Below are positions 1 to 64,000 of a DNA stretch of 64,000 bases, piece after piece. A model generated the notes under the pieces. It had not been told where the DNA came from and did not search any database. It saw only the letters and a program-made list of their open reading frames with translations. This DNA comes from Naegleria lovaniensis (lineage: Eukaryota; Heterolobosea; Eutetramitea; Acrasida; Naegleriidae). How positions within the stretch are numbered: position 1 is the stretch's first letter; each line of letters starts with the position of its first letter. The stretch lies in the NCBI RefSeq assembly GCF_003324165.1, contig NW_025407824.1:496001-560000 (forward strand). Direction: 5' to 3'. The position numbers were made by a program, and so were the translations under genes.

Positions 1-1721
1 TTATGATTCCGACCATGACTGTTGAGGAGACTCTCTATTTTTCTGCCAAGACAAGATTGGATGCTAGTACTCCACAAAAACAGATCAACGCCATTGTCAA
101 TGATGTCATTAAGGTATTACGATTGGAAGATGTTAGACATTCTCTCATTGGAGATCAAGAAAAACGTGGAATATCTGGTGGTCAAAGAAAACGTGTGAAT
201 GTTGGTATTGAACTTGTTTCCTCTCCTTATGTGTTATTCTTGGATGAACCAACTAGTGGTCTCGATTCAGCAAGCTCTAAAGAAGTGTGTGAAGCTCTTC
301 AAGCAATTGCAAGCTGTGGAATTACAGTCATTACAGTTATTCACCAACCTCGTTATGAAATTTTCAACATGTTTGATACATTGTTGTTGTTAGGAAAAGG
401 AGGAAGAACGATTTATCTTGGCCCAATTTCAAGAGTTGAAGAATATTTTGAAGAAATTGGATTTACAAAGCCAAATGGAACGAACTTGGCTGATTTTGTG
501 ATTGATGTTTCAGCAGGACTGATTCAAAATGATACCAATGATTTTGATCCTAGTACTTTACCTGATATTTGGGTTCAAAAGAAGACCAAATATTCCGATG
601 AGGAACCAGGAATTGCACAATATCTTCCCAAAGATGAGAATGGTACAAGTTCACAATCTATCAATTCCTCTCTTCCTCTTACTGGTGAAGATTCGACATC
701 TTGTTGTAAGACTACTAAGAGTGAACCACCCAAGAGACCCAACAAGTTCAAGAATCCAAGATTACCCTATTTTTCACAATTTTTCATGTGCTTTAAGAGA
801 AGTTTGACTCAACTTCTTCGTACTTTACCAAGTTTAGTGTTGGATTATTCTTTAATATTCTTGTGTGGCGCATTTCTTGGATTAATCTATTACAATAAGG
901 TATACATTGGTCCACCACCAAAAGCAGTTTATGAAATGTGTCCAAATGGGCTCCAGGACATTTGTTCTCAACCTCTTGAAGATCCAATTTATTCAACATC
1001 CTCTCTCATGACACTTGCTATGGCGCTTATGGGTGCCATGTCAGCACTTCGAGCATTTGGAGGCGAATATTTAGTATTTTATAGAGAAAGTCAAACTGGA
1101 TTGAGTACTTTTTGTTATTTTTGGGCCAAAGATATTTCCTTATTTATTGTGAATATTTTCGCACCAGTAGTGTTCTTGAGTATTTATTATACCACTGTGT
1201 CACCGAGAGCACCTGTTTATGAATATTATTATGTACTGCTATTGGTTTATTGGACATCTTACGGATTGGGATATTTCATTAGTATAATTATCAAACCAAA
1301 TATTGCTCAATTAACAGCTGTCGTCATTGTATTTATTTTTAACACTTTCAGTGGTGCTACGACTCCCCTACCAACTCTTAAAGAAATGTATTTCCCTATT
1401 AATTATTTGCCATACCTCTCCTATCTGACCTACAGTCATGAAAATGCCTATCTTATTGAATTGAAGAGATATGAAGGCATGTATGATTTGTCAAAGAGTT
1501 TGAAAATCATGGGCTATTCATGGGACGATTTTTACATGACCATTTACATGATGATTGTTTATGGATTCATATTCAGAATTGCAGCTTTTATTGCTTTGGT
1601 TTGTGTGAAGCCTTCCAGTTTTTATAATTTGGCTGTTGTTTCTACCATCAACTTTTTCCAAACAAAAGTAAGAGCCATTATTAGAATGTTTAAGAGAAAG
1701 TCCAAGGAAGGAGATGTCTAA
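1..1721 (+). CDS. ABCG-family (White/PDR type) half-transporter, 5' partial
   Basis: ATP-driven membrane exporter of the ABCG family, in the usual domain order of N-terminal nucleotide-binding domain followed by a six-helix membrane domain. The window opens inside the nucleotide-binding domain, just after where the Q-loop should be; the sequence there matches the TVEETL region of ABCG proteins. Visible motifs are the signature ISGGQRKR, Walker B VLFLDEP with the following TSGLD D-loop, and the switch histidine in VIHQP. A Ser/Thr/Lys-rich linker follows. The C-terminal half has hydrophobic segments and the FSGATTPLPTL region typical of the ABCG re-entrant loop. The stop is at 1719-1721. The frame is open to base 1, so Walker A and the true start lie upstream. 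Substrate cannot be deduced. No intron is needed in the visible part. Confidence 0.93.
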   Translation, partial: MIPTMTVEETLYFSAKTRLDASTPQKQINAIVNDVIKVLRLEDVRHSLIGDQEKRGISGGQRKRVNVGIELVSSPYVLFLDEPTSGLDSASSKEVCEALQAIASCGITVITVIHQPRYEIFNMFDTLLLLGKGGRTIYLGPISRVEEYFEEIGFTKPNGTNLADFVIDVSAGLIQNDTNDFDPSTLPDIWVQKKTKYSDEEPGIAQYLPKDENGTSSQSINSSLPLTGEDSTSCCKTTKSEPPKRPNKFKNPRLPYFSQFFMCFKRSLTQLLRTLPSLVLDYSLIFLCGAFLGLIYYNKVYIGPPPKAVYEMCPNGLQDICSQPLEDPIYSTSSLMTLAMALMGAMSALRAFGGEYLVFYRESQTGLSTFCYFWAKDISLFIVNIFAPVVFLSIYYTTVSPRAPVYEYYYVLLLVYWTSYGLGYFISIIIKPNIAQLTAVVIVFIFNTFSGATTPLPTLKEMYFPINYLPYLSYLTYSHENAYLIELKRYEGMYDLSKSLKIMGYSWDDFYMTIYMMIVYGFIFRIAAFIALVCVKPSSFYNLAVVSTINFFQTKVRAIIRMFKRKSKEGDV

Positions 1722-1876
1722 GTGTTGAGGATCATGATTTCTCCAATAATAAAATCCATTCGTGTTTGATTATTACTACTTGCTTTGGGCAAAGCTCTGA
1801 TAGTTGTGTTTGATACTACTACTAGCATTAGGTTGTGTTCAAGTTCAACTTGGCAACTTAACAACACTCCACAAAA

Positions 1877-4567
1877 ATGTCTCAAGGTGGTCAAGCCGTG
1901 ACAAATTTGAGCTCATCATACTCCTCCAACAACAACCGTAGAAGCTGTTCTCCTACGCTCCATGATCTACCTGATGAAGTTATTTCCAAGATTTGTTCCT
2001 ATTTCTTTGCCCAACCATTGTGTATTTCATATCCTTTTCCTGCTCTTTCATGTATTTCATGCTCGGATTTCACATCATTGATTTCTCTGATTCATACGAA
2101 TAGAAAATTGCGAGATTTAATTAGGAATAACGTTGATCTATGGAGTCAATGTTTATTTCGATATCCGTGTTTCTTTAACAATAATTTGAAAATGTTGAAA
2201 CATATCATGATCCGATGCGATCAAGAATTTGCAAATTTGGAAGTGCCATCATTCGAGCAATGTAAAGCCAATGACTCATTTGACACGTATAAACGTGACT
2301 CTTCCAAAATCGATGACGAGAAGGCTTTCAATTATGTCCTTGGAAAGTCGATGAATGAGGAAGGCTCCGATACCACTTGCCATCATCATCATTACTCGTG
2401 TGAATCACAATTGTTGGACTTTTACGCAGATTTTGTAAATGTATTTTGTGAGACTCAAAACATGGATATTCACTTTGAAGGAATCATTCCTCTACCTGAA
2501 ATGTTGTACAAACATTCACCACCTTCAGATTTCATGTTGAAAAAGTATTGCGAAAGATTTTCAAATATCCAATACTTGACCTTCACAGATCATCGAGATC
2601 GAGTGGACTGTGATTATTGGTTTAACAGAGAAATGGGTTATTCCAAAAAGTTATGGTGGTATCATTTACAAGGCATATTGGTGAGCTATTATGAATTTAG
2701 AGCGTTGCAATCCGCTTCATTTCTCAAACCAAAACATAGTTGGATTTCTCGTTTGAAACCAAAGAAGCAAAGTGCATTGAAATATCTACAACATTCGATT
2801 TCACTTGGAGTTGGTAAATCACATGTGTTACTGAAAGAGTTACAGGATTTTGAGAGAGATCATCCCAATATTAAGATCACTTCCACTATTTTCGGTTCGG
2901 ATGTCCAATGTTTTTCAGTACTTTCCAACTATTTAAAAAGAGTGACTCTCACTCTTAAGGAGGCTAGAGAGGAACCAATAACTTTGAAAAACATCAAACT
3001 ATCGAATCTTTCTTGGTTGGATATTCACTATGAGCCTAAGACTTGTCCTCTTCTTCAGATTGTGTTTGAAGATGTGAATGCTCCAATATTGGATCGATTG
3101 AGCTCCAAGCAATGTAATTTGACAGTCGTCATGACCTCAGCAGACACATATTTTCCAACACTTCATTCTTTAATACTACAGCAGTGCAAGTTTTCAAAGC
3201 CATTTTGGATTGACGCCCATTGCGACTCATTGGAAACGCTGGATTTAACGTTTGATTCAAGCAACAACACTGATCTATTAGATTATTACTTTAACAATAG
3301 CTTTAAAAATCTTAGAGAAGTAACCATAGACTACGGCTCAAGGACCGTGGAGCTTTCTGATGTTCACACACTCAAAAGGGTACGAGTGAGAGGTGTCGAT
3401 GTTTTTGAGGCCACTAATTGTGGAAAAGCTGATTTTAACTTTCATTCAATGAGGAAACGTATATCCATCCATCAGAAACACCTTGAAGATATCTATATCA
3501 ACGCATTACCAGAATGCATCATTACAATATCAGCTCAAGAATGTAGTACATTGGTTTTGCAACAACATTCTTCATCAGGCATTACTTTATCACATCTTCA
3601 ACACAGCATGAATATTGAGAAAATTTCAAAATTAACCATGTATATGACCATATCCAATGAGTTGGATCAAGAAATTACATTGTCACTGATGCCAAATGCA
3701 AGCGTTATTGAAAAGCTTGATTGGTCTTGCTATACTTCAGGATCTCAAGACAATCTTTCTCTCTTGCTGAAATTCATTCAAAGGTTCAATTTTCTCAAGA
3801 AATTAAGATTGTCCAATTCTCATTTCAACATGTTAAATAATCTCATTGAAAGGTTGAAAACATTTGATCTGCCATATCTCATTGAAGAGATTGAATATGA
3901 TGGATCCAGTTGGTTCAATGGGTCATCCTGCTACTACACTTTGAATATTCCTTTTTCCAAAGATATGCAACCACTACAAACAGAGAACTCCATTGCCTCA
4001 ATATTGAGTCACCCTTTCTTGGTCAGAAACGACTTCATGAGAGGTGTGAATGATCAAACAAGTCATATCTCAAGTTCAAGTTTAAAGAATTTAAATATTT
4101 ATGGAAGTAGTGATGATCCACTCTTCTTTACATCCTCAGAGCTACCAAAATTGCAGTTTGGAGATTTACCAAGTTTACAAACCTTGAAGATTTCTCAGCT
4201 AAAGATTCTTGATGATTTGCCAACAATGAATGTCTTAAAAGAATTGACAATTTCCAAATGTCAACAAGTTAAAATTGACCTTTCATCCTTTCCATTCTTA
4301 CATCAATTCTCAGCAGAAAATTGTAGAAATTTGAGTATTTGCTGTCTCGACGTGAATTATGGATCCAAGTTGAAATTTATGAAAATCAAAAACATTCTCG
4401 AGTTGCATGTTCAACTCATAGCGCCAGAGATGTTGCAACAGGTGAGAGAGCTCGTGATTGTGAAAATTCAATCTACAACCTCGAATTCAATAATTAATGT
4501 GAGCAAGATGAGTCCTCCTTTCCTTGCTATCCTTCATTTGCATGAGACCAATATTGTGCGGCAATAA
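1877..4567 (+). CDS. Large F-box protein with degenerate leucine-rich repeats
   Basis: Intronless 896-residue protein. Residues about 27-70 form an F-box (LHDLPDEVISKICSYFF) with a split second half, predicting binding to SKP1 in an SCF ubiquitin ligase. The remainder is leucine-, Ser- and Asn-rich with irregular repeats of the LxxLxLxxC/N type, clearest in the last 150 residues (LQTLKISQLKIL, LKELTISKC). These are likely substrate-binding LRRs. A His cluster (CHHHHY) lies near residue 172. The ATG at 1877 is preceded by an A-run and is the first in frame. The next gene starts only 58 bp after the stop. Naegleria-type genomes carry many such proteins; the substrate is unknown. Confidence 0.8.
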   Translation: MSQGGQAVTNLSSSYSSNNNRRSCSPTLHDLPDEVISKICSYFFAQPLCISYPFPALSCISCSDFTSLISLIHTNRKLRDLIRNNVDLWSQCLFRYPCFFNNNLKMLKHIMIRCDQEFANLEVPSFEQCKANDSFDTYKRDSSKIDDEKAFNYVLGKSMNEEGSDTTCHHHHYSCESQLLDFYADFVNVFCETQNMDIHFEGIIPLPEMLYKHSPPSDFMLKKYCERFSNIQYLTFTDHRDRVDCDYWFNREMGYSKKLWWYHLQGILVSYYEFRALQSASFLKPKHSWISRLKPKKQSALKYLQHSISLGVGKSHVLLKELQDFERDHPNIKITSTIFGSDVQCFSVLSNYLKRVTLTLKEAREEPITLKNIKLSNLSWLDIHYEPKTCPLLQIVFEDVNAPILDRLSSKQCNLTVVMTSADTYFPTLHSLILQQCKFSKPFWIDAHCDSLETLDLTFDSSNNTDLLDYYFNNSFKNLREVTIDYGSRTVELSDVHTLKRVRVRGVDVFEATNCGKADFNFHSMRKRISIHQKHLEDIYINALPECIITISAQECSTLVLQQHSSSGITLSHLQHSMNIEKISKLTMYMTISNELDQEITLSLMPNASVIEKLDWSCYTSGSQDNLSLLLKFIQRFNFLKKLRLSNSHFNMLNNLIERLKTFDLPYLIEEIEYDGSSWFNGSSCYYTLNIPFSKDMQPLQTENSIASILSHPFLVRNDFMRGVNDQTSHISSSSLKNLNIYGSSDDPLFFTSSELPKLQFGDLPSLQTLKISQLKILDDLPTMNVLKELTISKCQQVKIDLSSFPFLHQFSAENCRNLSICCLDVNYGSKLKFMKIKNILELHVQLIAPEMLQQVRELVIVKIQSTTSNSIINVSKMSPPFLAILHLHETNIVRQ

Positions 4568-4625
4568 AGTTCATCTTGTCTTTGCATCCCTGTTTTGGCA
4601 TTTGACAGGAGCGAGGTCGAAAAAA

Positions 4626-6998
4626 ATGGCAACACGACAACATCATTTTCACAACAAAATCTCATTACTCTCTTCTCTTCTTGTTGCAACCACATTAACA
4701 TTTATACTACTCACATCATCAATTTTTGATGTATTTCACTCACCACATCAACCAATTTCAACTCTGGTTCACGCCGAGAGTATTCCGAGCTACTATTCCA
4801 AACGATATGTCTTTGGACAAGACATTGCTATTAAATCTAGGAAATTATCATCCTATCATAATGTAAGTATTTGACTCCAATATTATTATGTGTGAAAATA
4901 TGTTAATCATAACCACCATCAAATTGTGTTTTCACAGGTTCCCTATGAATTTCACTCGTTACCATTTTGTCGACCAAAAGAAGTCAAGTATTCTGTCGAG
5001 AGTTTTGGAGACTACATGTTGGGAGATAGATTTGAGAATACAATTTATCATGTGAGTATTTTGTAATTTTGATTCGAATCTAAATTAGTTTTTTAAAAAA
5101 TTTATATATTTATATATTCACACTCTTATATATATATTTATATATATTCACACTTATATATATTTACACTTATATATTGACATCTATACATCATGTTCCA
5201 GTTTCCTTTATTACAAAATGTTCCATGTGCTAGAATTTTTCCATCCATGAATGAGCAAAACACAATCATTTGTCCAACATTTGACAAGAGTGTTGCACTT
5301 GATTTCATGTCAAAAATTAAGGACGACTATCACATTCAATTCACTGTAGATAATCTCCCCATTGCATATCTTTATGATAATAGAACACGATGTGGAGATG
5401 CACCTCTCAATGACTTGCAACAACTTTCAAAAGAAACTACCAAGTACACGAGACCTGATGGATTTCCACTTGGTTGTGTGTATTATCCAGAATCTTTGAG
5501 AAATGCTCCACAAGCGATCAAGGACAAGAAAGCTCAATATTTTGTGAATAATCATTTCTCATTCCTTTTCAAATATAACAAGAAAGTAGTGAGAGGATCG
5601 GATTTGTATTTCATTGTAGGAGCTGAAGTTTATCCTTCAAGTATTAGACATGAGTCTTCTCAATTTACGTGTGATGTCACAAATCCTGAGAAATTTAGAA
5701 TTGATCAAGCTACAACTTCGATACCTTTTTCTTATTCAGTGACATGGCTAGAGACTGACTTGGAGTATCCCAATCGATGGAACGCATATTTGAAAACTGA
5801 CTATGATCAAGATACAGAAGATTATGACATTCATCATTATTCTCTGATTAATAGTTCTATGACTGTGCTTTTCTTGACAGGAATTATTGCCATGATCATG
5901 TACAAGATTTTGAAAAAAGATTTGGATTCTTCAAAAATCAATGACGACGATATTGAATCCTCTCTTCTTCAAGAACAAGAAACAGGATGGAAATTATTAT
6001 CTGGTGACGTTTTTAGAATTCCCAAATATCCTGCTCTTCTCTCAGTCATGGTTGGATCTGGTTTGCAACTAGTGGTCATGTTCACAGTGTCTCTCATTTT
6101 GACCGTATTTGGATTTGCATCTCCAGAAAGTAGAGGAAGAGTTGTTGCTGCGTTTATTCTTTGTTATCTCTTTACCTCTGCTGTGGCTGGATTTTGGACA
6201 CTCAAAATTTACAAAATGTTATCTGGAACTAATTACATGATGGTATCTGTTGGAGTTGCATTATTTGTGCCAACAGTGGTCACCATCATTTATGGAACAT
6301 TGAACACGATCATGTGGATGATTCAATCTTCGATGGCTCAACCCTTCTTCTCTATTTTCACAATTTATACTGTTTGGTTTGTGGTATCCATTCCTTTGGT
6401 GTTCTTGGGAGCCATGATGGCACAACGATCATTATCCAACAATAAGGATCATTGGACAGTAACCACAACCACAGCCACAGCCACAACAACCACAGCAACC
6501 ATAACAACACCCAAAGTCTATCCAACTCCAAGAAATATTCCACCTCTTCCTCTTCCATTGAGATTTCCTTATAATTATCTCATTGCTGGTATTTTACCAT
6601 TTACTGCATTCTTTGTAGAATTTTATTTTCTAATTTCCTCTATTTGGCTTCAACAGCATTACTTTTTATTTGAGTTTCTTTTTACAGTATTTTTGATATT
6701 ATTAGTGACAAGTGCAGAGACGACCATTGTTTTTATTTACTTTCAATTGTGCCATGAGGATTATCGTTGGTGGTGGAATTCTTTCTTTTATAGTTCTACG
6801 AGTGCGTGTTATCTTTTCATTGCTGGACTTTTCTATTACTCCTCTCAATTGAGTTCACCTCACTTTTACATGACCATTCTCTATTTTGGTTACTTGCTCA
6901 TTCTATGTTTCTTGATCATGTTGTTGACAGGCTCTGTTGGATTTCTTGCTACCTTTTACTTTGTGAGAAAGATTTATAGCATGACCAAAGTTGATTAA
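4626..6998 (+). CDS. Transmembrane 9 superfamily (nonaspanin/EMP70) protein
   Basis: Three exons: 4626-4862, 4938-5051 and 5202-6998 (715 residues). Introns are 4863-4937 and 5052-5201, both GT-AG and phase 0. The ATG at 4626 sits in an AAAAAATG context. The N-terminus has a hydrophobic signal segment. The lumenal domain contains the TM9SF signature across the exon 2 start (VPYEFHSLPFCRP), the region ending LGDRFENTIYH, and CARIFP at the exon 3 start. The C-terminal half is a cluster of about nine membrane helices. TM9SF proteins act in Golgi/endosomal sorting and, in amoebae, adhesion and phagocytosis. Oddities are a Thr/Ala tract at 6462-6510 encoded by a CCACAG-like microsatellite, and a C-terminus that does not end in the usual KXD/E retrieval motif (ends KVD). 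Confidence 0.92.
5085..5185. repeat. AT-rich tandem repeat inside TM9SF intron 2
   Basis: Low-complexity stretch of TATATATTTA units separated by repeated TTCACAC/TTACAC spacers, wholly inside the second intron (5052-5201). It accounts for most of that intron's length and looks like slippage expansion. No coding content. Confidence 0.8.
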
Positions 6999-7369
6999 GG
7001 ATTTTCTTGCTCATCATCATTATGGAACACCATTTCTTCTCGTCCTTAACGAAACAGCAATCAATAACTAGTTTACGAAGAAAAACAAAACCTTGCCCTT
7101 CTGCCCTTCTCAATACGACCATGAACTTGTGATGACCTTGTGTTTGGGAATGACGCGCCCGTTGTGGTCGTGTTAAGAAGAGTATAAAGACCCAACTGTT
7201 GTCGTGAATCACAACATCGAGTACTTAGACTTATTAAAACTCACATTCGAATCACAAACTTTGGCCAAAAATTCAATTTTCTCCGCATAAATACTTGACG
7301 TTGGATCGAGGACGACTTTATCTTCTTTGAAAGTATTCGAGGTTCTTAAAAGCCAATCAAAATGGATGA
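6999..7369. other. Convergent intergenic region
   Basis: 371 bp between the 3' ends of the TM9SF gene (plus) and the coiled-coil gene (minus). It should hold both 3' UTRs. I see no supported gene, repeat or RNA. Confidence 0.6.
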
Positions 7370-8528
7370 TTATTTTAATACAAAGTATTGATCATGCAGA
7401 TTTCCCATCCTTAGTAGTCTCTTGTAGCTTGACAGAGTGTCTTTGACGGACTGCTCGAGGGCATGGTTTTCCTGCTTGAGCTTACGAGTAAGGCGTTCCA
7501 ACTTGTTTATCCTAGCTCGTTGGGTTACTAATTCCTGTAAAAACGAAGATTGAAATTGATGAGACATCATCCTTAATGATTCTAACTCGTGTTGTATCGT
7601 CGTTTCAGATTCTGTGTTGCTTAAAGATAGCACGTGTACTCGCTCAGATATTATACGGAATTGTTCTTCAAACATCTTTGAAATAGTCGTATTTCTAATC
7701 CTTAGACTGCTGTTATCCTCTTTAAGGAGCAGGTTCTCCTTTTGAAGTTCATCAATCTTTCCACACAAACATTCAGTGTGATGAACAAGTTCAGAATTTC
7801 TTTGCAGCTCTGTTTGAAGTTGTTCGTTCGTAGAATTAATTGAAACCGCAAGCAGTTTGTTTTCATCGACCACTGCATCTTTCTCTTTTTTCAAACTCTT
7901 TAACTGCGTTTCTAGTTCTTCAATCAAATGATCCTGTGCTGACAATCTGCTAGAATTATTCAGTTCCACCTTCAACTGATTATTTTCCTTTTCACTTAAC
8001 TTCAATTTAGCTGTGAGCTCTTGGTTGGATTTCCACATCTTGAATCATCAATGATTTGAGGAGCCCTTATTATTATTCCAACTTACATTATTTACAATAC
8101 TTTTTGACGTATTTTCAAAAGCATTCACAGCATACGTCCACGCATGGAATATTTGTAAAGCCTCTTCATGATGAAGGTTTCCTTGCTCTTGGGAATCTTT
8201 TCTTAAATTATGCAAATCCTCTTTAATCCTAATGAGTTCGCCAGAGTATTTCAACTTCATTGCTACGATAACGTCCTTATTGTGATAATGAATAGTAACC
8301 GCTCCAAAATTTGAGGTTCCAACATACCCTGTACTTTCGGTTTTCTTCTTCCAGCTTCAAATATCGTTCCGATATCTTTTCAAATAGATCTACAAGATCC
8401 TGCATCATTAAGGAATGTTTTTGGCAATTTTCCAAGAACTCGTTCATACTGATCATATTTCCATATTGTAAGTTGATGTTGAACACGAGTGATTGGAAAT
8501 GCTTTTGTAAATCCTGCAACAACTCCAT
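7370..8528 (-). CDS. Coiled-coil protein of unknown function
   Basis: Three exons on the minus strand: 8328-8528, 8087-8254 and 7370-8038 (345 residues), all introns phase 0. Introns are 8255-8327 (GTATGT donor) and only 48 nt for 8039-8086 (GTAAGT donor, CAAG acceptor). The ATG at 8528 is preceded by six A residues. Nearly all of exons 2 and 3 is heptad-rich (repeated ELxxQLxxLKKEKDA-type blocks), predicting a long parallel coiled coil; no catalytic motif is visible. It could be a cytoskeletal, centriolar or tethering protein, but coiled-coil composition alone does not support a name. The exon 2 acceptor could also lie a few bases upstream, but only the AAG acceptor chosen keeps the frame open. 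Confidence 0.7.
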
Positions 8529-8746
8529 TTTTTCTTAACCTCAATGTTGAATGTAAATGGCCGTGAGAGTCTCACAACAACGCGTTCCATCCCAGCGCTC
8601 AACCTTTGAAAATAACTTAGCAAGTGTTTATTGCCTGGACAGATGATGGTTAGTGAAGTGGTAGGAATAGAGATGATATTTACAAAAAGTGAAACGATGG
8701 TATGATGGTCATTGATGCTCCATTCAGTTATTCACTGATGGTAGTC

Positions 8747-9847
8747 TTAGATTGTCTGTTGTTCAGAAGCGGTGTGATGAGATTCAAACTTTTTCTCTTC
8801 AACAATTTGTTCCGTACTAGAGGATGACACATTGAGACCTAACCTTTTGATTCTATGCTTGTCAATTTCCATCACATTGCCCCAGAATATTTTGTGGTCA
8901 TAGGTAAATGTGGAAGTACCTCCCCATGCAGTATCAATTTGAGCCAGATCAATATGTTTACCAAAGATTTTGGCCTTCTCTGTATCCTTGCCATTCACGA
9001 AATGAATCTTGTTCTTTGTAACAGGATTGATAAATGGAGAAATAGCCTTCCAGAAAATGTTAAAGATAAATGGTGTATCAACCATAAAACATGCTCCTAA
9101 TCTTTCAGGATAGCAGTCATTCAAAATGTTGAGGGTTTGTTTGGCAACGCTTAATGGGAGAGAATTTCGTGTAGAGTATCCATTAAAATCAATAATCCAA
9201 CACATTTGCTCAACGCCTTCTGGCATTGCGTCAACAGCTCTTTCTAAAGTATAAACAAGTAGTTTGATATTTTTTTCGTAATCAGTAGAATTCTCTCTAG
9301 CTGGAAACATGTAAACAATAGGTCTATTTAACTTATCAAATCCTCTCTGAAAGAGCTTTCCGGAGGACGCTTCAGAGTCGATTTCTTCTGCCGTGATTTC
9401 ATCAGGTTTGAATGATCTTCTCCATTCCAAACAAGTGTTCATCAGCTTTTCAGCCTTATTTATATCATAGTCTCTCGCTCTGAGAAAACGAATAAGAGCA
9501 GCTTCGTCCAAGAACCGTCTTTCTCTATCTCCAAGTCTGTCATAGTCAACTCGTTTAATGAAATCGTTTAGAATTTCGTTTTGTTCTTCGGTGAGAGCAG
9601 AACGAGGGTTGAAACCCTTGTTCACGTCAATGAAAGAGGTTGCGCTGTGCCTGATGTTGTTGTTGAATATCAGTTGTGATTCGTGTTTCAAAATATATCA
9701 TCATCGGTTGATTTTAAAATAATGAGCCATCAAAATTTTAAAAGCAAAATAATAGATCCATACAAATCAACATATAAACACTTACATTCTTGTATGGCCT
9801 CTTGTTTTACCACTTCCGTGATGGCTATGGTTTGATGATGAGCTCAT
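8747..9847 (-). CDS. CRAL-TRIO (Sec14-like) lipid-transfer protein
   Basis: Two exons: 9786-9847 and 8747-9650 (321 residues), intron 9651-9785 in phase 2 (GTAAGT ... CAG). The larger open frame has no ATG at its 5' end. Joining to the short upstream exon supplies the ATG at 9847 and keeps the frame. The CRAL-TRIO N-terminal helical part is seen around LIRFLRARDYDINKAEK. The lipid-binding domain follows with GFDKLNRPIVYMFPAR, WIIDFNGYS and the Sec14-like NILNDCYPERLGACFMVDTP block ending in FINPVTKNKIHFV. Such proteins bind and exchange phosphoinositides or other hydrophobic ligands between membranes. The N-terminal 20 residues are Ser/His-rich and probably disordered. Confidence 0.9.
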
Positions 9848-10263
9848 AATGTGGGTGAGAACGGGGTTCGAATTTTTTTTAAATCTTCTCGTGTTTGGAA
9901 AGAGACACAATTCGGGTTACGACTTCGCAATTAAAAAATCGTGCGCTCTTTTGAAGAGCGCGGTGAGGACATATTGATTTTCAAAACTATTGAATCATGA
10001 TGATTGAACGCAATAATAATTCAACAAGCCAATCACATGAAAGTAAACCCTCCTCTGAAGCCTTATATTTACAGGTTGTAAGAATGAACCCGGTTTTGTA
10101 AAATTTGGTATCTCCATCGTTGATTGTATTTACACTCTTGGATTTGGTGGGCACCCGGTGATTGGCTCGGCAAAGATTAAGGAAGTTGTGTTTTGGAAGT
10201 TGATGTTTTATTGAATTACTAATAACGATAATGTTGGAATCTTTCAACTGCTTGTTGTTTCGA
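9848..10263. other. Intergenic region upstream of the CRAL-TRIO gene
   Basis: 416 bp between the CRAL-TRIO start codon (9847, minus) and the stop of the small minus-strand gene (10264). It should contain the CRAL-TRIO promoter/5' UTR. It holds a GC-rich hairpin at 9943-9961. The minus-strand open frame at 9987-10313 lacks family resemblance and overlaps the neighbouring gene, so it is not called. Confidence 0.5.
9943..9961. repeat. Perfect GC-rich hairpin
   Basis: An 8-bp perfect inverted repeat (GCGCTCTT / AAGAGCGC) separated by a 3-nt TTG loop, in otherwise AT-rich DNA, about 95 bp upstream of the CRAL-TRIO start codon. It could be a protein-binding palindrome or a 5' UTR stem-loop; function unknown. 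Confidence 0.5.
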
Positions 10264-10578
10264 TCATCTTCTGAAAGTTCCATGTTTTTTATCTTTTTCT
10301 TTTGCTTCTTCAACGTTTGGGTTTAAGGAAGAGAGATGTGGATTTAATATTAATTCATCCGTTAACGGATCTCTACTAATTTGTGGGACAGCCTCAGTAG
10401 GGCCTCCTGCTCCTCTCTCGTGTGCTTTGGTAAACTTTTCCATTTCTGTTTGATATTTATATTCCGTGTTGGGTTCATCTTTTCCCATGATGGTTGAAGT
10501 TTTGGTGTCCACTGTCGTCACAGAGAGTGTTGGATCTTCGTCTGTGGGAAGCTTGACTTGTGTTCTTGAAGAAGACAT
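10264..10578 (-). CDS. Small hydrophilic hypothetical protein
   Basis: Single-exon frame of 104 residues from an ATG at 10578 to a stop at 10264-10266, divergent from the ARL2BP gene (242 bp between start codons). The protein is charged, without membrane segments, Thr/Asp-rich at the N-terminus, with a central GAGGP motif and a Lys-rich end. I do not recognise a family. The spacing relative to neighbours and absence of another gene here support it being real, but it could be a chance frame. Confidence 0.45.
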   Translation of the reverse strand: MSSSRTQVKLPTDEDPTLSVTTVDTKTSTIMGKDEPNTEYKYQTEMEKFTKAHERGAGGPTEAVPQISRDPLTDELILNPHLSSLNPNVEEAKEKDKKHGTFRR

Positions 10579-10820
10579 GGCGTGTATTAGATGATAATTG
10601 AGAACGCTTTTTTTGTTGTGAATGTTTGTCGTGGTAATCGAAAGCTTTGTTCTGAAACGTTTCTTCTTTTATGGCCTGCAAGAGTATTCTCAATTAAGAA
10701 GTTATCCTATTGAGAATTTTCAATTTTACAACGAATCACACTCGTCTATTAGACGGACCAAAAAGTGCTCGCACGTTGTTTGCATGCGTTAAGCACCGCC
10801 AAAAATTACAAAAAATTAAA

Positions 10821-11409
10821 ATGACCGAACTGGCCCACGACGACGAATGTGTTGTATCAAAACCTGTGGATGAGGAACAACTGTACTTTGATACAATCAT
10901 CGGAGCTCTTGAAGAAACCATGATGGGTAGGTGTTATGAATTGTTTCATAGGAATCATTTGATTTCCGACTGAACGATTAGAGGAGAGCTTTTCGACAAT
11001 GATCGATAAATTTGCAGAGCAAAACTGTAATATATTTGAAGAAGGAGAGGAAAACAAATTAGAGTATACAACACTCTTTGCGGAATATCAAGGAATGATT
11101 GAGAAATATTTGGAAACATCTTTAAACGAAAAAATTCAGAACTTTGAACTGAGCCGATTTTTACGAGTTTTAGAGAAGGTTGAGCAACAGAAAAAAGAAC
11201 AAACAACAAGCAAAGGACAGGAAGAAAGCAATGATGACGAGTGGGAAGATATTGAAGAGGGTGACATGTCAGGAGATGTGTTCGACATGCTGTTGTCGTT
11301 CACTGATTTTATGGAGTTTAAAGAGCTAATGCTTTCCTACAAAAAGCAAGAGTATTTTAAAGACAAATTTTCTGGGCTGTTGGTTGTGTCGAACGGCTCT
11401 AAAAAGTAA
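10821..11409 (+). CDS. ARL2BP: ARL2-binding protein (BART domain)
   Basis: Two exons, 10821-10926 and 10982-11409, intron 10927-10981 in phase 1; 177 residues, close to animal ARL2BP in length. The BART domain begins at YFDTIIGALEETMM, continues across the splice junction (EESFSTMIDKFAEQNC), then EENKLEYTTLFAEYQGMIEKYL and ends with the family's GDVFDMLLSFTDFMEFKELML block. ARL2BP binds GTP-loaded ARL2/ARL3 and works at basal bodies, mitochondria and in trafficking, which suits an organism that builds flagella. An acidic insert (DDEWEDIEEGD) precedes the last helix. An in-frame ATG exists upstream at 10710, but homology starts after 10821 and the AAATTAAAATG context there fits a start. Confidence 0.93.
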
Positions 11410-11499
11410 CGTTTTACCAGTTTCCTAATTTATTCACGGCCTTCATAACGAAAGCAAACAATTTTCAATTAAACATTATTTAATTATTGTCAATGTGCA

Positions 11500-12210
11500 T
11501 TATAACCATTCGCCAGGATCTGCTGATTCTGAAGAAGATGACAAAAGGCTTTTCTTTGATTTAGATTTGATCACTGGCCTGTCTTCTCTTTGAGATTGTC
11601 TTATGATTGTATACAAGGTAGCAAACAAGTCATTCACACCTTTTCCTGTTGTCGCACTACACTCAGCAACCTCTGCAGATTTATCCACAAAAAACTTGGT
11701 AGCTGTGTTCACAATGTGCTGTTTTGATATTTTTCGCTCGCTCTCTAAATCAATCTTATTGCCGACTATAATACATGGAATTTGAGACATGTGCAAATTC
11801 TCCATAAGCAATGACTTGTATCTATTTAAATTTTGCAAACTAGATTGAGAGTTACACACGTCCACCACCAACACAAATCCATCACAATCCTTAATACATT
11901 CAATCAATAATCCCAAATCATTCATTTCAGGAGCATCAACTAAGCGCACAGTAACATCTTTTCCGTCAACAACTATGAAACAATTTTGACCTTCCACAAC
12001 TTCTTGGTCTGATTTTGGTGATTGATAGGTAAAGCCTGAATTTTCAACTTGATACTTAATTATTGATGATTTTCCCGAGAATTTTTCTCCTAAAACCATA
12101 ATTTTCAAAACTTTGCGTTTCAATCGGTGTATTCCTGCATCGACATGATCAATATCATCCGAAGAGACAGCCGAGTTGATTGGAGATGCAAACAATTTTT
12201 TAAACACCAT
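11500..12210 (-). CDS. Divergent Ras/Rab-like small GTPase
   Basis: Intronless, 236 residues, ATG at 12210 with an A-run before it. The G domain is recognisable: P-loop GEKFSGKSS, G4 NKID, and G5 ECSA followed by the helix VNDLFATLYTIIR. Switch II is abnormal: where Ras proteins have DTAGQ, this has DAPEM, so the glycine and the catalytic glutamine are missing. The C-terminus is basic (KSKSKK) then Ser-rich and ends DPGEWL, with no CAAX or CC prenylation motif. It may bind GTP with little hydrolysis, or work as a pseudo-GTPase. An N-terminal extension of about 30 residues precedes the P-loop. Confidence 0.85.
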   Translation of the reverse strand: MVFKKLFASPINSAVSSDDIDHVDAGIHRLKRKVLKIMVLGEKFSGKSSIIKYQVENSGFTYQSPKSDQEVVEGQNCFIVVDGKDVTVRLVDAPEMNDLGLLIECIKDCDGFVLVVDVCNSQSSLQNLNRYKSLLMENLHMSQIPCIIVGNKIDLESERKISKQHIVNTATKFFVDKSAEVAECSATTGKGVNDLFATLYTIIRQSQREDRPVIKSKSKKSLLSSSSESADPGEWL

Positions 12211-12586
12211 TTTTTGAAAGGCTCACGATATCAGGAATAGTTTTCTTTGAAATTTCTATATTCGGAATGATTAAAACTTGCAACACGAGAATGCGAGAAT
12301 CAAATTGATGAAATACCGAGAGCGGTAATGTTTGTGATGAAAAATTGTACTGGAAAAATTTGAAAACAATGTGAGCGTGTTGCTATTTTTTCGTTGTGTT
12401 TTAATGACAAATGACAAGGAGTGCGAGGATTTGATAGGGAACGCTCACGATGATTATTTCGGAGAGACTAAGGCATACCCCATAAATACAATTTCGTCTC
12501 AGTTTCTTCCTTTTTGATGAACGTAATTGGTAGGATTGAAAGCTACTCAAGCATACACAATGGAATTACAATTTGATGGATTTGTT
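12211..12586. other. Intergenic region between CTU2 and the Ras-like GTPase
   Basis: 376 bp containing the CTU2 3' UTR and the promoter of the GTPase gene, both minus strand. No gene or clear repeat is seen. Confidence 0.6.
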
Positions 12587-14140
12587 TTACTCATCATCAA
12601 GTAAAAATTCTGAAATTTGTTTTCTCATTTCGTTTCGTGACATTCGATACCCTCGTTGAATATATTCAGGGAATGATTCATCGACATAAACCTCACTGGT
12701 AAGGTCAGTAATTGCAATATTTGCAGTGCTCTCTCTATTCTCAGTGTTACAGTAGGACAACACTCGCTTGCATCCAAAACAACAACATTGAGAAAGACTC
12801 ACATTATCATGATGGAGAGAATGATTTTCAGTAACACATTGATCTTCAGAAACGTTACCGCTCTCGGTAATCCTTTCGAGACTATTTTTCAATTCTTGCA
12901 CATCTTCCTCTGAAAGGAAAGCTCCACAAAGAGCACACTTAATTCTTGTTTGTTCTGGTGTCTTCAATTTTTCAATGGTTCTCAAAATAGCATGAACGGT
13001 GGATGGATAATCCTTCTGCAGCATGGATACAAAATCTTCAACAAGCCTGTAAATGGTACTTTGACGAACTCCAACCTTAGTGGTAATGTCTTTAACAAAA
13101 AGATTTTGATTCATTTTGAACCAATAAATATAAATTGCCAATTCATTCGCAAGGAAGGTCTTCATAGGTCGAATAAAGGTTATAGGTAAATCTGATGATG
13201 GATTGAACGTAGGAATTCCATTCATACTTGAATCTTCAAGTTGGATATGAAGTGGTATTGTATATCCTCGTCCCTTGCTTATTTCACTTAGAACACCAAT
13301 TGCCAAACGATTTGCATTTTCTCCAGTCAATACTTGCTTGAAATTCTTCTCAGCTGCGAATTTGTAAATACAAGTCTTGACCATTTGGTTCAGTAAATCT
13401 TCATGAACACTCATTGTTTTAAATTGTTTGAAAATAAAGTCGCGCATCTTTTCAACACTTCCATCAAATAGCATGTCTTCGATAGATCGAATATGAAGTG
13501 TTTGGTTATGTTCATTCGTATTCGAGCATACAGTCGTTATTTGCTCATAAAGTCTCCTTCTCTCATCATCACTCATTCCCAACGCTCCACTAATATCTAC
13601 AAAAAGATATTCCCACTTGAAATGCAATTTCCAATTTGGGTTTGGAGAGACACATTGGTTTAACATACAAAGCATTGCAGTTGAGCTAACTCCTCCACTA
13701 AAACAAACTAAAACGCAATCACCCTTTGTAATCCTTTCGTTGAGATTAATTTTGAATTGTTTGTGTGTGTTTTCAATAAAAGTTTGTTTGTTCACAGCAA
13801 CTCCTCGTCTTCCTTTAATTCCTGGACCTGGATTTTCCTTATTCAGAAGCATATCCGCTTGTTTTTCTTTCTTGTTACGCTTTTTAATTGGGTTTATAAA
13901 TTTAGGTGTTTTTTCCTTGTCTATGTGTTCCAATGATGTGTTGTTGTTGTTGGTTGTTGACGATGATGATACCACATCGTTGGAGGATGCTGCTTCGGAG
14001 CAACAAGGTTGAGCATCTGAATTGATGAGGTTGTCATTGCTATTGCAACAATTATTATTTGATGTTCCTGACGTCGAGTTGGAACAAGTACACGAGTTGT
14101 TATTGCTGACGTCGTTATCTTCGTGATGATTATCACACAT
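12587..14140 (-). CDS. CTU2: Cytoplasmic tRNA 2-thiolation protein 2
   Basis: Intronless, 517 residues. CTU2/NCS2 partners CTU1/NCS6 to thiolate the wobble uridine (to s2U, in mcm5s2U) of Lys, Glu and Gln tRNAs, with sulfur delivered by URM1. The PP-loop-like motif is CFSGGVSS at residues 146-153; the family member CTU2 usually has a degenerate PP-loop, as here (V for the usual P/K-type residue). GENANRLA near 274 is a conserved block. The C-terminal zinc-type cysteines are CALCG (402-406) and the CCCFGCKR cluster (452-459), matching the CTU2 C-terminal signature. The first 70 residues are a Cys/Asn/Ser-rich extension (CNSNDN, NNNNTS), likely disordered and lineage-specific. Confidence 0.92.
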   Translation of the reverse strand: MCDNHHEDNDVSNNNSCTCSNSTSGTSNNNCCNSNDNLINSDAQPCCSEAASSNDVVSSSSTTNNNNTSLEHIDKEKTPKFINPIKKRNKKEKQADMLLNKENPGPGIKGRRGVAVNKQTFIENTHKQFKINLNERITKGDCVLVCFSGGVSSTAMLCMLNQCVSPNPNWKLHFKWEYLFVDISGALGMSDDERRRLYEQITTVCSNTNEHNQTLHIRSIEDMLFDGSVEKMRDFIFKQFKTMSVHEDLLNQMVKTCIYKFAAEKNFKQVLTGENANRLAIGVLSEISKGRGYTIPLHIQLEDSSMNGIPTFNPSSDLPITFIRPMKTFLANELAIYIYWFKMNQNLFVKDITTKVGVRQSTIYRLVEDFVSMLQKDYPSTVHAILRTIEKLKTPEQTRIKCALCGAFLSEEDVQELKNSLERITESGNVSEDQCVTENHSLHHDNVSLSQCCCFGCKRVLSYCNTENRESTANIAITDLTSEVYVDESFPEYIQRGYRMSRNEMRKQISEFLLDDE

Positions 14141-14575
14141 GCTTCAGACAATATTTTTTGAGCTGCAATTTCGAAAACAATTAAAAACAAAAACCTTCAA
14201 AATTGCAATTCGTCTTCGTGTTTAATGTGAAGTGTTCTCAAGGCTTTCCATGTTGTTAATGAATAAATTGGTGAATGAACGTACAAATTATTAGGACAAA
14301 ATTTTAAATGAGTGTTGGAGGTTGTCGTGGCAGTGATGAATGAATAAACTTCCGCCTATGATGATATGACATAACTAAAACATTGGCAGTGGTCATTCAA
14401 GAGCGAATCCAAGGCACAGTATTGTTTTGAATACATAATATTTTCAAAACGTAATGCTCTATCGGAAAATACATAGGTGTCAAAATTTGTGTCATCCATT
14501 GTACCACTACTACATAAAAAGAAATATATCAGCTGCAGCACCAACCATCAACATCACATATGGCTCTGGTTACTA
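14141..14575. other. Intergenic region between eIF4E homologue and CTU2
   Basis: 435 bp holding the eIF4E-like gene's 3' UTR and the CTU2 promoter (both minus). Short open frames here have no family resemblance. Nothing else is visible. Confidence 0.6.
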
Positions 14576-15304
14576 TTACTGTTGGTCATCAATTCGAATA
14601 ATGTGAATAACATTCTTTTTTCCTTGAATCTGGTCTTCGAATGTTTTAAAGTCAAAGGTAAATTGGTCAGCATGAGATAGCAATATCGAAAGATCTCCCT
14701 GTTTCGTGTTTCCGCTAATTGAACCATGGTTGAGAGCCTCTTTAAATTGTCTTCCTATACGAAGAATAGCATCTTGATTTGTTTTGTCTCCAACCCAAAC
14801 ATTCAACCGGAATTGAGATTTACGAACAGCAACACATGCTCCTGTAATAATATCTCCATCATCAAAGAATTCACCAATGAGAGCCATAGCTAAATTCATC
14901 CACCAATCATTGACATTACATTTCTTCCTTAGGAAGGGAAACATCCATTCGCCACCATCGATATTCTTTGGGTCTTCCCACTCAGGCCGAATACCTTCTT
15001 TCATGATATAGTAGGCACTTCCGGTATCTAAAAGTGTAGGAGGTTTGATATGATTGAAAACACTCCAAAAGTCTTCAACATATTGGAAAGTATAAACGAG
15101 AGTGAACTGTGCGGAATAGTCTTCGGCACTGCTGGGCTTTGTTCCTTCTTTTGGAGGGCTGTGGTACCACAGAGACCAAGTACTTTGGAGAGGATGTTTC
15201 TGTGAGTATTCCTCTTCAACACTTTCCGCAACGTGTTGTTCATCACCTTGAGAGTTTGCATCTTCTTCACCTTGAAGCACTGAACGACTGCCACTTTTTT
15301 GCAT
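14576..15304 (-). CDS. eIF4E family cap-binding protein, class II (4EHP-like)
   Basis: 242 residues from the ATG at 15304 (preceded by seven A residues); an upstream in-frame extension to 15622 is rejected because homology begins at HPLQSTWSLWY. Core motifs align with eIF4E: YVEDFWSVFNHI (including the dorsal Trp that binds eIF4G/4E-BP, W80), GIRPEWED (W109 and E110, cap-stacking Trp and guanine-contacting Glu), DWWMNLAMALIGE and RLNVW (W170). The first cap-sandwich Trp of canonical eIF4E is replaced by Tyr63 in EDYSAQF, the hallmark of class II proteins (eIF4E2/4EHP), which bind cap more weakly and often repress translation. A canonical initiation role cannot be excluded. Between HPLQ and the Tyr lies a Pro/Ser-rich stretch. 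Confidence 0.92.
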   Translation of the reverse strand: MQKSGSRSVLQGEEDANSQGDEQHVAESVEEEYSQKHPLQSTWSLWYHSPPKEGTKPSSAEDYSAQFTLVYTFQYVEDFWSVFNHIKPPTLLDTGSAYYIMKEGIRPEWEDPKNIDGGEWMFPFLRKKCNVNDWWMNLAMALIGEFFDDGDIITGACVAVRKSQFRLNVWVGDKTNQDAILRIGRQFKEALNHGSISGNTKQGDLSILLSHADQFTFDFKTFEDQIQGKKNVIHIIRIDDQQ

Positions 15305-16831
15305 TTTTTTTATTGAATAAAGCCGAGCCGACCTCTTTACGAAATTAAGAGTGACACAGTGGTTTAACCCGAGATTGTGGTGGCGAGTTTGTGGGCGATG
15401 GTGATGTTGTTGACTTGTTGGCCACAGAGGTTTCTCACACAAAAGGGGAGTTGCGTTGAACCACACTATGACTTTGCGTGCATCAAAAGCCATCAACAAC
15501 AAACAACCCTTGTTGCAAAATACATATTGTACATGCAGAACATTTGCAACTCGTGAGAACAATAACAATATTTGGACGATACAAGATAATAAGGGACCGA
15601 TAAATGGCAGCAACAACAACAACCGATGAAACTTGAAAATAAGGGACTACTCAATAACAAGCCGTGAGGGGCAGAAGTATGGAAAGGATCACGATTACGA
15701 GCGGGTGGGTGATGAATATAGTGATACTTCTTCTGATGAAGAGTCTGATGAGTCCGAGGAAATGGCATCATTGGTTCGTGTTGAATCTCGGAAAGGGCAT
15801 CATTGGTTCGGAACAACACCCTACCCGAACGTTTGGAAATATTTATAATTATTAAGGATTGCTAAATATTGAGTCGGGGAACAACCATTCGAAATGCACT
15901 CACACCCGGCCACCCCTCGGGTGTTCAAGTAAATTCATCATCATGGTTGTTTCTATTTTGAATAATAATCACTGCGTATTAAAACGGTTGTTGAATCAAA
16001 AACAACACGTTTGTTCATCAACACACCTTAAAGCATTCAATTGAAAAAATAACCTCAACCTAACCCCATCTCCCCTCAAAACTTGCCAATGCAATATATT
16101 GTTGTTGACACGTGAGGGAAACACTACTTACTTATTGGTGCGTCAATAAGTTGAACTGGCATTACAAGAGCCGTGGTGGTAATGTCCTAACTCTTTGTCA
16201 CGTCCATGGTGGTATGGTATTGAAGGGCCTTTTCCCCTCTTCGTCACATTATCAACACCATCTCTCTCAAACCACAACTCTTACATTGAGAAACGTGTTG
16301 TGAAATTGTTGCTAAAATGTTTGCAAACTTCTCTTCGAAGAAAAGGGTTTTAAAATTTGTGGAGTATAATGTGATTGAGAAGAGTTTGAAATTAACACCA
16401 AGCCCTTGAGCGTAAGGTGGTCTGTTGTTCTAGAATTTCATGTTGCTGGTTTGCACTTTACACGGGCTTTATGTTTAATTCAGATAAAGTCAGTGACACC
16501 TTTTTTTAAGGGCTGTTATTAGTTGAATATTAGGTCTCACAATACGGAACAAATGAATCTGAAACTAGACGGAAAGAAGCATCTACCATATGAAAATATT
16601 GGTTTCAGCATGCTTAATTGTAGAACAGTTCAACTCTGAAACAAAATTTGAAAAATGGTCGGTGTTATTATTGAGTAAAAAATAAAAGTGCGCTCGCAAA
16701 GATTCTTGTCTCGAATCTTGGTCATTTTTACTGAAGGAGTTGGCTACTCGTGACCATTTTCATTGACATTATTACTTTCTTGCAACAACAATTTCATGGA
16801 GTGAGATAGCTAATGAAGTGCTCTTTCATGA

Positions 16832-16871
16832 AATTATTATCAAATCCATCCAATTATTATCAAATCCATCC
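16832..16871. repeat. Perfect 20-bp tandem duplication
   Basis: The unit AATTATTATCAAATCCATCC occurs twice head-to-tail without mismatch (16832-16851 and 16852-16871). It looks like a recent local duplication in intergenic DNA. Confidence 0.85.
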
Positions 16872-16913
16872 GTGCACACACGCATGTATATATAGTCATG
16901 GGCATGTGTGGAC

Positions 16914-16996
16914 GTGAATGAAATATCCAATTTGTGAATGAAATATCCAACACTCTCAAATGATGGGAATGAAATATCCATCACACTCCAATGATG
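16914..16996. repeat. Degenerate tandem repeat array
   Basis: GTGAATGAAATATCCAA occurs at 16914-16930 and 16934-16950; a related GAATGAAATATCCA is at 16967-16980. Between and after the copies, CACTCTCAAATGATG and CACTCCAATGATG are further diverged copies of a flanking unit. It could be a minisatellite or a cluster of protein-binding sites. Confidence 0.7.
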
Positions 16997-17214
16997 TGAT
17001 TGAAGTTTCTGAGTGACGACTTGAATCTCTCAAGTTGGACCAATTTTCCGTGCTTGCTTAATGATCATTCATTTCTAAGGGCACAACGGGTTTGTTTGAA
17101 ACTGTTGGAAGATGGGCGAGAAACTTTCTTATTTCGTCCGAATATGAAGATGACTCGTGTTCTCATTCTGTTGGCATGAAGATTCCTATTGTATTTTGTC
17201 CGCAACAATCATGT

Positions 17215-18617
17215 TTATTTCATTGGAGGATTGAATGGAAAATCAAGCCAGCTCTCGAGTTCAGGATACGAGGAAGCCAACCTCTTTACAACATACTCCC
17301 ATACTTGCCAATGAGGTTTGGAATTTGCTATCGACAGGAGTTGAGACGGATTATCAACTGTTACTACCAGCCACGTGCCTATTATTATCAGTAACAATGA
17401 ACCAAATGATTCCATATGGATGTTTCAAACTTACCATGTTGAATTTCTGATGACAGTTGTCCCTTCCTCCATGAGGCTAAACGTTGTCTTGCTTCAAGCT
17501 CTTTTAATAAATTTTCAAGATATCGATTACCCTCTTCTTCTAAGGTTGAAAGCATCTCATCATTAATAGTATCTTCAGGTTCATATTCATATTCATTAGA
17601 ATCAGTACTATCGTCATATTCGTCATTTGGATCGTAGTCATCCTCAGGATTGTTTGAAAAATTATTGTCATCATCATATTCGAAAGTATCATGTGTTTGC
17701 AATGGCATTACAGGAGTAATGGTAAGAGGAATTTTTGATTTAAGTAAATTAGGGTCGTTTGGAAATGTCTCAATATTTGCCTCGAGTGATTTCGAGAACT
17801 CTTGTTGAATATGGTCTGTTGTTACTGAACTGCTTTCTGAATTGGACACAGGAGCAGTTGACACACTCGAATCACTCCCGTCACCGGCATTGGACGTTTG
17901 AGGAATATGCTCTTCTATCATGGAGGGTAACAATTGCTTTTGGTTTTTCTTTCTTTTCTTTTTTCTTCGAAGCTCATGTGCTCTCTTTCCCAAAATTGAA
18001 GCCACACGTTGCTTGTTGTCAGTCATAACAAAGCATGTTCTCTCAAAAACAATGTCCGTCAACATGGGATGAGAGACTAAAATGTGAAATTTTTTGGGTT
18101 CAACAGTATTAACGAGTGAAAATTCAACTGGTTGTGTTTCCGAGCTTTCAAAATCGTGTTGGTCATGCAATTTTCGAACAACCATAAGCTTCTTAGATTT
18201 CTCAATGTTCAAATTCATTTCACTTTGAAGTCCAAAACAAACTTCTATGGCATCATTCTTGGTAAACTTTATGCTTCCGTCCTCCACATGATTACGTATC
18301 CTGAAAACATTCTTACAAATCCTTTCAAAACTAGCGCCAGGAGGCGTATAGAAAAATGATTTTGGGTCACGATACACTTGCGAGAGAATGAATTGTCCTA
18401 ATTGTGTTTTTGTCCAACTACGAGTGATGAGGTTTCGACTTTTAGTGTTCCGAGGATTTACAAGTGAAAATTTAAGTGCCGGATGTTCGTCATAACATCT
18501 GCATAATTTCAATAAATTACGATAAAGAAAACAAATAAATCGTTTCTCCTTAAGCTTTCTTTCAGAAGATACTAATGATGAGGTTTGTGATGAAACAGCA
18601 GACGCTGCTTTGTTCAT
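17215..18617 (-). CDS. LYR-motif protein fused to a split AlgH/YqgE (DUF179) domain
   Basis: Two exons, 17435-18617 and 17215-17378, with a 56-nt phase-1 intron at 17379-17434 (GTAAGT...TAG); 448 residues. The N-terminus carries a LYR motif at 31-33 (FLYRNLLKLCR), typical of small mitochondrial LYR proteins that bind acyl carrier protein and Fe-S or respiratory assembly factors. At 177-202, FHILVSHPMLTDIVFER matches the first strand block of bacterial AlgH/YqgE (UPF0301). The domain's last block appears only at 382-405: SWRKGQLSSEI, then across the splice junction GTWLVV (family pattern GWxxGQLexEi..gaWlv). Between them lie about 180 low-complexity residues, first Lys/Arg-rich then Asp/Glu/Tyr-rich. 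The usual central NRP and GGPV motifs are not apparent. A mitochondrial role is an inference. Confidence 0.8.
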
Positions 18618-18638
18618 TTTAATATTTTTTCAAATGAA

Positions 18639-19805
18639 TTATTCGGTGCCTTCATCGTCATGCTCCGATGATGAATCATCGCTTGGATTGCTGTCAGTGT
18701 TGTTATAAACTACATTTGTAAGATATAGACCATGAGGAGGCACGCATCCCTTTTCTGGAAATTTGACATAAGGATGATCAATGGCATACTTGATTTGATA
18801 GGGCGAGATTTTGTTCAGCCCAACCTTAATCAAAGCATCCACCATAATTCTAACTTGATTGTGAAGGAACGATTTTCCACGAATCAAAAATCTAATTTCT
18901 CTACATTTTGCAACCGAAAAGTGTAATGGGCTCAATGTTTGGTCTTGCTCAACCGAATGCTCCTGTACATCAACGAAATGCACTGTCTTAATCCTGGATA
19001 CTCTTTCAGGAAGGTCAGCTCTACAAAAGTTATTGAAATTATGTGTTCCAACAAAATATGAACATGCTTCTCGTACAGCTTCAATATTGAAATATGTATC
19101 TAGAGACATGGGTGTTCCATTAAAATCAGGTATATCGGCAAGAGAGGTTGATACTCCATTCACAAGATAGAATTGATCTTGTATAAAAGGTACTCTGTAA
19201 GAAATATCTGGTTTTGGTCCAACGAGAAGAACTCTGTATTGATATTCTCGTTCTTTAACGTTGTGGCGAGCATGAAAGGTATTGTCCTTTTGTTCACATG
19301 AACAAATCACAAGTTCTTGGTCTCTAAGATAAGAATTTACACCAAAAACTATGTTTTTCAGAGAATGATTTTTTCTTTTCTCAATTATTTCGCTATCTAC
19401 ATCAAAATGGCACGTATTGTGAAGGGCATGTACTCCAGCATCAGTTCGAGAGCTTCCTACCACGTAAATTGAATTTGTATTAAATAATTTTTGAAGAGCT
19501 TCCTCCATGTGCCGTTGAACAGTATTTCCTCTTGCTTGGCCTTTGTTATTTTGTTTTTGATAGCCTTCAAAATTTGTTCCTTTGTACTGAAATATTAATT
19601 TATATCGAATAGATTTGGATGTTGTTTCTTCGGAAAAGCTTTGGTTTGCAGTGGAAAATTTTCGTAAAAAATTATGGTGTTGTTCCGAACAATGATGCGT
19701 TGTAGAAAAGTGAGTATTAGCATTCAGACTTGCATGTAATCGGCGAGAAATTTTTCTAACATGATGATTGTTGAAGGTGTAAAGATACCCATGGTTTTTT
19801 AACAT
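18639..19805 (-). CDS. tRNA pseudouridine synthase, TruA family (PUS1/PUS3-like)
   Basis: Intronless, 388 residues, ATG at 19805 in an AAAAAATG context, 21 bp upstream of which (in transcription order) ends no other gene; the next gene downstream starts 21 bp away at 18617. TruA enzymes isomerise uridines at tRNA positions such as 38-40. Motifs: YKGTNFEGYQKQ at about 74-85, GNTVQRHMEEAL, and the catalytic motif SSRTDAGVHAL with Asp122. Downstream NNFCRAD and FLIRGKSFLHNQVRIMV are conserved family blocks. The first 65 residues are rich in Arg, Ser and His with few acids, which could be a mitochondrial targeting sequence. Which TruA subfamily it belongs to is not settled by motifs alone. Confidence 0.93.
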   Translation of the reverse strand: MLKNHGYLYTFNNHHVRKISRRLHASLNANTHFSTTHHCSEQHHNFLRKFSTANQSFSEETTSKSIRYKLIFQYKGTNFEGYQKQNNKGQARGNTVQRHMEEALQKLFNTNSIYVVGSSRTDAGVHALHNTCHFDVDSEIIEKRKNHSLKNIVFGVNSYLRDQELVICSCEQKDNTFHARHNVKEREYQYRVLLVGPKPDISYRVPFIQDQFYLVNGVSTSLADIPDFNGTPMSLDTYFNIEAVREACSYFVGTHNFNNFCRADLPERVSRIKTVHFVDVQEHSVEQDQTLSPLHFSVAKCREIRFLIRGKSFLHNQVRIMVDALIKVGLNKISPYQIKYAIDHPYVKFPEKGCVPPHGLYLTNVVYNNTDSNPSDDSSSEHDDEGTE

Positions 19806-19845
19806 TTTTTAACCCAAATTCTTTTCCATTTTTTAAATTTGCATT

Positions 19846-20484
19846 TTATGAAAGCTGATCAATTCGTTTTTGAATAACTTTGAATTGTTCCATAACACTT
19901 TTCAAAGTATCCTTATCCATTTCAAAAAGTAAAGGATGATTTGGATCTTGTTTGGTGCTAAGTTGAACAACGGCCACGCTTTCGCTAATTTCGCTTAATC
20001 TATTGATATTAGTTTTTTGGTCTATTCTCCATTTCATGTCTGTCAAATTATTACCAAAATCTTCTTTTGACTCATTAACTAATTGTTGGTGAATTCTTGA
20101 AGAAAATTGAGTCCAGAATTTAACCCATGTCTGCACAAGATCATTTGTATTGAAAACTCGTTTTGCGTCATCATCGCTCAGTAAATGTTCTTTGAGTTGT
20201 GTTGGTGTCCAATTTTTGTAGGATGCCAATCGAATCAATTGTTTACATCTATTCACAAAATTATTTTGTTCTTCACTCAATATTTCGTTGCCGAATACTT
20301 GTTGATTCATCATGGACTCAGTCATCAAATCATCCTTTTCGAACATAATCTGGTTTAACCCTTTTAACAAAGCAAAAAGGTACTTGGCATCGATCACAAA
20401 TGTGGTGGTGGATTCCTCTTCCGATGCTGTATTTAAACTTGAGTCTGCTTCATCTGATGGAGCGTGGTGTTCACCCGAAAACAT
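19846..20484 (-). CDS. COMM domain-containing protein
   Basis: Intronless, 212 residues, ATG at 20484 after an A-rich run. The COMM domain is C-terminal, from about residue 147: LTDMKWRIDQKTN, then SVAVVQLS, then LLFEMDKDTLKSVMEQFKVIQKRI. This is the expected strand-strand-helix layout with the conserved Trp-Arg-hydrophobic motif. COMMD proteins assemble into the Commander complex with CCDC22/CCDC93 and regulate endosomal recycling. The N-terminal helical domain (about residues 28-130) is present as in full-length family members. The individual COMMD paralogue is not identifiable here. Confidence 0.88.
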   Translation of the reverse strand: MFSGEHHAPSDEADSSLNTASEEESTTTFVIDAKYLFALLKGLNQIMFEKDDLMTESMMNQQVFGNEILSEEQNNFVNRCKQLIRLASYKNWTPTQLKEHLLSDDDAKRVFNTNDLVQTWVKFWTQFSSRIHQQLVNESKEDFGNNLTDMKWRIDQKTNINRLSEISESVAVVQLSTKQDPNHPLLFEMDKDTLKSVMEQFKVIQKRIDQLS

Positions 20485-20669
20485 TTTTTATGAATATTAA
20501 AAAATCTTTTTTGCAGCAGAAATCCACATTTGCGAATGTAGAGTGTTCATTCTTCTGATTAATCAAACTTAAAATCTTTTGGTCAATTCCCAAATCATTC
20601 TGTACTTCCAATGTCTCTCTGGAAAGAGAGTCTAGCTATTTTTGACCCAGCGTTCAGCCTAAACAAAAA

Positions 20670-21597
20670 ATGAATAGTTTGCCAAGAAGAATCATCAAGG
20701 TACGTTTTGCCTTCGAACAACAACGTTTTTGCTTCAACTTGTGATGACTGGTTTGCGATTGTACCAACTCATTAATCTCTCTACTATTATATCGCGCACC
20801 ATATCTAACCAATAATTATGTTTCCGAATTTACAATATCTGTTGTATTTTGTTAAATTGTGTTGTTGATCGTGATGATTTTCAGGAAACTCAAAAGCTCA
20901 TGACTGAGCCAAGTAAGTAATAGATGAAACATTCCAAATGTGTTATAAATCTTACAATTGGAACTTGTCCGATAATTTGATGAAATAATATTTAGTTTCG
21001 GGAATAACTGCCACACCTGCTGAGGATAATATGCGTTATTTTAATGTCTCAATCGAAGGACCACCACACACTCCATACGAAGGTACGGACCGTGGTTTTT
21101 TATATTATTTAATTTGATTTTACGCTATTGAATTATTACCTTTTGAAATAACATTCATTGTATTACCCATGTTGATGACATTGATCTTACACAAATGAAT
21201 ATTTGAAATCGTAATATAATCACAAAAGGTGGCTTGTTCAAATTGGAGTTGTTCCTTCCTGATGATTATCCAATGTCTGCACCAAAGGTCAGATTCTTAA
21301 CGAAAATTTATCACCCAAATATTGACAAACTAGGAAGAATATGTTTGGACATTCTTAAAGACAAGTGGTCTCCTGCATTGCAAATAAGAACTCTTTTGTT
21401 GAGTATTCAAGCCTTGATGTCATCTCCAAACCCTGACGATCCATGTAAGTTTTATTCAATATGAAAGAGTAATTATCAATCGATTTTAAATAATTTCAAT
21501 GTTCACAGTGGCCAACGATGTTGCAGAGGATTGGAAGAGAGACCAAGATCAAGCTTTGAAAACTGCTAAAGAATGGACAATGAAGTATGCCAAGTAA
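20670..21597 (+). CDS. UBE2N: Ubiquitin-conjugating enzyme E2 N (UBC13)
   Basis: Five exons: 20670-20699, 20885-20912, 20996-21082, 21229-21444 and 21509-21597 (149 residues). The first intron is phase 0 and the other four are phase 1; two 5' exons are only 30 and 28 nt. The protein is nearly colinear with animal/yeast UBC13: [17 protein letters not shown] at the start, HPN motif in [24 protein letters not shown] with catalytic Cys87, and the ANDVAEDW helix near the end. With a UEV partner it builds Lys63-linked ubiquitin chains for DNA-damage tolerance and signalling. UBC13-specific residues rather than general E2 ones ([16 protein letters not shown]) make the assignment firm. Confidence 0.97.
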
Positions 21598-21824
21598 TTG
21601 TCAATACCTCTAACCATGTGGTCACAATGTCAAGGAGCATAAGAGCTCTTTAAAATAAACCAATGTAAATTTATCTACCAAATTAGAAAATTTGTCGTAT
21701 GTATTGTCAGTGTTAAAGATGGATATTCTTGTACTTCCTCAAATAAAGAATTCCCAATTTCATATCACCTTCAAACAAGAATACCATAAAAGCAATCTTG
21801 TTCGGCATTGAAATTCGTCCGCGC

Positions 21825-23407
21825 TTAATCAAATCTTCTCCAATACAGTACATAGGGAGCCATCAAACTCCATCCATACATTGCAATTGTGAATAAAAGG
21901 AAGAAAGCTTGCACACCGAGCTCAGTCCATCCATGAAAATCTTGGAAAAATGTTGTCACATAGCACGAGCAAAGTGCCATAAAGACATGGAAGAAAAAGT
22001 AGCTGTTGTTGAGCGAACTGTCATTCTTTACAAAATCATGTTGTTCGTCCTCTTCTGGCTCTTCTCCGTACCACAAAAAGTGAAGTAAGAATTGAATTCC
22101 GGTTGTCGAATAAATTGAACTGTAAATAGCAGCGACCGTGGTGAAAAGCATGGCCTGTAAACACGTGTTAAAGATTCAATAATACAAATACGAGATACTT
22201 ACTGCCAATGTGACGGGATAGCCTCCTGATAGGGAGCACATCTTGTCGGTTATTGGCTTGCTAACAATGACGTTCAATGATATTGTTGCAATGTAGAATG
22301 TTATCATGCTTCCACTAAACAGTGAAGAATGCTCAGTGAATAAGGATGCAATTAGCAAAATAAAGCTGAGAATACAAGTGAATATCGTCACATAAAAGTT
22401 CAATAAACATCCAGAAGTCTTAAATCCGCTATAAAACTGTTTTTGTTTCGTTAAGGAATTAAGGAAAATTCGAAAAATATGATACATACGAATGAAGCTA
22501 CAAAAATGGCTACAGTTGAGACAATGAAAATGCAAGAGATTGATATCAACGCCGTATCCCTAAACGCAACCATGAGCTCGTTTCCACTGAAAACAATTTG
22601 AAACTTACCATCTCCAATCATCCTCCTCTTGCCAACTTCTTCCCCATCTGTATGCAAAATCAATGATAAAAATTGATTGAAGAACCATGAACACGAATAG
22701 TAAATATTTTGATGATGTAACGTAAAAGTTAATCACTGACTCTGGGATGAGAGAATATGGTGCTGCAAGGCAAAGTAAAAAGAGAGGAATTTTCACCTTA
22801 AGAAAATGCATCGTTTGCAATTGATTCTTTGTTCTTGGAGAAATTCTCACAAGAGGAGAGCATAGTACGGCGTGAAAGCCAAAGAACATCTAAATTCACA
22901 CAGATAGATTAATGTTCAAAAGTTGGTTGGACCACTTACAGTGAGAGAAATGGCAATGAAATGAATAACAACAGGAACATCTTCTAAACCACCGGGCAAA
23001 CCTAAATGTATCAGTAAAGGATTTAAACTCTTCTTTCCAGATTGATACAACAAACTCATCAAAAATCCAAAAATTACAAATAAACAATATTTGATTTTTG
23101 TATAAATCACTTGATATTTTGGACTCAAAGGCTTGTAGTCCTTCAATCCAAATTTATAAAGCATTTCACTCATGGTGTCAGAAAAAGTAATTTCCTCTTC
23201 TTCCCGATTTCTGTTCTGAAACTCTTGTAATATCTTTCTGTATTCAATTTCATCCTTGTTTGTATCGGGGTCATGTTCTACAACTTTCAATAATCGACGC
23301 TTCATTGGTGTAGTGAATGTTACCGTGGTGAATGATGATTCTGTATTTTGTGATGATGTTGTATAAATTGGTTCCGATGAACACAATTTTGGCCACAAAG
23401 ACTTCAA
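21825..23407 (-). CDS. SERINC/TMS1-like multipass membrane protein
   Basis: Five exons on the minus strand: 22940-23407, 22609-22889, 22490-22586, 22203-22436 and 21825-22154 (469 residues). Introns are short (48-50 nt except the 22437-22489 and 22587-22608 gaps, the latter only 22 nt). Family resemblance: FIIDFAYRWGRSWQEEDD in exon 2, and in exon 5 NNSYFFFHVFMALCSCYVTTFFQDF followed by a last hydrophobic helix ending MAPYVLYW. About ten membrane helices are expected. SERINC proteins are lipid scramblase-like membrane proteins first described as serine incorporators. The N-terminal 100 residues are hydrophilic and unlike other SERINCs, so this is a divergent member. The 22-nt intron needs confirmation, although its splice sites and phase are consistent. 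Confidence 0.78.
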
Positions 23408-23526
23408 TTTGTTTTTTTAAAATTGTTTGGCGCGTAAAAATAACGTTGGAATCCACATCAAAAAATTGTCTCCACGTAGTTGTTGTGTTTTGGATGTTTT
23501 AAATAGAATCAAAAGACGTAATCATC

Positions 23527-25199
23527 ATGATGAATAACAGACAGTCAAAAAACAATTATATTAAACCCACTATACCTTTGATTCCGAATTTAGAGGTTGC
23601 AAAAGGATTTAAAGATCCATCGGAAACGATTAGGAAAAGAAACCAGCAGTCAACAACAAAGAAATCAAACAAAGCCATTCCAACACAAGCACATTCTTCA
23701 ACATTGGATTCCAAAAAGAATGATAGTGATAGCTCATCAACTGTTGATGCTGGTGCAAGAAAACGAGTGAAAAAAATTTTCACTTTCAACTTTTCAAATC
23801 CGAACAACATTGAAAATGAAGTAATAATAGAAGAACCTAGTGAACATTTCTCAAACCTCGAGCTCATTCATCGAAAATTAACAAATCACCAAATTAAGGA
23901 ATGTGTAGCGCCTTATTCATTTGTATCTCTGAACAAGTTATACCAAGATTGTGTCACCAAAGACGAGTATGACACTTATAATCTCTATTCTAATTGGTGT
24001 ACAATATTTACCATCATGGAAGAACTTCCTTCCTTAACTTGCCAAGCCAAAGGAATTGAATTTAATATTTGGAGAGTCTCAGACAATTTGAATGACATGT
24101 GTGCTGTGTTGCTGGTTCCAATCTCAGAAAATACCAATCCAAACAAAAAAGAAAACATTGAAGAACTTGCTAGAGGCCAAGTGGTCATCCTGGCAAATCC
24201 CATAATATTGCAAATTAATAGAAAAGAAACAGATACAGATGTTAAGAACAAAAACTCAACACTCAGTACTGAATCGAGTCCAGTTGCACTTGTGGCAGAG
24301 ACAAAAACAACTTCATTCAAGATTATTGGAAAAGCTAAACATTATGGAACATGTGCATATGTTCCTATTGATTTTAACAAGTATACAGGAAATAACTTGA
24401 AGCTTTTGAGCATGTTAAATGAAAAGAAGAAGAGAAAGCATAATGATGATGACGATGTGAACGAAAACAGTCTGGTCTCACATCAACCACAAAGACCAAT
24501 GAATTCATCCTCCTCATCCAAACAACCTCACTCCTTTTGTTCATGCCCGATTAATACGGCTGTGAGCAGATATTGCCTCTACCATTTCAATAAGAAGATG
24601 AACGAAGTGCAAAATAGTAGAGTTGAATGCAATGGGTATGTTAACAATTTATAAGATTACATGGTGATTCACAATTGGAATAATGACCACACGTTTTAGC
24701 TCAAACATAGTGGATAAAGTAGCAAATGCGTATGAAAAACCCACAGTGTACAATTATTTTGGAGTTACCTTATTCATTGATCCAACAAGCAATATCAAGA
24801 AACTGGCAAGAACTCACTCGGATGAAAAACCAAAAGACCTGCCTGAAATGACGAAAAAGAAACCAAAACCAAAGGTTGAAGGACAAGTCACAAACGCCAT
24901 TGTGTAAGTACTACTAGGAGATACGCTCGAATTATCATGGAATCTCTCACTTATTCAGTGACCACCTGGCAACCAATTCTAGAAGCGCAAAATATTTTGT
25001 TGCAGCTAGATCCGCTTTGATCAAACAAGACTTACTTTCCAATGCTAAGACAAAGAATTTAACTGATAAACAAATGAACCTTGTTGCCCGAAATGCGGTC
25101 ATGAAAACGATGGAAACTGCCCAAGAAAAATCTCAGCCAAATAAGAGAAAGGTAGTTGAAATTGAAATGTCAGAAAGCGAATCAGATGATGAGAATTAA
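23527..25199 (+). CDS. MCM10: DNA replication factor Mcm10
   Basis: Three exons: 23527-24635, 24700-24903 and 24959-25199 (517 residues), introns in phase 2. The Mcm10 core is present: FSNLELIHRKL region, an OB-fold segment (WCTIFTIMEELPSL, IEFNIWRVSDNLNDMCAVLLV, ARGQVVILANPIIL, FKIIGKAKHYGTCAYV) and a zinc-finger part (CSCPINTAVSRYCLYHF). Mcm10 activates the CMG helicase and links it to polymerase alpha at replication origins. A long Asp/Asn/Ser-rich insert (about residues 295-335) separates the OB fold from the zinc cysteines, which is unusual. The C-terminus is short and acidic and lacks the animal C-terminal domain. It is divergent from the SERINC gene, with 119 bp between start codons. 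Confidence 0.88.
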
Positions 25200-25339
25200 A
25201 CTATAATTCTGTTTCATTGACTTGATTTCAAATGAGTTTTGTAATCCTTAATTTTCGAACAAAAAGCCACGCATTTTCTCACCAAATCGTAGCTGATAAA
25301 ATCGCTGATAATGTACACAATTTTGTAAAATCCTGTGTC

Positions 25340-25936
25340 TTAAAATCCGTAAGGATGTTTTTCCTTAATGCTTTCTTCAAAAGCTTGGTCCTTCATTTCT
25401 TGTTCCTTTCTCAAAAACTTATCCAAATCAATGTCGCCATCTAAATTTTCGGATGCTACTTGATTGATCGAGACGGATGTTGAGCCTTTGTTATTTTGAT
25501 TATTCAATAACGATGACGGCTTTGTACAATCAAATCTTACTGCACTTGTATGCGTCGTTACTTGTTTTCCACTTTTTTGCAAAACGAGAGAAATAGCATG
25601 TTCGGGCAGCTCTTCGTATCCTTCCATCGTATTGGAAACTCCTCCTTCATTTTCATCATCATGATTATTATTTATAATTATTCCATCCATCAATAATTCT
25701 GAGGAATTTCTATTGCCACGAGCTCCTCCTAGTTTATGAAAATAATCTCGATCTGTAATTTTTCCGTTATTTACTATCGACTCAACACTTGATGATTGTT
25801 CAATCAAAGTCGCTGAAGGAGCTTGTTTAATATTCCTCTCTTCAGCCTCGGATAGTGGTTTGTAATAACACGTATAATAGCCTGCTCCAACACCGGCCGA
25901 AAACAGAGCAATACCTCCGAAAATGAGTAGTTCCAT
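25340..25936 (-). CDS. Single-pass (N-anchored) membrane protein, unknown
   Basis: Intronless, 198 residues, ATG at 25936 in an A-run context. Residues 4-25 are a glycine/alanine-rich hydrophobic segment (LLIFGGIALFSAGVGAGYY) that would act as a signal anchor; the rest is polar, Asn/Ser-rich and cytosolic or lumenal. It ends KEKHPYGF. No catalytic motif is visible and I do not recognise a family. It is convergent with MCM10. Confidence 0.6.
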   Translation of the reverse strand: MELLIFGGIALFSAGVGAGYYTCYYKPLSEAEERNIKQAPSATLIEQSSSVESIVNNGKITDRDYFHKLGGARGNRNSSELLMDGIIINNNHDDENEGGVSNTMEGYEELPEHAISLVLQKSGKQVTTHTSAVRFDCTKPSSLLNNQNNKGSTSVSINQVASENLDGDIDLDKFLRKEQEMKDQAFEESIKEKHPYGF

Positions 25937-26230
25937 TTTTTAAGTTGTGCACTACAATGAAGTTGCAACTTTAGAGAGCAAATTCCTTTCATGTGCTTTC
26001 AACGCTTTTGTTTTTCAAATTGATGTTATCAGAAGACGTTGACTACTGCCGTAACGCTGGCACACCTCTCGAACATGTATTGGAAAACATTGAGTTCAGA
26101 ATTCCCAAACGGTCCCTAAATTAGTTTTGAAATAAAACTGCCAAAGGTCCCATAAAGCTTTTACAAAAAAAAGCCTTTCTTGTCTCTTTCCCGTTCTTTA
26201 CCATCACAACACCTTGTTGCATTCTCATAC

Positions 26231-27751
26231 ATGCTACCATCTCCTTTGAACACGATGAAAATCTGTATCTTTTCTGATTCGGATTCTAAACAAGAGGAAG
26301 CAGAACCCAACAGAGATTATACACGCATGGATTCATCTTCACCACCTCCTAGTCTTGACGATTCTTCTTTGCTTCCACTCTCAACGACTCTCTTCCGAAG
26401 TGAAAGTAAAATGGACAAACACAAGGAAGAGCATGACGAAAAGTATTTGCCATCATCACGATGTGTCAATCAGGTCATAGACCAAATTTCACAAATGAAA
26501 CTCTTGCCTCGAAAAGCTGCTGCAATTTACATTGATCTTGACAATTTCCCAATTCGTGCAGACTCTTATGCAGACTATTCGAACCTGTTGGAGGAAATAG
26601 AAAACAAGTATCACTTCAAAATCATTTCAAAGAAAATCTTTGGTGATTTGATGCAATTCTCAAAACTTCCAGTGGAATTGCAATATTCTCATCAACTCAT
26701 TAATTGTCCTAAAGTGAATTCTAGAAAAAACACGACTGATATTGCTCTCGCCATTGACATTGTTCGTGACTTGGAACGAAAGAAAAATTTTGAGTGTTTT
26801 ATCATTGCGTCGAGTGATTCTGATTTTGTTCCAGTTGTTAGGGCAATTATTGAAGAAGGTAAGGAATGTTGGCTGTTGCCCTCACACACAACACCGCATG
26901 AAATTTTGACTGGGTTATGTACAGGGGTGTTGCAATGTGGTAACATGTTAAAGAAACCTAATATTGGTTGTGAGCCCACAAGCCCCACAACAACATGTGA
27001 AGAAGCCGAGCCTGTATCTTCAAGCCCAAAAAATACAAAGGCTTCATCTCCCAAGTTGTCTCCAAGAAAAGAATCAAAGAATGGTGTCACCCCTTCACAA
27101 AATAGCCTCATTCTTGAATCTCCCGTAACAAGCATGAAACAGGTCAACTCACTCTCAGCTTTAAGTCAATTATTGAAACCAACCAAGAATACTGATCTAG
27201 ATATAACCAAGAATATAATTACTAATATCGTGAAGAAATTGTACTTTTCAGGAGCCTCAACTTTCAATATGTCGTTCATTCATGAACGTCTAAGGGAAAG
27301 AGGAGTGCTGTACAAATCTCTAGGTTATTCATCTTTCAAATTATTATTTGATGAATGGAAACAAGAACACCCACAATTCAAATTATTAACAGATCCAAAG
27401 AACGGGGAACTGATATTTGCCAATCCAATTGCGGTGCTCAAGAAGGTAGAAAGTCTTCCAAATGTATCATCAGCTGATGTCACAAAAATATTGACTAACC
27501 ACAATGTTTCGCTAAAATCCTTTTCAAAGAAGGAAGTTAAGAAAGCGATTACCGAAATTGTTCTTGAACTGAGAGACAATGTTTCATCCTTCAATTTGTC
27601 ATTTGTACACGAACGGCTTAGAGAAAGAGGAATTTTCTACAAAGCCTATGGCTACGAATCATTTAAAGAGCTATTTGATGAGTGGGCGCAAGAACATACT
27701 TCTATTCCACTGGGTGTTAAAAGAAGTAGCGGCGAGATGGTCTTTTTGTGA
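26231..27751 (+). CDS. NYN-domain ribonuclease-like protein with two LOTUS/OST-HTH domains
   Basis: 506 residues; the open frame extends to a TTG at 26180, but 26231 is its first ATG. Residues about 95-235 form a NYN (PIN-like) domain with the acidic metal-binding residues in AIYIDLDNFP, TTDIALAIDIVRDL and ASSDSDFVPVVRA, a layout shared with MARF1 and LabA-like RNases. Two copies of a roughly 70-residue winged-helix unit follow: one around FNMSFIHERLRERGVLYKSLG and one around FNLSFVHERLRERGIFYKAYG. They match OST-HTH/LOTUS domains. Such proteins target RNA in germ granules or in post-transcriptional repression. A Ser/Pro-rich linker lies between the NYN and LOTUS parts. Strong similarity of the two LOTUS copies suggests internal duplication. 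Confidence 0.88.
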   Translation: MLPSPLNTMKICIFSDSDSKQEEAEPNRDYTRMDSSSPPPSLDDSSLLPLSTTLFRSESKMDKHKEEHDEKYLPSSRCVNQVIDQISQMKLLPRKAAAIYIDLDNFPIRADSYADYSNLLEEIENKYHFKIISKKIFGDLMQFSKLPVELQYSHQLINCPKVNSRKNTTDIALAIDIVRDLERKKNFECFIIASSDSDFVPVVRAIIEEGKECWLLPSHTTPHEILTGLCTGVLQCGNMLKKPNIGCEPTSPTTTCEEAEPVSSSPKNTKASSPKLSPRKESKNGVTPSQNSLILESPVTSMKQVNSLSALSQLLKPTKNTDLDITKNIITNIVKKLYFSGASTFNMSFIHERLRERGVLYKSLGYSSFKLLFDEWKQEHPQFKLLTDPKNGELIFANPIAVLKKVESLPNVSSADVTKILTNHNVSLKSFSKKEVKKAITEIVLELRDNVSSFNLSFVHERLRERGIFYKAYGYESFKELFDEWAQEHTSIPLGVKRSSGEMVFL

Positions 27752-27793
27752 ACCAAGGCTGCACTGATATATCAGTTGTTGTAAATAATTTGT

Positions 27794-29127
27794 CTATTGC
27801 ACAACCTTTGTTTGGATATGCTCAATAGAATTGAAAAATCTTAATTCCTGCTCTTTGGTTTCAAATTTAAGAAAACCTGTTGAATTTTATAAATTTGTAA
27901 ATAGTAAATTTGTGAATAATAATACCACTCACCGATTTCAAGTTCTTTCAAATTTGGAGATATTGAAACCAGTTTTTCAGTCCACTCATTGCTGACTGCA
28001 GATAATTTCTCCCATTTTGTTGTAACTATTTGAATGTTGTTGTCATCATTAATATTAAGCAATGGAGAGCAATAAGAAATGTCAATTTCTTTTAAATGAG
28101 CAATTTTAGAAAGATCTAGCTGTTTCAAATTATCTGATCGCCGTATATTAAGTTTTTCCAATGTGGAAGGAATATATTGAACGTCATTCGAAGAGAACAA
28201 GGTATCCTATTTTGATATTTCACATGTTCCAACGTTGCAAAATTTCACATGTATCATACTAACCTGAATGTAAAGCTCTTTCAAATTTGAGAAATTATTT
28301 AGAAATGAAAAGTTAGGAATAGCCAAGCAACCAGAGACATCCAACGCTTCCAAAGACGTGCAGCCTGTAGAAATATGAAGCAATCCATACAATCCAACAT
28401 ATGGACATTTCGACAAATTCAAATATTTCAATTTTTTCATTTTTGAAATATATCGTTCACATAACACGTCATGAATACTTGTACTATATCGTAATTTGAG
28501 ATAGACTAAATTTGGGCCACACTTTTTTGAAATATTCAGAAATGCGTTCTCTTTCAAGTAATTACATGCAGTAAGGTCAATGGTATCCAATAAATCCGAA
28601 CAAGAGTTGGTCAAATGTTCAATTCTTGCATTGGTAATCATTTTGTTAAAAGCGTCATGTTGTTGAGCGTCCAATACTTGAAACTTTTTCAAATATTTGG
28701 CATTGCAAACGACATGATCGAGTAATTTTTCTAGCATTTGATTTCTAGCTTCGTATAACTTGTTCGACCTCACGATTTGAGAGTACATGTTTTTTTGTCC
28801 TTTGGGTCCTGGAGTAGACTGTTGTAGATCCACGTCCTTTCCTGATATTAAAAACTCTAAATTTTCATCGTAGCGAAATTTAAAATCGTTCAATAAATAC
28901 CAAGCACAATATCTCCATGTCTTACAAACATTGGCACATCGGAAATAGACAGTGTAGTTATCAAGATGAGAAAATATTTCAAACAAGACATCAGACAGAA
29001 ATAATGGGTAGATGTAAGAATGTTGATATTTATCACTATCGAGAGGATGATGGGAAGTGGTCTCAAACACCGAGTTATATCGGTAAAGGAATGAATAAAG
29101 TGGTTTGTGCGAGAGATATTGACCCAT
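27794..29127 (-). CDS. F-box protein with leucine-rich repeats
   Basis: Three exons: 28264-29127, 27933-28206 and 27794-27876 (406 residues). Introns are 28207-28263 (phase 0, GTTAGT donor) and 27877-27932 (phase 1, GTGAGT donor). The F-box spans roughly residues 38-80 (PLFLSDVLFEIFSHLD, CKTWRYCAWYLL). LRRs follow, such as LVYLKLRYS, LKYLNLSKCPYVG, LEALDVSGCLAIPN and LKELYIQ, continuing in exon 2 (LEKLNIRRSDNLKQLDLSK, LKEIDISYCSPL). This is the FBXL layout for SCF-ligase substrate recognition. The third exon was added because the exon 2 frame has a strong donor and the acceptor keeps phase; without it the protein would end with an unrelated Tyr-rich tail. Confidence 0.85.
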
Positions 29128-29329
29128 ATTTTTGAAGATGGAACACAGTGAAACGATGTGCCCAAGATTCGTGTTCCGCTGCCGTCCGTGAAGGACAAGT
29201 CACTGGTGAAATATTATTACAAAATTTATTTACAGTTGTTTGATCGTTAGATTCACAGGCTTTCTATTTACAATTAACTTGAGATGATATTGACCTCAAT
29301 GTCTTAATGAAACAAATGACGTGACATAA

Positions 29330-30361
29330 TTATCTCTTATCATCTCGTGAAGGTTTGAACAAGGCATAGATGCCAACGGCAGCCAAGGCAGTGGCTCCCA
29401 ACACACCAACAACAGCAGCACCAACTGTCCAATCCTCTTGTTGCTGTTGAATAGCAGCTGCTCTTCTAAGTTCTTCTTGTTCTCTTCGTCTTCGTTCTTC
29501 CAAAATCTTGGCTTTCTTTTCTTTTTCCAACTTGATGCGAAGCTCGGCTTCTTGTTTTCGTTTTTTCTCTTGCTCCAAAGTTGTTTTAACTGTTGAATAA
29601 ATTTGTTCATTGTCACTATCAAATGAAGAGAGCTGATCCAGCATGAGGTTTAAAGCTGAAGTTAGTGCAGTGTCTTCCGTGTATGTCGTTGTTGTGGAGG
29701 AGCCATTTAAATTTGCATGAGCTAAAAACTCTCGTGTCAAATAGTCACACCAAGCTTGCGGTGTTGTGCTATGACTATCCATACTAATCTTGATCTTGTA
29801 TTTTAACATCATCATGTCTCTCCAGCATGAAATTTCATGTTTATCAATGACTTGTAAAATCTCATGCACTACTTCCAAACATTCATTCAGACCTCTCTTT
29901 TCTACAATTCTCTTCTCAACAAAGTGTATGACTTTTGAAATATTCTTTTTCATGGCAAGATGAATGAGGTTCTTAGTGCTGTAGTTTGGAATTAAATTCT
30001 TGGTTTCCAAGCGTTTCTTTGTGATCGGACAGGTATTGTGGGTTTGCAACCATTGTGTGATAGAAGTTCTATCAAATGTGATTCCGCTCTCCGATAAGAT
30101 CACTGGATCGCTCATCAAAACATGACTAATAGGACATATATAATGATCATCCTCAAGATTGTCCTTCCACTTGTTCAACTTGTTGATTTCGTGCTCCGAA
30201 AGCACACCATGATTATTTGAAGAAAATCTACGCGATGTTATGGATCCAGATGTTACAATGCTCGAGGAAGTGGATGAACCAACAGGATGATTACATGATG
30301 CCGTTGGTGTTGAGATATTCGAATGGTCTCTGTTATTGGTCGATGATGTTGTTTGTTGCAT
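29330..30361 (-). CDS. U-box E3 ligase with C-terminal membrane anchor
   Basis: Intronless, 343 residues, ATG at 30361 after an A-run. A U-box lies at about residues 70-145 (HYICPISHVLMSDPVILSESGITFDRTSITQWLQ, then CPITKKRL), which recruits E2 enzymes without zinc. A mid-region of helices is followed by a basic/acidic coiled coil (KRKQEAELRIKLEKEKKAKIL, RRRREQEEL). The end is hydrophobic, WTVGAAVVGVLGATALAAVGIYAL, then a short positively charged tail (FKPSRDDKR). That layout predicts a tail-anchored protein, possibly mitochondrial or ER, with the U-box in the cytosol. Substrates are unknown; UBC13 nearby is the natural kind of E2 partner for U-box proteins, though proximity is not evidence of pairing. 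Confidence 0.9.
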   Translation of the reverse strand: MQQTTSSTNNRDHSNISTPTASCNHPVGSSTSSSIVTSGSITSRRFSSNNHGVLSEHEINKLNKWKDNLEDDHYICPISHVLMSDPVILSESGITFDRTSITQWLQTHNTCPITKKRLETKNLIPNYSTKNLIHLAMKKNISKVIHFVEKRIVEKRGLNECLEVVHEILQVIDKHEISCWRDMMMLKYKIKISMDSHSTTPQAWCDYLTREFLAHANLNGSSTTTTYTEDTALTSALNLMLDQLSSFDSDNEQIYSTVKTTLEQEKKRKQEAELRIKLEKEKKAKILEERRRREQEELRRAAAIQQQQEDWTVGAAVVGVLGATALAAVGIYALFKPSRDDKR

Positions 30362-30737
30362 TTTTTAAAGACTTTTTTGGCAACCAATCGTCTTTCGTTG
30401 GCGTTGCGAGAACATGCGACAATTCATTATCGACCTGTTCGGTTAATTGAATGGATTTTCAACAGGTTGTTTGAAAAAGCCTTGTTGCACGACAATTTAG
30501 GAGGGATGCATTGGACGAATTTTTGTTTTGTAACAACCATCAATGAACCAGCTGAAGCCAATTGTTGACAGGGTTGTTTTGCAGGAGGAAGGGCCTTAAG
30601 AACATTGAGAGTGACAGAACTTGTGCAAAGATTTAACACCAAAATTGATGTGCATGGTGAGTTCCTGTGGCCGTGATAAAGAGTATAAATTAGAATCTCA
30701 CGAGCAGCCTTCATAATTTCATGTAAAAAAAAACAAG
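30362..30737. other. Divergent promoter region (U-box / GH19)
   Basis: 376 bp between start codons of the U-box gene (minus) and the GH19 gene (plus). A TATA-like GAGTATAAATTAG sits about 45-55 bp upstream of the GH19 ATG. No gene seen. Confidence 0.55.
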
Positions 30738-31607
30738 ATGAATAATAAGGTTGTATCATTCGCATTGCTCTTGTTGAGTGTCGCGTTGGCAGCAGCTGTT
30801 GTTAACGGATTGGAAATTAATTCAAGTCAGCTCAAGCAAATCATGCCAAACCTTCCAAAGTCAAAAGTGGCACAATACACACAACTCGTGAACGATGCAA
30901 TGGCAGAGGGAAGTATTGATACTTGTTGTTCAATTTCTGCTTTCTTGGGTAGGTGTTTGGGATGACGCTTGAATCTTCTTCATAACTGAATTGCATGCAT
31001 CAAATGAAAAATGTTTTTTATCAACATGATGAATGTTGAAATTTACTATAATAACAACAACAATCATGAACAGCACAACTTGCTCACGAGTCTGGAGATC
31101 TCAACTGGTTAGTCGAATTTGCCAGTGGAAAGGCTTACGAAGGAAGAAAGGATTTGGGAAATGTTCATCCAGGAGATGGTGTTCGTGTAAGTGGCAAATC
31201 ATCTTTTTTAACAACCTGTACTCATTGTGCTTCTTCTACTTTTGATATCATATTGTTATGATTTTAAGTACAAGGGACGTGGTCCTATTCAAATTACCGG
31301 TAGAGCAAACTATCGTTCAGCTGGTCAGGCTCTTGGCATTGATTTGTAAGTTGATTCATTTTGAAATGCAGGTGTTTAATAGGCCTAATCACGACGTTTT
31401 AGAGAGAATCAACCTGAACTCGCCCAGACCCCAGCCATCGGTTTCAAGACTGCTGTTTGGTTCTGGAACACTCGTTCTTTGAATTCTTATGCTGATTGTA
31501 GTCAAGCAAACTTTGATAAGATCACAAGAAGAATCAATGGAGGTTACAATGGAAAGGCAGATAGAGATCATAAATTCGCAGCTGCTAAGAGTGTTTTGGG
31601 TTGTTAA
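30738..31607 (+). CDS. Secreted GH19 chitinase-like glycoside hydrolase
   Basis: Four exons: 30738-30948, 31074-31186, 31269-31345 and 31403-31607 (201 residues). The N-terminus is a signal peptide ([15 protein letters not shown], cleavage near residue 25). The hydrolase core starts at [15 protein letters not shown], with the catalytic-site glutamate in AHES, then YEGRKDLGN, the family block [15 protein letters not shown], and [10 protein letters not shown] further on. This is GH19 (lysozyme-like fold), which hydrolyses chitin or, in phage/bacterial relatives, peptidoglycan-type chains. In a free-living amoeba, digestion of engulfed bacteria or fungi or work on its own cyst wall are both reasonable. 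At 201 residues it is compact like bacterial/phage GH19 enzymes and has no chitin-binding module. Confidence 0.9.
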
Positions 31608-31701
31608 TAATAAATATTGATGGCTCGCCCTCTATTGATGGAATTCATAATTTTATTTGTTGATTTCCTTATTTAAATCAATCGTTTAATAATTATTATT
31701 A

Positions 31702-34233
31702 TTACAAATAATTTTTGGATAACACTTGTAATTTAGTGTTAAATAGTTCTAATTGTTCCTTTGTCAAGGTATTCTGTGAATGATTAGGTTCTGAAATGGT
31801 CCATGAAAAAGGTGGTGCAGAAAGTATATCTGAAATCCTTTCTGCTGCTTCAAGATGACTTGAGAGAATGTTCTGTTTCAAAAAATCAATAATTTCAGGT
31901 AAATTGCCTTGCTCCACTTTTCCAGAACAGTTCATGATTAATTTCACAGAATCCATGTGAGCCTCATCTGTTGAATCACGATTCCACACCGAGTCACGAG
32001 AATCAACGACAGTCAGTTTCCCACTTTCATCTTTGGTCACTCCCTTCTTCTTGTTGTGTGTTGGATGTTTCCAAGAAGTTTCACCAGTGGCAGGATTAAA
32101 ATAATAGAATTTTCCTCTTGTCTTGTCGAGAACTTCAATCCATCCTTTGAGACTTTGTCTTTGTGAAGAGTTGCTCTGAACTTCAACATTTTCATTGGCT
32201 TTCATAGTGAAACTTCTCTTTGAGAGCAAACTTGCTCCTAAAGGTGTACCTCCACCAGAATGATCACCTGGTGTGTCATTTCCTGAGGAAAACTTGCTCG
32301 CTGCAGTTTGAGATTGTGTTCTCTTGAGTGGTAATCTTGGAGAAGGAACCGATGATTCATCCGTGTCAACATCGGTCTCACCCAAATGATTGTTGTGAGT
32401 GTCAATGGAGGACACGGATGGAATGGTTCCATTCTTTGCGACACCAGATTTTACTCTTCTCCATTCTTCAATTTCATCTTCGGTGAGTCGTTTGCCTTGT
32501 GCTTGTCTACTATCTAAATCTCCTGGAAACAAGTCATCTGCATGTTGAACAAGGAGTTCACAAACAAGATTGATCTTTTCCAAATCGACGAGCATTCTTT
32601 GATCGTCTTGAACTTTTGTTCTCATCAAATTGGTTCCAAAACTTCTACTAATGTTGCTAGCATTCATTTTAGTCTTTTCTTCATTGAGAGCAATTTTGCG
32701 GAATAATTGACATAGTCGTCCAAGAAGATTGTAATTTTCAACTGGGAGTTTGTTAACGAGTGCTTTGAGCTCTTGCTTTTGCTTTTGTTTTTGCTCATTG
32801 TTCGTTGCTACACTTTTGGCAATTGCAATAAAGTCGTCATACAATTCAAAGGTCAATAAGGGTTGTGGCAATTCTCTTGCATACTTTTTCAAAACACCAC
32901 AAAGTGTATGTGGTTTGTTCACAAGCTCAACATGATCAAGATCCACAGTTTCACTTGTGTTGAGTTTTTCTGCCATGTCTTCCATGCCCTTGGTGTGACC
33001 TGGAACACGGAACAGACCTTCACTTTCTAAATAATTGTTCTCAATATAGTCAATGAGTTGTTTGATTTTCTTTGGAACTCCAAATGGTTCACCAAATCTC
33101 CTCAAAACTTCCTTCAATTCAACACCAAAGAGAGTTGTTTCATCAGATCGGCTTGGCATGTTTTGTGAAATAATATGTTCCAGAGTGAATTGAGTAAATA
33201 TTTGATTCGACTTGGGTGTGAGAGCATTATTAGAGTTATTGACGTGGGACGTAGGAGCTGAAAAACTAAATACTCCATTCTCAAATTGTTGCTTAATTGC
33301 CGTGTCAATATGTTTTTCCATTGCTTTCAAGGCCTTATTACAATTTTCATAGTATTCCACAAATGCATCTTTCATTTCTAATAATGACAAGAAATATTTG
33401 ATATTTCGTAATTGTTTCTGATAGTCAGTTTCTGCTTCTAAAAAGTTATTTTCTTTTGCTTCTTGCAATTTGTTGTCACTTTGAACTTCTGAGAGCTCTT
33501 TAAGATATTTTTCCTCAACCACTCGATTCTGATCATGAAATAGCGCATGATGACGTCAACATCTGGTTAAAATCATCTGTAACAAGTATGTCATACTTAC
33601 CAAAATATTTCTAGCACTTGAAAAGATTTTAAAGCTTTCTCCGAATTGTTCTGCCAACACCTTCAAATGTCTTGCATGAATATCTCCCTGTTGCAGTTTG
33701 TGTGAAAAATTTACCAATTGTTGACCCATCAACTCCTCAGTTCGTCCTAATTCAGTTGACTCGTTCAAGAGACCTTTGAAACCATTTTGACAAGCTTTGT
33801 AGTGGATATGAGTTGCTTCAACTTCTTGAACTTTGGCTTCCACTCGTTGTTCAAATTTTAAAGGACTATTAACAACATTGGAAATATTGTGATACAGATT
33901 GGCAGAAGGAGCTGTTCCTCCAACTGTAGTACTACTTCCATTCGAATTGCTGCTACTACTTGCATTTACATTATTGGTTTGAATGACTGATGGTGTTGAA
34001 GAAGACATGAGAGCTACGACGTCTTTAATAGTACCCGAAGTTCCTGTCACGATAGTATCCCTAGGCTCTGAAATGGTTGGAGTTTGACCTGGAGGTGAAT
34101 TTGTTCCTCCTCCCTGAACAATGTTATTACCACTCGAAGAAAGATCAGAGGTCGAAGAGGATATCGATGTATTCGAAGGTGTGTTACCAGAAGTTGTTGT
34201 CTTTTTACCTCCTCCGCTAAATAATTTCTTCAT
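31702..34233 (-). CDS. BAR-like, RhoGAP and WW domain protein
   Basis: Two exons, 33601-34233 and 31702-33528, 72-nt phase-0 intron (819 residues). The ATG at 34233 is the first in frame. Order: a Ser/Thr/Asn-rich N-terminus (1-125); a helical BAR/F-BAR-like region spanning the splice junction (about 126-310); a RhoGAP domain (about 337-530) with arginine finger in EGLFRVPG and the conserved LKKYARELPQPLL and NLMRT motifs; then a Ser-rich linker; and one WW domain (KGWIEVLDKTRGKFYYFNPATGETSW) near 655-690. It should switch off Rho/Rac GTPases at curved membranes, for example during pseudopod formation or phagocytosis. The WW module would bind Pro-rich partners. The BAR assignment rests on helical pattern and position, so it is less certain than RhoGAP and WW. 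Confidence 0.9.
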
Positions 34234-35468
34234 TTCCAATGAAAAGAATGTATATTGGTGATGTTTGTTGTTGTTGTTGTTGAAAGAGTGTTACGAACGA
34301 ATCTATGGGATGCTTTTTCTCGTGTCAAGAGCGAAAAGTAATAATTATTGATGATGTTGTTGTTGTTATTGTTGAAATAAAGAACGAACACTGTCTTCAA
34401 CACTATGATCTGATAAAAAACGCACAAAGGAAATATATCAAACGTCTTTGATGATCCGAGTGAGGATAGACAAAGTATTTTGTGCGTTCTACTCGAGTCA
34501 AAGATGTAAAATAGATTTTCCAAATGATCATCAAGGAGATTCAATTTAAATAAACATGATGAAATGTATAATCATGAATTGCAGGCATGCCCCGTTGGTG
34601 AAATGTTGAGATCAGAATGCGTTCACAAATTATTGAATTGCAACAACGGTATGAATGATCGTGGAATTAATGATAATAATTTCGTTGAATCATTAAAATT
34701 AAAAAAACAATTGCAATGACCTACCAATGCGGTGATTGGGAAAGGCTTATTGTGCGTGATGAATTTGCAACAACTTGTCTCTTGGTGACGGTTGAAATAG
34801 ACGGAGGCTGTTTTTTTGGTGTGTTGGACGCTTGGCAATTTTGTTGTCAAAAAAATTGACAGCTGATGGATGCAGATGTGTAGCCAAATGGAATTTTGTG
34901 ATCACAGAAACGAACGTATGGGCCAAAGACTTCCATTGTGACAGTTGTCTGGTGATGCATCTTTCACTCGATGGACGCAGTTGTTGTATCATTTGAATTT
35001 GGTCACGTATTGGTTTTTCTTATTTCACAACAAATACAAATAACAGAAACGCGACCCAACTTTTATGTGAACAGAGCTTATCCGAACAAGCATAAAATAT
35101 GGCAAGGCATATCTGTAACATAAAATCACCACACAAAACAGTGTTTGGATTCAATCTGGAGTGTCGTCACCATTTGTTTTGGTTTTTACTGGACTCAGCA
35201 GAGTTGTAATATTCCAATTCGCGAAAAGGAATGAAGAAATTCGAAGAAAGTGTCATGTCTCTCAAATCATTCTTGTCGCTCATGGTGCTTTTATTAGTTT
35301 CTCAATTGTTCAATGTGGAGGACGTATGATGCTGTTGCTGCGTTTCCATTAGCTTGACTGTCTATTTATTAGAGGAAAAAACACAATGAGATGATTGAGT
35401 TGCCGAACGTGCCAAAAATCACTCGGCCGAATTGCTTGCGGCATTCACCCGCCAACAAAAAGACCAAA
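34234..35468. other. Divergent intergenic region
   Basis: 1.2 kb upstream of the RhoGAP gene (minus) and the kinase pseudogene (plus). It has GTT/GTTGTT trinucleotide runs near 34260-34290 and 34355-34375. Open frames are short, without family resemblance. No RNA gene recognised. Confidence 0.5.
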
Positions 35469-37277
35469 ATGCCAAAGAAAACTGCTGAAAAATCCGGAAA
35501 TCAGAAGAAAACCAAGAAGAACAAGACAGTTAAGGGCGTTGAGAAGAAGACACAAAAACAACTCAAGGAAGTAGTTGCTAAGGCAGCATGTCCAATAAAA
35601 TCAACAATCCGCGTGTAGAACCAGCTAGTGCAATCAGGGTCTTTGACCTTAAACGGTCAGAAGAAACGATCATTCAAAAAATCTTCAACATGGTCCAACA
35701 GTCCGAACGAGATGAGTTTGATCCTTCCACAGATGCAGAGTTATCAAATTTTCGTTATTCAATTTTGCTTAAACCCCTCCCTAGCGGTTGGTTAGAAGCA
35801 TTTCAAAATCATCCTGCAGAAAAAGCTGCTGTCCAACATACGTTTTAGAGCATTCTCACCTTCTGAGTGCACAGCCCAATTCTACAACAACCCTTCAGAG
35901 TTGGCGTGTAGCGGATCTTACTGCGACCCGCTTTTTGATTTTTGTGCACTCTTTGATAATTGTTATAGAAACAAGTAAGTTGAAAGTTAAACATTTCGTA
36001 CTCATTTTATAAAAGGAACGTTGGCATTGGAGATTGCACAATGCTATCCCGTTCGCTGGATTTTATGAAAAATATTGTTGGAAATCTTAAACCAGATGAT
36101 ATTGTCTTCCATAAACCTGGAAATCATTATTACATTTCATTGTTAAGAGAAGACAAAGTTGAAAGTTGTCATCATTTAGTACACCCCGATTTACCAAAAT
36201 TGACTTTAATGTCTCGAATGTCTCATTCCTATTGTATACATCAGTTGCTTGAAAAGTGGCACTCAGATATTGCCACCATTGGATTAACTACTGACAAGGA
36301 AAAAGCAAATGTGTACGCGTTATACTCTGATATTGGACAGTCTATTAGTGGACAATTTAATCTTGATTATTCAATAAGATTTTTAGGAAGCTTTTTTCAT
36401 AATCACATCTCTCATAGGATTCATTTAGTTGCTCTCATTTTGATAGCCATGAAGAATATCCATCACCAAGAAATGGCATCTAATTTGAACACCAAAAGCG
36501 TCACTTCCAGAGGTACGATAGGGTCCGCTGAGGCTTCTTTTAAGAAGAAACTCTCTGTTAGTATTCGAGAAACGACGTACTGGTTTATTCCAGACAAAAC
36601 ATTTAATTCAATTTCACGTAATGACAAAATTGTTCAGAAAGGACTGTTAAAATTGGACACAAATAATGAAAGCCAGGTCTTGGAAACCATTCTCAAAAGA
36701 TGCAGTCACAGAACAGAACAATACAAACATTACAAGCAAAGTAATGAGGACATTGTATTTAGATATTCGTTCATCAACACATATCCTCAGTTTGAGTGGC
36801 ATTCCTCTACAAGATTATATCAACAGATTAGAGCTCAAAGATGTGAAAAAAATGACGTACCATATTTTGTGCCAAATTTCATTGCTGGAAAGACATAGAT
36901 TCATTCATAACGACGTGAAACTAGAGAAAATTGTAAAATAAGATCATCATTTCTTTCTTATTGATTTTGAAATATCAAAGCGGTTTGACTACAATAATGA
37001 ATATAAATTATCGCAGGGACAATGCAAGAAGGATGGAAAGATATTGACATCTCAATCCCACACCCCTGGCTATCAAGCACCAGAGAGAAGGGAAAAACAA
37101 CTTGTTTCCCCAAAGAGCGATTTGTATTCGCTTGGAATTGTAATTCTGCAGTGTCTTGGGCTGGATCATGAATCCCAAGACTTACCAGAAAAGTTGGTAA
37201 ACCAACTTCAAGGGCATGATCATTTTAAGCAGGTCATAAACAAGCAGTCATATAATGTCGACTTGGATTGGGATTAG
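35469..37277 (+). pseudogene. Broken protein-kinase-like gene
   Basis: A kinase C-lobe is readable but in pieces. QISLLERHRFIHNDVKLEKI is the catalytic-loop region (HND in place of HRD), LIDFEISKRF replaces the DFG region, and GYQAPERR is the APE motif. SDLYSLGIVILQCL is the helix F block. Breaks: the Lys-rich 5' piece (from 35469) and the MSNKINN piece change frame within 35578-35618. Another shift falls near 35800-35835. An apparently intact GT-AG intron spans 35975-36015. Another frame change lies near 36755, and an in-frame TAA at 36939-36941 sits between the catalytic loop and DFE. With at least three frame changes and one stop while neighbours are intact, this is decayed or badly assembled. 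No clear N-lobe was found. Confidence 0.75.
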
Positions 37278-37457
37278 AGATAAATATCACATTTTAAAAA
37301 TAACTGTCTCTCGAGCAGCAATCATTCACAATTAAAGGAAGGAAATATTAAAGGAGCCTCCTTTTATGGCCATTTTTGTTGTCATTAATTGCGAGGGCTT
37401 CTCTTCAATTAAACAGTGACGAAGGTTGAGTAATGAATGTGATCAACGTCATTTACC

Positions 37458-38567
37458 CTAATCCCCAATAGTCTCCTCTTGCTCTTGTGTATTTTCAGTG
37501 CGACTGACTGGATTTGAAAAAACGACTGGAGAGCCAAGAATAGCTTTCTTTGTGACGTGTTTTTTTGAAAATTTGTGAAACAAGTATGGAATGGCAACTA
37601 CTGCAACCATGGTCAATATAATTCCCAATATTTCAGCAGCACCTTCGTCCCCTTGTGAGATTGAGGAAAAATCCATTGACACTAAACTAGCTACCACCAA
37701 AATTAGATATCCAATTAAACAAATATATGACATGCCATTCACAAAATATTTCCATAAAAACAAATGCTTGAAAATCCAAACGTCCTCTAAATATATCCAA
37801 ATATCGCTGAACTCATTTGATGGCATCACATAACCAAAGCCTGAAATAATCGAATAAATGAATAATATTACAGAGAGGGATGAAATGGTTGTAAGTATTA
37901 GTTGTGAGGTTACTGGATAATTCTTAAAAATTTTGGTAGATACAGAGTTGTGTTTGTTAGATGGTTTTAAGACATAATTGTATCCGCACTTCGAGCAACT
38001 CTTAATGGATTCGTTTGCCATTCTCTCATTGAAAAAGCATCTGTCTCTACAAATATATCCAGGACAGTTACAGGTGCTCACTATTTTTCTAGTAAGCAAT
38101 TCTTGTAAACTCTGCACACCTTTTCCACACGATCGACATTTCCTTGACCTAATCATCCATTTCAACATTAACTGTTTGCATTCAGAAAGGTTTGTAAAAT
38201 TTTGAAAGGCAATATCATCATTGTCTTTAACGATTGTATTATTCGCATTTGATTTGTTCCGTTTCTTGGGTGCCTGTTTGGTCTCTTGTTTTAACAAAGG
38301 ACCAAGTTTTTCTTTAAATTGTGTAATCATAAATTTCCAAATATCTACAGTGTAATCATTGTTATGAATTTCATTCTTGTTCTTTGATGAACACGTATTT
38401 GAAACAATCTCATCGGTGAGAGAAGGAGAAACCAATTCAAACCACGATTTATCGACAAGACCTGCACCTCTGGCAATATCAGGGATCGGAAGAAAACTCA
38501 GAATGTGTGTTTTCATTTCCGAGGGCAGCCTTTCCAAAAGGTTGTTGTGTACTCCATTTCGAGTCAT
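37458..38567 (-). CDS. Membrane-anchored F-box protein with Cys-rich domain
   Basis: Intronless, 369 residues, ATG at 38567 in an A-run. The N-terminus is an F-box (ERLPSEMKTHILSFLPIPDIARGAGLVDKSW). After a Lys/Asn-rich linker comes a cysteine-rich zinc-ribbon-like part with CRSCG, CNCPGYICRDRC and CSKCG at about 146-201. Three hydrophobic segments follow (around SQLILTTISSLSVILFIYSII, ICLIGYLILVVASLVSM and ILGIILTMVAVVAIPYLF). The C-terminal tail is polar. F-box proteins are usually soluble; this layout would place an SCF module on a membrane, as for ER-associated degradation or organelle quality control. Family beyond the F-box is not recognised. Confidence 0.8.
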   Translation of the reverse strand: MTRNGVHNNLLERLPSEMKTHILSFLPIPDIARGAGLVDKSWFELVSPSLTDEIVSNTCSSKNKNEIHNNDYTVDIWKFMITQFKEKLGPLLKQETKQAPKKRNKSNANNTIVKDNDDIAFQNFTNLSECKQLMLKWMIRSRKCRSCGKGVQSLQELLTRKIVSTCNCPGYICRDRCFFNERMANESIKSCSKCGYNYVLKPSNKHNSVSTKIFKNYPVTSQLILTTISSLSVILFIYSIISGFGYVMPSNEFSDIWIYLEDVWIFKHLFLWKYFVNGMSYICLIGYLILVVASLVSMDFSSISQGDEGAAEILGIILTMVAVVAIPYLFHKFSKKHVTKKAILGSPVVFSNPVSRTENTQEQEETIGD

Positions 38568-38655
38568 TTTTTGTTATGGTTGTTAATCCTTCCGTATGAA
38601 CCACGTGGTGTCAAAGATTAATGGATCGTTGTTGTCATGTACTTGAACAGAAAAA

Positions 38656-39404
38656 ATGTCTTCATCTCACAACATTGCGACCTTAGCAGGAGGTAATTAT
38701 TCAAATCATCAATTTGATCAGATTTTAATTTTTTGGATCAGGTTGTTTTTGGTGCTGTAAGTTGTTTCCATATGGTTCTTGTCATTAACAAGGTGATGAA
38801 TGATCAGTGGAAGCAATTTTCCAACGTGTTAAAGGAGTTGAAAAAGTGGTTTCAGGTATGTCCATCCGTAAAATAATTTCAATAATAATCAATATGAAAT
38901 TGCGTGAATATTATCTGTCTATTCGCATGACAGGATATATGGGAGGTCAAATTGCCAAGCCAACCTATGAACAAGTATGCAAAGGAAATACAGGACATGC
39001 AGAGGTTATTCAAATTACTTTCAAGCCATCAGATGTATCATACAAGGAATTGTTAGATGTATTTTGGAAGTGTCATGATCCGACCCAATTAAACCGTCAA
39101 GGTAAGAGTCATTCATCAGTGCTGCTTGAAATATATCATTTCATCATGTATGGTAGGTTATGATGTTGGCACTCAATATCGTAGTGCTATTTTTTATCAT
39201 GACGAGACACAAAAGCAACAAGCTGTTGAATCCAAAGAAGAGGCACAAAAGGATTTTAAATCTCCAATTGTGACAGAAATTACAGCTGCCTCTGAATTCT
39301 ATCCAGCTGAGGATTATCATCAAAATTATTTCAATTTAAATGAAAAGAAAAATCCTTATTGCAAAATGATCAGAGGAAAATTGAACAAGCTCGATATGAA
39401 ATAG
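38656..39404 (+). CDS. msrA: Peptide methionine sulfoxide reductase A
   Basis: Five exons: 38656-38692, 38742-38756 (15 nt), 38808-38855, 38934-39101 and 39157-39404; 171 residues; all four introns are phase 1. MsrA reduces methionine-S-sulfoxide in proteins. The active site is encoded by the 15-nt exon and its junctions: AGGCFWCLEAIFQRV, with the catalytic Cys of GCFW. Conserved [33 protein letters not shown] and [13 protein letters not shown] blocks follow. GCFWC has a second cysteine directly after the Trp, where many MsrAs have Gly, as seen in some eukaryotic and bacterial members. No targeting peptide is visible. Confidence 0.95.
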
Positions 39405-39473
39405 TTAATAAAGGAGGTAATAATTCTTGAGCTGAGTTGTAAAGACTATCTAAAGCTAAAAATCTTGATCTTG

Positions 39474-40193
39474 TTAGAAATAATTACTTATAATTGATAT
39501 TCGTCCAGTATTCAAGATATTCGCGCTTTCATTGGGAGAGCTTTCTGGAGTATTTTCATGTATGTTGTCATTGTCCAACATGGTTGAGTTGTCACAAGCC
39601 GATGTCGACAATGGTTGACTTGAATTTAAAAGAACTCCTCCAATGCATGGTGATGCTGTCGTTGATGATGACGTCATAATGTTATTACTGTTTACAACAT
39701 GAGAAGTAATGTTCTCACTTTCATCTCCACTGTCTTGAAAATCTTCATTATTATTTACAGCAATTGTTGATGATGATGATGAGTATACAAATCCATTCTC
39801 GGGTATTTCATGTTTGCATCGTTGAAACATTTCAAAAGCTAATTCTGCATTCCACTTTGCTTGGCTCAAGCAATCCATACACAAATACCAATTTAGATTC
39901 GTTTTGTGAGCAAAATCTAGTACCATATTGACATAGAGTTGACATGTTTCTTCGTTGCAATTAGATTCGGAAAGTATGAGGCGAAGACCTAATTCTTTCG
40001 GAATCAAAGTTTGTGAAAATATTACGTGTGGAATTGTGTACATGATTCTTTCACACCATTCATAATTCCAATTCGATTGTGAAAGAAGAGAAAAACAATC
40101 GTGTTGAGAAATATATTCAGAACATTTTGTGAAGAGATTGTGAATCATTTGTTGTTGCTGATCGGAGACGAATCCTTGTGGTTGTTGTTGCAT
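39474..40193 (-). CDS. Protein with TAP-C/UBA-like domain
   Basis: Intronless, 239 residues; the true ATG is at 40193 (the frame extends upstream only via TTG). Residues about 88-140 (VNMVLDFAHKTNLNWYLCMDCLSQAKWNAELAFEMF and then EIPENGF) match the C-terminal UBA-like domain of the mRNA exporter NXF1/TAP, which binds FG nucleoporins. A preceding region (about 10-75, with LSQSNWNYEWCERIM) looks like a second, weaker copy of the same fold. The C-terminal 95 residues are Ser/Asn-rich and disordered. It lacks the RRM, LRR and NTF2-like domains of NXF1, so a role in nuclear export is inference only. Confidence 0.65.
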   Translation of the reverse strand: MQQQPQGFVSDQQQQMIHNLFTKCSEYISQHDCFSLLSQSNWNYEWCERIMYTIPHVIFSQTLIPKELGLRLILSESNCNEETCQLYVNMVLDFAHKTNLNWYLCMDCLSQAKWNAELAFEMFQRCKHEIPENGFVYSSSSSTIAVNNNEDFQDSGDESENITSHVVNSNNIMTSSSTTASPCIGGVLLNSSQPLSTSACDNSTMLDNDNIHENTPESSPNESANILNTGRISIISNYF

Positions 40194-40275
40194 GATGATT
40201 AATACCAAATCAATGGTTTTTGTTTCTCAGAATGAGCGAGATGTAGACGCAAGGTGTTTTTGAGAGATTTTTTAA
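40194..40275. promoter_or_regulatory. 82-bp bidirectional promoter
   Basis: Only 82 bp separate the ATGs of two head-to-head genes (40193 minus, 40276 plus), so both promoters and 5' UTRs must share this DNA. No named element is recognised. Confidence 0.6.
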
Positions 40276-40707
40276 ATGTTACCACGTGGAAGGGATATGC
40301 CATACGACATGAGTACAGTTGTTGACCAGTTAAAAACTATAATTTCGAGAACGATCGACCCATCATCAATTGTGCTGACTGACACTTTACTCGTCATCAA
40401 CGATGATGAATTAATTTTTGTTTTCAAAAACAAAATGACCAAAACAGCCAAGCAAAAGATAATGTGGCAGACCATCAAGGCTCTCCAGGATTTGAAACAA
40501 GGCCTCTTTGAAACCGAGAAAAAGCTCCGTTCTTCTCTTGGTTTTAAAGTATTATTTATTGCTGGTATGACATTAGTGGGATATTTGCCATATGAATTAA
40601 GAAAAGTATATTCCGAAAAACAACCCAGCATTTTCTCATTGATGAATAAAGAATTTACTCGAACGGAAGAAAAAAAGGAAGCTATGAAAAGACTTTTTGG
40701 AGAATGA
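40276..40707 (+). CDS. Small single-pass membrane protein, unknown
   Basis: Intronless, 143 residues. The N-terminal 85 residues are soluble and helical. One hydrophobic segment at about 89-107 (FKVLFIAGMTLVGYLPYEL) is followed by a basic/acidic tail (EEKKEAMKRLFGE). It resembles small mitochondrial-membrane or tail-region proteins in layout, but no family is recognised. It is transcribed from the 82-bp promoter shared with the TAP-C-like gene. Confidence 0.6.
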   Translation: MLPRGRDMPYDMSTVVDQLKTIISRTIDPSSIVLTDTLLVINDDELIFVFKNKMTKTAKQKIMWQTIKALQDLKQGLFETEKKLRSSLGFKVLFIAGMTLVGYLPYELRKVYSEKQPSIFSLMNKEFTRTEEKKEAMKRLFGE

Positions 40708-40978
40708 GTCTATTCATGTAAATGAACTCAAACAACAAGAATTATAATTTATTTGCTCTATTGGATGCTGTAAAAAAGAGAAATTAGACTTCATTGCTGC
40801 AATACATTCATCAACCTATTTATTACTCTTGGATGATCGTTTGGACTGGTGAAGTACTCCTCCTAGAGAAAGGGAGCAATAATTCAACACAGGGAGCCGA
40901 CAATAAATACAATTATGGACAATAGGAGACTTTGCAGATTCAAAAAAATCCCTCAACACACTTCTCATTCGTTCACTA

Positions 40979-43900
40979 ATGTCCAAACAACCAACAACAT
41001 CATCCACTCTCTCAGTGGGACTCTTCCCATATCTTCCTTTGGGTGTTTTAGAAAAGATCAAACAAGCCTTCCCAACTCAAATTTCGGGATATCAAGTCAA
41101 TTTTGTTGACTTTAATTGTTATCAAGATGAGGACTTGGGAAGCCTTCCTGATGTTGCGTGTGTCGATACTACTCTTCTTCCTTTCTTGGTTTCAAAAGGA
41201 GGAGTAAAGGCATTGGATGCTGAAATGGTGAAGGATGTTGCTGGTGAGACTTTTGCATTCGTTACTGAAAGTGCCAAGGTCAATCAACAATTCTACGGTT
41301 TCCCACAATATTTGTGTGCTAACTTTTTGGTGTCATCTCCTTCAGTGGCTTCCCAACAAGTTTCGTCATTGTTGCAACTGGCTCAACAAGTCGGTTATGA
41401 AAAGATCGTTTTCCCTGGCATTACATCAGCAGATGCATATACTGTCCTTTCTTTGTACGAGCAATTTGTGCAATCATCCACATCTTCAATTATTGATTTG
41501 AAACATGATGATCTTCCACAAAAAGCAGAGCAAGTAGATAGACAAGCATGTGAAAAGCACCGAACAATTTTGAACTCTTCAATCATTGCCTCCGAGGCAG
41601 AATTTGTTGCTTCAGTTAAACAACACAAACCTTTGGCTGATTATTATGTTGGATACAGCGAGAGCTTGAGCGAAATCAAGTCAATTCTTGAGAAGGATAA
41701 TTACAAGATTCAACTTGTTGGTGCTAGAGATAAACCATTCGCCTATACTGACGTTTTGGTTTTGAATGCTAATTTGTGTGATGAAAAGCAAAAAGTTGCT
41801 GTTGAAGCTGTTCGTACCTTGTTGACATGTCCAACAATTTTACAAATTTTGTCTGAGGGTTTGACTCTTCCTGCTAACAAGAACAGTATTGAGAAATTGG
41901 CTCAATCATCACCAATTTACAAACAATTATTGGAACAATTTAGCACTTTAGATGTCAAGGTTTTGAGAAACGTTGATTTTGGATCAAGCACTGTCAAGAC
42001 AACGGCTAAGGTTCTTAGACCATACCTCCAACACATTGCTGTTGCTACATTACGTTGTTTGACAGCTGATACAGTTGAAAAAGCAAAGAGTGGACACCCA
42101 GGTATGCCAATCGGAATGAGTCCAATTGCATATGTTTTGTGGAAATTCTTCTTTAAATCATCCAAAGATGATGTAAATTGGATCAACAGAGATCGCTTTG
42201 TTTTGAGCAATGGTCACGGCTGCTCTTTACTTTATGCAATGTTACATATGACTGATTACAACATGACACTTGATGATCTCAAGAAATTCAGAACTTTGCA
42301 TTCAAAGACTCCAGGTCACCCTGAATTTGGTCACACTGAAGGTGTTGATGCAACTACTGGTCCATTGGGTCAAGGTATTTGTAACGCTGTTGGTATGGCC
42401 CTTGCTGAAGCTCACTTGGCTGCTCGTTTCAATAAGGATCAACTCTCACTCTTTGATCATTATACCTATGTCTTTTGTGGAGATGGTTGTTTGATGGAAG
42501 GTGTTGTTACTGAAGGCATGTCATTCGCTGGACATCAAAAATTGAACAAATTGATTGTCTTTTACGACGACAACAATATCACAATTGATGGTAACACTAA
42601 TTTGACCTTCACTCAAGACACACCAGCCGTTGTTAAAGGTTTAGGATGGCATGTTATTACTGTCCATGATGCTGACAATGATTTGCTCTCTATTAAGAAG
42701 GCTATCGAAGAAGCTCACACAATCACTGACAAGCCAATCATGATCATTTGTAAGACCACAATTGGTTATGCTACAAAGATGCAAGGAACTGCTAAGGTTC
42801 ATGGTTCTCCACTCGGTGCTGACGCCTTGAAAAATTTGAAAGAAATTTGTGGATTCAACGGAGATCAATCATTCATTGTTCCAGAAATTGTTAGACAAGA
42901 TTTTGCCCCCATTATTACCAGAAACAAACAACGTCTTGATCAATGGAACTCATTGAAACAACAATATGAGCAACAATACACTGCAGAGGCTCAACAACTT
43001 CAAAGAATGATTTCTCATCAATTGGAAGGAGATATCTTGACCAAGTTACCTCAATATAATGAAGAAAAGAAGATTGCAACCAGATCCACCTCACAACAAG
43101 TTTTGAACGCAATTTATTCGCTCATTCCTTCTCTTGTTGGTGGTTCTGCTGATTTAACTCCATCTAACTTGACCGACGTGAGCGGCTGTAAGGATATGCA
43201 ACCTGAAGACAGAACAGGAAGATATATCAGATTTGGTGTTCGTGAACATGCTATGGTTGCAATTGCTAACGGTATTCTCTACCATGGTATTCTTAGAACC
43301 TATGTTGGTACTTTCTTGAACTTTGCTTCGTACGCTTTGGGTGCTCTTAGATTGAGCGCTTTGTCACAGCTTCCAAACATCTTTATTTTCACTCATGACA
43401 GTATTGGACTTGGTCAAGACGGTCCAACTCATCAACCTGTGGAAGTTCTTCCATTGTTGAGATCCATTCCAAACCATACCGTTATCAGACCTGCTGATGG
43501 AAGAGAAACAAGTGGCGCTTATTTGTATGCTATTCAATCTACAAAGACTCCAACTTCTTTAATTCTTTCTCGTCAAGATTTGCCACAATTGAAGGGTACT
43601 GATATCCAAAAGACACTTCTAGGTGCTTACACCATTCAAAGCCATGAAAATCCAGATGTTATTTTGGTTGGAACAGGCTCTGAGGTTTCACTTGTTGTTG
43701 AAGCTGCTCGTTTATTGTCATCAGACCTTAAAGTCAACGTTGTCAGTATGCCAAGTTGGGAGTTATTCGTCAAGCAACCTCTCGAATACAGAAAATCTGT
43801 TTTCCCAGAAGGTATTCCAGTTGTGAGTGCTGAAGCTTCATCGACATTTGGTTGGACCAGTTTTTCTCACTATTGTGTTGGTATGACCACTTTTGGTGCT

Positions 43901-44041
43901 AGTGCTGCTGCTGAGGAAGTTTACAAGTATCTCAATATCACTGCTGACAATGTTGCTGATAAGGCAAGAAAGTTGGTTAACAAGTATGGTAAGAACGCAC
44001 CAAGACTTCCACTTTCCGTTGTTGGACAAGAAGAGCTCTGA
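40979..44041 (+). CDS. Thiaminase-I-like domain fused to transketolase
   Basis: Intronless, 1020 residues, one uninterrupted frame. Residues 13-330 resemble thiaminase I, a periplasmic-binding-protein fold enzyme: LFPYLPLGVLEKIKQAFP, VNFVDFNCYQD, then FYGFPQYLCANFLV with Cys113 at the family nucleophile position, and VGYSESLSE with Glu228 in the block holding a catalytic acidic residue; PFAYTDVLVLN (Asp258) is also conserved-looking. No signal peptide, unlike bacterial secreted thiaminases. From about 352 a full transketolase follows: EKAKSGHPGMPIGMSPIAYVLW, NGHG, the ThDP-binding GDGCLMEG (501-508) to Asn533, VGGSADLTPSN, the catalytic Glu in RFGVREHAM (about 756), and DGPTHQPVE. Transketolase moves two-carbon units in the pentose phosphate pathway with thiamin diphosphate. 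An N. gruberi thiaminase I is known; I cannot say whether it is this fusion. Confidence 0.9.
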   Translation: MSKQPTTSSTLSVGLFPYLPLGVLEKIKQAFPTQISGYQVNFVDFNCYQDEDLGSLPDVACVDTTLLPFLVSKGGVKALDAEMVKDVAGETFAFVTESAKVNQQFYGFPQYLCANFLVSSPSVASQQVSSLLQLAQQVGYEKIVFPGITSADAYTVLSLYEQFVQSSTSSIIDLKHDDLPQKAEQVDRQACEKHRTILNSSIIASEAEFVASVKQHKPLADYYVGYSESLSEIKSILEKDNYKIQLVGARDKPFAYTDVLVLNANLCDEKQKVAVEAVRTLLTCPTILQILSEGLTLPANKNSIEKLAQSSPIYKQLLEQFSTLDVKVLRNVDFGSSTVKTTAKVLRPYLQHIAVATLRCLTADTVEKAKSGHPGMPIGMSPIAYVLWKFFFKSSKDDVNWINRDRFVLSNGHGCSLLYAMLHMTDYNMTLDDLKKFRTLHSKTPGHPEFGHTEGVDATTGPLGQGICNAVGMALAEAHLAARFNKDQLSLFDHYTYVFCGDGCLMEGVVTEGMSFAGHQKLNKLIVFYDDNNITIDGNTNLTFTQDTPAVVKGLGWHVITVHDADNDLLSIKKAIEEAHTITDKPIMIICKTTIGYATKMQGTAKVHGSPLGADALKNLKEICGFNGDQSFIVPEIVRQDFAPIITRNKQRLDQWNSLKQQYEQQYTAEAQQLQRMISHQLEGDILTKLPQYNEEKKIATRSTSQQVLNAIYSLIPSLVGGSADLTPSNLTDVSGCKDMQPEDRTGRYIRFGVREHAMVAIANGILYHGILRTYVGTFLNFASYALGALRLSALSQLPNIFIFTHDSIGLGQDGPTHQPVEVLPLLRSIPNHTVIRPADGRETSGAYLYAIQSTKTPTSLILSRQDLPQLKGTDIQKTLLGAYTIQSHENPDVILVGTGSEVSLVVEAARLLSSDLKVNVVSMPSWELFVKQPLEYRKSVFPEGIPVVSAEASSTFGWTSFSHYCVGMTTFGASAAAEEVYKYLNITADNVADKARKLVNKYGKNAPRLPLSVVGQEEL

Positions 44042-44135
44042 ATGAATTGTGAACCATAAACTTTGGCTCATGCATTTTTAAAAGTCAACCTTAATTCTTT
44101 GTGTTACATTTACACCAAAGGATGCTGTTTTTTTA

Positions 44136-45135
44136 CTAGTGATGATTCCAATTCTTAACCAAAAGTCGGATGGGAAAATGATCACTGACCTCAATGGCGA
44201 GCGATTGATCCAACTTCCATTCGTGAGAGTAATAAAACACTTCATACGACGTAATGTTTAACACTCGAGCTTTGGGCATTACAAAACGATCGTATGGACA
44301 GTTCGTTTTCACCATGGTGTCCATATTATCCGTTATGAGCCAGTCAAAGCTTTTATCTGTTCGTAATCGAATGTGCTGCCAGTCGCTTGGTGTCACATAG
44401 CTGCATCCCGCATTAAAATCACCAGTAACAAGCCAATTGGTCTGCACCAGCTTGGAGGTATTATGTTGGGACAAATAAAATTGATACACATCAAACAAAT
44501 GATCAATCTCTTGAACTGCTAATTTTGGGGAAGTGTGGATACCAGTAATAAAAAGCTGTTGATGACTAAGAGTTGAGGATATAATCACAGAGAATGGTGG
44601 TCTTTCGAAAAAATCAAAATGTACTGGGAATTGATAGGTAGAGGTTATTTGTGCCATTTTGGAATCGTAAATAAATGCTAAAGGAGAGGGATGATTACAA
44701 TTATTGGAATTATGAAAGATACTTACCATATTGTTCCTTGCTTGAGGTTCTTCCCAATCTCTCACTAACTTGCAATTGATAGGATCTTGTATGGTTGGTA
44801 AAACGATTGAGTTGATTCAATAAATCAACAATTGCAGTACCTGTACTATCCCTAATCTCCATAATGAATGTGATATGACATTCGGAAAGAATTTTCAACA
44901 GAATATTGACCACATGCTGTTTCGACATTTTGGTCTTGCCAAAAACTTGAATATTAAAACTGCAAAACATTAAATCCTGATTGTTGAGTGTTGGAGCAGT
45001 GGCTTCTCGTTGCTGTGCAAGGTTCAAGTTAAGACCTTGTGTCATTGTGGATACTATCACGAAAATCAACAAATACAGGATTGCAGTTTTGAGTATTGAA
45101 AGGTCATGGCTTGACATGGTTGTTTTTTTATCCAT
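44136..45135 (-). CDS. DNase I-like endonuclease, secreted or membrane-anchored
   Basis: Two exons, 44727-45135 and 44136-44677, 49-nt phase-1 intron at 44678-44726 (GTAAGT...TAG); 316 residues. Residues about 14-34 are hydrophobic (TAILYLLIFVIVSTMTQG), a signal peptide or anchor. DNase I/EEP motifs: SFNIQVFG, the catalytic-metal Glu in FIMEIRD, SSKEQYAFIYDSK across the junction, the first catalytic His in FITGIHTSP, VTGDFNAGC, and the second His in SDHFPIRLL. It should cut double-stranded DNA with Mg/Ca, probably in the phagosome or outside the cell for nucleotide salvage. An alternative ATG lies six codons downstream. Confidence 0.92.
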
Positions 45136-45643
45136 GTTCTGAGGTCATAACAAGAAGATTTTTTACATTGAAAATCCAACGTTTTTCGGAGAATGTTTTT
45201 ACTCCACTCCTTGCGAAAGGCTGAATGATGTTGCTACTAGACCTTAAAATTCCTTCTCTGTTTGTTCTAAACGTTTGCTTTGTAACCAGGTATCTCTAAT
45301 GGAAGACCCAATCACAAGTGTACTCAGAATTTACATATGATCGGTTGTTTCAGGATGAAATGATTTGTTTGTTTCGCAACGGTTACGTACAACACGTATC
45401 TTTTAACTGAAATCCCATTCTTGTGCCAATTCAAAGTTGTGGAACATCTAACACGTGGATTGGTCTCTTCCCAGTTTTCAAAAGTTCAGTTTGGAACAAC
45501 AATTTCAACAACCACTCGAAGAAAAACAATTAATAACTTCTTCAGGTACCATACAGTGATCCTCTGTTGCAGACTGCTTATTCACAAAGTGCAACAGACA
45601 AGTCAGAAGAAGAGGTATCCAGTTAGTTGTATGAACAACGACC
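45136..45643. other. Divergent intergenic region
   Basis: 508 bp between the DNase I-like gene (minus) and the EamA transporter gene (plus); holds both promoters. No gene or repeat recognised. Confidence 0.55.
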
Positions 45644-47279
45644 ATGTTTTCAAGTACATCAAGACGTTCTTTCGATTATAATTCCACCAACTCTTCCCAA
45701 ATGGAGGAGGTTCATCAACAAGAAGATAATAATGGCCCAGGTCATAAAGAAGAGTTAGCCATCCATTCAGAGTCAATTGAAATGCCTGAAGTTCAAGATT
45801 CGTTGAAAGTGGACATCGCCAAAGCAGAAGAAATCGAGAAAAGAAAAGAAGTATCATTTCTAAATTGGGATTGTTTCAAATCCAACGTACTTGCTCATCT
45901 CTTGATCTGGTGTAACTTGGCTTTGTTTTCAGTCTTCTTGATTGTAATACCCTACTCGATGAAAATTTGGCATCCTCTAATATTTGCCTTTGTTCGATGT
46001 TGTATTATTGTGCTATCCTTACTCCCATTAATGCTACTCGTGGATCGACACTTTACGTTCAGAAGTGAACAGTACATCATGAAACGAGCTCGAAGATTCA
46101 GAATCAAGCACAAGAATATTCATGCAAGTCGCTATTGGGGATGGATTTATAGTGTCTTTTATGATGACAAGTCTGTATTCGTTTCTTATATCTTAAGAAG
46201 AATACCCAATGCAAAGAAGGCAAAACAGTTGGCTGTGAGTGGAACTTTGGTGGTTCTGAATCAAGTCTTGTTTGTTGCTGGACTCTATTTAACCAATTCC
46301 ACCATCACAGGTGTTATTCAACCGGTGGTACCAGTCATTGTTTGTTCCTTATCCATGATGATGGGAAAAGAAACCAAGTCTATATTCAAATTTATTGGAG
46401 TTCTTATTGCAGTAGGTGGAGGTATGTTTGATTGAAAAGACTTTCTGATAACTTGTTCATAATTTTAATGATATGGATGGACACAACATACTCAGCAATG
46501 CCCATGCTGATCGTTTCTGCTTTAAGCGTGAGTGAATCCACCACAACACAACAAGAACCAGACACCTATTCCAATTCATCTCCACATGAAAGGCTACCTT
46601 ATTACTACTACATCCTTTTAAAAGACACAACCAAAGGAATTAATTTTTCGTTTGTATTAGGCCTCGTGAGTTTGTTTTTCAATACTTTAATTTATGCAAT
46701 TTATTTAGTTTATCAGAGAGGACTGCTGGTTGCTGGAACTCCACCGACGACGGCGACGTTTTGGTCCTTCTTCTTTGGATTAGTCACATCATTCCTTTGT
46801 GCCTCGTATGCTTTCCTTCGTTTTCATTAAGGAGAGTTGATGCAAGGTCGATTTTGGGAGTTCTTTATGCAGCAATTCCTTATGGTAGCCTTCAATTTGT
46901 CATTACATCTTATGCCTCAAAGTTGACTGCACCAACAATGGTGTCTATATATTCAACAGTCTTCCCATTAGTTGCCACAACCGTTGGTGTTGTGTATTTT
47001 AAAGAAACACCTTCTCCTCTTGTATTAGTTGGTGCTGCATTTATTTTGGTTGGATTGCTGGTTGTGATTGGAGCTCGATATCGAGAAACTCAATTGGAAC
47101 GGGCCAATATGATTTCAACACATACTGCAGAAGATCATGACAATAATATTACAGAACAACAACAATCATCTACATCATTACCATTGGTTTCATTGAATAA
47201 TGAGGAAGTTAATTGCTCGCCTTCAGCAAGTGTTGACTGCGAGTCTTCGTCTAAAAGCTCATTGGAGGGCAAAGTGTGA
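45644..47279 (+). CDS. EamA/DMT-superfamily transporter
   Basis: Multipass membrane protein with the ten-helix two-repeat layout of drug/metabolite transporters (close to plant WAT1-type and nucleotide-sugar transporter folds). Exons are 45644-46421, 46496-46805 and 46832-47279 (511 residues). The first intron (46422-46495) is ordinary. The second break, between 46805 and 46832, needs either a 26-nt intron (GTATGC...TTAAG) or a one-base frameshift; see findings. Family blocks: LYLTNSTITGVIQPVVPVIVCSLSMMMGKE closing the first repeat, and YAAIPYGSLQFVITSYASKLTAPTMVSIYSTVFPLVATTVGVVYFKE in the second. The N-terminal 90 residues and C-terminal 70 residues are hydrophilic and cytosolic. Substrate unknown. 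Confidence 0.82.
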
Positions 47280-47427
47280 AAAGGTTGAGTAGTTTGCCTG
47301 CAATAAAATAGACTGAGTATTTACACAAAGCCAATGACTACTGGATAAAAGTTTTGATAAATTATGGCAATGGAATCGTCTGGTACCTTTTGAACATGTA
47401 AAGCTTTACTTAAACTGGTTTCCTGAT

Positions 47428-49017
47428 CTAAAAAACATCTGCATGATTTTTATTCAGTAACTCTGATATTTTCATCTTGTCCAGTTTCATTTCCTTTTGA
47501 TTTACAAGACTGTGCTTGAACCTGTGGTGACAATCGAGCATGATCGTACAAAGCTCCTTCTCAATATTTGAAAACATATGAAAAGGAAGAAACTCGATTT
47601 GCTTCAAGTTGTATGCGTCAAGCACATCTTTTGCATTGGATATCAAGTTTTCTGGAACTGCTACAGGTGTGTCTTCGTCGCCTTCAAGTAAGGCATAAAT
47701 CTCAAAGGCTACCTCAAACTTTTCATTTTCAAACTTGGCAAATTGTTCTGCTGACACACTTGACATTTTCTTTGATTCCATTTCGAGACATTTTTCTGCA
47801 AGTGATTTAAAATGTTGAATTTTTTCTAAAATATAATAGTTATGCAAGTTATCCTCCTGTTCACAATGCAGTTTGAAGAGATTTCGAGTAGTAGGATTCT
47901 CAATAGTATCCAAAATCATTAGTTCATTTGCTTTTCTGAACTTTTCAGTGTTTTTAGAGTCTGTATTGATAGCATAGGTGAAAATCATGACAATTAATGG
48001 AGAAAGTAACAAGACAGACACAACAATGACAATCAATTGAATGACAGTGGTCACCACTAGATTGGCATCCTTTCCCTTTTCAATACCTCTTACATAATTC
48101 ACTAGATCCGTAACACCGTCTTGAAAATTTTTTTTAACATTTCCATATTCGGAAGATTGTAAGCGAGACACACTTTCATTGACTTGTCCAAATGTCAACA
48201 TGAGATACAAGTGAGAATTGAGTGAATCCCATGCATTGGCTGCATTTTGAGTATACTTGAATTTGATCTCCATGTCTTTACCTCCAAGAGACTTGACAAT
48301 GGCTTCCATCAAATCCAAAAGTTGTTTCGATATAGACATGTATTCTTTCATGATATCTGAATATTTGTAATTAGTTCCAGCATCATTACTTAAATTAGAC
48401 TCTAGAGCTGTTTGATAGATGGTTCTCAAAATTAATGTGTTTGCCTGTTCGAAATAACTATATACTTGACCAACAGCGATGAGGGTTTCAGAATTTCGTT
48501 GTGAGGCCACGACAAAGGTTGAAATTGAAAAACCAGCCAAAACCACTAAACCCACAACTGTCAGAATCATACCAATCAAGCATGACAGTTTCAAACAGTT
48601 CAATTCTACCAAACCACAACATGTATTGACCACAAAGATTTGTCTTCTAACACCTCTATAAAAGAGAGGAAATTTCATGGATTTCTTGGATGTTGGCTCC
48701 GAGGTTGGATTTTTGGCAGTTGCCGTATATCTTCCTTCAGGAATTGGATTTTTACTTGTATTCGAGAGTTGTAAGTTCGACATGGAAACTCGAACGTTTG
48801 GATGTGGTTCTTGTAATTGTACAGTTAAGTGTTGTAGTTGAATGGAATGATGTGCTGGTCTTCCTGTTGAGGTTGTTGTTGTGGGTGGTTGATGGAAGCT
48901 TTCATTGTGAGCGTCCTCAGTGTTTGGTTGTTCTTGTGGTTCATGATGATGATGATGACAGTGCGAGGAGGCCGTTGATGAATAGCTCGAGGATCGAGGA
49001 GAGAGTGTATCACTCAT
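47428..49017 (-). CDS. RGS-domain membrane receptor-like protein
   Basis: Intronless, 529 residues from the ATG at 49017 (a weaker in-frame ATG exists at 49065). A His/Pro/Gln-rich N-terminus precedes a membrane helix (LIGMILTVVGLVVLAGFSISTFVV). An extracellular, helical sensor-like loop of about 180 residues comes next, then a second helix (TVIQLIVIVVSVLLLSPLIVMIF). The cytosolic end is a regulator of G-protein signalling (RGS) domain, about 385-515: NLFKLHCEQEDNLHNYYILEKIQHFK, FEVAFEIYALLEG, and MFSNIEKELCTIMLDCHHRFKHS. RGS proteins accelerate GTP hydrolysis by G-alpha. The layout (two helices around an outside sensor, RGS inside) suggests a ligand-regulated brake on G-protein signalling; ligand unknown. 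Confidence 0.83.
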   Translation of the reverse strand: MSDTLSPRSSSYSSTASSHCHHHHHEPQEQPNTEDAHNESFHQPPTTTTSTGRPAHHSIQLQHLTVQLQEPHPNVRVSMSNLQLSNTSKNPIPEGRYTATAKNPTSEPTSKKSMKFPLFYRGVRRQIFVVNTCCGLVELNCLKLSCLIGMILTVVGLVVLAGFSISTFVVASQRNSETLIAVGQVYSYFEQANTLILRTIYQTALESNLSNDAGTNYKYSDIMKEYMSISKQLLDLMEAIVKSLGGKDMEIKFKYTQNAANAWDSLNSHLYLMLTFGQVNESVSRLQSSEYGNVKKNFQDGVTDLVNYVRGIEKGKDANLVVTTVIQLIVIVVSVLLLSPLIVMIFTYAINTDSKNTEKFRKANELMILDTIENPTTRNLFKLHCEQEDNLHNYYILEKIQHFKSLAEKCLEMESKKMSSVSAEQFAKFENEKFEVAFEIYALLEGDEDTPVAVPENLISNAKDVLDAYNLKQIEFLPFHMFSNIEKELCTIMLDCHHRFKHSLVNQKEMKLDKMKISELLNKNHADVF

Positions 49018-49646
49018 AATGAAGATCGTGGAGTTGTTGTTGTTGACTTTTTTCTGAGAGATCATCACACAACGACAGTAGGTCACTTGACATGACCGCA
49101 CTCGATTGCATGCATGAACCGAGATAGCAATGAGCTTGATGTTGTTGTGACATGTTATGGAAAGATTATCTCTCAATGAAACTGATGCTCCACCTGTTGA
49201 GAAAGGAGAAGAAGGCCAGTTTCCATGAACTGTTCATACGACACTTGATGATACGGCTTGATGAGAGATAGGATTGATTTTAGCAACAGTCTCTCCATTT
49301 GTCAATACCTATGGCAAGCAAGTAACATTTTCCATCCTTGCTCAGAATGATAATAACTGGAATGGATGAACTGAAAAGATCTTCTACAATTTTCACTCTG
49401 AGTGTGCATGTGTGTCGACATGTTTAATACATTTTCATTAAGGTTTAAGTCCAACGGGTGATTATAGGAGCAACATACTGACGGAACCTTACCTTATGGA
49501 ATGGTAGGAAAATTTTGAAAAAATTTCCCTTTGATTTCAAAAAAGTCCCTCAACACCGAACCCTCGAATTTCCATCCTTCCTTTCACTCCGAGAGAGTGT
49601 TGGTTGGATTCAAACAAAAAACCAAATCATTCACTCACTACTGAAC
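49018..49646. other. Divergent intergenic region
   Basis: 629 bp between the RGS gene (minus) and the NAD-dependent reductase gene (plus), containing both promoters. Open frames extend into it from both genes but only through TTG-type codons. No other feature seen. Confidence 0.55.
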
Positions 49647-50978
49647 ATGTCTGATGATAATAATACGCAACAAGCACTTGTTGTGCCGACATCATCCTCT
49701 TCGGAAACCACAGAAGAGTCCATAGTGCAACAACCAACACTCCCAACTGTTCATGAAGGCTCATCTCCAGTTGCTTCTTCTGAAGAAAAACCAGCCGGCA
49801 TGTCATCCCCAACGACTGTATGTGTTACGGGAGGAACTGGTTTCGTAGCCTCACATCTCATCTTCCAATTACTTCAAAAAGGATATCACGTTCATACCAC
49901 CGTTCGCTCCCTTCCCAAAGGAAGAGATGAATTATTTCAAGCACTTCTCAATTATCAAAAAGAAACCATTCCCGATACCGTCCATCATTTCTTTGATGAA
50001 CATTCATTGAAGGAACGAGTACAATGCTTTGAAGCGGATCTTCTCAAAGAAGGAAGTTTTGAACAAGCCATTCAGGGATGTCAATTTGTTCAACATGTTG
50101 CTTCGCCTTACAAGGTTACTGTTGAAAATCCACAACATGATTTGGTGGATCCTGCCGTGAATGGAACACTCAATGTTTTGAAGGAATGTGTAAAATTGAG
50201 AGAAACTCAATCGAATCAAGACCAAAAGAGATTACAGCGAATTATATTAACTTCTTCCATTGCAGCAGTGGTTGACACAGCTGAGGAAAATAAGGTGTAT
50301 GACGAAAATGATTGGAATACTCTATCAAGTTTAAAATGGAATCCCTACTCTTTTTCAAAGGTCAGTGCTGAGAAGGCAGCTTGGAAATTTATGAAAGAAT
50401 GTGAAGAAAAACATGGAAAGGATTTTTTGGAATTGGTCACCATATGTCCGTCACAAGTTATTGGTAGAGCCATCATGCCAAAACAAGTGAATCAAAGTCA
50501 TGAAGGTATCATGAAAATCGCAAATGGTGAATTTCCAGCTATTTTTTCATTGTATTTACCATTAGTCGATGTCATTGATGTGGCAGCAGCTCATGTGTAT
50601 GCTATGGAGCACGAAATGAGTGACAGAACTCGATTTAGTCCATCTAAAGCTGAGAGATTTATTGTATGCTGTGAAACAATTTCCATGTCCAAAGTGGTAG
50701 ACATTCTTAGAGAGTTGTATCCAAAAGAATCAAACCCATGGACCAAGAGACTGCCCAACACCAAGTTAGAAAGCGGATTTGGAAATGCATTGGCAAAAGT
50801 AGCTGGCCTATTTCAGCCAAAAGGTGTTCGACAATATATCAACAGCTCCATTGGAAAGCCACAAAATTTCAGCACTAAAAAGATTAAGGAAACCTTCGAA
50901 ATGAAATTTATAGATACAAAGGATACTATTAGGAATACTGTGGATTATTTGATGAGTATTGGAATGATTAAACAGTAG
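49647..50978 (+). CDS. NAD-dependent epimerase/dihydroflavonol-reductase-like protein
   Basis: 443 residues from the first ATG at 49647 (intronless). After a Ser/Thr/Gln-rich N-terminal extension of about 55 residues comes an extended short-chain dehydrogenase fold: nucleotide-binding TGGTGFVASHL, TTVRSLPKG suggesting NADP(H) preference through the Arg, then VQHVASPY, ILTSSIAAVV and the active-site tyrosine/lysine in NPYSFSKVSAEKAAW. CPSQVIGRA and DVIDVAAAHVYAME are conserved in the dihydroflavonol-4-reductase/cinnamoyl-CoA reductase group. These enzymes reduce ketone or aldehyde groups; the true substrate in this organism is unknown. Confidence 0.88.
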   Translation: MSDDNNTQQALVVPTSSSSETTEESIVQQPTLPTVHEGSSPVASSEEKPAGMSSPTTVCVTGGTGFVASHLIFQLLQKGYHVHTTVRSLPKGRDELFQALLNYQKETIPDTVHHFFDEHSLKERVQCFEADLLKEGSFEQAIQGCQFVQHVASPYKVTVENPQHDLVDPAVNGTLNVLKECVKLRETQSNQDQKRLQRIILTSSIAAVVDTAEENKVYDENDWNTLSSLKWNPYSFSKVSAEKAAWKFMKECEEKHGKDFLELVTICPSQVIGRAIMPKQVNQSHEGIMKIANGEFPAIFSLYLPLVDVIDVAAAHVYAMEHEMSDRTRFSPSKAERFIVCCETISMSKVVDILRELYPKESNPWTKRLPNTKLESGFGNALAKVAGLFQPKGVRQYINSSIGKPQNFSTKKIKETFEMKFIDTKDTIRNTVDYLMSIGMIKQ

Positions 50979-50996
50979 ACGTTACATGTTGATGAT

Positions 50997-53590
50997 TTAC
51001 TTTGTCGCTATGTTAAATTCAACATCGACAAAGGAATGATTTCGTAAGCACACGAGGAGCTTTCGATTTTCTTCACACTCAACTCCTCTCAATGATGAGC
51101 AAGTGAACACGGTAACCACTTGAAGTTGAGGTGCTTGTTTCAAGATCCCGTCCTTGATAGTTAGAGCAAAAGTGAAATCTTTCACTTGTTTCTCATTCAT
51201 TAAATCAATAGCATACACTTCAAGAGCATATTTGTGAGAACCATTTCGACGTTCCTCAATATTTTTAAATTGTGAGAGAATCCAATCAAAACAAAGTCGT
51301 ATCAAATTGTCAGGCTCCTCCTCACTACAGTGTTGTCCTGCATTGAAAGTAATGGCTTTCATCAATTGAACTCTTTCGTCATTTTCTAAGTGGGCAATTC
51401 TTTGTATGAAAATGTCAACATGTGTCATTAAAAGAATTTTCCTTCGTTCTTTCAAACTTGCTAGTGTCATGGTTTTTTCGAACAAGCTCAAGCTCTCTTC
51501 GAGTCTTGATTTGAACTCTGACGAATCTAAACAAGGTAAATCAAAGTCAGCCAATGAAAAAACAAACACAACGCTTTTCAAAAGGAAAGTTGAGGTTGGT
51601 TTCGTTGAGGCATTAAGGGTCATGATCACTAAATCTCTTTGCGAAGCAAGTCCTGGAGTGTCAATCATTGTAAACTTTTGTAACTTTCTTTTTTCCATCT
51701 CGTCCAACGGTGCAGTTGATTCTTGCATGATTACTTTTGTAATCGAACTCGTCTGTGACGTAGGAGACATTGGTGCAATATTGGAGGAAGAAAATTGAGA
51801 GCGTGGACTCGAACATGCATGACCAAGGGCCATTGACATGATTGGAGAAGGAGATTTTGGAGAAGTACTCACGCCATTATTGCTACTACTACTATTATTA
51901 CTGTTGGATCTCTTTCGAACCATTTCCATTAATTTCTGAGCAACAACATTGGAAGATTTTCGTGTGGTTGGCACTCGAGAGGTTGTTGTACAGCTGTTTG
52001 TTGTGTTCCATTCAGATTCTTCTTCTTGTGAAAGTCTTTCAAAACTATTGACTCTTGAAGTCAATGTCGACGATGTAGGACCAGATCCTCCTCGAGCACT
52101 CTTTGGAAGTAACAATGTAAGACCTTTGGATTCATTCATTGGTGAAGCAGTGTTATTCGCTTGACTCAGATCAAGTTTTGGAATTTTTATGGATCCAATT
52201 GAAACGACAGAAGGCAAGCCAGTGGTTGATGGTTGTTCTTCTGCTGTGCTTGACTCTTGTTTCGAAAGAGGAGCGAGAGGTGTTGCTTGATCAACAACAC
52301 TTGTTGCTTTTCTTAATTGTTTCTTTCTTCTTTCAATCACTCGAATGACTCGAGTACAAATCGATCTTTGAGAATATTGAAATTTGAGAGAATGAATGGC
52401 TGTTGTGATATTCTTGGATTTTAACACTAATTCTCGTATATTTGGTAATTCATTTCGTGGAGAGTCAGTGTGCTCTTGAAATAAAGTCATGTTTTGTGAA
52501 TGAAGAGTTAAACTCTTTCTGGAGGAAGAAGTGTTCAAGAAATTTGATAATTTCAATAACTCTTCTTCATGTTGAAGGAAAAAGTGTAAATAATTTCCAT
52601 ATAATAGTTCATGAACAATACCACAACTGGAATTGATATTCTTCTCCTCCTGTAACTGTTCAAAGCTTTCATTGTTGGACGTATCATTCATGGATGAATA
52701 CTTCTTATGGTAATAGATTTGAGAAATAACTGGTTCTCTAAATAATGCACATAATTGACATAAAAACTCATGATTCGTCCATAGAGATTGTAATTTGTTT
52801 TTTGAAAGTGGATTCACAAAGAGACTTTCAAATGGCAATAGTCGAAACGTATCATTTAAACAATTATCAATTCTGAAATCTTGTTCACTAATATTGTTGA
52901 TTATTTCAGCATGCTGCTGACACTGATCTAATTGAGTGAGCAACATGTCAATCACAGGAGCATGTCGTATATATAAATCTTGCAGTGATGCGGTTTCAGT
53001 AGTGTGTGAGTAGTTTGTTGATGATGCATCATGAAGTAAAGTTGAGCCCTTCAGTGATGATGTGTTGTTTTTGGCATAATAAATCAATCGTTTCATACAT
53101 GTAATGAGATAGGTCATTAAGGTATTTCCAAATTCCATTCTTTCCGTTTGAGAAAGTGTTACCATTGTGTTCGATTGAAATTTCCATTGATTCCACAAAG
53201 TTGCTATTGCATGGATTCACATTGTAAAATTCATCTTTGAGTTTTTCAATGAATTCAAAACTTACTTTTTCCAGAGTCACAACCACCGATCAAAATAATG
53301 CCAAATGGTAATCCACTCTTTTTCTCATTTTCATCCATTTGGGATTGTTCCTTCACAAGTCGAAATAAATCCGTAGTAAACTCCATGTCCTCCTCTTGCT
53401 GTTCAGTAATGGATGGTTCTGTCATCATGTCATTGATGGATGAAGTGTGTTCATTTCGTGTTTGTTCTGACGCATTTCGTTCAGAGGAGGGAATTGTACC
53501 CTCTCGTTTTTGTTTGTTGATTCTTGGGAATGATCTCTCGAAAGAATCATTGTGATTGGATTGAAAAATGGTTGTGTTATGATTGCCCAT
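50997..53590 (-). CDS. Oversized, divergent heterotrimeric G-protein alpha subunit-like protein
   Basis: Two exons, 53266-53590 and 50997-53203, phase-1 intron at 53204-53265 (843 residues; ordinary G-alpha is about 350). The ATG at 53590 gives MGN, allowing N-myristoylation at Gly2. The P-loop spans the junction: IILIGGCDSGKTTLWNQW (GKTT where G-alpha has GKST). MEFGNTLMTYLITCMKRL matches the start of the G-alpha helical domain. A Ser/Thr/Pro-rich insert of about 250 residues lies in the middle. The Ras-like half resumes with FTMIDTPGL (DVGGQ equivalent, Gln replaced by Leu), SVVFVFSLADFDLPCLD and SRLEESLSLFEKTM, then LLMTHVD (NKKD equivalent) and YALEVYAIDLMNEKQVKDF. The classic switch I Arg motif (RVKTTG) is not found. 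Confidence 0.75.
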
Positions 53591-53914
53591 GATTGTGATG
53601 AGAATGATGAGTAAACAGTAAAAGATATCTCTAGAGAGGATGACCACCGAGTTTGTGGTCAATCACGCAATGGTAATTACAACAACAGGATGTCACTTTT
53701 TTTTTGCTTGTTTTCTAATTTTTGCCTTATTTAGAAGTAATGGAGAGAGAGAAGATATCCACATTCCACAAGGCAAATTTTGTTTGTGTCAACTGTCTTT
53801 TTCATTGAAAGGGTCTTTGTGTACAAGATGAGTAACAACGGAATACGCATGAAACTCAAAATTTCACAGGTCTGAATGGAAAATGTATCTGATACATTAC
53901 ATACGTTATTACCA
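53591..53914. other. Intergenic region
   Basis: 324 bp upstream of the G-alpha-like gene and downstream of the actin-related gene (both minus). No gene or repeat recognised. Confidence 0.5.
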
Positions 53915-55234
53915 TTAAAAAAGAGAGGAATAAATGACATCGTAAGATTTTGAACATATACATGAGCTTCCCTCTTGTTCAAAAAGCTCTCTAGTGACAC
54001 AAAAAGGTGAAACCCATTCAGGTACACTTGTCAATGTACTGGCTCCAATCCATGCCAAATTTCTTGCTTGTGAATTCTTGTCAATCACAATTTCAAGACC
54101 TAACAAGGTTCTTAAATCTGAAGAAAGACGCTCATGGAAATTTTGAATGAGAGGAATACATCCACTTCCTGATACAATAATATTACGTTCCAAGTCCAAT
54201 GACTCATCTGAAATGTATGAAATGCAATCAGCAATGATTTGAGGCAGAGAAGTTTTGTGTTGCGAAGAAAAGAATAAGTCTTCCATGATTTGGTACATAA
54301 TTTCATGACCTAATGTAAGCGTATTTGAGCAAGTACTCGTGTTGGTATCTTCAGCCATTGAGCAAGATTCAACTTGAAAAGATTCTTGTTCATTCTTTTC
54401 CGAATGATTCACACAACACTTTAGATTTTGTTTCACACGATCCAATAACTCTTGTGTGAGAGGAATTTGTTCATTCACCAATTTGAGTCTTCTTGCCAAC
54501 TCTTCATTCAGCTTCTGTTCACTCATTCCACCGTTTTCAATAGTCCTCAATGAATCCATTCTCACTTGTCCATCGACTACTGCAACTACATGACTTGTTT
54601 GATGACCTAAATGCACAACAATTGCACTTATTTTTGAACAAGCCAATGATGTTAAATAGGAAGCATCTTGAATCGATAAATATTTCACGTTTTGGAGTTT
54701 TGAGTGATTGAAAATAATTTCAGTCATTTCTTCTCTAAAATTCAAGTCTTCCATATGACTTAATGATGAGTCAATGATGAGCAAGGCACGCGAGGAGGAT
54801 GATTTTAATTCATTTTCCGAGTCGTTGTTGCTGCTGTCGTGTGTTGTCGTCTCTTGCAAGAGTGTGGTTTGCGAAGAAATTTCAGAAACTACGTTTTCAA
54901 TCTGTTGTGAAAGTGAGTCGTCGGAATCTTGTGTGAAAACAAGTCTCGGAGCATGTTCACCTCCCATTCCTACTGTAATTTCTTTGGAAGATGAAAGATC
55001 GATAATGATCGTTTCAATGTCCTCTTTGAGACTTTCAATCACACTGGCCGCAAACAAATCATATTGTTCAGATGTTGCGTATTCGTCCTCGTACTGAAAA
55101 TCAATTATATTATGGTTCCCCAAAGGACGATTTGATAATTCCTTTTCTTGATGATGAACAGTATTATTTTCAATGATGTCTTGTTCCTCGTTGCGCTCGA
55201 GGTTGGGGACAGAATCTTGATTCGATGAAGACAT
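53915..55234 (-). CDS. Divergent actin-related protein
   Basis: Intronless, 439 residues from the ATG at 55234 (A-run context). Actin-fold signatures: TIIIDLSSSKEITVGMGGEHAPRLVF (phosphate-1-type strand region), ALLIIDSSLS, SAIVVHLGHQTSHVVAVVDGQV (phosphate-2 equivalent, normally DxGxxxT), NIIVSGSGCIPLIQNFHERLSSDL (adenosine-region equivalent of actin's GGTTM segment) and LAWIGASTLTSVPEW near the end, followed by CVTRELFEQEGSSCI. Nucleotide-contact residues are changed (HLGHQTSH, SGSGC), so ATP binding may be weak. Class could be ARP10/ARP11-like or lineage-specific; these would act in dynactin or chromatin complexes. An acidic Asp/Glu/Ser-rich region is inserted around residues 105-150. Confidence 0.8.
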   Translation of the reverse strand: MSSSNQDSVPNLERNEEQDIIENNTVHHQEKELSNRPLGNHNIIDFQYEDEYATSEQYDLFAASVIESLKEDIETIIIDLSSSKEITVGMGGEHAPRLVFTQDSDDSLSQQIENVVSEISSQTTLLQETTTHDSSNNDSENELKSSSSRALLIIDSSLSHMEDLNFREEMTEIIFNHSKLQNVKYLSIQDASYLTSLACSKISAIVVHLGHQTSHVVAVVDGQVRMDSLRTIENGGMSEQKLNEELARRLKLVNEQIPLTQELLDRVKQNLKCCVNHSEKNEQESFQVESCSMAEDTNTSTCSNTLTLGHEIMYQIMEDLFFSSQHKTSLPQIIADCISYISDESLDLERNIIVSGSGCIPLIQNFHERLSSDLRTLLGLEIVIDKNSQARNLAWIGASTLTSVPEWVSPFCVTRELFEQEGSSCICSKSYDVIYSSLF

Positions 55235-55356
55235 TTTTTGAAGTTGGAAGCGAGACAAGCTGACAATTAAAGAATCTGAAACAAGTTTAATTACAACTCA
55301 TATTAAACGTAATAATTGTCCAAGCCCATTTCACAATAAATAGATGCCAAAATCTA

Positions 55357-56451
55357 CTAGTCTAAATATTCTTGACACAATTTCAAACTTGTTTCCCACA
55401 ATTGGTCCTGCAACTCGATGGAATTTTCCATTGGATTTCCAACCTTTTCCTTACAATCGCTATAATAATTTCCAGACTTTAAACTTGAGGAAGGTGAAAG
55501 AGCTAGATGTAAAGTAGTTTGTGCTCCATCTAGAGGTGACTTGGTAAAGTAATAAAAGATAGGAGTCACAAAAACCATTAACCATTGAGGGAAATGTCTT
55601 GCTAAATTCGTACGAACCACTCCTGGATGACATGAGTAGCTGGTCGCATAAGATGAATCCTTACTCAATTCTCGGCTCAACTTTTTAGCGAATAGAACGT
55701 TGGCAAACTTGGAACGACAATAAATTTTTCCAACAGACTCACCTAAGTTACTACCATCCCCCTTCACAGACTCTTCTGTGAATGATGCAAATGTTTTAGT
55801 ATCTGCTTGCTTAATTCCAGAAGCTGCAAGTGAGGAAACATTAATGACTCTACCACTGGATTGTTTGATGAGATCAAGTAATAATAAGGTTAATAAAAAG
55901 TGTCCGATATGATTGGTTCCAAATTGAATTTCTATATTTTGTTTGGTGGTTGCAAACGGACACATCATGATTCCTGCATTATTAATGAGAAAATCCAATT
56001 GAGAGAATTGTTTTTTAAATTCAGTAGCAAACTTTTTAACGCTGGCCAAATCTGTTAAATCGATGAGCAGTACAAACAACCTATCGGATCCACCATTATT
56101 CTCCTTTTCAATCAATCTCTTGGATTCAATTCCATTCTTTTCATCACGTACTGCCAAAATCACAGTAGCACCACAAGAATGTAAAACCTTGGCAGTTTCA
56201 TAACCAATGCCATTAGGACTAGCTCCGGTGACGATAACCACTTTGCCTTTCAAATTAGATTTTGACAATAACTCTGAGCTCACTTGACCACCGTTGTAAT
56301 ATTTCTTTCCTTTATAAAGCAAGAGCAAAGAAGAGACACCCACAATTGCAGATGAAAGGATGGGATGCGAAGAGAAAGCAGATGAAAGATGTGAGGTCCA
56401 AGATTGAAAGAACATTTTTTTCTTTGTGCGACCAACTTGCTGTTGCGACAT
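55357..56451 (-). CDS. Short-chain dehydrogenase/reductase (retinol dehydrogenase-like)
   Basis: Intronless, 364 residues. A hydrophobic anchor-like segment at about 26-45 (SSAIVGVSSLLLLYKGKKYY) suggests ER or lipid-droplet membrane attachment. SDR motifs follow: VVIVTGASPNGIGYETAKVL (TGxxxGIG), AVRDEKNG, DLTDLASVKKF, NNAGIMMCP, catalytic Ser in NVSSLAASG and the YxxxK in IYCRSKFANVLFAK. The region is like the RDH11-14/WWOX-type group that oxidises or reduces lipid aldehydes or alcohols. The PG motif in SCHPGVVRTNLARH is conserved. Exact substrate unknown. Confidence 0.92.
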   Translation of the reverse strand: MSQQQVGRTKKKMFFQSWTSHLSSAFSSHPILSSAIVGVSSLLLLYKGKKYYNGGQVSSELLSKSNLKGKVVIVTGASPNGIGYETAKVLHSCGATVILAVRDEKNGIESKRLIEKENNGGSDRLFVLLIDLTDLASVKKFATEFKKQFSQLDFLINNAGIMMCPFATTKQNIEIQFGTNHIGHFLLTLLLLDLIKQSSGRVINVSSLAASGIKQADTKTFASFTEESVKGDGSNLGESVGKIYCRSKFANVLFAKKLSRELSKDSSYATSYSCHPGVVRTNLARHFPQWLMVFVTPIFYYFTKSPLDGAQTTLHLALSPSSSLKSGNYYSDCKEKVGNPMENSIELQDQLWETSLKLCQEYLD

Positions 56452-56772
56452 GTCGTGTTCATGCTGATAAAACGACTACTGCGACGTCAAAAATCTAACA
56501 AGAGGTGTCTAAAATGTAAGAGGGTAATGACCACAGGTTGGATGCTTTTGAGTGCATCTATCTGCCCGCGATGGACACCACATCAACATCAATAGAGGCT
56601 CCCCATGAAGGAAAATCCTTTTCTCATCAAGCATTTTCCAGGTATGAAGCCATTGTTAGAGTAAAGGTAAATTGGACAGAGTAGCAGCAAGCTGCCCAAC
56701 ATGGCCGAAAATCAAGGTCAGTTTTTGGTTTCAAAAATAATGAATTTTATTTGAACACACAATAAAAAGGCC
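56452..56772. other. Intergenic region
   Basis: 321 bp between the SDR start codon and the GST stop codon (both minus). No feature recognised. Confidence 0.5.
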
Positions 56773-57584
56773 TTACTTTCTCAAATTTCTATCGGATTCA
56801 TAGTATTGAGCGACCTTTGGATTCTTTGCAACAGTTTCCTTCAAAGCAGCAAGCTTTGGATAAGCGCTCAAATCTTGTCCCTTTCCAATGCCAGACAATA
56901 AATCGAACAAGAACAAATCAGCCCAAGTGAGTGAGTCACCAACGAGGAATCCTGATGGTTTGACCTCCTTTTCTAGAGCCTTCAAAATCTGACCGAAGGG
57001 TCCCTCATAGTACTTTTTCAAATCTTCATCCTTGTTTGGGCTGAAGAATGCCTTGAAGTAAGCATCATTCAAATCCTAACGTTAGATTGAGTCCAGCAGA
57101 GAAGATATAACGTAAATATATCAATATATGTTTGTGAAATAGCCACAATATTAAATTATTAAATATATCGACATGATCGCCAAATGATAATTATTAAATA
57201 ATTTGAAGTGTTTCTTCGAAAAAATAACACTCACTTTGATGGTGTTCACATATTCATCGGAGAATGATGCATCAACGTTTGAAGAAGGATACAAGTTACC
57301 CTCACGAGCAATGAATCTAGCAATAGCGATGGATTGACACAACTCAAAATCTTGATTTTCAGAAGACTTGAGGAAGGGTAATTGGCCATATTTTGTGTGT
57401 TGCTTGACTTGAGGCCACTCTTGAAAGGTCACTGGTTTGAAATTATATTCAACACCACCGACCTCTGCGATGAGTTTGATTGCTTCCTACATGATGGAAC
57501 GTTGATCGAAAATTGATTAAAATATTTTGATCAAATACTCACAGCTCTTCCTGGAATGTTGAAGTAAGTAAGCTCGTAGACCAT
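56773..57584 (-). CDS. Sigma-like glutathione S-transferase
   Basis: Three exons: 57543-57584 (42 nt), 57235-57486 and 56773-57075 (198 residues), introns phase 0. The thioredoxin-like N-terminal domain starts YELTYFNIPGRA with the catalytic Tyr, continues KYGQLPFL (cis-Pro), and ELCQSIAIARFIA where most GSTs have (E/D)SxAI; here Gln precedes Ser. The all-helical C-terminal domain includes GFLVGDSLTWADLFLFDLLSGI, with the conserved N-capping Asp motif. Layout matches sigma/prostaglandin-D-synthase-type GSTs, which conjugate glutathione to electrophiles or isomerise prostaglandin-like lipids. Total length is typical. Confidence 0.95.
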
Positions 57585-57752
57585 TTTGTTGGTTGTTATT
57601 TTTTGTTTTGAAATTTGCAGTAAATATTTATGTGAAACGCACCTCGGAAGCACAAACGGAAAGGAAGGATGCATGAACTACAGTGTTCCCACATTGAGCA
57701 TTGTATTTCAGCGCTTCACAGTACCAAAATTTGCTGCCTGTACTTCTTGCGT

Positions 57753-57823
57753 AAATTGCCCAAGCAAGTCTTGAATACTAATCTCGTGGACTAGTCTCAA
57801 TAGTGGACTTGTTTGGGCAATTT
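57753..57823. repeat. Inverted repeat, 17-nt arms
   Basis: Arms 57753-57769 (AAATTGCCCAAGCAAGT) and 57807-57823 (ACTTGTTTGGGCAATTT) pair with a single G-T, separated by a 37-nt spacer. Confidence 0.75.
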
Positions 57824-57862
57824 CCACAACAATTGCAACAAGAAGTGCAGATATCCACTTTT

Positions 57863-57920
57863 ACACCTCTCAATCACTATTAAGGCTACTGTTAAGCCCT
57901 TAATAGTGGTGAAGAGGTGT
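57863..57920. repeat. Inverted repeat, 23-nt arms
   Basis: Arms 57863-57885 and 57898-57920 pair over 8 bp (ACACCTCT/AGAGGTGT) and 11 bp (CACTATTAAGG/CCTTAATAGTG), with a 4-nt internal mismatch and a 12-nt loop. It lies within the GST/cyclase divergent promoter. Confidence 0.75.
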
Positions 57921-58083
57921 GCAAAAGGAAAGGAGAAATTGACCAACAAAGTCAGGTCACTACCATTAAGAAATTCGGCATTTTGCAAAAAAGGCCCAGA
58001 GCGGGAAGGGAGGCTAGCCAAGAACTTACAAAAAAAAGCCACACCTTATACTTTGCTGTTGATACCTACACAACACCGCGCCC

Positions 58084-61000
58084 ATGCTGCAACACAAAGA
58101 GAGCGGAAACAACTTGTCCTCAGTATCTGAGGGAAATCAAACAGCAGAAACAGGAACCTCAGCTCATTCTCAAAATACGACCTGGGTGAAAGTACAGTCC
58201 TCACTTACTTCAATTGCTGTTACGTTGCAAGACAAGCGAAGTAGAACCTCATGGAAATATTTCCTTTTGATTGTTTGCATGCATATTTATGTCATGTGGA
58301 CCTCAATATTTATTCCGACCCTTGGTAACTATAATTGGGGCGAATATGGTGTCTGGGTTTTCAAAGCAGTCAATTATGCTTATACATTTTCTCTCGACTT
58401 GGTTTCCTACAATGCAATGATAGGCTTGGCTATTACTAGCCTGGTTATCATGGTGCTCTATTTCATCATGCTTTTTTTTGCGTACAGAACGGTCAGCAAT
58501 ACAAGCAAGTACTCGGTTAAAATCAAGATGCTAGTAGTCATAGGGAGTTATTGCATGATATTTTGTGGTAATACGTTTGCGTTCATCATTTCTAGCTTTA
58601 TTGATTGCAACACTAGTTCATACATACACTTGGAGGGTCAGGATCAACCAGTACAATCCCTCACAAGATTCCCCACAGAAGCTTGCTACTTGTCACTCAA
58701 TATTGGGCTCATTGTTGCGTGTTTTGTGGGTATTATCCTTCTTTCTTTGGCCACTTTCATTGCTCACTCCACAGTGGCTAATTTGCATCCCCACAATAGT
58801 GCTCCTTTTAGAATGGAGTCCTCATTTACCTTCTCATTGCTTCTCTCATTTAATAACTTGGAAATCATGCTCACATTTGTGATACCTCAATCCGTGGTAT
58901 ATATTCGAGCAGTGTTACACATTGTATTTTCGGTAGTGTGGTTGATTATCTTGTATTTCCAAACTCCATTCTTTAGAAGAGTAGAAAATTCAGTTTACTT
59001 TGCGGTTGGAAGCGCCAAACTTGGCGCTGCAATTGGTTCACTAATTTCAAGTGTGTCCAACGCTTCAAAAGCATGGGACTTGGGACTGGGAATGATGGGT
59101 ATGACGATAGGTCTTGTTATTATTCTATTTGTGGTGGGGTTTATTACCATGGAATTGTATTCTCGATTAGTTTTGAAGAGAGTCGAGTCATTGATGGAAC
59201 GGATTGTCATGGAAAAGCAAGGCGTAAAAGAGAGTGGTTCTATCTTTTCAGAGAAAGCCGTAGAAAAAGATGCTCTCTCCATTTATGTAGAGCTTGAAGA
59301 ACATAACTTGTTGCGTTACTTGGCAATGTATCTTAGATTTTCAATTGGTGAGATTTCTTTGAAAAATAGCATTGTGCCTGAAAACTTACCAAATAGCAAG
59401 GCATTATCTTTTGTGAAAGGCATTTCTACTCAAAAAGCATTTTCAAACAGCTCTTTGCTGATTTGCTCTGCTCTTATTATTGCTTATGGATGGAATGATG
59501 AGAATTCATTCATTTTTTCAATTAGTCTTTTAAGAAAGGCTGTTCGTCATGCAGACCTTTTGGAGAAAATTGTTATTAGAGAGAGGGAAACAGAAATTGA
59601 GGTTGATGCAGCAGATGCCAAGAATGTTGTTGAAATTAAACACACGTTGGAGAACACAACAAAGTGGCAGGATGAGTTGAAATCATTGCATCGCCTTTTT
59701 TGGAAAGAATTGATGAATGAGTTGCCCAGCTCTGACAAGGTGGATCAAATGAATAGAAGAATCTCGTACTTAACATCAAAATGTGAGTCTACATTCACCA
59801 ATCTGATGGCTATAGCGTCAAAAGATAAGACCGTTCTACGAGCTTATGCTCTCTTTCTAGAACATTTTATGTTTGAGAAGGATTACGCCCAGGAATTGTT
59901 AGCGGAAGCATTGGCTATTGAAGAGGATGAAAACACGAAACGCTCCAAACAAAGACATCCTTATAAACGAATATTTACCAAGGGTATGCTTTCCAAGAGT
60001 ATCACTCAACCCTTTGAAGAGGCACGAATGGTATGTGTAGTATGATTTGTGTGCTTGTTAACAAACACTCTTAGTCTGTGGAGTCGAAACTAGATTTGGT
60101 TGAATTAGAAAAGGAAGAATCATTCAGCGGTGTCGAAGGAAAGGGAGAATCAAAGAAAGAGACTATTTTCAAATTTGCTCTTAGGGTACCACCTCCACAC
60201 CGTTTTCAAATATTCCTTTTGGTTGTGTTAATAGTGTTCTCGTTTATAACTCTGGCCCTTTGTTCAGCATTTTCACTGGCGGTATCCACTCACATTTCAG
60301 AGGAGCCACAAAGAGAGTATGAGATTTGCAGATCCTCTATGGCTACAGCAGGTCTATTTCGAACTGTGAGATTGATTCAAAACGTGATGGAAATGTTTTC
60401 AGGCAAATACAATATCACAGATGAATTGAAGGGGTATTACCAAGAATATACAACCAAACGTTACAAAAGAATGAATGATTACGTAGACAATCTAAAAGTG
60501 ATTCCAAAGTATGCTCAGTCGTCGGCTTTCAGTGAGGGAATGTATGATTTTTATATCAAGCCAAATATTTCAGTTATGATTCCATTCATTGCAGAAAATT
60601 CCATAGATCAATCTTTCCTGTCATACTACTTGCGAAATTCGTCTATGGAGGAGATTAACAACCTTGTTATCCGATATTTCGACAAGATCACAAACAAATG
60701 GACTGAGTCTGATTTTAATACGCCTCTCTACGACTTTGAGTTTTCCTATTTATGGGCAAACAAGATTCCTCTTGGTGGGTTTTATACCACTTTCTGTGAG
60801 TCACTTGTGGCCAACAACAATATTGACGCAAAGCAACTTGTGAACTCGCAAATGGCTGCATCCTTGGCTGTGTGTATTGGGTATGGCGCTTATGCTATTA
60901 TTTTTGTGTTGCTTTCTAGGATGGAGCTGACCTCAACAAAGAGAATCATAAAGATTTATGAAGAAAACATCTCGAAGAACGTCATTGGAAGAGTGTACCA

Positions 61001-63316
61001 CGAATTGGGATCCAAAGACGACGATTCTGCACATCAGGTGTCTAAAAGTATTCTCACCATTCCCAAAAACGCTATTCCTTTATTTCTGATGCTAAGTATA
61101 ATTCTCATTTGGATTTGTGGAGGATTAATGTACATGGAAACAAGCTTGAATTTAGAAAATGCCACAATAACTGGTAAGTTGCCGTATGGCGATAATTCAT
61201 TTTTGTAACAATACGTATTTCAACAAAGGACAAACAATTACTGCTGGATCCTTTGTTTTGAGAGTTGTGCACAGAATCGCTTACCGAGTGGGAGAATATT
61301 TCACGTTTTACAGCATTCCACCAGGCGTCCCAGTTAACAACCCCTTACTTACAACAAATGCAGAACTTTTGGCTTATAGACTTCAAGTGAGATCCTACAT
61401 TGCGGATATTAATAACAAGTTCAACAATTTAGTGTATGGGCAGTACAAAACTATTGGCAGATATGAGAGGATTGATGAGCTGTTGAAAGGTGTTTCGAAC
61501 TGTTCGTTGCCCTCCAACTCTACGTTTTTACAACGTTATGCAAGCTGTGTTGGATTGGAAAATATGATTTCTATATATGCTAGTCAGACATCCATGCTAA
61601 ATGATAAGCTGTTCAACAAGGAATATCAGAACAAGACAATCGAAGCGTTCGAAGAATATTTCTTACTCGCTTTAATGGGAGACGCTCTTTCGGACTCTAT
61701 TAATTATTTCATGAGCTCATTTGCAAAGGAGGCCTCCAATCCAAATCTAGAAATTGGTATTATATTCACTATTATCGGGATCTTGGGCCTTTGTGTCCTT
61801 AATTACAACTTTTACACTTCCATGACCACTCATTACAGGCATGTCCAAAGTTTAAGAATGATGCTCAATTACATTCCTCTGAATAACTTGGATTCCAATG
61901 AGACGCTTCGTAACTTTGTTTTGCACAACCAAATTCCAAACAAGCTCACGGCGTTCTTACAGAGTCAAAACAAGAAGGACTTTTCCCACAGTGATACATC
62001 AGGCATCAGAGCTTTGCTGAACGCATCAGTCGATGGCGCTATTTTGTGCAATGCAAGTGGACTGATAGATCTGATAAACCCAGCTGCACAAAGAATGTTT
62101 GGGTACAAACAATCAGATATTGTGGGTATGCAACTTTTCACAGTATTCCAAAAAGGAGATCGAGAAACTATTGAACGTACAATTAATGAGCTTAAATTGA
62201 ATACTAGGAACAGTCATGACGCTACCTCTGGAGACAGTCTAGAATTGGAATGTGTACGAAAGAATCAGTCCACATTCCCTGCAACCATTAACATGTTTAC
62301 AGCCAATCTTGGAGGTTCTCAAATACTTGCTTGCGTCATTAAAGATGTTACACAAGAAAAGAAACACAACGCCCTATTGGCAGAGGAAAAATCAAAGTCA
62401 GAGCACTTACTTAGAAATATATTACCAGAGGCTGTGGCTGCTAAATTGAAATCAGGCGAGACATTTATTGCAGAGAAGTTCAACGATATTACATGCTTCT
62501 TTAGTGACATGGTCAACTTTACGAAAATGTCATCCTCACTCAATCCCTCTGAACTTGTTACCATGTTGAATCACATTGTCAATGGGTACGTCTTTAATTT
62601 CTTTGTTTTATCAGCAATATTCGTTATGAATTATTCTAGGTTTGACGCACTGACTGACAAGTATAATTTGGAAAAGATCAAAACCATTGGAGATGCCTAC
62701 TTTTGTGTTGGTGGATTGTAAGTAGTGTTACAAACTATATTCAACATGCATATAACTGTACATGATGTGAAAGACATTTGCAATCTACTTCAGATCATCC
62801 TGAACGTTGTTTGAGGTTTTCTATTGAAGCCCTCACCGTCGTTCATGATTACAACAGAACCAATAGTGATCAGCAAATTAACATTAGAATTGGTCTAAAC
62901 ACGGGAGGTGCAGTGGCAGGTGTGATTGGAACTAAAAAGGTATGTTTGCTAATTTTTTCGATACGTTTGTCACATTTAAAATTGTAAATAGTTTGCTTAT
63001 GACTTGTGGGGAGACACCATCAACGTAGCTAGTAGAATGGTAAGTATTCTCTGGTGAAGTTATTTTCAATGATCACACATTATTTTTAAAACAGGAATCA
63101 ACTTCATTGCCAGGTAGAATACACCTCAGTAGATCTACATATGAAAGAGTTCATGATCTGGAGTTTGACTTTGAAGAACGAGCAATAGAAGTGAAGGGAA
63201 AGGGAAAGTGTCAAACGTACTTGCTAAAGCCTCACCATCATGTCAACCCATTGTACAATGCTTTGGAAGAGCTGACTAATAATTTCCAAACCAACCTCGA
63301 ACAACATTCAGATTAA
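58084..63316 (+). CDS. Multi-membrane PAS adenylate cyclase with TmcB-like N-terminal region
   Basis: Seven exons: 58084-60030, 60075-61173, 61229-62585, 62640-62717, 62774-62939, 62992-63039 and 63095-63316 (1638 residues, all junctions in phase). The first exon has about seven membrane helices then a helical cytosolic region like protist tmcB proteins. Further helix pairs surround outside loops in exons 2-3. A PAS domain lies at about 1275-1385 (NASVDGAILCNASGLIDLINPAAQRMFGY). A class III cyclase domain follows (about 1430-1625) with metal Asps in FFSDMVNF and IGDAYF, and the transition-state Asn/Arg in INVASRM. Purine-selecting residues are Lys (KIKTIG) and Asp (YDLWGD), the adenylate-type pair. 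It should form a homodimer making cAMP, gated by membrane and PAS input. Naegleria genomes are rich in such cyclases. Confidence 0.93.
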
Positions 63317-63627
63317 AAATTAATACCTGAGCTGCGACTAGTTCTACATCCTTCGTCTCAACAAGTATTGTTGACAAGGATTGACAAAAGGTGAAGAGTT
63401 TTTCCAAATAGAACTTCTCTTCAAGATGTAATGAGGAAGTTAGTATTTCGCAAAAGTTGCATCTTACAAGAAATCTTCGAACCTTTTACTGCTCCGTTAC
63501 GTTGATTTCTAAGCAAAAGAAGCCCTTGATTGTTCGAACATTAAACTGCGATAAGACATTGTTAACAAATATGAAAAAGGAAATACAAATTTTGTTAAGC
63601 GAGTTATGGTTTTACATAATTGTGCTC
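63317..63627. other. Convergent intergenic region
   Basis: 311 bp between the cyclase stop and the IFT121 stop, holding both 3' UTRs. Nothing else seen. Confidence 0.6.
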
Positions 63628-64000
63628 TTAAAATAAATCACCTGAAGGTGACGATGACATGAGACTTGAATGGCAAAGCGGACAATGATGATACTTGTAA
63701 ATTTCGCTTTCGACTGCCCGATGTTTACAGATTGGGCATGTCCAAAAATCTTGATCTCCAATATTTCGTCCAGTAACTACACAAGCGTAAAATTGAGCGT
63801 TACAAGAGTTGCATGAACCTTCATAATCATAGGTATCGGCTCCACAAGTTGGACATGGCTTCGTTTCTAGATCAATCGTATTTACAGGACTATCTCTGAA
63901 AATATCGATGGCGAGTTGTTCATACTTTTCCTTTTCTTCCTCTGTTAATCCTACCATAGATTCCAACTTGATAAATGCTTTAGAGCAAACTTTAAACTCT
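63628..64000 (-). CDS. WDR35: Intraflagellar transport protein IFT121 (WDR35), C-terminal part
   Basis: Partial: the stop is at 63628-63630 and the frame is open to the right edge, so most of the gene lies outside the window. The visible part reads FKVCSKAFIKLESMVGLTEEEKEKYEQLAIDIF, then CPTCGADTYDYEGSCNSC, FYACVVTGRNIGDQDFWTCPICKH and EIYKYHHCPLCHS. The SKAFIKL block and the final double zinc-binding CPICKH...CPLCHS match WDR35/IFT121, a core IFT-A subunit needed for retrograde transport in flagella and entry of membrane proteins. The related WDR19 ends in a similar zinc part but has a different KH-E..Y spacing. Its presence agrees with a flagellated life stage. Confidence 0.88.
   Translation of the reverse strand, partial: EFKVCSKAFIKLESMVGLTEEEKEKYEQLAIDIFRDSPVNTIDLETKPCPTCGADTYDYEGSCNSCNAQFYACVVTGRNIGDQDFWTCPICKHRAVESEIYKYHHCPLCHSSLMSSSPSGDLF

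Follow-up and report, generated by a model that had tools for sequence, protein, structure and literature searches.

Thiaminase I has been termed an enigmatic enzyme with a mysterious biological function (PMC5627462, in the text accessible), and the reason why organisms make the enzyme is a long-standing question. According to the same part of that source, thiM, thiD, thiE and the gene for thiaminase I lie in one conserved operon, and a role in salvage has been proposed. In the active site a cysteine is activated by an adjacent glutamate, and a thiaminase I from a myxobacterium lost its activity when both Cys and Glu were mutated (accessible sections of PMC10499793). These sections also give Naegleria gruberi as the source of the solved structure 4hcw and Paenibacillus thiaminolyticus as that of 2thi. 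N. gruberi is a confirmed thiaminase I producer (PMC8068756, in the part available), and the Naegleria thiaminase I itself is already known. Among the open-access literature matches listed, as far as their texts are accessible, there is no description of a fusion to transketolase, which may already be in print, and none of a paralogue with a lost site or of nearby salvage fusions. Here we describe such a fused gene in a 64,000-nucleotide stretch of Naegleria lovaniensis DNA, the whole of which we call the window.

One open frame with two enzyme parts

The fused gene spans positions 40979..44041 of the window on the plus strand (536979-540041 of contig C3). As the original prediction held, a single frame contains both enzymes: it runs from ATG to TGA over 1020 codons plus stop without an internal stop in the standard code, and domains lie on either side of residue 343. 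The term 'intronless' is based here on the open frame alone. In the 1020-residue protein, the Pfam domains follow each other in the order Thiaminase_I-like_N (residues 115-249, E 9.2e-77), Transketolase_N (353-682), Transket_pyr (697-869) and Transketolase_C_1 (882-988).

The thiaminase I domain comprises residues 1-342 (40979..42004, +). When residues 1-344 were compared with solved structures, they matched N. gruberi 4hcw with an E value of 4.2e-117 (over residues 6-342) and bacterial 2thi with 8.6e-13. The window protein scored 256.1 bits against the Thiaminase I family profile PF22156 (cut-off 27; match at 115-249), and 67.3 bits over residues 7-328 against TIGR04541, the bacterial thiaminase I equivalog, which is under the cut-off of 175. 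The thiaminase II/TenA family TENA_THI-4 (PF03070) was absent from the nine Pfam families listed for the protein at E values up to 1. In alignment A2, Cys113, Glu228, Asp258 and Asp63 correspond to Cys113, Glu241, Asp272 and Asp64 of 2thi, where we take Asp272 to be the catalytic base. The codon of the catalytic cysteine Cys113 lies at 41315..41317 (+; Cys119 in 4hcw), that of its partner Glu228 at 41660..41662 (+; Glu233 in 4hcw) and that of Asp258 at 41750..41752 (+). The profile and both structures thus bear out the proposed thiaminase-I-type domain, including the pair Cys113 and Glu228, which aligns with the catalytic pair of 2thi. Judged by these residues, the domain is very probably catalytically active. 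Structure predictions, each together with three Paenibacillus relatives, had a mean pLDDT of 37.7 for residues 1-373 and of 38.0 for the full protein, which is too low for the models to be used.

It had also been proposed that the protein lacks a signal peptide. The peak 15-residue hydropathy within the first 60 residues was 1.56 (in the first strand) for the window protein and 0.03 for its paralogue described below, compared to 2.61-2.74 for the three Paenibacillus thiaminases. By this measure, which is a hydropathy check and not a signal-peptide predictor, the window protein is without the strong hydrophobic leader of the three Paenibacillus enzymes, in agreement with the proposal.

The remainder of the protein is a transketolase. 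Residues 353-1020 matched transketolases among the solved structures (top E 3.8e-213, 712.5 bits), and the transketolase profile TIGR00232 gave 832.7 bits over residues 354-1001, above its cut-off of 682.25. The ThDP-binding domain (residues 353-682; 42035..43024, +; PF00456, E 2.3e-133) carries GDG at 501 and DDN at 530. It is followed by the pyrimidine-binding domain (residues 697-869; 43067..43585, +; PF02779, E 1.6e-49) with the catalytic Glu756 within GVREH (motif at 753), and by the C-terminal domain (residues 882-988; 43622..43942, +; PF22613, E 3.8e-33). All 12 of the 12 transketolase motifs sought were present, their labels being taken by us after the yeast enzyme. The transketolase was hence found as complete as originally described, with its three domains in order, its ThDP motif and its catalytic glutamate, and by the same comparisons it is almost certainly active. 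The profile search that could have refuted the original prediction, too, returned a thiaminase I match for the N-terminal part and a transketolase match for the rest.

We regard the fusion as virtually certain to be real. Chance or misassembly as its source is very unlikely, because another gene, on a different contig, is built from the same two parts (see below). The window holds 27 frames of at least 230 residues, 24 of which were scanned with Pfam (those starting at 8747, 36041 and 39474 were left out). Bacterial contamination is excluded, since many of the scanned frames match eukaryotic families, i.e. actin, eIF4E, RhoGAP, Ras, F-box and U-box. The S-adenosylhomocysteine hydrolase frame of the genome deviates from 5v96, the N. 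fowleri enzyme, at 11 of 440 positions (counted by eye), which suggests a host closely related to N. fowleri but distinct from it, most likely the non-pathogenic N. lovaniensis.

Other frames of the window were noted as follows. Directly downstream of the fused gene lies an EamA-type transporter frame (45644-46435, +; PF00892, E 4.3e-08), for which a link to thiamin would be a guess. A 722-residue frame at 50997-53165 (-) has a G-alpha-like stretch at residues 497-661 only (PF00503, E 8.1e-14). The frame at 53915-55234 (-) matched part of the actin profile PF00022 (E 1.2e-20), mostly its C-terminal end, and perhaps encodes an actin-related protein; in that at 61186-62721 (+), a PAS domain precedes the beginning of a nucleotide cyclase domain. 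At the gathering score, Rfam returned zero families in the window and in the loci L001, L002 and L010-L013, so that there is no TPP riboswitch in these stretches, of which L010 stops short of the start of the Paenibacillus operon.

A second fused gene and the N. gruberi chain

The genome (30,690,286 bases on 97 contigs) was searched with profiles exon by exon and the best candidates were scored, a procedure that intron-rich genes might escape. Two transketolase and two thiaminase I matches were obtained, all of them in the same two open frames (1044 and 1070 residues from stop to stop), and this exon-wise search found neither a free-standing transketolase nor a free-standing thiaminase I. In the 14 control genomes, Thiaminase_I-like_N occurred in none and Transketolase_N in 13. 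The second fusion, P0002, encodes 1039 residues with the same domain order (L002:406-3525, +, on contig C41). Compared to the window protein, it is identical at 429 of 675 positions in the transketolase part (64%) and at 90 of 333 in the N-domain (27%). A comparison of the two transketolase parts with one another gave 986 bits, whereas the best solved transketolase reached 712.5. The simplest history suggested by these values would be a single fusion followed by a single duplication.

The thiaminase site of P0002 has been lost. Of the catalytic set, Cys113 is replaced by Gln and Asp258 by Ser; Tyr226, Ser227, Ser229 and Tyr256 are lost as well, while Glu228 and Asp63 are retained. Among 61 positions that are identical in the window protein, 4hcw and 2thi, P0002 keeps 28 and alters 33. 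In its transketolase part, the GDG motif reads SDG. We take the N-domain of P0002 to be a pseudoenzyme, as far as its residues tell. Without Cys113 and Asp258, base exchange cannot explain why the fusion persists in P0002, and a pseudoenzyme in this position speaks against the view that the fusion is maintained for base exchange alone. The pairing of thiaminase and transketolase looks like a lasting part of the amoeba's vitamin B1 handling, because this other gene keeps the fusion although the vitamin-breaking site is lost. A second fused gene with a lost site goes beyond the original prediction, and the catalytic window copy and P0002 offer a natural comparison.

The original prediction had further referred to a thiaminase I known from N. 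gruberi; this link is substantiated by the window N-domain, which is 55.1% identical to 4hcw. With a query spanning the junction (residues 342-350, TAKVLRPYL; 42002..42028, +), 4hcw aligned through this segment to its last residue, 357 (chain E 2.6e-6), and the transketolase 8cip aligned weakly from the same place (E 0.066). The end of 4hcw was also considered as a His tag of the vector. We rejected this, as a search with an assumed tag was negative and the chain continues into the transketolase helix. The crystallised chain therefore seems to stop just inside the transketolase part, and because its end falls within the first helix of the window transketolase, N. gruberi probably carries the same fusion. 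A 2014 study of the N. gruberi enzyme reportedly describes eukaryotic thiaminase I as far larger than its bacterial counterparts, as would be expected of a fusion in N. gruberi. If N. gruberi shares it, the solved structure represents one part of a bifunctional enzyme.

Host thiamin genes and the role of the fused protein

Two further fusions of thiamin genes lie upstream of the window gene on contig C3, both on the minus strand. One joins TenA to the HMP-phosphate kinase ThiD (550 residues; C3:469904-471556, L013:1456-3108), the other joins the TMP synthase ThiE to the hydroxyethylthiazole kinase ThiM (565 residues; C3:481293-482990, L012:562-2259). The gaps to the window gene are 65,423 bases for TenA-ThiD and 53,989 bases for ThiE-ThiM. 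With uniform placement, the chance that both salvage fusions lie so near is about 1.5e-5, and that of finding any two out of the three salvage loci no farther away than the larger gap is 5.4e-5, both figures being post hoc. No thiamin family was detected at the threshold used in the other scanned frames between the salvage genes and the window gene. A thiamin pyrophosphokinase is present on contig C34. On inspection by eye, we assigned a second Phos_pyr_kin match (44.1 bits) to a gene resembling pyridoxal kinase.

Profile searches of the genome gave no match for ThiC or THI5/NMT1, for which 13 and 12 of the 14 control genomes, respectively, were positive. Short matches were obtained for two other families, namely one of 25 bits for ThiG (cut-off 23), covering 67 of 247 positions, and four of 26.4-34.6 bits for Thi4 (cut-off 26.2), covering 39-42 of 235 positions. 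These short partial matches were not accepted as genuine ThiG or Thi4 and were read as pieces of other barrels and flavoproteins; since they exceed the family cut-offs, 'salvage only' stays a reading. The minimal medium for N. fowleri contains thiamine (PMC8068756, accessible part). The host is probably a thiamin auxotroph with salvage. For the earlier idea that the fused enzyme serves salvage, the salvage genes of the host, their proximity on the contig and the bacterial operon speak in favour, and the role as such would still have to be read from this context. Sensing of thiamin and destruction of its analogues, which had been proposed alongside, may also be among the functions of the enzyme, and a transfer of a thiamin-like ligand to the transketolase would be conjecture.

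Our best explanation, to which we assign a probability of roughly 0.4, is a cytosolic bifunctional protein in which the thiaminase half serves salvage or the clearance of false thiamins beside a user of ThDP. The window gene would give rise to one cytosolic protein with two enzyme parts. The N-terminal thiaminase I would split thiamin, or damaged forms and mimics of it, with an amine or a thiol taking the place of the thiazole, and the C-terminal part would be a functional transketolase dependent on thiamin diphosphate. The thiaminase part would thus most likely dismantle thiamin-like molecules close to the cofactor user, and ThiM, ThiE, ThiD and TenA could rebuild usable thiamin from the pieces. 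This reading is based on the domain matches, the two intact active sites, the lack of a strong leader, the salvage genes and the Paenibacillus operon, from which we infer both activities, the cytosolic location, the role in salvage or clearance and any gain from the tether. It is weakened by the lost site of P0002, by the TIGR04541 score under the cut-off and by the price of destroying thiamin, which beside a thiamin-dependent enzyme is costly unless prevented by substrate choice or rebuilding. Taken on its own, a role of the window thiaminase in salvage or analogue clearance has somewhat less than an even chance, and functional coupling through the tether is a more tentative proposition. It is a decidedly speculative extension that the transketolase carries its own cofactor surveillance, in which the window isoform would cut thiamin or false thiamins next to the cofactor site, P0002, with the binding fold retained, would act as sensor or tether, and mixed dimers would link pentose-phosphate flux to thiamin supply in an amoeba that depends on salvage.

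The strongest rival, owing to P0002, is that the thiaminase fold is mainly a thiamin- or ThDP-binding module of the transketolase with a regulatory or structural task, base exchange being ancestral or secondary. Its main support is that the N-domain of P0002 was kept despite the lost site, with 28 of the 61 shared positions including Asp63 and Glu228, and the domain is present on both transketolase matches of the genome. However, the window copy has the whole catalytic set, its domain is 55% identical to the thiaminase I of a confirmed producer (PMC8068756, in the part available), and the persistence of the N-domain is by itself a poor indication of function, as a frame upstream of an essential domain stays open regardless. 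We consider a binding or structural module less likely than our best explanation. Somewhat less likely still is an incidental fusion, in which two parts joined by chance work alone and gain nothing from sharing one chain. The third-position G+C of the codons is alike in the two parts of the window gene (0.322 and 0.310), so that nothing points to a join that is recent or special. Against an incidental fusion, both copies are still fused after duplication, with N-domains that have diverged to 27% and transketolases to 64% identity, the fusion is probably shared by N. gruberi, and each partner concerns thiamin.

It is improbable that the enzyme serves attack or defence, leaving the cell by lysis or an unusual route and depriving bacteria or competitors of thiamin. 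An oomycete is indeed starved by a thiaminase I that a myxobacterium secretes (PMC10499793), and thiamine competition has been suggested for Naegleria (PMC8068756), both according to the sections accessible, but the window protein has no strong hydrophobic leader and ties the thiaminase to a housekeeping enzyme. Expression of the one genomic frame as two separate mRNAs or proteins is highly improbable, given the same architecture in the second gene on another contig, the 4hcw chain that crosses the junction, and the first Met past the junction (residue 376), which lies beyond the His of SGHPG (371-375) and makes a separate transketolase start unlikely. With the cytosolic bifunctional protein as the favoured reading, a thiaminase I-transketolase protein in a genome whose salvage genes lie in part nearby renders an intracellular role in salvage or surveillance testable in one protein.

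Comparison with known enzymes

The fused protein was finally set against relatives elsewhere. In the A2 pattern scan of genome contigs, 47 stretches matched and three encode relatives, all from Paenibacillus and none of the three fused; as the scan is pattern-based, distant branches, e.g. the myxobacterial one, would escape it. No relatives of the thiaminase part or of the transketolase part were found in viral contigs, nor of the thiaminase part in plasmids or phages. When the three Paenibacillus genomes were searched with the profile, each had a single strong match of 361-420 bits, in an open frame of 419-427 residues, besides one or two weak ones (20.4-24.5 bits). At one of these loci (L010), frames that we named ThiD-like and ThiE-like by eye precede the thiaminase gene on its upstream side.

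The secreted Paenibacillus thiaminase I (2thi; L008-L010) and the window domain share the family and the catalytic residues, and salvage genes lie near both. They differ in that the bacterial enzymes are only 24-25% identical, are encoded by stand-alone frames of 409-427 residues and have a hydrophobic leader. The transketolases 5hje, 1gpu and 1r9j, presumably those of yeasts and Leishmania, match the transketolase half over their whole length and share the 12 motifs sought; unlike the window protein, they are chains of 673-697 residues without a thiaminase part. A TenA-like protein of zebrafish is likewise a eukaryotic enzyme with thiaminase I activity, but as a homologue of bacterial tenA it belongs to another family (PMC9839694, accessible text). 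The TenA of the host differs from the zebrafish enzyme in being fused to ThiD, and is encoded by a separate gene. A further close system is the thiaminase I of N. gruberi (4hcw, 4hcy), which has the same domain, with 55.1% identity over 336 positions and the same Cys, Glu and Asp, whereas it was solved as a 357-residue chain without the transketolase.
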